Assembly: GCA_903916195.1 (NCBI GenBank) | Contig: CAIWVP010000148.1 | Span: 74,396 to 108,591, forward strand | Reading direction: 5' to 3' | Origin: an uncultured Verrucomicrobiota bacterium | GTDB lineage: Bacteria > Verrucomicrobiota > Verrucomicrobiia > Limisphaerales > UBA9464 | Length of the DNA stretch: 34,196 nt | Part shown: one piece after another, positions 1 through 34,196 of the stretch | Numbering within the stretch: the stretch's first letter is position 1 | Layout of the letters: each line of letters opens with the position of its first letter | Position numbers and translations under genes: made by a program | Notes under the pieces: model-generated | Seen by the model: the letters and a program-made list of their open reading frames with translations, nothing else | Told to the model about the DNA's origin: nothing | The model's database searches: none

Positions 1-346
1 CGAGATGCACCACGGCCAGCAGGCGCAACGGGGCGCTGCCGAGCGGGAACCGCCGGGCGAAGACCACCGCCGGCAACGACAAGAGCGCGAACACGTACCA
101 ATCCGCCAACGAACGGGTCACGGCGAAGCCCCACGTCACCGGCGAACCGATCTTCGATTGCGTGAGATAGAGCTGCCCTGCGAACGCCAGCCCGACGAGC
201 GTCCAGAGCCCGGCGAACGCCAACGGGCGCGACGCCGCGAAGCGCGGCAGGTCGGCCCGGGAACGGTTGGCGGCATCGGCGTCGATGCGGCGCAGCTTAC
301 GCGGGCGGCTCCCGGCGGGAAGCGGTAACGCGACGGCCCCGGTCAA
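1..346 (-). CDS. N-terminal part of a membrane protein, probably a LytS/YehU-type sensor histidine kinase (cut by window edge)
   Basis: The minus strand carries an open frame that runs off the left edge. From a TTG at 346 it gives about 115 residues: a basic, proline-rich N-terminus, then two hydrophobic stretches (around LAFAGLWTLVGLAFAGQLYL and SLADWYVFALLSLPAVVFAR) ending in ARRFPLG. A membrane segment with W-Y/L..ALL..P...ARRFP is typical, as I remember the family, of the N-terminal membrane region of LytS/YehU-like histidine kinases (His_kinase, PF06580). The kinase and ATPase domains would lie outside the window, so the assignment is inference. No ATG exists in this frame. TTG 346 sits inside the hairpin that follows the CvpA-like gene, and a GTG further upstream would overlap that gene's end, so the start is uncertain. 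It follows the CvpA-like gene in the same direction. Confidence 0.45.
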   Translation of the reverse strand, partial: MTGAVALPLPAGSRPRKLRRIDADAANRSRADLPRFAASRPLAFAGLWTLVGLAFAGQLYLTQSKIGSPVTWGFAVTRSLADWYVFALLSLPAVVFARRFPLGSAPLRLLAVVHL

Positions 347-360
347 GCGATCGGGGCCGT
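333..360 (-). terminator. GC-rich hairpin downstream of the CvpA-like gene
   Basis: A perfect 9-bp inverted repeat (acggccccg at 333-341, cggggccgt at 352-360) with a 10-nt loop lies about 50 nt past the stop of the CvpA-like gene. There is no T-run, so it is either a weak or Rho-assisted terminator or a structure in the leader of the next gene. Confidence 0.4.
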
Positions 361-410
361 GGCGGGACAGGAACGATGGACGCGCCGACCAGCGCACGCC
401 GCTCCGGCGA

Positions 411-1781
411 TCAGATGGCGCGGACGAAGAAGAGCGTCAGCTTGAGCTCGGGCACCGGGATGGCCAGACGACCGACCTCGGAGATGCTGGCTTCGTGGGA
501 CTCCTCTTTGCCGTCCTTTTTCGAGCTGAGGACGTACTTGTCCGAAGCCCGGAGCCACGTGCCCTCCGTCGAGAGGTCGGCGAGGCCTTTGCCGCTCTTG
601 TTGCCATCGGCGAGGATCTTCTTGGCCACCGCCATCGGATCCATCGGGGGGGCGGCGCGGACGACCGGGGCGGCCGCGGGCGCTCCGGGACGACGGCCGT
701 AGCGGGCGGTCAATAGATCGGCGGCCGGAGCAGCGGCGGCATCGGCGGCGGCATCGGCCTTCGGCGCGACGGGCACCGGGACCTTGAGCACGTAGCGGCC
801 GTCGGTGTAGGCGGTGAGCGAGGCCTGCTTCAGCACCGTGTTGAGCATGAACCGGAGCGCCTTCAGGTCGGCAGGCTGGAGATTGGTGCGCTTGCGGCGC
901 GCATCGGTGACGGTGGATCCGACATCGGCACGCCAGCGGCCGAGCAGCTTCTCGTCGTCGAATTTCGGTGACTTGCCCGTCTCCAGATAGGTCTTGAGAT
1001 CCTTGAGGTCGGTCGCGAGCAGGAGCTGGCGGAGCTCGGCGTTGCCGAGGATGGCCTGGGATTTCGGGTGGGTGTAGATGGCCGTGAAACCGGCCCGGTC
1101 CTGGAGAAGCTTCTGGAAATCCGCATCGGCCCCGAGCTCGGTGAACTCCGAGCGCTCGCCCAGCGCGAGGAACGGCGGATAATTCTGCACCCGGCCCTGG
1201 AGGAGCGGGTTGGCGTGGATGAGCCCGAGGATGTCGTCGATCGCGTAGTCCTGCGCCGGGGTCCGGTCGAGGGACGCGAAGATCTTGTCCCAGCCGCTCT
1301 GGGCCATGTCGTTGCGGAGCTGGTTGACGTAGCTCACCGGGCTCGCTTCACCCGCCTCGGCGGCGAGCTGCGTGGTGAGATGCCCCTTGGCGTAGACCGA
1401 CTTGCCGACCGCCAGGAACACCAGCACGCCGGCCAACATGCCCACGAACACGCCGAGCGCTTTGTTCATGCGCTCGAAGCTCACGCGGGTCGAGTCGTCC
1501 TCGCGGTACTTGAAGTGCAGCTCGACCGGTTTGTGGGCGACGAAGCCCAGACCGAACCCGACCGCCCAAACCAGGACGAATCCGACCACCGTGGGCAGGA
1601 TCTGTTGCCAGACGACGCCGGCCGAAGCGAACAGCGGCGTCAGCAACCCGCCGACCAGAGGCGCCAACAGGAGCCCGAGGACCACCCCGAGCAACGACAC
1701 CGAGGCGCGGATGGACCCGGTCTGGAACCCGATGGCCGCGAAGCCACCGACGAGCACGAGCACAAGCAACCAGATGAGCAT
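411..1781 (-). CDS. CvpA-family-like membrane protein with a long soluble C-terminal region
   Basis: A 456-residue protein starting at an ATG. The first ~135 residues are membrane-embedded with about four hydrophobic segments: residues ~1-20, ~28-50, ~60-83 and ~108-125. The first has the small-residue pattern GFQTGSIRASVSLLGVVLG that resembles CvpA/colicin V production proteins (PF02674). The rest is soluble: an alpha-helical region (~140-320) and an Ala/Pro-rich linker (~335-370), then a compact C-terminal piece with SSKKDGKEESHEASISEVG. CvpA itself is only about 160 residues, so the 300-residue extension is a lineage-specific feature. Its molecular role is not known. The next gene downstream is the partial membrane protein. 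The upstream serine hydrolase ends 55 nt before its start, so they may share a transcript. Confidence 0.6.
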   Translation of the reverse strand: MLIWLLVLVLVGGFAAIGFQTGSIRASVSLLGVVLGLLLAPLVGGLLTPLFASAGVVWQQILPTVVGFVLVWAVGFGLGFVAHKPVELHFKYREDDSTRVSFERMNKALGVFVGMLAGVLVFLAVGKSVYAKGHLTTQLAAEAGEASPVSYVNQLRNDMAQSGWDKIFASLDRTPAQDYAIDDILGLIHANPLLQGRVQNYPPFLALGERSEFTELGADADFQKLLQDRAGFTAIYTHPKSQAILGNAELRQLLLATDLKDLKTYLETGKSPKFDDEKLLGRWRADVGSTVTDARRKRTNLQPADLKALRFMLNTVLKQASLTAYTDGRYVLKVPVPVAPKADAAADAAAAPAADLLTARYGRRPGAPAAAPVVRAAPPMDPMAVAKKILADGNKSGKGLADLSTEGTWLRASDKYVLSSKKDGKEESHEASISEVGRLAIPVPELKLTLFFVRAI

Positions 1782-1836
1782 GGAGCGAAGCTATGTAGGG
1801 ACCGGCATGGACGCACGCGGAAAATCTGGGCGCGGC

Positions 1837-3156
1837 TCAATCACGCACCGCCGCGCCCACCATCTCCAGCACGCGGCGCAGGCCGTCGTCGCCGCCAAGG
1901 CTGCCTTCGTGGAACGGGGTGCGAGGGATCGACGTCCAGCCGTCGCGCGAGGTGTCCACCGTCTTCGGCTGCGGCACATCGGTGAAGGTCGGGTCGTACT
2001 GGCCGTTGCTCCCCCCCATCTTGTAGATCACGAGGTCGAGCGACGGCACGATGAAGATGCCGAATCCGCCCGCGCCGGATTTGTAGAACGCGTCCCTCGG
2101 CGCGCCGGCGACGTGGCCGTCGGCGTTGTGTTCGAACTGCAGGCTGAACGGAGTGTGCGGGTTGTAGGGCGACGGGCGGCGGCACTGGACGATGTAATCC
2201 GCCGGGACCAGTTGACGCCCGGCCCACCGACCTTCGCGGAGCAGGCAATAGCCGAAGCGGAGCGCGTCGGTCGCGTGGACGGCGATGCTGCCGGCACCGT
2301 TGGCATGCGGCATCCGCACGTCGCCGCGATGGAGGCAATAGTCCCACGGGCCCCAGCCCATCGGCTTGGCGAGGCGCGTGTCGATGTAGTCCTTGAGGTC
2401 CATCCCGGTGACACGCCGCAGCACCATCGAGGCGATGTGCGGCGCAGGCGAAGAGTAGGAATAGCCCGCACCGGCGTGGGTCCAGAGCGGGACGCGCAAC
2501 GACGATCCGTCGAGGTCGCGGATATCTTGGCCGGGCACGCCCTTCAGGCCGCCGGCCTTGCCGAGGACGACCGTCGAGGGCGATCCGCCTTCGCCCCAGT
2601 GGCCGGAGGTCATGCTGAGCAGATGCCCGAGCCGGATGTCGGCCTTGCGCGGGTCGTCGAGCGGCAGGGCCTCGGGCAGGAAACGTTCCGTGAAGACCTT
2701 GGTGTCGAGCCCTTCGGGGATCTTGTCGCGGAATTCCCGGAGCATGATGCCGCTGGCGATGCTGGTGTAGGCCTTGCCGGTGGACGCCATGTCGGGGTTC
2801 ACGTCGCGCGACGCCCGGCCGAAGTACCGCTCGAACACCAGGTAGCCGCGCCGCACGACGAGCAGGCCGCCGTTCTGGCTGCACCGCTGGGTGAACGTGT
2901 AGGCGCGCTCCAAGCGGTCGAGGTCCATGCCGGCCTTGCGGCGGATCTGGCCGGCGTCCGTCAGCGTGCGCCACCCGCCGTCCTTGTCCGACGGCGGGAA
3001 ATACTCGGCCGCACGCGACGACGCTCCGATGCCGACGACCACGAGGAGGAAGAGCGCGACCCGGCGAGGAACGGTACCGGCGAAGGAACGGGCGAGGGAA
3101 AGCACGCCCGGATAGGAGCAGCGATCGACGGACGTCGACAACGACGTTCTCGGCAC
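1837..3156 (-). CDS. Secreted serine hydrolase of the beta-lactamase / penicillin-binding-protein family (class C-like)
   Basis: A 439-residue protein from a GTG start. A hydrophobic stretch at ~33-48 followed by SSRAA is a plausible signal peptide after an unusually long basic N-terminus; no better in-frame start exists before the domain. The SxxK nucleophile motif of the family is S125-T-G-K128 (in PDMASTGKAYTS). A YSYSS segment stands where the YxN motif is expected, and YKMGGSNG near residue 390 stands in for the KTG/HxG strand. Family members include AmpC, esterases and D-amino-acid peptidases, so the substrate cannot be read from sequence. Protein lies outside the cytoplasm if the signal is real. 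The fatty-acid hydroxylase gene upstream ends 93 nt before it. Confidence 0.75.
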   Translation of the reverse strand: MPRTSLSTSVDRCSYPGVLSLARSFAGTVPRRVALFLLVVVGIGASSRAAEYFPPSDKDGGWRTLTDAGQIRRKAGMDLDRLERAYTFTQRCSQNGGLLVVRRGYLVFERYFGRASRDVNPDMASTGKAYTSIASGIMLREFRDKIPEGLDTKVFTERFLPEALPLDDPRKADIRLGHLLSMTSGHWGEGGSPSTVVLGKAGGLKGVPGQDIRDLDGSSLRVPLWTHAGAGYSYSSPAPHIASMVLRRVTGMDLKDYIDTRLAKPMGWGPWDYCLHRGDVRMPHANGAGSIAVHATDALRFGYCLLREGRWAGRQLVPADYIVQCRRPSPYNPHTPFSLQFEHNADGHVAGAPRDAFYKSGAGGFGIFIVPSLDLVIYKMGGSNGQYDPTFTDVPQPKTVDTSRDGWTSIPRTPFHEGSLGGDDGLRRVLEMVGAAVRD

Positions 3157-3249
3157 GGCCTGTCACCCGGATGTCGCAAAGAGTCCTTCCGACAACCGAT
3201 GCGATGTCCGGGAGGAGCGGATCCATCCTCCGCCACCCCGCCCGAGCCG

Positions 3250-4059
3250 TCAGCGGAACGGCTCGCGGAACAACCCGCGGAGCGTCTGCCGCTCCGCGCC
3301 GTCGAAGCCGTCGAGGCCCAGCCGGATCTCCTCCGGCCGCTCGCGCAGCCGGAGGCTGCCGAACAGGCGGTCCCAGACCGACAGGAGCGACGCGTAGTTG
3401 GAATCGGTCTCGGGTCGCTCGCGCGAATGGTGGACCTTGTGCAGACCCGGCGTGACCACGACCAGGCGCAGCACCCGTTCAAGCGCCGGGGGCAAGGCGA
3501 TGTTGGCGTGCTGCCACTGGACGACCGCTTGGAGCAACGTCTCGTAGAGCACGAGCTCGCCGAAACGGACGCCGAGCAGCGGGAGCAACGCGATGCGCAG
3601 CACCGACGACGCGACGATCTCGCCGAGGTGGAAGCGGTTGGCCGTCGTGACGTCCATCCGCGCGTCGCCGTGGTGGACGCGATGGAAGCTCCAGAGCATC
3701 GGCACCCGATGGCAGATGCGGTGCCATGCATAGGTCCACGCATCGAGCATCAGCACGGCGAGCACGATGCGCAGCCCGCCCGGCGCGGAGATCCAGTTCA
3801 GCACGCCGAAGTGGTGCGTCCCGGCCCACGCGATCACCGCCCGCCAGGCGAGGACGAAGGCGGATCCGACGACGACCGCGTTCACCAGTCCGACCAAGAA
3901 ATTGCGCAGCGCGTGCAGGCCGCGTTCCTGCGGGTCCCGGAACAAGACGAAGAACGGCGCCGCCGTCTCCCACGCGAGCAGCACCACCAACCATCCGACG
4001 CTCGCGAGGCCGCGCCACTGCTGGATGCCCGCGAGGTCGGTCACTTCGGTGTCTCCCAT
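3250..4059 (-). CDS. Fatty acid hydroxylase / sterol desaturase superfamily protein
   Basis: A 269-residue integral membrane protein of the di-iron fatty-acid hydroxylase family (PF04116). Histidine clusters are clear: HRICH (113-117), HRVHH (126-130) and HKVHH (207-211), plus TTANRFH and QWQHAN, which match the family's metal-binding pattern. Three to four hydrophobic segments surround them. The open frame continues 68 codons upstream but that part is antisense-like sequence over the rhodanese gene. The ATG at 4059 is preferred because it opens just before the family-like N-terminus and overlaps the rhodanese stop by 19 nt, which suggests translational coupling. The family oxidises C-H bonds in lipids using O2 and two irons; the substrate (fatty acid, sterol, hopanoid or carotenoid) is not readable. 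Confidence 0.85.
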   Translation of the reverse strand: MGDTEVTDLAGIQQWRGLASVGWLVVLLAWETAAPFFVLFRDPQERGLHALRNFLVGLVNAVVVGSAFVLAWRAVIAWAGTHHFGVLNWISAPGGLRIVLAVLMLDAWTYAWHRICHRVPMLWSFHRVHHGDARMDVTTANRFHLGEIVASSVLRIALLPLLGVRFGELVLYETLLQAVVQWQHANIALPPALERVLRLVVVTPGLHKVHHSRERPETDSNYASLLSVWDRLFGSLRLRERPEEIRLGLDGFDGAERQTLRGLFREPFR

Positions 4060-4595
4060 CGCGCCGGGCGCAGCGAAGGCCGGAGCATGCGACCGAACTT
4101 CTCGTTGTACGGATGCACGGCTTTGGCCGGGCCGTCCGCGGACCGCAAGGCGCGACCTTCGTTGGCCCACTGGAAGAGCGAGCCATCCAGGTTCATGACG
4201 TTGGTCCGACCGGCCTTGATCAGCCGCGTCGCGAGCTCGGACGAGCGGTATCCGACCGAGCAATAGACCACCACCGGCCGGTCGGCCGGCAACGACGGCG
4301 ACAGCTCGGCGGCGGTGCTCGGCGGATCGGTCCGGCGCGCACCGGGAAGATGGCTCACGGCGAACTCGGCCGGGGTCCGCACATCGAGCAGCAAGGGAGC
4401 GGGACGGTTCGTGTCCGCCAACCAGGTCGCGAGCTCGGCCGTGGAGAGCTGGCGGACGTCGGGAAAGCGCGACCGGACGACCTGTTTCATCTGCCGCAGC
4501 GCGTCCTCCGCGGTCTCCTCGGCGCGCGCCGACAAGATGCCCTTGAGCACGAGGAAAGCGCTGGCGAGCAGCGTGAAGAAACGACGGGTATCCAT
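4041..4595 (-). CDS. Exported rhodanese-like domain protein
   Basis: A 184-residue protein. Residues 1-25 (MDTRRFFTLLASAFLVL..SARA) form a signal peptide or membrane anchor. The rhodanese domain spans ~45-155: LLLDVRTPAEFAVSHLPGA is the typical first half and VVVYCSVGYRSSELA carries the active-site loop with Cys112, followed by NLDGSLFQWANEG. A conserved active Cys suggests sulfur-transfer chemistry, probably in the periplasm, though the acceptor is unknown. Its stop codon lies inside the start of the fatty-acid hydroxylase gene (19-nt overlap), so the two are likely co-translated. The ATG lacks an upstream Shine-Dalgarno. Confidence 0.85.
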   Translation of the reverse strand: MDTRRFFTLLASAFLVLKGILSARAEETAEDALRQMKQVVRSRFPDVRQLSTAELATWLADTNRPAPLLLDVRTPAEFAVSHLPGARRTDPPSTAAELSPSLPADRPVVVYCSVGYRSSELATRLIKAGRTNVMNLDGSLFQWANEGRALRSADGPAKAVHPYNEKFGRMLRPSLRPARWETPK

Positions 4596-4736
4596 GCGGC
4601 GTGAGGAAACTAGCGTCGCCGATGGTCAGGACAACCCCGCATCACCGCCGAAGCGCTTCCTTGATGTTCGACGACGACGCGTCCCGGGAGCCGGTCCTCC
4701 TTCGCGTGTCCGCGCCTTCGGGCGGGCCGGGGCCGC

Positions 4737-5873
4737 TCAGACCAGTTTCTTCCGCGCCGGATCCGCGGCGAGCTTCTTGACCAGCTCCTTGATCTTCTGC
4801 GCCTCGCCCTTGGCCGCGACCAAGGTCGAATCGTCGGTGAGCACGATGATGCTGTCCTTCATGCCGACCAAGGTGATCGGCGTGCGGCCCTTGGTGCGGG
4901 CGTCGTAGACGATGTTGCGGGCCGAATCCACGTGGACGAAGTCGGCGACGGCGGCGTTGCCCTCGGCGTCCTGCTTCACGTGGCGGGCGAGCGCGGGCCA
5001 GGCACCGAGGTCGTCCCAGCTGAACGCCCCGTCGGCCACGACCACGTTCTGGGCCTTCTCCATCAGCGCGAAATCGATGCTGATCTTGCGGATCCCGGGA
5101 TATTCCTTCGCGAGGACCTTGGCGAGCGCGGCCGGGCTCTTGGCGGCCGCGGCGAACCAGCGGTGGCACGCGGCGTCCATCTCCGGCTGATGCTTCTCCA
5201 GGGCGTTGGAGATGGTGACGAAGGACCAGACGAACATGCCGGCGTTCCAGCGGTGGTTGCCTTCCGCGAGGTACCGCTCGGCGGTCGCAAGGTCGGGTTT
5301 TTCCACGAACCGTTCCGCCTTGAAGAAGGCCGTCTTGCCCGGTTTCGCGCCGGCCGGCGCCGGAAGCCGGTTGCCGGACTGGATGTAACCGTAGCCGGTC
5401 TCCGGCGTGGACGGATGGATGCCGATGGTGACGATCACCTGGCCGCGGGACGCCACGTCGAAGGCGTCGGCGAGGACCTGCCGGAACTTCTTCTCCTCCG
5501 GGATGACGTGGTCGGCGGGCAACACGGCCATCACCGCGGTGGTCGAGCGAGCGCCGACGACGGCCGCGCCGAGCGCGACGGCGGCGCAGGTGTCGCGTCC
5601 GACGGGTTCGGCGATGACGTTCTCTTTCGGCAGCCCCGGCAGCTGCTTGCGGACGGTCGGCGCCTGCACGGCGTTCGTGATGATGAGGATGTTCTCGATC
5701 GGCACGAGCGGCAGCACGCGGTCGACCGCCTGCTGGAGGAACGAACGGCCGCCGATCAGCGTGATCAGTTGCTTCGGCGTGGCCTCGCGGCTGACGGGCC
5801 AGAAGCGTTCGCCGCGCCCTCCGGCCATGATGATGACGTAGCGGTCGGACTTGGATTTCGTGGACTTGGCCAT
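4737..5873 (-). CDS. manC: Mannose-1-phosphate guanylyltransferase
   Basis: A 378-residue nucleotidyltransferase that makes GDP-mannose from mannose-1-phosphate and GTP. The N-terminal motif GGRGERFWPVSREATPKQ (residues ~18-35) is the nucleotide-binding and catalytic signature of the mannose-type family. VEKPDLATAERYL, RWNAGMFVW and FALMEKAQNVVV follow in the usual order. Length matches the short form without the C-terminal isomerase domain found in bifunctional ManC/AlgA, so GDP-mannose would be made here but mannose-6-phosphate isomerisation must come from elsewhere. It feeds polysaccharide or glycan synthesis. It stands alone: 141 nt separate it from the rhodanese start downstream, and 175 nt with a hairpin repeat separate it from the amidase end upstream. 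Confidence 0.93.
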   Translation of the reverse strand: MAKSTKSKSDRYVIIMAGGRGERFWPVSREATPKQLITLIGGRSFLQQAVDRVLPLVPIENILIITNAVQAPTVRKQLPGLPKENVIAEPVGRDTCAAVALGAAVVGARSTTAVMAVLPADHVIPEEKKFRQVLADAFDVASRGQVIVTIGIHPSTPETGYGYIQSGNRLPAPAGAKPGKTAFFKAERFVEKPDLATAERYLAEGNHRWNAGMFVWSFVTISNALEKHQPEMDAACHRWFAAAAKSPAALAKVLAKEYPGIRKISIDFALMEKAQNVVVADGAFSWDDLGAWPALARHVKQDAEGNAAVADFVHVDSARNIVYDARTKGRTPITLVGMKDSIIVLTDDSTLVAAKGEAQKIKELVKKLAADPARKKLV

Positions 5874-6000
5874 AGATCGTTGCGGTCGGGACGATGCCCC
5901 GGAGCACCGCCTCTCGACAAGCCTCCCGCGGCGAGACCGGGATCAGGATCCCAGCACCCATCCGCCGCTGAAGGCCTTCTCGGACAGCTCCCATCCTCGG

Positions 6001-6036
6001 CCGGCAGGGCCGGGAGAGCGTAGCGAGAGAGCCCTG
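6001..6036. repeat. GC-rich hairpin element downstream of the amidase gene
   Basis: Within 12 nt of the amidase stop (minus strand) lies an inverted repeat: cagggc (6005-6010) and gccctg (6031-6036) around a 20-nt loop containing gagcgtagcgagaga. The design (GC-rich stem, loop rich in agcg/gcga) resembles the hairpin at 34104-34139, which has a different stem but a loop with gagcg..gagcga. It could end transcription of the kinase-amidase unit or be a repeat that settled there. Confidence 0.45.
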
Positions 6037-6048
6037 GCAGGTGGCTGC

Positions 6049-6948
6049 TCAGTCGACGAAGCGTTTCGTGATGTCGCCGTAGGCATCGATGCGGCGGTCG
6101 CGGAGGAACGGCCAATGGGTGCGCGTGGTGTCGACCTTCGCGAGGTCGACGGGGACGATGAGGTTCTCCGGGCGATCGACGGAGGCCTTGGAGAGGATCT
6201 GGCCGCTGGTGCCGGCCACGAAGCTCTGGCCCCAGAACTCGATGCCGTCGCCGCCGACCGGTTGCTCGACCCCGATGCGGTTCACCGAGGCGACGAAGCA
6301 ACCGTTGGCCACCGCGTGCGAACGCTGGATGGTCTCCCACGCGAGGTGCTGGTGGGTGCCGAACTCCTGCTTCTCCGACGGATGCCAGCCGATCGCCGTG
6401 GGGAAGAAGAGTATCTCCGCGCCGTTCATCGCCGTGAGGCGCGCGCCTTCAGGATACCACTGGTCCCAGCAGATGAGCACGCCGATGCGGCCGAACCGCG
6501 TGGTCCACGCCTTGAACCCGAGGTCGCCCGGCGTGAAGTAGAACTTCTCGTAGTACAACGGGTCGTCCGGGATGTGCATCTTGCGGTAGATGCCCAGCAG
6601 GGAGCCGTCGGCGTCGATGATGGCGGCGGTGTTGTGGTAGAGACCTTCGGCCCGCTTCTCGAAGAGCGACGCGATGACGACGACGCCGTGCTTCTTGGCG
6701 AACTTCTGGAACGTCGCGGTGCTCGGCCCGGGGATGCGTTCGGCGAGGCCGAAGTTCGCGTGGTCCTCGTCCTGGCAGAAGTACTGCGACCGGAAGAGTT
6801 CCTGCGTGCAGATGATCTGTGCACCGTCCTTCGCCGCGCGGGTAGCGGCGGCGAGGGTGGTGGCGAGGTTGTCCTCGGGGTCGGGACCGCAGGCGTGCTG
6901 CAGGAGCCCCAGCGTGACGGTGCGGCCTTTGGCGGCGGGTCGGCTCAT
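6049..6948 (-). CDS. aguB: N-carbamoylputrescine amidase (carbon-nitrogen hydrolase family)
   Basis: A 299-residue nitrilase-superfamily enzyme. The catalytic Glu-Lys-Cys triad is visible as E50 (CTQELF), K123 (YRKMHIPD) and C160 (ICWDQWYPEGAR). The motifs SLFEKRAEGLYHNT and QHLAWETIQRSHAVANGCFV and the C-terminal THWPFLRDRRID are those I associate with N-carbamoylputrescine amidase, which releases putrescine, CO2 and ammonia in the agmatine route to polyamines. The usual partner, agmatine deiminase, is not in the window. The ATG overlaps the stop of the upstream kinase gene by 4 nt (ATGA), so translation is probably coupled. The frame is open far upstream, but those residues are a shadow of the kinase. 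Confidence 0.9.
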   Translation of the reverse strand: MSRPAAKGRTVTLGLLQHACGPDPEDNLATTLAAATRAAKDGAQIICTQELFRSQYFCQDEDHANFGLAERIPGPSTATFQKFAKKHGVVVIASLFEKRAEGLYHNTAAIIDADGSLLGIYRKMHIPDDPLYYEKFYFTPGDLGFKAWTTRFGRIGVLICWDQWYPEGARLTAMNGAEILFFPTAIGWHPSEKQEFGTHQHLAWETIQRSHAVANGCFVASVNRIGVEQPVGGDGIEFWGQSFVAGTSGQILSKASVDRPENLIVPVDLAKVDTTRTHWPFLRDRRIDAYGDITKRFVD

Positions 6949-8015
6949 GAGATCTTGGCTTTGAGTCGGTCGAAAAGGCCGGCGCCGCGCTTGGACGCGG
7001 CCGGGGGCGCGGGCTCCGGAGCATGCGACGCCATCCGCGTGGTCTGGCCGCGGGACGATGCGGATGCCGCGGGGGCGGCGGCCTCTTCCTTGAAGAGCTC
7101 CCGGATGAACTTGCCCAGCGTCTCGTTGGTGGGCCCGTAGCCGCGGTGGTAGATGAAGTGCTCCAGCTCGTAGAGCAGCTCGTCGGCGCTCTGGTAGCGG
7201 CCGGCGAGGTCGCGGCTGAGAGAGCGCTGGAGGATCTGGCCGAGCTTGGGCTCGATCTCCGGGTTGATGCGCGTGAAGTCGGGCACCGGATGGCAGATCA
7301 CCCGCTGGCGCGATTCCTCGGGCGAAGCGCCCTTGAAGACGTTCTCCCCGGTGAGCAGCTGCGCCAGGACGATGCCGGCGGAGAAGATGTCCGAGCGCTT
7401 GTCCGTCACCATGAAATCCGCCTGCTCCGGGCTCATGTACTCGGGCTTGCCGGCCACCTCCTCGCCTTCCTTGTCCTTGAGCAGGCCCTTCGCCTTGGCG
7501 ATGCCGAAGTCGGTGACCTTCACGTCGCCCTCGAAGGCGATCATGATGTTCTTGGGGCTGATGTCGCGGTGGACGATGCCGAGCAGGTGCCCGTCGCAGT
7601 CGGTCTTCGCGTGCGCGTAGGAGAGACCTCGGGCGATGCGGCTGACGATGAACACGGCGAGTTCGACGGGCAGCTTGCGCCCGCCCTCGGCGAGCCGTTG
7701 GGCGAACTGCTCCAGGTTCACCCCGCGGATCAGCTCCATGCAGATGAAGCATCCGCCGCCGATGTCGCCGAGGTGGTACGTCTGGACGATGTTCGTGTGG
7801 ATGAGGTCCGCGACGAGCTTGGCCTCGCCGATGAAGTTCTCGATGAACTCGGGCTGCGCCGCATAGCGCTCGCGGATCACCTTGATCGCCACCCGCTTCA
7901 CGAACCCGCGCGTCCCGATCTGCTGCGCTTCGTAGACGATGCCCATGCCGCCCTCGTAGATCTGGCGCACGACCTCGTAACGGAGGTCGCCGGTTATGGT
8001 GGTTGGTCCTGGCAC
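6945..8015 (-). CDS. Eukaryotic-type serine/threonine protein kinase
   Basis: A 356-residue cytoplasmic kinase with all main catalytic elements: glycine loop EGGMGIVYEA (21-30), VAIKV with K45, helix-C E64, HRDISPKN (149-156), DFG (169-171) and SPEQ (195-198) in place of APE. RSDIFSAGIVLAQLLTG follows, so it should be active. The last ~50 residues are an Ala/Pro-rich tail ending in a short basic stretch; no membrane segment or PASTA/sensor domain is present. GTG at 8015 is chosen because it opens just before the glycine-loop strand; the frame stays open upstream to 8885 but runs antisense through HU and intergenic DNA. The gene overlaps aguB by 4 nt, an unusual pairing of a kinase with a polyamine enzyme. 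About 500 nt of non-coding DNA lies upstream. Confidence 0.9.
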   Translation of the reverse strand: MPGPTTITGDLRYEVVRQIYEGGMGIVYEAQQIGTRGFVKRVAIKVIRERYAAQPEFIENFIGEAKLVADLIHTNIVQTYHLGDIGGGCFICMELIRGVNLEQFAQRLAEGGRKLPVELAVFIVSRIARGLSYAHAKTDCDGHLLGIVHRDISPKNIMIAFEGDVKVTDFGIAKAKGLLKDKEGEEVAGKPEYMSPEQADFMVTDKRSDIFSAGIVLAQLLTGENVFKGASPEESRQRVICHPVPDFTRINPEIEPKLGQILQRSLSRDLAGRYQSADELLYELEHFIYHRGYGPTNETLGKFIRELFKEEAAAPAASASSRGQTTRMASHAPEPAPPAASKRGAGLFDRLKAKIS

Positions 8016-8242
8016 GCACCGAGAGTGAGGATCCGGACGAGGCCGGTCAAGCCGGGCGGCCGGAACGGTTGTGACCGGAAGTGGCGGACCGTTTTTGCGG
8101 CGTCGTGCTCTGCTCCTGTTCCGGCGATCCGGATTTCGCAGGGCGCGAGAAGCCCCCTTGGCGCTGGGCAGGAGACGGCGCCTGCGGGTCGCCGACCTGC
8201 GGTGCAGCGGAGCGCCATCCGATCTTGGGAAGCGATGGATCG

Positions 8243-8324
8243 GGAAAGCAGGTAAACAGGAACGGACCCGGCAAAGCCCCGGTTTTCCTGCTTTCCAGAT
8301 CCTCTCTCCGGCCCGTTTTTTTTT
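8243..8324 (+). repeat. Inverted repeat followed by a T-run
   Basis: ggaaagcagg at 8243-8252 pairs perfectly with cctgctttcc at 8287-8296 across a 34-nt loop that has its own GC-rich core. Twenty nt later comes a run of nine T. No plus-strand gene precedes it, so it is not an obvious terminator; it may be a relic or part of an intergenic repeat. Confidence 0.4.
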
Positions 8325-8435
8325 AGAGCAAGAGCGACTCTGACCCGGCTGCCTTGTCCGGCACTTTGGATCGCATCCGGACGGAACCGCGCGGTGCCGC
8401 CTTCGATATCGGCGCGGTTTCACAGGGGTTTTCCC

Positions 8436-8463
8436 TTGCCGCCTTCTGGTCCGTTGCTTAAAT
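8436..8463 (+). promoter_or_regulatory. Candidate sigma-70-type promoter for HU
   Basis: TTGCCG (8436-8441) and TTAAAT (8458-8463) with a 16-nt spacer, about 60 nt ahead of the HU start. The leader that follows is A-rich (aacacaaatactccaaaaatc) and lacks a Shine-Dalgarno. Prediction by eye only. Confidence 0.35.
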
Positions 8464-8522
8464 GCGCCCGTATCTCGTCTCTCAACAGACCGAATACCAG
8501 CAACACAAATACTCCAAAAATC

Positions 8523-8810
8523 ATGGCCAAAGCCCTCACCAAATCGCAAATCGCCGCCGCCGTCGCCGAGAAGGCGGAGATCTCCAAGAAGCAAGCCGTG
8601 GCCGTCCTCGAGGTCCTCGCCGAGCTGTCCTACAAGAACGCCAAGAACACCTTCACCTTCCCCGGCGTCGGCAAGCTCGTCCTCGTGAACCGCAAGGCCC
8701 GCATCGGCCGCAACCCCGCCACCGGCGCGGAGATCAAGATCCCGGCCAAGAAGGTCGTGAAGTTCCGCGTGGCCAAGGCCGCGAAGGACGCGATCCTGGG
8801 CGTCAAGTAA
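8523..8810 (+). CDS. HU-family DNA-binding protein
   Basis: A 95-residue histone-like protein that bends and packs DNA in the nucleoid. MAKALTKSQIAAAVAEKAEISKKQA is the HU helical N-terminus and FPGVGKLVLVNRKARIGRNPATG is the beta-arm with its R-x-x-RNP-x-T-G tip; KIPAKKVVKFRVAKAAKDAI ends the fold. ATG 8523 is chosen over the longer frame (from 8394) because it gives the normal HU N-terminus. The A-rich, unstructured leader with no Shine-Dalgarno suggests S1-dependent initiation. A strong hairpin terminator follows 14 nt after the stop, so it is likely a single-gene transcript. Confidence 0.95.
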   Translation: MAKALTKSQIAAAVAEKAEISKKQAVAVLEVLAELSYKNAKNTFTFPGVGKLVLVNRKARIGRNPATGAEIKIPAKKVVKFRVAKAAKDAILGVK

Positions 8811-8823
8811 GCGCCTGTCCCCT

Positions 8824-8857
8824 GAAAACGGCCTCCTGTCCCCAGGAGGCCGTTTTC
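8824..8857. terminator. Strong hairpin terminator between HU and the reductase gene
   Basis: A perfect 15-bp stem (gaaaacggcctcctg, 8824-8838; mirrored at 8843-8857) with loop TCCC and flanking A and T tracts, the layout of an intrinsic terminator. It follows HU by 14 nt and sits 29 nt before the next start, so that gene must have its own promoter or rely on read-through. Confidence 0.92.
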
Positions 8858-8886
8858 GTCCCCCCGTCTTCCTTCTCTCCTCCACC

Positions 8887-9846
8887 TTGAAGATCGCTGT
8901 GGTCGGACCCGGTGCGCTGGGCAGCTATTACGGAGCGAAGCTCTGCCGCGACGGCCACGAGACGCATCTGCTGCTGCGGTCCGACCTCGAAGCGGTCCGC
9001 CGCGACGGCGTCGAGGTCCGAGGCCTCACCGAGAGCTTCCGGGCGCGTCCGCGCTGCGCCGCGACGCCCGAAGAGGTCGGTCCTTGCGACCTCGTGCTGA
9101 TCGGCCTGAAGACCACCGCCAACCGCGAGTTCCCGCGGCTTCTCCCGCCGCTGGTCGCGGCGCACACCGCGGTCCTCACGCTCCAGAACGGCCTCGGCAA
9201 CGAGGAGGACCTGGCAGAGCTGTTCCCGGTCGCGCAGATCCTCGGCGGGCTGTGCTTCGTGTCGCTGAACCGCATCGCGCCCGGCGTCGTGCGGCATCTC
9301 GACGGCGGCAAGATCCTCTTCGGGGAGTTCCTCCGCTGGCCGGAGCCGCGCACGCACGACCTCGCGACGATGTTCCGCCACGCCGGCATCCCCTGCCAGG
9401 TCGCGGCGGACCTCGCGATGGCGCACTGGGTCAAGCTCGTGTGGAACATCCCGTTCAATGGACTCGGCGTCGCGTCCGTCGCCGGATACGAGGCCGTCCT
9501 GGCCGGCGAGGTCGCCGCCGGTGCGCCGCGCGGCGCGTGCCGGCCCACGGACCAACTGCTCGCCGACCCGCGATGGATGGCGCTCGTGCGCGGGTTGATG
9601 GCCGAAGTGATCGCCGCTGCCGGAGCGCTCGGCCACGCCATCGATCCGGGTCTCGCCGACGCCGAGATCGAGCGGACCCGGGGCATGGGGAGCTACCGTG
9701 CGTCGACGCTGGTCGATTTCGAGCGCGGTTCGCCGTTGGAGTTGGACAGCGTTTTCCTCCGCCCGCTGTCCGCGGCCCGTTCCGCCGGCGTGGCCGTGCC
9801 CCGCATGGAGGCGCTCGGCCGGGTGTTGACAGCTCTCGCGGCCTAG
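8887..9846 (+). CDS. 2-dehydropantoate 2-reductase-like protein (ApbA/PanE family)
   Basis: A 319-residue NADP-dependent reductase family member. The dinucleotide-binding motif is VVGPGALGSYYGAKL at residues 5-19, with LQNGLGNEE (the conserved Asn), KLVWNIPFNGL (conserved Lys and Asn) and a C-terminal ASTLVDFERGSPLELD carrying the Ser, Asp and Glu positions that E. coli PanE uses for ketopantoate. These residues make the PanE role (second step to pantothenate) plausible, but the family contains many paralogues, so I give no symbol. The start is TTG, with no ATG before the glycine motif. It converges with dxr and their stop codons overlap on the palindrome CTAG. Confidence 0.85.
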   Translation: MKIAVVGPGALGSYYGAKLCRDGHETHLLLRSDLEAVRRDGVEVRGLTESFRARPRCAATPEEVGPCDLVLIGLKTTANREFPRLLPPLVAAHTAVLTLQNGLGNEEDLAELFPVAQILGGLCFVSLNRIAPGVVRHLDGGKILFGEFLRWPEPRTHDLATMFRHAGIPCQVAADLAMAHWVKLVWNIPFNGLGVASVAGYEAVLAGEVAAGAPRGACRPTDQLLADPRWMALVRGLMAEVIAAAGALGHAIDPGLADAEIERTRGMGSYRASTLVDFERGSPLELDSVFLRPLSAARSAGVAVPRMEALGRVLTALAA

Positions 9847-10985
9847 GCCGCTGCGCCGCGGGCCCAGCGGTCCGCATCGAGGATCTGGTCGAGGGCCGGG
9901 TCCTCGACCACCTGGTGCGCCGCCAACACGCGGTCGACCGTCGAGGTGATGCCGGTGAAGGACAGCTCGCGCCGGCAGAAGCGTTCCACCGCGACCTCGT
10001 TGGCGGCGTTGAACACCGCGGGCAGCGTCCCGCCGACCTCGCCCGCCCGGCGCGCCAGCTTGAGCGCCGGGAAGCGGTCCGTGTCCGGCTCCTCGAAGGT
10101 CAGCGTCCCGATCTTCGCGAGATCCGTCTGCACCCGGTCGCTGCCCACCCGGTCCGGATGGCACAAGGCGATCTGGATCGGCAGGCACATGTCCGGAGCC
10201 GACATCTGGGCGATGATGGAGCCGTCCACGAACTCGACCATCGAGTGGACGATGCTCTGCGGATGCACCACGACCTGCACCCGGGCCATCTCGATCCCGA
10301 AGAGCCATCGCGCCTCGATCATCTCGAGGCCTTTGTTGAACAGCGTGGCGGAATCGATGGTGATCTTCCGGCCCATGACCCACGACGGATGCTTCAGCGC
10401 CTGCTCGAACGTGATCGAGGGGAAGACCTCCGCGGGCCATTTCGTCTTGTCGCGGAACGGCCCGCCGGACGCCGTGAGCCAGAGGTTGCGCACCGACGCA
10501 CCGGGCTTGCCGTCGAGGCACTGGAAGATCGCGGAATGCTCGCTGTCGACGGCGAGCACCTTGACGCCGTGCGCCTTGGCCTCGCGCATCACCAACTCGC
10601 CGGCCATCACCAGGATCTCCTTCGACGCCACCGCGATGTCCTTGCCGGCGCGGATGGCCGCCAGCGCCGGAAGCAATCCCGCCGTGCCGACGATGGCGAT
10701 GAGCACGACATCGGCCTCGGGGAGCGTGGCCAGCTCCAAGAGCCCCTCGGTGCCGCAGACCACCCGCGTGCCCGCCCCGACACGGGCCCGGACGTCCGCC
10801 GCCTTCGCCGGGTCGGTGATCGACACGACGGCCGGATGATGCCGCGCGGTCTGGTCGACGAGCAGATCGGCGTTGCCGCCCGCCGCGAGGCCGACCAGGC
10901 GCAGGCGCCCGGGCAGGTCTTCCACGACCTTGAGCGTGCTGGTGCCGATGGAGCCGGTGCTACCGAGCAGGACGACGTTCTTCAT
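9843..10985 (-). CDS. dxr: 1-deoxy-D-xylulose 5-phosphate reductoisomerase
   Basis: A 380-residue enzyme of the MEP isoprenoid pathway that converts DXP to MEP with NADPH. Motifs in order: LLGSTGSIGTSTL (NADPH site, residues 6-18), ASKEILVMAGELV, AVDSEHSAIFQCL (metal-binding Asp and Glu), LTASGGPF, HPSWVMGRKITIDSATLFNKG and HPQSIVHSMVEF. Length is near the E. coli enzyme's 398. The ATG at 10985 is chosen because it sits just before the NADPH motif; the frame extends 15 codons upstream without family resemblance. It is the last gene of the minus-strand run from rlmI; the MOSC gene ends 73 nt before its start. The frequent neighbour rseP is absent. Confidence 0.95.
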   Translation of the reverse strand: MKNVVLLGSTGSIGTSTLKVVEDLPGRLRLVGLAAGGNADLLVDQTARHHPAVVSITDPAKAADVRARVGAGTRVVCGTEGLLELATLPEADVVLIAIVGTAGLLPALAAIRAGKDIAVASKEILVMAGELVMREAKAHGVKVLAVDSEHSAIFQCLDGKPGASVRNLWLTASGGPFRDKTKWPAEVFPSITFEQALKHPSWVMGRKITIDSATLFNKGLEMIEARWLFGIEMARVQVVVHPQSIVHSMVEFVDGSIIAQMSAPDMCLPIQIALCHPDRVGSDRVQTDLAKIGTLTFEEPDTDRFPALKLARRAGEVGGTLPAVFNAANEVAVERFCRRELSFTGITSTVDRVLAAHQVVEDPALDQILDADRWARGAAA

Positions 10986-11058
10986 GGTTTCGAGGCGCGG
11001 ACTGTGCGGTGGAACCCGACCGTCGGGCAACCGGCTTCGGCGACGCGGACGCGCGCTC

Positions 11059-11535
11059 TCAAGACAGCCCGGGAGCGACCGGCCGCACCGCGTCGCCGAC
11101 GCGCAGCACGCCGCCTCGCACGATCTGCGCGCGCAGGCCGCCGCGGTGCACGAGCCCGACCAAGGTCTCGGGATAGGTCGTCTTCGCCAGATAGTTGCAC
11201 GGCTCGCACAAGCGGATCCCCCGGAGCACGACCTCGCCGATCTCGAACGTCCGCCCGACGAGCGCGTTCAGGTCCGCGCCCTCCGTCACCAGGTTCCGCC
11301 GCGCCATCGCCGCGTCGAACGGCAGACCGGACGCCGCCGCGAAGGCCGCGATCTTCTCCGCCTCGACCAACGTGACCTCGTGGTCCGCCCGATGCACCGC
11401 CGGCGAGAAGGTCCCCTTGCCGGAGAAATACCGGTCCCCTTCGAGACCGCGGCCCTCGACCGCGCGGACCTCCGGCACCGCGACCATCGATGCGGAAGGC
11501 GACGTCGAGACGAGGATCAGGGACAAGCGGGACAT
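11059..11535 (-). CDS. MOSC domain-containing protein
   Basis: A 158-residue protein with the MOSC fold typical of molybdenum-cofactor sulfurase C-terminal domains. Signs are VRAVEGRGLEGDRYF near the N-terminus, QIVRGG near the C-terminus and the single Cys in RLCEPCNYLAK, which resembles the conserved MOSC cysteine that may bind sulfur. Stand-alone bacterial MOSC proteins are of uncertain role, perhaps sulfur transfer or handling of Moco-like sulfur. ATG 11535 opens the domain directly. The zinc-ribbon gene ends 17 nt upstream, so the two are probably in one transcript. Confidence 0.8.
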   Translation of the reverse strand: MSRLSLILVSTSPSASMVAVPEVRAVEGRGLEGDRYFSGKGTFSPAVHRADHEVTLVEAEKIAAFAAASGLPFDAAMARRNLVTEGADLNALVGRTFEIGEVVLRGIRLCEPCNYLAKTTYPETLVGLVHRGGLRAQIVRGGVLRVGDAVRPVAPGLS

Positions 11536-11552
11536 ACCAGGAGTGGTGCGGG

Positions 11553-11819
11553 TCAGCGGAACCAAGCGAACAAGACCAGCGCCAGCAGCACCAAGGCGGT
11601 GATCCACCAGACCTTCTGGTTCGGGCGCTTCCGGCGCGACGGCTCGCCGAACTCCTCCTCCGCGAAGGCCTCCGCGTCGAAGTCGTCGGACGGGATCCCC
11701 AGACGGTCGGCGTGGGCCTCGTCGGACCAACCGGTGGTCTCGTCCGCGCCGCACGAAGGACAGGCCCGCGCGCGTTCCGGGACGGCCGAGCCGCAGTTCG
11801 GGCAAAAATCGGGTGTCAT
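11553..11819 (-). CDS. Small zinc-ribbon membrane protein
   Basis: An 88-residue protein. CPNCGSAVPERARACPSCG at residues 6-24 is a double-CxxC zinc ribbon; an acidic linker with DDFDAEAFAEEEFGE follows, then basic SRRKRPNQK and a single C-terminal membrane helix (WWITALVLLALVLFAWF). The topology suggests a cytoplasmic zinc ribbon tethered to the inner membrane. Function is not known. It starts 10 nt after the oxygenase gene's stop and ends 17 nt before MOSC, so it is embedded in the run. Confidence 0.75.
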   Translation of the reverse strand: MTPDFCPNCGSAVPERARACPSCGADETTGWSDEAHADRLGIPSDDFDAEAFAEEEFGEPSRRKRPNQKVWWITALVLLALVLFAWFR

Positions 11820-11829
11820 CGGCGGAGGC

Positions 11830-12450
11830 TCAGGCCCAGTCGTAGTTGAAGCTGATGCTCAAGCGCTCGGACTTCACCGGGTTGGCGACGACCTCGTGCC
11901 GCAGCCAGCTCTCGAAGAGCAGCAGTTTCCCGGCCTCGGCGGGATAGGTGACGTAGAGCCGGTTGGCGTCGCTCGTCTTCGGCAGGCGCGGCGGCGCCGC
12001 CATGAACTTGCTCATGCGCGGATCCTCGAACTTCAGCCCGGCGCACCCCTTGGGCGTCGCCACGTAGTAGGTGCCGCTCACCACCGCGTTCGGATGCAGG
12101 TGCAGGCTGTGCGCGGTGCGATGCGGCATGATGTTCACCCAGCAATCGGTCATCGCCAGACGGCGCCCGCCGAAGTCCCAGTCCAATGCGCGGGCATAGG
12201 CGCGGACGTGTCGGTCGATGTGCTTCGCGAGGTCCATGAACGTGGACGAGAACTCGTGGAGCTTGTCCATCGATCCGTAGCTCGTGTAGCCGCCGGGGTA
12301 GTTCGCTTTGGACCAGCGCTGGCCCTCCCTGTCGAAGTCGCGGAGCTGATGGCACTCCTTGTGCAACTCGCGGTTGAAGGCCGCACCGCCCTTGCGGAGC
12401 AGGCGGTCGCCATAGATGAAGGTGGGGAACCAAGGCTGGATTCGCTTCAC
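11830..12450 (-). CDS. Putative 2-oxoglutarate/Fe(II)-type oxygenase, TIGR02466-like
   Basis: About 206 residues. The pattern matches the TIGR02466 family: WFPTFIYGDRLL at the N-terminus, HSLHLHPNAVVSGTYYV with likely iron-ligand histidines, LKFEDPRMSKF, then LLLFESWLRHEVVANPVKSERLSISFNYDW with a further His and the Arg expected to bind 2-oxoglutarate. Family members resemble prolyl-4-hydroxylase-type enzymes but substrates are unknown. Start choice is uncertain: GTG 12450 gives the family-like N-terminus, while GTG 12495 would add 15 residues and leave only 9 nt to mutY. Neither has a Shine-Dalgarno. Confidence 0.75.
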   Translation of the reverse strand: MKRIQPWFPTFIYGDRLLRKGGAAFNRELHKECHQLRDFDREGQRWSKANYPGGYTSYGSMDKLHEFSSTFMDLAKHIDRHVRAYARALDWDFGGRRLAMTDCWVNIMPHRTAHSLHLHPNAVVSGTYYVATPKGCAGLKFEDPRMSKFMAAPPRLPKTSDANRLYVTYPAEAGKLLLFESWLRHEVVANPVKSERLSISFNYDWA

Positions 12451-12504
12451 GCGCGGACCATGGGGCACGGATCTCCGGAAAAGAAGCCCGGGCACGCCAC
12501 GACG

Positions 12505-13629
12505 TCATGCCAGTCGCCGGGCGATCCGCCGATGCGCGCTCGTGAACGCCAACCTCTCCAGCTCGTCCGGATCGGCCCACGTCGTCCCGATAACGCCTGG
12601 GAACTTCTTCGTGCCGACTTCGACACGGAAGACGTCGACGGTCATCCGGTAGCGCGTGATGGTGTGCTTCACGGGCTGGAGCGCGACGAACCCCTGCGGC
12701 GCGAGGCCGGTCCACGCCGCGGCGGCCGACCGTGCATCCGCGCGCGGGTCGGCCAGCTCCTCGTTGGGGAATTCCCAGAGCCCCCCGTTGACGCCGCCGG
12801 CCGGCCTTTGGCGTACCAGGACCTTCTTACCGCGGGACAGGACGACCGCGACGAACCGGCGCTCGGTGGCCACCGCCCTCGCCTTCGCCTGCGGAAACTC
12901 CTCCGCCCGACCCGATCTGCCGGCGATGCAGCGGACCGCGACCGGGCACACGGCGCACCGGGGCGTCCGCGGCGCGCAGACGGTGGCACCGAGCTCCATG
13001 AGCGATTGGTTCAGCATGGAGCAAGGGCCCGCCGAACGAAGGGTCCCGGAACGCCGCACCGGGAGGCCCGATGCCTCGACGACCAGCGCCTCCGCGAGCT
13101 GCCACAGCCGGCCGTTGAGCTCTTTGCCTTTCGGATCACCCGGCAGCCCGTGGATGCGCGTGAGCACGCGGACCACGTTGCCGTCGAGGATCGGCGACGG
13201 TCGGTCGAATGCGATGCTCGCGATGGCGCCGGCCGTGTAGCGACCGATCCCGGGCAGGTCCATCATCGCGTCGGCCGTGTCGGGAAGACGTCCGCCGCGG
13301 GTTCCGGCCAGGAGCTTCGCCGCCTTCTGGAGATTGCGGGCCCGAGAATAATATCCGAGGCCTTCCCAGAGCTTGAGCACGCGCTCCTCGGGCGCATCCG
13401 CCAGCGAGCGGATATCCGGGAACTCGCCGAGCCAGCGTTCCCAGTAAGGGATCACCGTCTTCACCTGCGTCTGCTGGAGCATGACCTCCGAGATCCAGAC
13501 CGCGTACGGATCGAGCGTGCGGCGCCACGGGAGGTCGCGGGCGTTCGCCGCGAACCAATCCAGCAAAAGCGGGACGAGTCCGCCGGGCGTCGGCGAAAGA
13601 GCAGCTTCGATGGAACCGGAACGGGCCAC
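12505..13629 (-). CDS. mutY: A/G-specific adenine DNA glycosylase
   Basis: A 374-residue base-excision repair enzyme that removes adenine paired with 8-oxoguanine. The helix-hairpin-helix region carries SEVMLQQTQV (catalytic Glu, E48) and DLPGIGRYTAGAI; ILDGNVVRV carries the catalytic Asp, D149. The iron-sulfur ligands are C218, C225, C228 and C234 in the C-x6-C-x2-C-x5-C spacing. The C-terminal part (~250-374) is the NUDIX-like MutT-type recognition domain (VLVRQRPAGGVNGGLWEFPNEE). GTG 13629 is chosen because the open frame further upstream runs into rlmI and has no MutY-like sequence. Next downstream is the oxygenase gene; 76 nt upstream is rlmI. Confidence 0.94.
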   Translation of the reverse strand: MARSGSIEAALSPTPGGLVPLLLDWFAANARDLPWRRTLDPYAVWISEVMLQQTQVKTVIPYWERWLGEFPDIRSLADAPEERVLKLWEGLGYYSRARNLQKAAKLLAGTRGGRLPDTADAMMDLPGIGRYTAGAIASIAFDRPSPILDGNVVRVLTRIHGLPGDPKGKELNGRLWQLAEALVVEASGLPVRRSGTLRSAGPCSMLNQSLMELGATVCAPRTPRCAVCPVAVRCIAGRSGRAEEFPQAKARAVATERRFVAVVLSRGKKVLVRQRPAGGVNGGLWEFPNEELADPRADARSAAAAWTGLAPQGFVALQPVKHTITRYRMTVDVFRVEVGTKKFPGVIGTTWADPDELERLAFTSAHRRIARRLA

Positions 13630-13705
13630 GGCCCGGACGGTATCCGTCCCCCGCGGAACGCCAAGCCCGGCCGACTCCCGCGGGAGGCGGCCTGCCCGGT
13701 CCCGC

Positions 13706-14905
13706 TCAGCGCACCACTTCGTAGGCGAAGCCCTTGAGGTACTCGGTCTCCGCGACCGCGGGGAGCACCGGGTGGTCGGGCGACTGCGTGTACTGCGCGA
13801 CGCGGCGGAGGATGCGATGGGCATCGAACGCGGCGGCCAGGACGACCTCCTCGAACAGGTGGGTGTCGACGTGGTGCGAGCAGCAGAAGGTCGCCAGCGT
13901 GCCGCCGGCCTTGAGCAGCTTGAGCGCGCGGAGATGGATCTCCTTGTAGCCGCGCAAGGCGTCCTGCACCGACGCGCGGTTCCGGGTGAACGACGGAGGG
14001 TCGAGGATGATGAGGTCGTAGCGCGGCTTCACGCGGTCGCCCGGGGCGTGCGTGGTGTTGGCCTTGAGCCAGTCGAAGACGTTGATGGCCTCGAAGGAGG
14101 TGTTGCCGGACAGGCCGTTGGTCTTGGCGTTGCGCGTGGCGGCCGCGACGGCATCGGCGCTCTGGTCGAGGCCGTGGACGTGCTTGGCCCCGGCGCATGC
14201 GGCGTGCAGGGCGAACCCGCCGAGGAAGGAGAAGCAGTCGAGCACCTCGGCCCCTTGGGCGAACCGGGCGACGGCGGCATAGTTCACCTGCTGGTCGAGG
14301 TAGAGGCCGGTCTTGTGGCCACCGGCGAGGTCGGCCTCGAACTTCAGGTCGTTGAGCGAGACCATCACTCTCTCCGGGGCTTCGCCCACGAGCACGTCGT
14401 TGATCTCGGCGAGGCCCTCGAACTTGCGGGACGACATGTCGTTCCGCTCGAAGATGGCGACCGGCTTGACCAGCTCCTGCAACACCTCGGCGATGAGGTG
14501 CTTGCGCTTGTCCATGCCGAGCGAGCTGGTCTGGAGCACGAGGACGTCCTCGTAGCGGTCGACGATGAGGCCGCTCACGAAATCGCTCTCGGAGTTGAGC
14601 AGCCGGTAGGAGGTCGCCGTGGGCAGCCATTTCCGACGGTGCGCGAGCGCGGCGGCGATGCGGGCGCGGAAGAAAGCACGGTCCAGCTCGGCCCGGTCGT
14701 GGTCGATCATCCGGATGACGATCTTGGAGCGGGAATTGTAGATACCGGTGCCGAGGAAACGGGCGCGGTGGTCCTTGACATGGACGACCTCGCCATCGGT
14801 CGGCGGCGAGGTGATGCGCTGGATGGAGTTGCCGTAGACCCAGGGATGGCCGGCGATGATACGGTCGGCTTCGCCCGGTTTGACGATGACAGCAGGAATG
14901 GACAT
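13706..14905 (-). CDS. rlmI: 23S rRNA (cytosine-C5) methyltransferase, RlmI-like
   Basis: A 399-residue class I SAM-dependent rRNA methyltransferase. An N-terminal PUA-like region (VIVKPGEADRIIAGHPWVYGNSI) is followed by the RlmI middle domain (FLGTGIYNSRSKIVIRM, LNSESDFVSGLIVDRYED) and the catalytic domain: VLDCFSFLGGFALHAACAGA (SAM loop) and LIILDPPSFTRNR (DPPxF catalytic motif). E. coli RlmI methylates C1962 of 23S rRNA, so the same target is expected. The ATG at 14905 gives the family N-terminus; the frame runs 65 codons further up but without resemblance. A strong hairpin sits 14 nt before the start. It opens the minus-strand run ending in dxr. Confidence 0.9.
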   Translation of the reverse strand: MSIPAVIVKPGEADRIIAGHPWVYGNSIQRITSPPTDGEVVHVKDHRARFLGTGIYNSRSKIVIRMIDHDRAELDRAFFRARIAAALAHRRKWLPTATSYRLLNSESDFVSGLIVDRYEDVLVLQTSSLGMDKRKHLIAEVLQELVKPVAIFERNDMSSRKFEGLAEINDVLVGEAPERVMVSLNDLKFEADLAGGHKTGLYLDQQVNYAAVARFAQGAEVLDCFSFLGGFALHAACAGAKHVHGLDQSADAVAAATRNAKTNGLSGNTSFEAINVFDWLKANTTHAPGDRVKPRYDLIILDPPSFTRNRASVQDALRGYKEIHLRALKLLKAGGTLATFCCSHHVDTHLFEEVVLAAAFDAHRILRRVAQYTQSPDHPVLPAVAETEYLKGFAYEVVR

Positions 14906-14918
14906 GGCTTGTAGACAG

Positions 14919-14937
14919 GGCCCGCGGTGCGCGGGCC
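14919..14937 (-). promoter_or_regulatory. Hairpin in the rlmI leader
   Basis: An 8-bp perfect GC stem (ggcccgcg at 14919-14926, cgcgggcc at 14930-14937) with a 3-nt loop, 14 nt ahead of the rlmI ATG on the minus strand. So close to the start it could limit ribosome access; no T-run follows, so it is not a clear attenuator. Confidence 0.35.
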
Positions 14938-15090
14938 GAAGGGCGATACCAAGCCAGAACCCGCAGGGACGGGGAAGGGATTTGTCGAAGGGGAACACCG
15001 GACACCGATGCCTGCCGCACGGGGCCTTGCCCCGGGACCTTCGCCCCGACGCTCGCCGCGCGACGAGGAATCGGCCCGCCCCGGCACGGG

Positions 15091-15146
15091 TACTGATCAC
15101 TGATCACTGATCACTAATCACTGATCACTGATTACTGATTACTGCT
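15091..15146. repeat. Tandem heptamer repeat (CACTGAT/TACTGAT)n
   Basis: Eight consecutive 7-nt units, [C/T]ACTGAT with one CACTAAT and a final TACTGCT, lie in the divergent region between rlmI and prmC, ending 28 nt before the prmC start. The unit overlaps the palindrome TGATCA, giving four GATC sites spaced 7 or 14 nt apart. A short cousin, ctgatcactga, lies at 33898-33908 just before the last terminator. Confidence 0.85.
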
Positions 15147-15173
15147 CACCGCATCCTCGGTACCCTGCACCGC

Positions 15174-16103
15174 GTGACCATCCTCGACGTGATCCGGCGC
15201 AGCACCGAGTTCCTCGCCGGACGCGGCGTCGATTCACCGCGCCTCCAGGTCGAGCTGTTGCTCGCGCACGTGCTGAAGCTCCCGCGGTTGAAGCTCTACC
15301 TGCAATTCGACCGCGAGCTGACCGAGGCGGAGCTCAACCCGCTCCGTGATCTGGTGAAGCGGCGCGGACAACGCGAACCGTTGCAGCATCTCACCGGAAC
15401 CGCCGCGTTCCTGGCCCACGAGATCAAGGTCACGCGCGACGTGCTGGTGCCGCGTCCGGAAACCGAGATGCTCGCGCAGCTGGCGGTGCAGAAGCTGTCC
15501 GCCGCCGGCCGTCAGCCGATGGCGGGCGACACAGACAGGGCGTCTGCGCCAAGGTGCCTGGATTTCGGGACCGGTTCCGGATGCCTCGCCATCGCCATCG
15601 CCGCGGCGTGCCCCGAAGTGGAGGTCCACGCGCTCGAAAGATCACCCGCCGCGATCGCCATCGCGCGGGAGAACGCCGCGAGCAACGGCGTCGCCGGACG
15701 CATCACCTTCCACGAAGGCGACGGCTTCGCGGCGCTGGCGGCTCATCCGGCCTCCGGCCTCAGGCATCCCCCGTTCGACCTGGTCGTCACCAATCCGCCC
15801 TACATCCCGACCTCGGAGATCGCGACGTTGGACCCCGAGGTGCGCGATTTCGATCCGAGACTCGCTCTCGACGGCGGCCTGGACGGCCTGGACTTCTACC
15901 GGATGCTCGCCACCGGGGCCGTCCCGTGGCTCGTGCCGGGCGGCTGGCTGCTCGCGGAGTTCGGCGACGGGCAGGCCGAGGCGCTGTCCGGGATCTTCAC
16001 CGGGGCCGGCTGGTCGAGCGAAGGTGTCGAGAAAGACTTGAGCGGACGCGAGCGCGTTCTCATCGTGCGCTCCCCGAGGGCAGATGGCGAAGCGAAGGCA
16101 TGA
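15174..16103 (+). CDS. prmC: Peptide chain release factor N5-glutamine methyltransferase
   Basis: A 309-residue SAM-dependent enzyme that methylates the Gln of the GGQ motif in release factors RF1 and RF2. The N-terminal helical domain carries SPRLQVELLLAHVL and QHLTGTAAF; LVPRPETE (91-98), the SAM loop DFGTGSGCLAI (130-140) and the catalytic NPPY (207-210) are typical of PrmC. The start is GTG at 15174 and no better start precedes it. It heads a plus-strand run with murA 68 nt downstream and the heptamer repeat 28 nt upstream. The prfA gene, often next to prmC, is not in the window. Confidence 0.94.
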   Translation: MTILDVIRRSTEFLAGRGVDSPRLQVELLLAHVLKLPRLKLYLQFDRELTEAELNPLRDLVKRRGQREPLQHLTGTAAFLAHEIKVTRDVLVPRPETEMLAQLAVQKLSAAGRQPMAGDTDRASAPRCLDFGTGSGCLAIAIAAACPEVEVHALERSPAAIAIARENAASNGVAGRITFHEGDGFAALAAHPASGLRHPPFDLVVTNPPYIPTSEIATLDPEVRDFDPRLALDGGLDGLDFYRMLATGAVPWLVPGGWLLAEFGDGQAEALSGIFTGAGWSSEGVEKDLSGRERVLIVRSPRADGEAKA

Positions 16104-16171
16104 CGGGACGTGGTCCGGCTTCCGGACCGACCGATCCGGCCCGCCACGGGCCTCCGGGAACAGGGACCAGA

Positions 16172-17434
16172 ATGGACAGTTTCCTCATCAAAGGCGGCGT
16201 GCCGCTCCACGGCGAAGTCAGGATCAGCGGCTCGAAGAACGCGGTGCTGCCGCTCATGGCCGCCACGCTGCTCACGGGCGACACCTGCGTCATCCGCAAC
16301 GTGCCTGACCTGAGCGACGTGCGCTTCATGGGCAAGATCCTCGAATCGCTCGGCGCCGAGGTGAAGTTCGAGGACGAAACGCTGACCATCCGCGCCGCCA
16401 AGCTGAAGGGCTTCGGCGACTACGATCTGATCCGCAAGATGCGCGGGAGCATCTGCATCCTCGGACCGCTGCTCGGCCGCCTGCACAAGGCCAGCGTGTC
16501 GCTGCCCGGCGGTTGCATCATCGGCACGCGGCCGATCGACCTGCACCTCAAAGGCCTCAAAGCGCTCGGCGCGAAGCTCGACATCGAGAACGGCTACATC
16601 AACGCCACGGCCAAACGCCTCGTCGGCACCACGCTCTTCCTCGGCGGCCGGGCCGGACCGACCGTGCTCGGCACGGCGAACATCATGATGGCGGCGACGC
16701 TCGCGCAAGGCGTCACGGTGATCGAGAGCGCCGCTTGCGAGCCCGAGGTCTGCGATGTCGCGAACTTCCTCGTGAGCATGGGGGCGAAGATCACCGGCAT
16801 CGGCAGCCCGACGCTGACGATCACCGGCGTCGAACGCCTGCACGGAACCGACCACGAGGTCATCCCCGACCGCATCGAGGCCTGCACGTTCCTCTGCGCG
16901 GCGGCGGCCACCAACGGCGAGGTGCTCGTCCACGGCGCGCGGCCGGAGCACTTCGCCGCGGTGATGGACAAGCTGCGCGAGGCCGGCGTGAAGATCGAGC
17001 GCAAGGCCGGTGGGCTGCTCGTACGTCCCGCGGCGCGGATCCGCCCGACGGATGTCACCACCCTGCCCTACGCGGGTTTCCCCACGGACGTCCAAGCGCA
17101 GTTCATGGCGCTGATGTGCCGCGCGAAAGGCATCAGCGTCATCACCGAGCGGATCTTTGAATCCCGGTTCATGCACGTCGCCGAGCTCGCGCGCCTCGGC
17201 GCCGAGATCTCCATCGAAGGGCCGAGCGCCATCGTGAAAGGCGGCCGTCCGCTGAGCGGCGCGCCGGTGATGGCCAGCGACCTGCGGGCATCGGCGGCCT
17301 TGGTCATCGCCGGCCTCGCGGCCAGCGGCACGACCCAGGTCCACCGCATCTACCATCTGGACCGCGGCTACGAGCGCATGGAGGAGAAACTCCGGAAGCT
17401 CGGCGCCCGCATCGAACGCGTGGAGGGCGAATGA
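16172..17434 (+). CDS. murA: UDP-N-acetylglucosamine 1-carboxyvinyltransferase
   Basis: A 420-residue EPSP-synthase-fold enzyme that moves enolpyruvate from PEP to UDP-GlcNAc, the first committed step of peptidoglycan synthesis. [13 protein letters not shown] (19-31) and the active-site loop [15 protein letters not shown] are clear, with Cys at residue 115, the same number as in E. coli MurA. This Cys is the target of fosfomycin, so the drug should bind in principle. The C-terminal [17 protein letters not shown] and [18 protein letters not shown] are complete. ATG 16172 gives the normal N-terminus. The stop overlaps the start of the next gene by 4 nt (ATGA). Confidence 0.97.
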
Positions 17435-17832
17435 GCAAACTGATCGGCTTTTTGATCCTGCTGACGGCCATCTGGGGCTTCAGCAAACTGGTGATCTTCT
17501 ACGGCAAGACCAAGTTGGAGACCGAAGGGCCGCCGCGTTCGCAGCAGGTCGCCGCGCCGGTGGACCCTTTGCCGGCGTTGCCCCCCGCCCTGGAGGCCTC
17601 GCTCGCACAGGCCAAGAACGGCGGTGTCTCCGCGATGAAGGACTGGCTCGCCGACAACCAGGCCGCGCTCCGCGACCCGAGGAAGGCCGCCATCGAGCTC
17701 GACTACGCCCAGATGCTCGTGCGCGGTGATCCCGCCGGCGCGAAGCGCGTCTTCCAGGCCGTCAAGGCGCGCACCCCCGCCGGTTCGCCGGTCGCCGAGC
17801 GCGTGCAGAAGCTTGGCAAGCTCTTCGAGTGA
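17431..17832 (+). CDS. Small membrane-anchored protein of unknown function
   Basis: A 133-residue protein coupled to murA by a 4-nt ATGA overlap. The N-terminal helix KLIGFLILLTAIWGFSKLVIFYG (3-25) is a single membrane anchor. After a proline-rich linker (~35-52) the rest is alpha-helical (SLAQAKNGGVSAMKDWLADN..., ELDYAQMLVRGDPAGAKRVFQAVKA) and looks like a TPR-type helical hairpin, though no clear repeat can be claimed. I do not recognise the family. Its link to murA suggests a cell-envelope role, by inference only. Confidence 0.7.
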   Translation: MSKLIGFLILLTAIWGFSKLVIFYGKTKLETEGPPRSQQVAAPVDPLPALPPALEASLAQAKNGGVSAMKDWLADNQAALRDPRKAAIELDYAQMLVRGDPAGAKRVFQAVKARTPAGSPVAERVQKLGKLFE

Positions 17833-17918
17833 GCGCGCCGCGGAGGGCTTATCGCCGCTTCCGCGCTTCCATTTTCGCCGCGGGAGGACCACGGTCGTCA
17901 TGCACTCCCCCAAGATCC

Positions 17919-18392
17919 ATGGATATATCCTTCAAGTGCCCGAGCTGCCGCCAGGACCTCGAGGTCGACGCCAGCGCCGCCGGCCAACAGCTCACCTGCC
18001 CCACCTGCAGCAAGGCGATGACCGTCCCGCAGCCGGACGCGACCAACATGAAGGTCGGCCTCGCGTCCAACGCCTCCGCCGGCGCGAAGGAGATCAAGCA
18101 CTTCAGCGTGCCCGTCACGTCCGGTCCGTCCGCACCGCTCATCCAGAAATCCGCCCCGCCGCTGGAGGTCGCCGCCGCCGGCGGACCGAAGCAGCTCCAC
18201 ATCAAGACGATCCGGCACATCGACTGCAAAGAGGTCGGTCACGACAACTTCGACAAGGTCGTGACCGAAGCCCTCGGCAAGATCGGCGAAGACGCGATCG
18301 TGAGCATCAACACGATCAATTACAGCTACATCGAGATGGGCACGCAGAAGCTGCTCAACGACTTCGGCGTGCTGATCGTCTACAAGAGCTGA
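17919..18392 (+). CDS. Zinc-ribbon protein of unknown function
   Basis: A 157-residue protein. MDISFKCPSCRQDLEVD...LTCPTCSKAMTVP at the N-terminus is a four-Cys zinc ribbon (CPSC and CPTC). A flexible Ala/Ser/Pro-rich linker follows, then a C-terminal domain (~92-157) with HIKTIRHIDCKEVGHDNFDKVV and INTINYSYIEMGTQKLLNDFGVLIVYKS that I cannot name. ATG 17919 is chosen because it opens the ribbon; the longer frame from 17829 adds 30 Arg-rich residues without family features. It follows the murA-linked gene by 86 nt and converges with the SGNH hydrolase gene 16 nt away. Confidence 0.7.
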   Translation: MDISFKCPSCRQDLEVDASAAGQQLTCPTCSKAMTVPQPDATNMKVGLASNASAGAKEIKHFSVPVTSGPSAPLIQKSAPPLEVAAAGGPKQLHIKTIRHIDCKEVGHDNFDKVVTEALGKIGEDAIVSINTINYSYIEMGTQKLLNDFGVLIVYKS

Positions 18393-18408
18393 GCGGCCTG
18401 CCGACCGG

Positions 18409-19215
18409 TCACAGCCGCCCCGGGAACCGCGCGATCAGGGCGGTCGCGAAGAGCTTGGCGAGCTGGGTGAACCCCGCCGCGGTGGGATGCAGTTCGTCGC
18501 CCCACTGGGTGTCGTCCAAGGTCCCTTGGGTGCGCACATAGACGATGCCGTGGTGGCGCTTCTCCAGTTTGGACATCAGCTCGCCGAACTGCTCCAGCAT
18601 GTAGCGGATGATCTGCCGCTGCATCGCCGGGTCGTCGATCCCCCGCTGCGACAGGTACGGCTGCATCCACGGCCCGACCTTCAGTCCGGGCAGCTTGATC
18701 GCTTTGCCGGTCGGGATCGCGAGATCGTAGGCGTGGGTGAAGATAACGCAGCCGGGACGATGGTCGTCGCGCAGGTCGACGAGCTCCTCGTACGCGGCCT
18801 CGATCTGGTCCATGCGGCGGAGGAAGCGCTCCTGGTCGATGCACGAGCGCCAATCGGCTCCGGGCACGAAGTCCTTGAGCAGCGGCAGAAGGTCCTCGCC
18901 GACGATGTCGTTGCCGCCGCCGCTGAAGAGCAGCGCCTCGAAGCCCAAGGCATCGTCCGCGAGCAACCGGCGCAGACGGTTCCGCTGCTCGCCCTTGAGG
19001 ATCTCCACCGCTTCGTCGCCGTTCCCTTCCAGCCGCAACCACGCGGCCTTCTCCGCGAAGGTCGCGATCAGGTTATCCGGGATGTTCGGTCGCGAGGGCA
19101 GCGGAAAGGCGAACCAGGAATCGCCCTCGGTCAGGATCCGCAGTGCCCCGGGAAGGCGCTGGATCTTCTGCTTGAAGCGGCTGAGCGGCGTGCCGCCGGT
19201 GAGTTCTTTGGGCAT
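18409..19215 (-). CDS. SGNH-type hydrolase (GDSL-like)
   Basis: A 268-residue protein with the blocks of SGNH hydrolases: LTEGDSWFAFP near residue 30 (block I, catalytic Ser), SGGGNDIVGEDLLP (block III, Gly-Asn) and WGDELHPTAAGF near the end (block V, Asp and His). No signal peptide is visible, so it may act in the cytoplasm. Substrate unknown: the family includes esterases, lipases and carbohydrate deacetylases. ATG 19215 is chosen over the longer frame from 19272, which adds 19 residues unlike the family. It is divergent from the glucosidase, with 202 nt between starts. Confidence 0.8.
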   Translation of the reverse strand: MPKELTGGTPLSRFKQKIQRLPGALRILTEGDSWFAFPLPSRPNIPDNLIATFAEKAAWLRLEGNGDEAVEILKGEQRNRLRRLLADDALGFEALLFSGGGNDIVGEDLLPLLKDFVPGADWRSCIDQERFLRRMDQIEAAYEELVDLRDDHRPGCVIFTHAYDLAIPTGKAIKLPGLKVGPWMQPYLSQRGIDDPAMQRQIIRYMLEQFGELMSKLEKRHHGIVYVRTQGTLDDTQWGDELHPTAAGFTQLAKLFATALIARFPGRL

Positions 19216-19417
19216 GGGGTGATATGGGTCCTGTTTGCTGTCGAGCTGACGCGGGACGGTCCCGGCAGGCAAGCGCGATCACCGCGACCGCGGGCCCGTC
19301 CACCTGTCAGAACGCCCAGGTCGGCGGTGATCTTACATAAGACTTCGGCGCGCATCCGCGATCGTCGCCCTTGGATCCGTCCTTCCCGCCGTCGCGCCTC
19401 GGACGTCTAATCGGGCC

Positions 19418-22231
19418 ATGCCTGATCCGAACGACCTGGCCGGGAACACGATGGTCCTCCGCAAGACGGCCGGGACCGACGAAGGCCGCCGGTTGACCGA
19501 GGACTCCACCCGGACCGCCAACTGGAAGCGCTGGGGTCCCTACCTCGCCGAGCGCCAGTGGGCCACCGTCCGCGAGGACTACAGCGAATGGGGCACCTGC
19601 TGGGATTATTTCCCCCACGACCATGCCCGCAGCCGCGCCTATCGATGGGGCGAGGACGGCCTGCTCGGCTTCTGCGACCGCGAGGCGCGGCTGTGCTTCG
19701 CGCTCGCGCTCTGGAACGGCCGCGACCCGATCCTGAAGGAGCGCCTCTACGGCCTCACCGGCAACGAAGGCAACCATGCCGAGGACGTGAAAGAGGAGTG
19801 GTTCTATCTCGATTCGACTCCGACCCATTCCTACGCCAAGGCGCTCTACAAATATCCGCAGGCCGCGTTCCCGTACGGGGACCTCGTCGAGGAGAACCGG
19901 CGCCGCGGCCGGGCCGACCGCGAGTACGAGCTCGCCGACACCGGCGTCTTCGCCGACGGACGCTACTTCGACGTCACCGCCGAGTACGCCAAGCTCGCGC
20001 CGGACGACATCCTCATCCGCATCACCGTCGCCAACCGCGGCCCCGGTCCCGCCACGCTCCACCTGCTGCCGACGCTCTGGTTCCGCAACACCTGGACCTG
20101 GGGCTGCCCGCGCGAAGGCTCCATCCAACGTCCTCTGCTCAGCCTCGCTCCCGACGCCCGTATCCGCGCCAGCCACGAGACGCTCGGCGACTTCGTGCTC
20201 GAGGCCGGCAGCGCGCCGGACGGCAGCGCGCCGCGGATCATCTTCACCGAGAACGACACCAACAACGCCAAGCTCTTCGCGTCGCCGAACGCCTCGCCGT
20301 TCGTGAAGGACGCGTTCCACGCGCACCTGGTGGACGATGATGCCGACGCGGTGAATCCCGCCGGCACGGGCACGAAGGCCGCGGCCATCTATCCGCTCCT
20401 GCTCGCGCCGGGCGAGACCCAGGTCGTGCGGCTGAGGCTCGTGTCCTCCGCCGAATCCGCGCGCGTCCGCTGCGACGAGTTGCTCGCGCCGCCCAGCCCG
20501 CGGCGCAAGGCGACGACGCCGAAGGAGACCGCGAGCGCGCTCATCCAGGACACCACGGCCTTCGACGCCGCGTTCGCCGTGCGCATCGCCGAGGCCGACG
20601 CCTTCTATCGCGCCAAGCTGCCGCCGCAGCTGGACCCCGCGGAGCGCAACGTCGTCCGCCAAGGCTACGCCGGCCTGCTCTGGTCGAAGCAGTTCTTCCA
20701 CTACGTCGTCGCCGATTGGCTCGACGGCGATCCGGCGATGCCCAAGCCGCCCGCATCGCGCAAGGAAGGCCGCAACGCCGAATGGCGGCACCTCTACGCG
20801 CGCGACATCATCTCGATGCCCGACAAGTGGGAGTACCCATGGTTCGCGGCGTGGGACCTCGCGTTCCACATGGTCCCCTTCGCGCGGATCGACGGGGCGT
20901 TCGCCAAGCAGCAGCTCGGGCTCTTCCTGCGCGAATGGTACATGCACCCGAACGGCCAGCTGCCGGCCTACGAGTTCGCCTTCGGCGACGTGAACCCGCC
21001 CGTGCACGCCTGGGCCGCGTGGCGCATCTACAAGCTCACCGGACCGCAGGGGGGACGCGACCGCGACTTCCTCGAGAGCATCTTCCAGAAGCTGCTCATC
21101 AACTTCACCTGGTGGGTCAACCGCAAGGACGCCTCGGGCAAGAACCTCTTCTCCGGCGGCTTCCTCGGCCTCGACAACATCGGCGTCTTCGACCGCTCGA
21201 AACCGCTGCCCACCGGCGGCTCGCTCCAGCAGGCGGACGGCACGGCGTGGATGGCCTTCTACGCGGCGACGATGCTGGCGATGGCCCTCGAACTGGCCCG
21301 CGACCACGCGACCGGCAAGATCCATTCCGCCTACGAGGACATGGCGAGCAAGTTCCTCGAGCACTTCGTCCAGATCGCCGACGCGATGAACAACCTCGGC
21401 GGCACCGGGCTGTGGAACGAGGCCGACGGCTTCTACTACGACCAGCTCGACACCGGCGACGGCAACCCCGTGCCGCTCCGCTCGCGCAGCATGGTCGGAT
21501 TGCTGCCGCTCATCGCGGTGGAGGTGCTGGAGGAATCCGAGGTGGACCACCTGCCCGGCTTCAAGAAGCGCCTCGCGTGGTTCGTGAAGCACCGCCACGA
21601 CCTCAACCGCGGCGTGGCCCTGGGCCGCAGCGGCAGCCGCGAGCGCCTGCTCCTCGCCATCCCGACGCGGGACCGCCTGCGCCGCGTGCTCCGCTATCTC
21701 GGCGACGAACAGGAGTTCCTCTCGCCCTACGGGCTGCGCTCGGTGTCCAAGGCGCACGCCAAGGACCCGTTCATCGTCCGCTGCGGCGACGAGGAGCACC
21801 GCGTCGACTACTCGCCGGGCGAGAGCACGACCGGGCTCTTCGGCGGCAACTCGAACTGGCGCGGACCGATCTGGTTCCCGGTGAACTACCTGCTGATCGA
21901 GGCGCTCGAACGCTACCACCACTTCTACGGCCCGGAGTTCACCGTCGAGTACCCCGTGGGCTCGGGCGTCCAGCGGAACCTCCGCGAGATCGCCGCCGAC
22001 CTGGAGGTGCGCCTGTCGTCGCTCTTCCTGCCGGACAAGAACGGTCGCCGTCCGTGCCACGGCGACGAGACGCGCTTCGCGACCGACCCGCACTGGCGCC
22101 AGTTGGTGCTCTTCCACGAGTACTTCCACGCCGACACCGGCCGCGGCCTCGGCGCGAACCACCAGACCGGCTGGACCGCCCTGGCCCTCCGCCACATCGA
22201 GAACGTCGCAAAACGCCGCAGCGCGACGTGA
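19418..22231 (+). CDS. GH63-like glucosidase (MGH1-like (alpha/alpha)6 glycoside hydrolase)
   Basis: A 937-residue cytoplasmic glycosidase of the bacterial glucosidase group related to GH63. The N-terminal beta-rich region has WKRWGPYLAERQWATVRED, WDYFPHDHARSRAYRWGEDG and HSYAKALYKYPQAAFPY. The C-terminal catalytic barrel has YPWFAAWDLAFHMVPFARID, where the Asp is the likely general acid, and TGLFGGNSNWRGPIWFPVNYLLIEAL near 810-830. GH63 enzymes release glucose, mannose or related sugars from alpha-linked glycans or glycosides; which substrate this one uses cannot be told. The ATG gives a plausible N-terminus and no signal peptide is visible. A 1024-codon open frame runs antisense over it and is only a shadow. 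Confidence 0.9.
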   Translation: MPDPNDLAGNTMVLRKTAGTDEGRRLTEDSTRTANWKRWGPYLAERQWATVREDYSEWGTCWDYFPHDHARSRAYRWGEDGLLGFCDREARLCFALALWNGRDPILKERLYGLTGNEGNHAEDVKEEWFYLDSTPTHSYAKALYKYPQAAFPYGDLVEENRRRGRADREYELADTGVFADGRYFDVTAEYAKLAPDDILIRITVANRGPGPATLHLLPTLWFRNTWTWGCPREGSIQRPLLSLAPDARIRASHETLGDFVLEAGSAPDGSAPRIIFTENDTNNAKLFASPNASPFVKDAFHAHLVDDDADAVNPAGTGTKAAAIYPLLLAPGETQVVRLRLVSSAESARVRCDELLAPPSPRRKATTPKETASALIQDTTAFDAAFAVRIAEADAFYRAKLPPQLDPAERNVVRQGYAGLLWSKQFFHYVVADWLDGDPAMPKPPASRKEGRNAEWRHLYARDIISMPDKWEYPWFAAWDLAFHMVPFARIDGAFAKQQLGLFLREWYMHPNGQLPAYEFAFGDVNPPVHAWAAWRIYKLTGPQGGRDRDFLESIFQKLLINFTWWVNRKDASGKNLFSGGFLGLDNIGVFDRSKPLPTGGSLQQADGTAWMAFYAATMLAMALELARDHATGKIHSAYEDMASKFLEHFVQIADAMNNLGGTGLWNEADGFYYDQLDTGDGNPVPLRSRSMVGLLPLIAVEVLEESEVDHLPGFKKRLAWFVKHRHDLNRGVALGRSGSRERLLLAIPTRDRLRRVLRYLGDEQEFLSPYGLRSVSKAHAKDPFIVRCGDEEHRVDYSPGESTTGLFGGNSNWRGPIWFPVNYLLIEALERYHHFYGPEFTVEYPVGSGVQRNLREIAADLEVRLSSLFLPDKNGRRPCHGDETRFATDPHWRQLVLFHEYFHADTGRGLGANHQTGWTALALRHIENVAKRRSAT

Positions 22232-22362
22232 GAGGCGGCACAACTCGATCCACGTGAGCCCGGTGGCCGGGTCGACACTCACCCGCTTGGGGACTGCCGG
22301 CGATGCTGCGGTGAGAGCCGGATCAGCCCGCCCGCCGGTTGGAGTTGGCGGACGGTCCCGAC

Positions 22363-22390
22363 CAAAGCGGTGGAGGACCACCGCACTCCA
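22363..22390 (-). repeat. 28-nt hairpin repeat, copy A
   Basis: On the minus strand it reads ttggagtgcgg, tgg, tcc, tcc, accgcttt. The core gcggtgg-tcct-ccaccgc forms a 7-bp perfect stem. Copy B at 22435-22462 has the same flanks and a stem with two paired base changes. Confidence 0.75.
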
Positions 22391-22434
22391 AGACGCTGGC
22401 GCGACCCCGGCCGCCCGCCTGCCACCGCGAGGTT

Positions 22435-22462
22435 TTGGAGTGCGGCAGTCCCCTGCCGCTTT
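22435..22462 (+). repeat. 28-nt hairpin repeat, copy B
   Basis: It reads ttggagtgcgg, cag, tcc, cct, gccgcttt on the plus strand. The core gcggcag-tccc-ctgccgc forms a 7-bp stem, differing from copy A at two base pairs that both stay paired. Flanks are identical to copy A. Confidence 0.75.
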
Positions 22463-22706
22463 CGCCCCGCGCGCTCAGGCAGGGACAGCGGGACGGTGCA
22501 CCAGTGAGACCGCTTTCGCCCGGCGCGCCACGGCAGGACCGCAATGTCCCCGGAGCTTCGTGCACGCCTCGGATATGCTGCGGGGACCTGTACCGGCATT
22601 CCCTCCAACGTGCAGGATCAAGGCGGCGACGGGTGACGTCGGGGTACGAAGAAGAAGCGCCGCCATCGCGACGCAGTCCAGAGCTCCCGGATCAGAACGC
22701 CCCCGA

Positions 22707-25271
22707 TCATTCATCATCATCGTCGCCGCCGAGCACGAAGGCGGCGCGGACCGGACTGGGCATCGGGAGGTCCGGTCCCTTCACGGCGTGCCAGATCACC
22801 CGGTTGAGCAGCAGGTCGTCCGCGGCGTCTTCTTTGGTGAAATCCATGCCGGCCGATTCCTTGCTGCCCCAGGCAGAGGCCAGGTTCTTCTCGGTGCGGT
22901 CCACCGCGACCGGCAGGGCGCGGAAGGGACGCAGGTCCGCCTTCGCTTGGAACACGCCGTACATCGGCGCCGCCGCGGCATCGAACTGCGACATCGGCTT
23001 CAGCCCGAGGATGAGCTCCATCGTCCGCAACATCGAGCAGGTCGAGTACATCGTGGAATCGCGATGATGCCGCTTGACGTACGGGCTGGCGACGAAGGCG
23101 ATCGAGCGGTGGGCGTCGACGTGGTCGGGGCCGTTCTGCGCGTCGTCCTCGAGGACGAACACCGCCGTCTGCGCCCAGAACTTGGAGCGGCTGACCGCCT
23201 CGATGAGCATCCCGAGCGCGAGGTCGTTGTCGGCGACCATGGCGCGCGGCGTCGCCTTGCCGGCGGACGTGCCGTAGGTGTGGTCGTTCGGTAGCCGCAG
23301 GATCTGCAACCGCGGCATGTCGCCCTCGCGCTCGAAACGCTTCAGCTCGTCGGCGAACCGCTCGGCGCGCTTCACGTCGGGATAATCCATGTCCCACGGG
23401 CGGAAACCGGGATCGAAGTGCCCTTCCAACGATGCCACCCGCGTGCGGACCGGCGCGTCGGGCGTGGCGCCCAAGGCGCAGAACTCGCCGTAGCTCCGGT
23501 AGCTCACGCCGGCTTGCTTGGCGCGGTCCCATAGGTAGCCGCTCACCGGCGCCGCGACCGCGAAGGAGCCCTCGCTGGGATAAGGATATTTGCCCTTGGC
23601 GTTGTGGCCGTAGCTGAGCGGCCAGGTCTTCTCCACGAAATCCGTGGCGTAGGCGCCCATCGTCCATTCATGGCCGTCCGCGCTCACCTCGCCGTCGACG
23701 TAGAAGTTGTCGAGCAGCACGAACTCGCGCGCCAAGGCGTGGTGGTTGGGCGTGACGCTCTCGTCGAACAGGCAGAGCGACGGATCGCCGTTGCCCTCGG
23801 GCATGTCGCCCAGCACCTGGTCGTAGGTGCGGTTCTCCTTGATCACGTAGATGACGTAGCGGATCGGGCTCTTGCCGCCGACACGCGACGGGACGGGGTT
23901 CTCGCGGCCGCGCTTCGCCGGCGGGGCGACGGACGGCGGCGGGCTGCACTTGAAGGCGCGCGCCGTGGTGTCGCGCAGCTTCTCTTCGAGCGGCTCGCCC
24001 TTCTTCGGCAACGGGATGATGCTGAGCGTGCCCTGGAACAGCCCGCCGATATATTCGCGGATATCGGACGCCGGCTCGCGACCGGGCTGCGGGCCGTTGC
24101 GGTTCGCGTGCGAGATCAGGCCCTTGCCGTTCGCGACCAGCAGGTTCTTGCCGTCGGGCGTGACGCGCACCGAGGTCGGATACCATCCGACCGGGATGAA
24201 CCCGAGCGAACGGCTCTTGCCCGGCGCCCCGACCTCGAAGACGGCGACGTTGTTGTTCCCCGCGTTGGCGACGAACAGGAGGTCCTCGTCCGGCGACAAG
24301 GCGAGCGAGTTCGGCGTCGAGCCCGGCAGCGCGTCCGACGACATCGCGGACGACAAGGTCTCCAGCACCCGGCCGGTCGCGGTGTCGATCACGCTGACGG
24401 AATTGCGCGCCGCGTCGGCGACGTAGAGCCGTTGGCCGGACCGTGTGAGCAGCATCTCGCACGGATGCTCCTCGGTCTTCCAACGCGCCTGCACCGCGCC
24501 GGTCGCCACATCGAGCACCGCGACCTCGGACCTCGCCCACAAGCTCACGTAGAGCCGGCCGTGCGCTTCGTCGAGCACGCACGCGTACGGGAACGGCGCG
24601 TCGGCCGGAAGGGTGTCGCGCTGCGCCGCGGAGCGTTTCTCCGCCGCCGCGAGGTCCGGATCCGAGGAGACCTGCGTGCGGCTGAGATCCACGACGGCCG
24701 CGCCGGGCGCGAGCGGGAACAGCGCCGATGCCTTGCGCTGGTCCAGGTCGGCGACCGCGATGTCCTGCCCGTAGACGTTCGCCGCGAAGATCCGACGGCC
24801 GTCCGCGCTGACCGCGAGCCCGGCCGGGACGCCGCGTTCCTTGATGTCGCGGAGCTGGATCCGCTGCGGCTCGCTGAAATGGCCGGCCTTGAAGGCATGC
24901 TCGACCACCGTCTCGTCCCCAGCCCCGCTGGTGTAGATGCGCGTGCCGTCCGGTGAGAAGGCCAGCCCGTAGAAGGCGTCACCCAGCGCGACCCGGGCGA
25001 TGACCTTGCCCTCCGGCAACGCGACGGAGACCAATTCGTGCTGGCCGTAGCCCGCGTGGAGCGCCACCACGAACTTGCCCGACGGATGCACCGCGAGGTT
25101 CACCGGGAAATCGCCGATCACGACCTGCTTGCCGACCGGCCGCAGCGACCACTGGTTGGGCAGCAGCACCGAGCCGTCGACCTTGGCACCCGGCAGGTCG
25201 GGAAGCGGCCCCGGTTTAGCGAGCAGGGGCAAGCCGACGAGAGCGAGCAGGACCGGGAGCAGGCGTTTCAT
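22707..25271 (-). CDS. Secreted YncE-like beta-propeller / phosphoesterase fusion
   Basis: An 854-residue exported protein. Residues 1-18 (MKRLLPVLLALVGLPLLA) are a signal peptide. A beta-propeller spans about 50-420, with repeated blades such as VNLAVHPSGKFVVALHAGYG, YGLAFSPDGTRIYTSGAG and NSLALSPDEDLLFVANAGNN, as in YncE or cytochrome-cd1-type repeats. The C-terminal half, from IRYVIYVIKENRTYDQVLGDMPEGNGDP onward, is a phosphoesterase (PF04185) of the alkaline-phosphatase superfamily, with VDGEVSADGHEWTMGAYATD, LPNDHTYGTSAGKATPRAMVADND and AVFVLEDDAQNGPDHVDAHRS. The protein ends in an acidic GGDDDDE tail. Substrate unknown: PF04185 members cleave phosphate esters including phospholipids. 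ATG 25271 is chosen because it opens the signal peptide. Confidence 0.88.
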   Translation of the reverse strand: MKRLLPVLLALVGLPLLAKPGPLPDLPGAKVDGSVLLPNQWSLRPVGKQVVIGDFPVNLAVHPSGKFVVALHAGYGQHELVSVALPEGKVIARVALGDAFYGLAFSPDGTRIYTSGAGDETVVEHAFKAGHFSEPQRIQLRDIKERGVPAGLAVSADGRRIFAANVYGQDIAVADLDQRKASALFPLAPGAAVVDLSRTQVSSDPDLAAAEKRSAAQRDTLPADAPFPYACVLDEAHGRLYVSLWARSEVAVLDVATGAVQARWKTEEHPCEMLLTRSGQRLYVADAARNSVSVIDTATGRVLETLSSAMSSDALPGSTPNSLALSPDEDLLFVANAGNNNVAVFEVGAPGKSRSLGFIPVGWYPTSVRVTPDGKNLLVANGKGLISHANRNGPQPGREPASDIREYIGGLFQGTLSIIPLPKKGEPLEEKLRDTTARAFKCSPPPSVAPPAKRGRENPVPSRVGGKSPIRYVIYVIKENRTYDQVLGDMPEGNGDPSLCLFDESVTPNHHALAREFVLLDNFYVDGEVSADGHEWTMGAYATDFVEKTWPLSYGHNAKGKYPYPSEGSFAVAAPVSGYLWDRAKQAGVSYRSYGEFCALGATPDAPVRTRVASLEGHFDPGFRPWDMDYPDVKRAERFADELKRFEREGDMPRLQILRLPNDHTYGTSAGKATPRAMVADNDLALGMLIEAVSRSKFWAQTAVFVLEDDAQNGPDHVDAHRSIAFVASPYVKRHHRDSTMYSTCSMLRTMELILGLKPMSQFDAAAAPMYGVFQAKADLRPFRALPVAVDRTEKNLASAWGSKESAGMDFTKEDAADDLLLNRVIWHAVKGPDLPMPSPVRAAFVLGGDDDDE

Positions 25272-25382
25272 TCCAGATTTATGCCATCGCGTCCGGCGCG
25301 GAGCCAAGAAACGTTCTGATGCAGGCGACGCGGCCCCGGAGAGCGCCGGGTCGTCCACCCTCCTCGGCGCGGCCCCGACCGC

Positions 25383-26273
25383 TCACGCCCCGGCGGTGAT
25401 GACCTTCGCCCGCGCCCGCAACGCGACGAGCAGCGCCTCGGTCGCCGGGGTGAGCTGGCCGCGCCAGAGGGCGCCGATGACGACCGGCGGCACATCGGTC
25501 AACGGCACCAGCCGGAGCCCGGCCGGGCACTTGCGACCGGGCACCGCCACGGTGAGCCCGATGCCGAACCCGTTGGCCACGTAGATGTCGATCAGCTCCA
25601 GCGCGGTGACCTCGATGCTCGGCGTCCATTCCAGGCCGCGCTTGGCGAGCAGGTCGCGGAAGCGCCGCGGGATCACTTCGTCCGGCGGCAAGGTGATGAG
25701 CGGTTCGAGCCCGGATCCGGAGGCCAGCGCCTCGAGCAGCTCGGCACCGGACCTCGCCTTTTCCGACCTCGGCAGCAGCAGCGCGAGCGGCATCTCGAGC
25801 AGCGGTTCGCTGTGCAGGCCGGTCGGCGGGTCCCCGTCCACGACGGTGATCGCGAAGTCGATCTCCTGCCGTTCGATCAGGTTCTCGATGAGCGGCTGGT
25901 GCGCGTCGCGCAAGGTGAGCTTCAGGTCGGGGAACTTCCCGCGCACTTCCTGCAACGCTTCCGGCAGATGTTCCCGCAACGCGAAGACCGGCGCCGCCAG
26001 CCGCACGGTCTGCGTCGTGCCGCCGCGAAGGCGCTCGCCGACGGCCTCGACGCCGCCGAAGAACGGCCGGGTGAACTCGTAGAGTTCCTTGCCGGCGGGC
26101 GTCAGCTCGAACGGCCGCCGGTTGAACAGCTTCAGGCCGAGATCCGCCTCCAGCAGCAGGATCTGTCCGCTGACGGCCGGCTGCTGGATGCCGTAGGGCA
26201 TGTTCCGCACCGCCTCCATGATCCCGCCATGCCGCGCGACGTAGTAGAAGAGCTCGAGATGGTGGATGTTCAT
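25383..26273 (-). CDS. LysR-family transcriptional regulator
   Basis: A 296-residue regulator. The N-terminal winged helix-turn-helix is residues 1-65 (MNIHHLELFYYVARHGGIMEA...YGIQQPAVSGQILLLEADLGLKLFNRRPFELTPAGKELYEF); the rest is the substrate-binding-like effector domain. The HTH loop has an insertion-like NMPYGIQQPAVSGQI in place of the common lysR helix spacing. Effector unknown. It stands alone: the phosphoesterase gene starts 111 nt beyond its stop, and the halogenase-like gene is divergent across ~780 nt, so it could control that gene; this is inference. No Shine-Dalgarno precedes the ATG. Confidence 0.9.
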   Translation of the reverse strand: MNIHHLELFYYVARHGGIMEAVRNMPYGIQQPAVSGQILLLEADLGLKLFNRRPFELTPAGKELYEFTRPFFGGVEAVGERLRGGTTQTVRLAAPVFALREHLPEALQEVRGKFPDLKLTLRDAHQPLIENLIERQEIDFAITVVDGDPPTGLHSEPLLEMPLALLLPRSEKARSGAELLEALASGSGLEPLITLPPDEVIPRRFRDLLAKRGLEWTPSIEVTALELIDIYVANGFGIGLTVAVPGRKCPAGLRLVPLTDVPPVVIGALWRGQLTPATEALLVALRARAKVITAGA

Positions 26274-26328
26274 GGCATCGATAGAAGCAAGGACGGCCGG
26301 GGAAAATCAACCCGCACGCGCTTCGGAG

Positions 26329-26734
26329 GGATCGGAAGTGGCGGACACGACGGCGGATGTGGCTCGGAGTTGTGGTCCGTGCGGCCGAGTTGCCCCCCGG
26401 CGTGGGGGGGATCGCACACCGCCCTCGAAGCCAGGGCATGTCGTGTCCGGGATCGCGCGTCCACGCGGCCCGGCATGGTGTGCGGCCCAGGCGCCCTTAT
26501 GCGGAAGCTCGCCGAGCTCGCCAACCGCCTCCTCAAAGACCCCGCGCTCTCCCTCCAGCAATAAGACAGTTGCTACCAACGTGGGTAGGGTCCGCGCTGC
26601 CGCGCGACCCCATCTGTCCTGCGGGGCCCGCTCAGGCGAATTCCACGGGGCGGAAGCAGCTGCCGACCTCCTCGGGCACGCCCACTGGGATCTTCCCTCA
26701 CACCTCTTCAACTAACCGTCGCTTCCGATCACAC
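26329..26734. repeat. Segment with inverted copies of the dispersed terminal motif
   Basis: ggatcggaagtggcgg (26329-26344) begins it and the reverse-complement-like ccgtcgcttccgatcacac (26716-26734) ends it. The left end continues acacgacggcggatgt, matching acacggcggcggacgt in the 190-bp element at 32582-32771. The right end is degraded (two mismatches in the core). It is a candidate decayed member of the same family, with unrelated filler. Confidence 0.45.
26499..26564 (+). pseudogene. Short open frame, possibly a transposase C-terminal remnant
   Basis: ATG 26499 gives 21 codons, MRKLAELANRLLKDPALSLQ and a final Q, then TAA. The helical, basic 'MRKL..LANRLL' tail recalls, from memory, the C-termini of IS110-like transposases. 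No other transposase motif is visible upstream, so this is a weak guess; the alternative is chance. Confidence 0.25.
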
Positions 26735-26903
26735 CCGCGCTCAGGTCCGCATGACACCGGGACGACAGGCACCCGCGGGACGCCATCCTTGCCGGCGTCG
26801 TTCTTCTCCTGCCGCGCGACACCTCGGGAGCTCAGGCCAGGCACCGGCGTCCTGATCGCGGCTCTCGCCGCGCCAAGACCGGGCAACGGGAGTCTCAAAA
26901 AAA

Positions 26904-26983
26904 CGGACGCGGGAACCGGCCTGACCAGGTCGGTCCGAACGCCCGCTGGCTGGGATCTCGCCCGGCGCGGGATCCCGCGTCCG
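26904..26983. repeat. Perfect 11-bp inverted repeat upstream of the halogenase-like gene
   Basis: cggacgcggga (26904-26914) and tcccgcgtccg (26973-26983) flank 58 nt. The right arm is also part of the 12-bp palindrome gcgggatcccgc (26967-26978). It lies about 75-155 nt ahead of the halogenase start and could be an operator or a folded leader. Confidence 0.4.
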
Positions 26984-27057
26984 CTCATAGCATCCCCGCT
27001 GACCCGGGGCATCCCGCCCTGTCGGACCCTTGGAAGACCCGAAAATGTTTGCACCCT

Positions 27058-28566
27058 ATGTTCCTACGGATGAGCCTTTTTCGGATGATCCGGACGATCC
27101 TGGTATTGGGTGGTGGAAGCGCGGGGCTGATGGCCGCCGTGACGCTGAAGCGGAGGCTGCCCGCCTTGGATGTGAAGATCGTCCGGAGCCCGGAGATCGG
27201 CATCATCGCGGTCGGCGAAGGCACGACCGTCTCGTTCCCGAAGCTCTTCTTCGAGTACCTCAAGCTCCAGCCCAAATCCTTCTACGAGATGGCCGAGCCG
27301 ACCTGGAAGCTCGGCATCCGCTTCTTGTGGGGACCGCGGAAGCAGTTCTTCTACTCCTTTGGCTACGAGTTCCAGCACCGGTATCCGGACCTTTCCCGGG
27401 ACAACGGGTTCTACTCGATGGGAGCCGACGAATCGACGCCGATCCCCGGCCCGCTCTCGGCATACATGAGCTTGGGCAAAGCGTTCCCCAAGCAGCCGGA
27501 CGGACTTCCCCAGGTCCACAACCATCACGGCTATCACATCGAGAACAAGAAGCTGGTGGACTGGCTCGTCTTCACCGCGCGCGCCCTCGGCGTCGGATTC
27601 ATCGATGCGACCGTCACCCCGGAACGGGGCGAGAAAGGCATCGAAGCGCTCGTGACCGCCAACGGAGAACGGCTGACGGCGGACCTCTATGTCGATGCCT
27701 CGGGTTTCCGGAGCGAGTTGCTCGGGGGCGTCCTCGGGGAGCCGTACATCAGCTACAAGGACACGCTCTTCTGCGACCGCGCGGTGATCGCCGGATGGCC
27801 CCGAACCGACGAACCCATCCTGCCCTACACCACGGCGGAGACCATGGATTCCGGATGGTGCTGGCAGATCGAGCACGAGAACTTCATCAACCGCGGCTAC
27901 GTCTACTCCTCCAGCTTCATCTCCGACGAGGCCGCCCTGGAGGAGTTCCGCCGCAAGAACCCCTTGATCGCGACCGAGCCGCGGATCGTGAAGTTCCGGT
28001 CCGGCCGGTTCGCCCGGAGCTGGGTCGGGAACGTGGTCGGCATGGGCAACGCGGTCGGCTTCGTCGAACCGCTGGAGGCCACGTCGCTCCAGGTCATCTG
28101 CCTGGAAGCCAGCTCGCTCGCCGATTCGCTCATCGACAGCCTTTGCGAGCCCACGCCGTCGCTGGTCGCGTTCTACAATGTCTTCAACGCCCAGGCATGG
28201 GACGACATCCGCGATTTTCTCGCCGTGCACTACGCGTTCAACACCCGGCTCGACACGCCGTTCTGGGTCGCATGCCGCAACGACACCCGGCTGCACGGTG
28301 CGCAGCCCATCGTGGATTTCTACCGCGAGAACGGCCCGAGCAAGCTCGCGGCGGGCCATCATCTGCACGCCGCCAACTCGTTCGGCATGGACGGCTACCT
28401 CGCCCTGCTGCTCGGGCAGAACGTGCCCCACGGCAAACGGTACGTGCCCACCGCCCGCGAGGCCGACAGCTGGAGGACCCGCTCGGTCAACTGGATGAGC
28501 GACGCGAGGCGCGGGATGGATGTCCGCCAAAGCCTCGATTCCCTGCGGAAACGCGGATTCAAATAA
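27058..28566 (+). CDS. Flavin-dependent (tryptophan) halogenase-like protein
   Basis: A ~502-residue FAD protein of the tryptophan-halogenase family (PF04820). VLGGGSAGLMAAVTLKRR (near residue 16) is the FAD-binding motif and GEGTT follows at ~55. The Lys in EPTWKLGIRF (K84 here) aligns with the catalytic Lys79 region of PrnA (SYKxAIKF), and FVEPLEATSLQ (Glu340 here) with PrnA's PLES/Glu346 region; PrnA numbers are from memory. The diagnostic WxWxIP motif is WCWQIE (267-272), with Glu for Pro. So it may halogenate, or oxidise, an unknown substrate. No flavin reductase or natural-product cluster is near. Start uncertain: ATG at 27058, 27070 and 27085 are all in frame; none has a Shine-Dalgarno. 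LysR is divergent upstream. Confidence 0.82.
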   Translation: MFLRMSLFRMIRTILVLGGGSAGLMAAVTLKRRLPALDVKIVRSPEIGIIAVGEGTTVSFPKLFFEYLKLQPKSFYEMAEPTWKLGIRFLWGPRKQFFYSFGYEFQHRYPDLSRDNGFYSMGADESTPIPGPLSAYMSLGKAFPKQPDGLPQVHNHHGYHIENKKLVDWLVFTARALGVGFIDATVTPERGEKGIEALVTANGERLTADLYVDASGFRSELLGGVLGEPYISYKDTLFCDRAVIAGWPRTDEPILPYTTAETMDSGWCWQIEHENFINRGYVYSSSFISDEAALEEFRRKNPLIATEPRIVKFRSGRFARSWVGNVVGMGNAVGFVEPLEATSLQVICLEASSLADSLIDSLCEPTPSLVAFYNVFNAQAWDDIRDFLAVHYAFNTRLDTPFWVACRNDTRLHGAQPIVDFYRENGPSKLAAGHHLHAANSFGMDGYLALLLGQNVPHGKRYVPTAREADSWRTRSVNWMSDARRGMDVRQSLDSLRKRGFK

Positions 28567-28638
28567 ACGACCCGGCGAAGGAGTTCCCTCGGGATCGGCC
28601 CGGCGGCGCCTTCCCATGGTCCTGCCTCTTCCCGCACG

Positions 28639-29850
28639 ATGCGTTCCGTGACGACTCCCTGCCCCGCTTCCGCACGTTCCTTCCGAGGGCTCATCGGCCT
28701 TGGTCTGGCCCTCGGAGCCGCCCTGCGCTGCGTCGCCGCGGAACAGGCCGTCCAGTTGTCGTCGCCGGTGCCGTACGCCGTCTTCCAGCGCTCGGCCAAG
28801 GACACGGCGCGCATCCCCATCGCCGGCTCCGCGCTCGCCGTGGTCGACCGCGTGGAAGCCAAGGTGACCCTGCAAGCGCCCTACGCGGAAGGCACCGACG
28901 GACGATCATGCGGTTTCATCGAGATCGCCCGGCCCGGATCGAAAGAGTTCCGCGGGACGCTCGAGGTGACGGCGGGCGGATGGTACCTGCTGACGGTGCG
29001 GACCCTCGACAAGTCGGGGAAGATCACCAGCGAGACGACGCTGCCGAAGGTGGGAGTGGGCGAGGTGTTCGTCGCCGCCGGCCATTCCTTCTGCTCCAAC
29101 TTCCAAGGCGACGCCCCCGGCCGCGCCGAGGACGACCGCGTCGCCACGTGCGCTGATTGGCGCGAACGTCCGCCCGAGCGGCCCGCCTTCCGGCATGCCG
29201 ATGATCCGTTGCGACCCGGCGACGCCGACCGGGCCTCGCCTTGGCCGGCGGTGGGCGATGCGCTCGTGCGCGCCCTGCATGTGCCGGTGCTGATCGTGTC
29301 CACCGGCATCGGCGGGACGACCGTGGAGCAGTGGCGCCAAGGCGCGGCGGATCCCGAGGTGCCGTCCCGTGCCTATTCCGCCTGCCACCTGACGCTGAGA
29401 CACATCACGCCCTACACCGGGCTCCGCGCGATCGTATGGTTCGGCAACGAGAACGATCTCCCGAAGGGCCCGACCGAGGAGAAATTCAGCGACGACCTGC
29501 GCGGCCTGATCGCCGGCGTGCGCGCCGACGCAGGGAATCCGGCGCTGCCGTGGGTCATCGGGTTCGACGCCTACGATCCCGGCGTGGCCGAGAAGGTCGG
29601 CGCCGAGGAGAAGCAGCGTCGCAAGGAGCGCATCGACCGGGGCACCGAGCGGGTGCTGCAGACCGTGGCCCACACCTACGACGGTCCACAGACCGACGAT
29701 CTCGGCCCGGAGTTCCGGCGTTCCGACCGCGACCACTTCAACGAGGCCGGGGTGAAGGCGCTCGGCCCTCGCTTCGCACGGAAGATCACCCAGGCGTTCT
29801 TCCCGCCGCCCGTGCCCGCCGCGCAAGCACCGCGTCCGCCGGCGAGATAG
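28639..29850 (+). CDS. Secreted SGNH-type esterase, sialate O-acetylesterase-like
   Basis: A 403-residue exported protein. Residues ~16-34 (FRGLIGLGLALGAALRCVAA) are a signal peptide. A beta-rich domain (~35-140) with AVQLSSPVPYAVFQRS and GWYLLTVRTLDKSGKI resembles the N-terminal part of sialate O-acetylesterases. The SGNH core follows: VFVAAGHSFCSN (block I Ser), VSTGIGGTTVEQW, VWFGNENDLPKG (block III Asn) and SDRDHFNEAGVKALG (Asp/His). It probably deacetylates or de-esterifies carbohydrates outside the cytoplasm; substrate unknown. It lies 72 nt behind the halogenase gene, same strand, so co-transcription is possible. Confidence 0.8.
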   Translation: MRSVTTPCPASARSFRGLIGLGLALGAALRCVAAEQAVQLSSPVPYAVFQRSAKDTARIPIAGSALAVVDRVEAKVTLQAPYAEGTDGRSCGFIEIARPGSKEFRGTLEVTAGGWYLLTVRTLDKSGKITSETTLPKVGVGEVFVAAGHSFCSNFQGDAPGRAEDDRVATCADWRERPPERPAFRHADDPLRPGDADRASPWPAVGDALVRALHVPVLIVSTGIGGTTVEQWRQGAADPEVPSRAYSACHLTLRHITPYTGLRAIVWFGNENDLPKGPTEEKFSDDLRGLIAGVRADAGNPALPWVIGFDAYDPGVAEKVGAEEKQRRKERIDRGTERVLQTVAHTYDGPQTDDLGPEFRRSDRDHFNEAGVKALGPRFARKITQAFFPPPVPAAQAPRPPAR

Positions 29851-29883
29851 CGCGAAGAACGTCCTTCCCGGGGCCCCTTCGCG
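29851..29883. terminator. Possible bidirectional terminator hairpin
   Basis: A 7-bp inverted repeat (cgcgaag at 29851-29857, cttcgcg at 29877-29883) with a GC-rich loop lies between the convergent esterase and permease genes. It starts right after the esterase stop and ends 24 nt before the permease stop. No T-run, so weak. Confidence 0.3.
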
Positions 29884-29907
29884 CCGGTGCCTTGCCCGTT
29901 CGGTCAA

Positions 29908-32529
29908 CTATCCTTCGCGCCGCAAGATCTCCAGCGGGGGCTGGTCGGCGATGCCCCGGCTGGTCGCGAGGCCGACCAGCACGGTCAAGGTCGTCACGCC
30001 GGACAACGCGATCGCCAGCGGGACGGGCAACGCGGCGAAGTCGTGGCCGGCCTTGAAGGCGAACACCGCCAGCGCCCAGCTCGCGATCACCGCCAACCCG
30101 CTGCCGGTGATGGCGGCGAGCAATCCCAGGGTGGCGTACTCGGCGAACAGCACCTGCCGGATCTGCGCGCGGCTGGCGCCGAGCGTGCGGAGCAGGATGG
30201 CCTCCTGCATCCGCTGCCAACGGCCGGAAAGCACCGCGCCCGCGAGCACGACCAAACCCGTCGCGACCGTGAACAACGCCATGAAGCGGATCACGAAGCC
30301 GACCTTGGCGAGGATGCCGTCCAACGTCTGCAGGACGAGCGTGAGATCGATGGCGCTGACGTTCGGGAAGGCCTTCACCACCTCGCGTTGCATCATCGCC
30401 GACGCGGCGGCATCGGCGACGTGGGTGGCGAGCACGTGCATCGCCGGCGCGTCCTCCAGCACGCCGGCCGGGAAGACGACGAAGAAGTTCGGCCGCACCT
30501 GCCGCCAGTCGACCTTCCGCAAGCTCGCCACCCGGCAGGTCATCGGAACGCCCTGCACGTCGAACACGATCTCATCGCCGAGCCCGACCTGGAGGTCCTT
30601 GGCGATGCCCTCCTCGAGAGAGACAGGAACGGCGAGCGGGTCCTCAGCGGATAGATCGGACGGACCGGTTCCCTGGCCTGCTCGCCCATCGGCCTTCCGA
30701 CCTGCTGCCATGGACCGGGGTTGGCCGACCGAGGCGATGAACTCCCCCGCCACGATCTCCTCGCTGTCGACAAGGTTCGTGCGCCAGGTGGACCGGTACT
30801 CGCGGCGCAGCACCCAGTCCGGGACGCGCTTCGTCTTGTCCTGCACGAGCGTCTCGGTGGGCACGCCCTTCACCGATCGCAACCGCATGGTGACGATGGG
30901 CGCCTCGTCGATCACCGGAAGTCCCTGGGACCGGAGCAGCGCGACCACTCCGTCCTTCTGGTCGGGCTGGATGTCGAAGAGCACGGCGTTGGCCTTGGAG
31001 CCGTTGCCGGCCGGGAACAGCTGGGTGAGCAACGTGCCCCGCACGAGATGCAGCGTGAGGATGAGGAAGGTCCCGAGGCCGAGCGAGAGCAGCAGCAGCG
31101 TGGTGCGGTTCTGCGGACGGTGCAGGCTTGCGAGACCTTGCCGCCACACGAAGGGCAGCGACGCGGGGACGAGCCGCCGAGCGAGCCAGACGACGAGCCG
31201 GGCCGCGCCGGCGAGCAGCGCGAAGGCCGTGCCGAGCCCGGCCGCGAAGGCGAGCCCTTCGGTCCACCGTTCCGTCTGCGACATGGAGAAGGCCGTCACG
31301 GCGAGCGCGATCAGCGCGGCCACCGCCCAGCGGGCCGGGTCCGGACGCGGCGGTCCGTCGTAGGCGGCGCGGATGGCGGCGAGCGGGCTCACGCGCCGGA
31401 CCTCCAGGAGCGGCAACAGGGCGAACAGCAGGCAGACCACGAAGCCGGCCGACGACGCCTCGACCGCCGCGCCCCAGGCGAACCGCGGCGCGAAAGCGAA
31501 CGGCACGAAGCCGCCGATCACGGCCGGCAACTTCTGCGCGATCAACGCGCCGAGCGCGATGCCGATCAACGAGCCCGCGGCGCCGAGCGCGATGCCTTGC
31601 GCGAGATAGATCCCGAAGGTGTCCGCGAGCGGCGCGCCGAGACAGCGGAGCACCGCGACATCCGGCAGCTTCTGCCGCACATGGACGTGGATGGCGCTGG
31701 CGATACCGACCGCGCCGAGCAGCAGCGCGACCAATGCCACGAGGTTGAGGAATCGATAGAGGTTGCCGAGCGATGCGCCGAGGTCGCGCTGGCGCTTCTT
31801 CACCGTGTCCGAGTCGAGGCGGCGCGCGGCCAACTGGGGTTCGAGCGGCTTCAGGAGCGCCTCGACGTCGGTCGGATCCGGGAGGCGGAAGTGGACGCGG
31901 TAGCGGGCGAGCGAACCGCCCTTGAGCAGCTCGGTCGCCGCCAGGTCCGACGCCGCGAGATACACGCGCGGCGCGATGGTGGCAAAGGCCACGGTGTCGC
32001 CCGGCACCTTGCGCAGCGCGCCGAGGATGCGGAACGACGCGGCTCCCAGCTTCACGGAGTCGCCCCTTCCGACGCCGAACTGCTGGAGCACGCCCTCCTC
32101 GATCAGCACGCCGCCGCCCGCGCGGAACTCCGCCGCCGCGGACGCCGGTTCCGTCTCGAGCTGGCCGTAGAACGGGAATCCCCCGCTGATGGCACGGGCG
32201 TTGACGAGACGCGTGCCGTTGGTGAGCACGAGCATCGTGGAGAAGCTGGTCTCGCGCGCGGTCTCGCCGCCGAACCGGAGGAAGAGCGCTTCGTCCTCGG
32301 CGGTGAAGGCCTGCCGGGCGGTCAGCACCAGGTCGGCGCCGAGCAGCGACTTCGACTGCTGCCGGATGGCGTCCTCGAGGTTGCGGCCGAGCGATCCGAT
32401 GGCCACGAGCGCGGCGATGCCGAGCGAGATGCTGCTGGAGAAGAGCAGCAGACGGCGACGCGACGCGCGGGAATCCCGCCACGCCATGCGCCACGTCCAG
32501 AGGGAGAACAACGCCCGGATCCACTTCAC
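29908..32529 (-). CDS. Large FtsX-like permease (YbbP-type ABC transporter permease)
   Basis: An 873-residue inner-membrane protein with the two-fold layout of FtsX/YbbP permeases. A first helix at ~25-47 (LLLFSSSISLGIAALVAIGSLG) is followed by a ~200-residue periplasmic domain and a helix cluster (~255-400: NLVALVALLLGAVGIASAI, GIALGAAGSLIGIALGALIAQ, AGFVVCLLFALLPLLEV). A second helix set and periplasmic domain follow, with a final cluster of FtsX-like helices (ALFTVATGLVVLAGAVLSG, LLAAITGSGLAVIASWAL). These permeases pair with a YbbA/LolD-type ATPase; none is in the window, so the partner gene must be distant. GTG 32529 is chosen; 25 extra codons are open upstream but enter the repeat element. 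The role may be lipid or lipoprotein movement, by analogy only. Confidence 0.85.
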   Translation of the reverse strand: MKWIRALFSLWTWRMAWRDSRASRRRLLLFSSSISLGIAALVAIGSLGRNLEDAIRQQSKSLLGADLVLTARQAFTAEDEALFLRFGGETARETSFSTMLVLTNGTRLVNARAISGGFPFYGQLETEPASAAAEFRAGGGVLIEEGVLQQFGVGRGDSVKLGAASFRILGALRKVPGDTVAFATIAPRVYLAASDLAATELLKGGSLARYRVHFRLPDPTDVEALLKPLEPQLAARRLDSDTVKKRQRDLGASLGNLYRFLNLVALVALLLGAVGIASAIHVHVRQKLPDVAVLRCLGAPLADTFGIYLAQGIALGAAGSLIGIALGALIAQKLPAVIGGFVPFAFAPRFAWGAAVEASSAGFVVCLLFALLPLLEVRRVSPLAAIRAAYDGPPRPDPARWAVAALIALAVTAFSMSQTERWTEGLAFAAGLGTAFALLAGAARLVVWLARRLVPASLPFVWRQGLASLHRPQNRTTLLLLSLGLGTFLILTLHLVRGTLLTQLFPAGNGSKANAVLFDIQPDQKDGVVALLRSQGLPVIDEAPIVTMRLRSVKGVPTETLVQDKTKRVPDWVLRREYRSTWRTNLVDSEEIVAGEFIASVGQPRSMAAGRKADGRAGQGTGPSDLSAEDPLAVPVSLEEGIAKDLQVGLGDEIVFDVQGVPMTCRVASLRKVDWRQVRPNFFVVFPAGVLEDAPAMHVLATHVADAAASAMMQREVVKAFPNVSAIDLTLVLQTLDGILAKVGFVIRFMALFTVATGLVVLAGAVLSGRWQRMQEAILLRTLGASRAQIRQVLFAEYATLGLLAAITGSGLAVIASWALAVFAFKAGHDFAALPVPLAIALSGVTTLTVLVGLATSRGIADQPPLEILRREG

Positions 32530-32581
32530 GCGCGCACCGTAGCGGGGAACCGCGCCGACGCCACCCCAGGGGCACCAAAGG

Positions 32582-32771
32582 GTGCGATCGGAAGTGGCGG
32601 GCAATCGTAGCGCAGATTTTCAATCTGCTGTATCGCCGAGTTCCACTCGGCAGGGCAGCGGCAAGGCCGTGCCGCATGCCTGTCGCAGCGCCTGCGGATT
32701 CCAAATCCGCGATACAGCAGAGTGCAACTCTGCGCTACGTCCGCCGCCGTGTCCGCCACTTCTGATCGCAC
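32582..32771. repeat. 190-bp element with terminal inverted repeats and an array of covarying hairpins
   Basis: Ends: gtgcgatcggaagtggcgg (32582-32600) and its complement ccgccacttctgatcgcac (32753-32771), one mismatch in 19. Inside, cgtagcgcag (32606-32615) pairs with ctgcgctacg (32730-32739). Four 17-nt hairpins with 7-bp stems and 3-nt loops follow one design, GCNGANT-NNN-ANTCNGC: 32612-32628 (gcagatt/aatctgc), 32635-32651 (gccgagt/actcggc), 32694-32710 (gcggatt/aatccgc) and 32717-32733 (gcagagt/actctgc). A fifth of a different design lies at 32658-32675 (gcggca/tgccgc). Spacers mirror each other (tgtatc, gataca). The pairing is perfect in all, though the stem sequences differ. Confidence 0.85.
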
Positions 32772-32996
32772 CCGGCACCAGAGGGGCAGCGGTCCCGTCC
32801 GGGAGGCCGCACTGGCCCCTCCAAGTCCGGGTGCATCACGCGATCGCGAGCGGCCCTGGTCGCCGCGATACCGGAACATCGCCTACTGGTCCGTAGGGTT
32901 TGCACCCGGCTTCCACATGCTTGCCTCAAGTCGATCGGGGCACCGCATCGCTTTCTGTGCCGGCTGAATCGGACGAAACCGACCCTGACTCAGGGT

Positions 32997-33025
32997 TTGA
33001 CTCCACTGTATGGCGAGTGGATAAC
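32997..33025 (+). promoter_or_regulatory. Candidate sigma-70-type promoter for the prepilin-like gene
   Basis: TTGACT (32997-33002), 17-nt spacer, then GATAAC (33020-33025), about 28 nt before the ATG at 33054. The hairpin-like words ccctgact/cagggt lie just upstream. Predicted by eye. Confidence 0.5.
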
Positions 33026-33053
33026 TGCGGGTGTTCACTTCACGACACGCCTT

Positions 33054-33884
33054 ATGATGAATCTTTCTAGTATCCGCTCCGCCGGCAAGCGGGGCTTCAC
33101 CCTCATCGAACTCCTCGTCGTCATCGCCATCATCGCGATCCTCGCCGGGATGCTCCTGCCCGCGTTGGGCAAGGCCAAGACCAAGGCCCAAGGCATCCTG
33201 TGCATGAACAACGGCAAGCAGCTCACCCTCGCATGGAAACTGTACAACGGTGACAACGGCGACCGGCTGGTCGCTTCGCTCGCCATCGATAAACGCCCGG
33301 TGTGGGTCGAAGGAAATCTCGGCTTCCCGGGTGGTTCGGACAACACGAACAACAAGTACATCACCAACGGACCGCTCTTCAAATACGCCGGCTCCGCGTT
33401 CGCCATCTACAAGTGCCCCGCGGACCGCGCCGCGATCGGGACCATCGCGAAAAGCAAGTTCACGCCGCGCATCCGCAGCATCTCGATGAGCCAAGCCTTC
33501 GACTTCGGCGGCTGGCTCCCGGGTGGCCCCGGCCCCAAGCAGTACCGTCTCTACGCCAAGGAGAGCGACATCAAGAACCCGTCAGCAACCTTCGTGTTCG
33601 TGGATGAGCACTCCGACAGCATCAACGACGGCGCCTTCGCCGTGCAGATGGTCGAGCGGAGCGCGGCGGCCGGCAACATCATCGACATGCCCGCGTCCTA
33701 TCACAACGGCGCCTGCGGCTTCTCGTTCGCCGACGGCCACTCCGAGATCCACCGCTGGGTCGGCAAGACCATCAAGCCCCCGGTGAAGTACGACGGTTCC
33801 GTGGCTCTGAACGTTCCGGCCAAGGATTCTCTGAACGACGCCAAGTGGCTCTCCGAGAACACCACGGTCCGCAACGACCAATGA
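33054..33884 (+). CDS. Prepilin-like protein with type IV prepilin N-terminal cleavage/methylation motif (H-x9-DG type)
   Basis: A 276-residue protein. After a short basic leader ([14 protein letters not shown]), G14|F15[23 protein letters not shown] is the prepilin-peptidase cleavage site and hydrophobic helix; Glu19, fifth of the mature protein, is the pilin residue. The helix is followed by a globular domain with [22 protein letters not shown] and [19 protein letters not shown], the H-x9-DG motif of the large planctomycete/verrucomicrobial prepilin-like families. Such proteins are very numerous in those phyla and their function is unknown; the signature implies export by a type II secretion/type IV pilus-like route. 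A second ATG lies at 33057. A strong terminator follows 27 nt on. No other pilin genes are close. Confidence 0.9.
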
Positions 33885-33910
33885 CCCACGGACATCGCTG
33901 ATCACTGACG

Positions 33911-33940
33911 AAAACGGCCGCCCTCCCGGGCGGCCGTTTT
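33911..33940 (+). terminator. Terminator of the prepilin-like gene
   Basis: A 13-bp perfect stem (aaaacggccgccc at 33911-33923, gggcggccgtttt at 33928-33940) with loop TCCC and flanking A and T tracts. It shares loop and outer sequence with the HU terminator at 8824-8857. Confidence 0.9.
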
Positions 33941-34016
33941 GTTTCGACGGAAGCCCGCGAGACAGCGCGCCAACATGGGGCCGGCAGTACAGCAGGGCGA
34001 GGACGTCCATAGGTTT

Positions 34017-34033
34017 CCGCCACTTCCGATCAC
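34017..34033 (-). repeat. Solo copy of the dispersed GATCGGAAGTGGCGG motif
   Basis: ccgccacttccgatcac, the complement of gtgatcggaagtggcgg, near the right edge. Upstream, gtacagcagggc and ggacgt echo the gatacagcag and ggacgt words of the 190-bp element, so this is probably a degraded copy in minus orientation. Confidence 0.6.
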
Positions 34034-34076
34034 GCGGGAACGACTCCGTCTCTTGCAGGGAAGCAGCGCCAACTTT

Positions 34077-34176
34077 GCAAGCCGGAGGCTTGCCAGCCAT
34101 TAGCCGGGGGCTGAGCGAGTCCGCGAGCGACACCCCCGGAGAACGGTCGGCAAACATCACGACCCCGTGAGGGGTC
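34077..34176. repeat. Three-hairpin repeat cluster
   Basis: gcaagcc-gga-ggcttgc (34077-34093), then ccggggg (34104-34110) pairing with cccccgg (34133-34139) around a 22-nt loop, then gacccc-gtga-ggggtc (34161-34176). All stems are perfect. The wording 'tagccggggg...cccccgg' and 'gaccccgtgaggggtcg' resembles, from memory, intergenic repeats common in Verrucomicrobiota and Planctomycetota. Confidence 0.7.
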
Positions 34177-34196
34177 GCACCCACAGCTGGAACGCG

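Follow-up and report, generated by a model that had tools for sequence, protein, structure and literature searches.

The window analysed here is a stretch of 34,196 nucleotides from the genome of an uncultured Verrucomicrobiota bacterium. Between a MacB/FtsX-type permease frame (29908-32604, minus strand) and a prepilin-like gene (32997-33884, plus strand) it carries an element of 194 bp at 32580-32773. It coincides with the 5' end of the permease frame or sits immediately upstream of it (the longest reading of the frame enters the element), and the prepilin-like gene reads away from it. Its terminal inverted repeats are 21 bp long with 1 mismatch and GGG as outermost bases; the left repeat, GGGTGCGATCGGAAGTGGCGG, is found at 32580-32600 on the plus strand and the right one at 32753-32773 on the minus strand, both with 0 mismatches to an N-bearing consensus. 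Over 24 nt, the terminal arms are 92% complementary. The element is flanked by a 9-bp target duplication in which 8/9 bases are identical (ggcaccaaa at 32571-32579 and ggcaccaga at 32774-32782), a length that recurs as 9-bp duplications across the family. A first-pass annotation had bounded the element at 32582-32771 with 19-bp inverted repeats differing at one base; the near-perfect ends and the single mismatch were correctly seen, but the repeats are 21 bp long and the bounds are 32580-32773.

Within this outer shell lies a 132-bp core (32607-32738) with the order GTAGC, hairpin, TGTATC, hairpin, 42 nt, hairpin, GATACA, hairpin, GCTAC. The core reads alike from either end: GTAG, one base, a hairpin with 7-bp stem and 3-nt loop, GTAT-C and a second such hairpin. 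The left half-array is read on the plus strand and comprises the GTAGC tag (32607-32611), assigned from outer tag counts over the 90 halves of 45 arrays, hairpin 1 (32612-32628; 7-bp stem GCAGATT, loop TTC), the spacer TGTATC (32629-32634), which reads as a degenerate inner tag (GTAT-C), and hairpin 2 (32635-32651; stem GCCGAGT, loop TCC). After a middle spacer of 42 nt (32652-32693), the mirror half follows on the minus strand, with hairpin 3 (32694-32710; tag-strand loop TGG), the spacer GATACA (32711-32716), which is the inner tag of the right half, hairpin 4 (32717-32733; tag-strand loop TGC) and the GTAGC tag (32734-32738; GCTAC on the plus strand). The four 17-nt hairpins, their common template and the mirror symmetry proposed earlier are all present. 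The mirror arms of the array span 49 nt and are 82% complementary.

Several reading frames are open across the array (32582-32896), with small ORFs whose peptides include SADFQSAV. Peptides resembling SADFQSAV occur in annotated proteins of related bacteria. Elsewhere in the window, two further, decayed shell elements were found at 26324-26736 (413 bp) and 8067-8378 (312 bp), with inverted ends carrying 3 mismatches each, and a lone shell end with 4 mismatches is present at 34017-34037.

Copy number and pairing of the stems

The 17-nt hairpin template occurs four times in the window, against a mean of 0.05 and a largest count of 1 in shuffles. Compared with chance, the fold of the element as RNA has a z of -12.2 and that of the array alone as DNA a z of -7.6. 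In the 4.39-Mb draft genome, the template was found at 165 places (reversed-pattern control, 3) and the half-array pattern gave 112 matches (reversed control, 3), a high copy number. A search with the whole element, in which 40/179 first-look candidates were scored, yielded at least 92 matches at at least 51 distinct places, as counted by hand from the match list; these are full or partial copies, several of them at contig ends. Tandem arrays with a period of ~238 bp and a conserved spacer between the copies were observed at L035 1412-2010 (contig C155) and L036 646-1252 (contig C67).

To examine the stems, half-arrays were selected by tag and spacer alone (at most 2 mismatches in 11 bases), leaving the stems out of the choice. 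The loci of this genome had been retrieved because they resemble the element or its ends; among the 101 half-arrays in them, the outer stem is perfect in 68 and the inner stem in 71. The congener G008 has six half-arrays, with two perfect outer and five perfect inner stems, and the 58 matches in other records, which are mostly chance matches, include 9 and 6, respectively. A genome-wide pattern search that left the stems open is less affected by this choice: in the outer hairpin, the five free pairs are Watson-Crick throughout in 23/26 matches of G006 and in 22 of the first 23 matches listed for G007 (of 43).

Full-array candidates, also chosen by tags and spacers, number 57: in 45, 25-28 of the 28 stem pairs are formed, and in the other 12, 5-20. 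Two of these 12, at L057 and L097, are true arrays read out of register. In the alignment of the 45 arrays, 97.9% of the 1260 stem cells are paired, a value inflated by the selection of rows with at least 25/28 pairs; when the partner column is slid by one to three positions, pairing falls to 27-38%. Changes on both sides were seen at 12/28 stem pairs (0/500 shuffles as high) and further pair types also exceed most shuffles (3/500 as high), counts which do not represent independent events since the copies are related by descent. In the 18 arrays of G006 and G007, outer stems occur in four versions (GCAGATT, GCAGGTT, GCAGAAT and GCAGAGT) and inner stems in nine; 63/72 hairpins are perfect, and 488/504 stem cells are Watson-Crick, 7 wobble or A-C and 9 other. 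Half-arrays chosen regardless of their stems are mostly perfectly paired, and together with the pairs changed on both sides this bears out the earlier proposal that the stems are kept by paired changes. That proposal would have fallen with a lack of other copies or with uncompensated stems; copies are many and their stems are paired. The inverted pair is likewise conserved as a unit, as in REPINs, in the 45 full arrays and in the 18 of G006/G007.

A long cruciform formed by the whole array was considered as a further conserved fold and rejected. With its two 45-nt arms set as partners, 79.8% of cells are paired. Three of the pairs fail almost throughout (44, 44 and 43 of 45 rows), and both the double-changed pairs (155/500 shuffles as high) and the further pair types (192/500) stay within the shuffles. 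Common ancestry of the two halves would be expected to raise the proportion of paired cells, the count of double-changed cells and the covariation score, and all three lie above 500/500 shuffles. Between the halves of an array, the inner stem differs at position 3 in 43 and at position 6 in 44 of the 45 arrays, which makes the halves heterodimers. We suggest, and only suggest, that a heterodimer design avoids long cruciforms, a point that is discussed for other repeats in PMC3733652.

Tags, loops and strand

The outer tag is GTAGC in 70/90 and GTGGC in 10/90 halves of the 45 arrays, and the inner tag is mostly TGTATC or CGTATC. According to the definition given in PMC6006769, GTAG-type REPs carry GTAG or GTGG 0-2 nt 5' of a fully paired stem of 7-20 nt with a loop of 2-5 nt. 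The outer hairpins of the window follow this rule (GTAG, 1 nt, 7-bp stem, 3-nt loop); the inner hairpins do not follow it strictly, as their tags are of the GTAT type.

Contrary to the first impression that the loops vary freely, their first base is constrained. Read from the GTAG side, the loops of the window all begin with T (TTC, TCC, TGG and TGC). Over the 180 hairpins of the 45 arrays, the GTAG strand has T as first loop base 144 times, G 30 times, C 6 times and A never. In the 18 arrays of G006 and G007, T comes first in 72/72 hairpins. The rule is mirrored in the other half: loops with T first and without A last number 131, and the converse 0. A G-first subfamily comprises seven arrays in which 28/28 loops begin with G; such arrays, with GGC or GGT loops, were located at L037 1116-1248, L045 852-984, L057 319-451, L178-L180 and L215. 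No RAYT flanking this subfamily was identified in this genome or in G008. In both subfamilies, the pair closing the loop is mostly T-A. On the tag strand, G-T and A-C cells number 9 versus 17 in the 45 arrays, 4 versus 3 in the 18 arrays and, as summed by hand, 34 versus 27 in the 101 half-arrays. The loop rule is thus strand-specific from each GTAG tag and G-U is not clearly in excess over A-C, which favours folded single-stranded DNA over RNA as what would be recognised. The proposal that folding is kept, either as RNA or as single-stranded DNA, accordingly holds for the folding, and its two options can be narrowed towards DNA.

The outer shell

The outer shell is a second, separate element. 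Two shell end sequences, GGGTGCGATCNGAAGTGGCGG and GGGCGCATCTTTTCACCGTGG, were distinguished. The end of shell 1 (19 inner bases, at most 2 mismatches) occurs 84 + 86 times in this genome, compared to 0 + 1 for a reversed control, 19 + 14 times in G008 and at most 2 times in each of the six other congeners. For 51 loosely bounded shell elements, the identity of the flanking 9-mers is 0.416 (shuffled 0.303, maximum 0.379). For 48 elements from G000 and G008, defined by at most 4 mismatches per end and 89-533 bp in length, it rises to 0.512, against a shuffled mean of 0.297 and a maximum of 0.377 in 1000. When the ends were allowed to shift, 19/48 elements match at 8-9 of 9 positions (shuffled mean 0.44, maximum 4); 29/48 are without a clear duplication. 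The duplication of shell 1 is 9 bp long; the signal is weaker at 8 and 10 bp and absent at 5-7 and 11-12 bp. The interiors of shell 1 are diverse and include the array, the G-first array, a single hairpin in an element of 89 bp and array-free types of ~280, 376 and 529 bp.

Bacterial MITEs are short, have matching ends and a fixed-length target duplication, and occur in many copies. The shell resembles them in these four features and differs by carrying a REP array. It has terminal inverted repeats, is multicopy and, with interiors read by eye, is too short for a transposase gene. IS256-type (Transposase_mut) genes number 0 in the genome, and within 6 mismatches no shell end was found in the stretches surrounding its six DDE_Tnp_1 genes. 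Among the DDE_Tnp_1 and IS256-type genes of this draft genome, no autonomous relative with shell 1 ends was thus found, and the shell is therefore called MITE-like and is not given an IS family.

Two sets of candidates for an autonomous partner were rejected. One comprised 20 stretches, most of them at contig ends; by hand count, 16 match the ~280-bp interior, L210 is of the 376-bp type, L214 and L215 are arrays, and L211 has a shell end with an unassigned interior. The other comprised inverted pairs of shell ends 1.3 and 2.6 kb apart, in which no transposase was seen; they enclose biotin-synthase-like and glycolate-oxidase-like frames, named by eye. At L049 1403-2731 (contig C5), inverted shell ends 1329 bp apart surround a biotin-synthase-like frame, which might represent two elements or a captured gene.

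Shell and array together and apart

Of 21 copies listed, ten have both junctions between shell and array in the same place within a few bases, as judged by eye, and in five of these ten (L001, L002, L004, L005 and L007) the duplication matches at 8-9 of 9 positions. The shared junctions and the duplications indicate that shell and array have moved together. Both also occur apart. G006 and G007 have 26 and 43 half-array matches and only 1 and 0 weak matches to the end of shell 1. Some of their arrays are enclosed by the second shell, with the end GGGCGCATCTTTTCACCGTGG, which (at most 3 mismatches) has 23 occurrences in G006 and 32 in G007; the six remaining genomes of the genus, among them this one, have 0. 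Eleven elements with this shell show a 9-bp duplication (0.626 versus 0.312; maximum of 1000 shuffles, 0.515). In G007, the second shell surrounds a complete four-hairpin array at L233 and L252 and a three-hairpin version at L253, and at L239 an array lies between weaker ends of this type (6 and 2 mismatches); the remaining elements with this shell enclose no array. On this distribution, shell and array are separable elements, and the array is nested in two different shells. What had been described as one element is therefore two, a REP array nested in a shell with terminal inverted repeats (TIRs) and a 9-bp target duplication. The broader description as a structured repeat, mobile or regulatory, holds in that the repeat is multicopy, its stems change in pairs and its anatomy, with TIRs and a target duplication, is that of mobile DNA.

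RAYT genes and their linkage to arrays

Four Y1_Tnp genes are present in this genome. The protein at L034 (265 aa) matches Pfam Y1_Tnp with 25.1 bits (cut-off 23), has TnpA-REP 4er8 as its only PDB match at E <= 0.01 (E 2.6e-6) and reaches 78.7 bits with NCBIfam REP_Tyr_transpos (NF047646), just below the cut-off of 80. A second protein, at L033, scores 80.3 bits with NF047646 (cut-off 80). The L034 protein contains NHVH and GYTVRNP, assigned by eye as the HxH and catalytic tyrosine motifs. Three four-hairpin arrays flank its gene, two of them on the same side; within 5 mismatches, no shell 1 end was found at these arrays. The best named relative of L034, with 67% identity, is the RAYT at L097 of a Verrucomicrobia metagenome-assembled genome, which has a four-hairpin array on either side with 28/28 pairs each. 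In G017, a relative in the same family, the RAYT (62% identity) has four hairpins on either side with other stems; on the tag strand, G comes first in the loops of hairpins one to three, and the loop of the fourth is 4 nt long. The best named RAYT relatives point to Verrucomicrobiota as the likely phylum of this genome. A RAYT flanked by the repeat, as for GTAG-type REPs, was thus found at L034/L038, L097 and L070.

The linkage was also seen across 80 RAYT loci from many phyla. Perfect hairpins with 7-bp stem and 3-nt loop number 192 in 90,959 bp near the gene compared to 99 in 233,589 bp far from it, and are found near the gene in 65/80 loci. Tagged hairpin-strands amount to 132/424 near and 32/198 far, and occur near the gene in 53/80 loci. 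Tandem hairpin pairs with spacers of 3-13 nt, mostly 7 nt, lie near the gene in 20/80 loci and far from it in 7, which indicates that doubled hairpins are a recurrent design. Among 50 genomes, a RAYT match at E <= 1e-20 was found in 5/5 of those with at least 10 half-array matches and in 14/45 of the remainder (Fisher p 0.005, kinship ignored). In the 3 kb surrounding the RAYT match of G007, perfect hairpins with 7-bp stem and 3-nt loop are absent, and on either side of the G006 match lie single hairpins of another type. The RAYT gene of G008, at L071, is flanked by hairpins of a third type, which have GTAGGG tags and perfectly paired GGGGACT-GTC-AGTCCCC stems. No enzyme was thus found for the many arrays of these genomes.

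Discussion

The first-pass annotation knew of no described function for such repeats, yet their kind is already in the literature, as GTAG-tagged REPs with RAYTs. By the features tested, except for the inner tags, the core is a GTAG-type REP/REPIN. It resembles the GTAG-tagged REPs and REPtrons treated by Di Nocera et al. (2013; PMC3733652) in its GTAG/GTGG tag, short stem with short loop, inverted dimers, heterodimer stems, flanked RAYT and alternative complementary stem letters. It differs from the REPs as portrayed there in having two hairpins per half and a degenerate inner tag. The same work names repeats of O. terrae and the PVC superphylum, and in our search of open-licence literature it was the one relevant paper found on REP/RAYT or palindromic repeats in Verrucomicrobia. 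It also describes REP dimers inside long palindromes, GTAG-15 in A. variabilis and CGTC-1 in H. neapolitanus (PMC3733652). In its account these palindromes were not found without REPs, whereas here the surrounding TIR element also occurs array-free; and where that account treats them they are not named as TIR elements, whereas here TIRs and 9-bp target duplications are present. With REPINs (Bertels and Rainey, 2011; PMC3116915), as characterised there, the arrays share two inverted REPs plus spacer as spreading unit, compensated changes, tandem clusters with flanking DNA and a RAYT nearby; unlike REPINs, they have four hairpins rather than two and a MITE-like shell around them.

Biochemical work on Group 3 TnpA-REP and the perfect-palindrome REPs of S. 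maltophilia (Sm) and Marinomonas (Mb) reported that a perfect stem is needed, that stem letters are minor and that loop bases are decisive, namely the first, G, in Sm and a T adjoining a T-A pair in Mb (Corneloup et al., 2021; PMC8266576). The GTAG tag guides cutting by TnpA-REP (PMC8266576). The arrays in this study are similar, being T-first or G-first with mostly a T-A closing pair, here as read from sequence alone, and differ from the Sm and Mb REPs as described in having a stem of 7 bp rather than 8 or 5 (PMC8266576).

Taken together, the core is very probably a REP/REPIN-type array, a likely RAYT substrate, nested in an independent MITE-like shell. RAYT (TnpA-REP) is an HUH/Y1 single-strand DNA transposase related to IS200/IS605. 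Once a strand is exposed, it may recognise the GTAG tag, the perfectly paired short stem and the first loop base, and then cut and copy or move the array. Stem letters would matter little provided they pair, and we propose that they change in pairs because pairing, not the letters, matters to recognition. The inner hairpins, with GTAT for GTAG, may bind RAYT and perhaps stay uncut, since in one system binding survived a single change at the third or fourth letter of the tag while cutting was lost (PMC8266576). The shell would have been inserted with its 9-bp target duplication, presumably by a DDE transposase that moves whatever lies between its ends, so that the array may be cargo and a passive rider. 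Counting against this reading are the RAYT matches of G006-G008, which are not flanked by such arrays, the RAYT matches in 14/45 array-poor genomes, the failure to find shell ends at the DDE_Tnp_1 genes or any IS256-type gene, and the 29/48 shell elements that lack a clear duplication.

Other explanations were weighed against this one. If the array were an RNA element, it would be transcribed and its hairpins would act as terminator, mRNA stabiliser or regulator of a neighbouring gene. The very stable RNA fold and the location between the permease frame on the minus strand and the prepilin-like gene on the plus strand would suit such a role, and G-T pairs in REPs were read as a hint of RNA function in PMC3733652. 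However, at gathering score the window has 0 matches to Rfam families, G-T wobble is not clearly above A-C on the tag strand, and as the loop rule is mirror-imaged between the halves, one transcript would carry both forms. We regard an RNA element as improbable. A single transposable element, in which shell and array form one unit served by one enzyme and the hairpins are its own sub-terminal sites, is a slimmer chance still. The constant junctions in 10/21 listed copies, five of them with an 8-9/9 duplication, are what such a unit would give; against it, arrays without shell 1 lie around the RAYT gene and in G006/G007, shell 1 encloses other interiors (~280, 376 and 529 bp, and the single hairpin in 89 bp), and arrays in G007 lie in another shell. 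In addition, IS200/IS605-type enzymes leave no larger target duplication (PMC2817692).

The stems might also be perfect for a purely mutational reason, because template switching in quasi-palindromes makes one arm the complement of the other and needs no recognition of structure. Half-changed stems are indeed few in the 18 arrays of G006/G007, but such a mechanism explains neither why the loop base follows the strand nor why stem positions are nearly fixed, and it leaves the tags and the RAYT linkage unaccounted for. As a full account, template switching is the least probable of the three; it can, however, operate as an additional process.

By title, no description of REP arrays inside MITEs was found in open-licence literature. 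Relative to that literature only, two features are new: hairpins doubled into a fixed unit, and nesting of the array in two different shells with target duplications. A wider proposal, plausible though somewhat short of probable, is that REP arrays are a recurrent cargo of DDE-type MITEs and are spread by two unrelated transposition chemistries, single-strand HUH and double-strand DDE, which together would explain the dimers inside the palindromes of A. variabilis and H. neapolitanus. If true, four-hairpin arrays would have entered different TIR shells in two lineages of the same genus. The arrays provide a natural experiment on how a RAYT may read DNA, with tags and first loop base nearly fixed, stem letters free as long as they pair, and two subfamilies differing in the loop base. 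By their nesting in TIR elements, the shells of which differ between the two lineages, REP arrays might potentially spread without an enzyme of their own.
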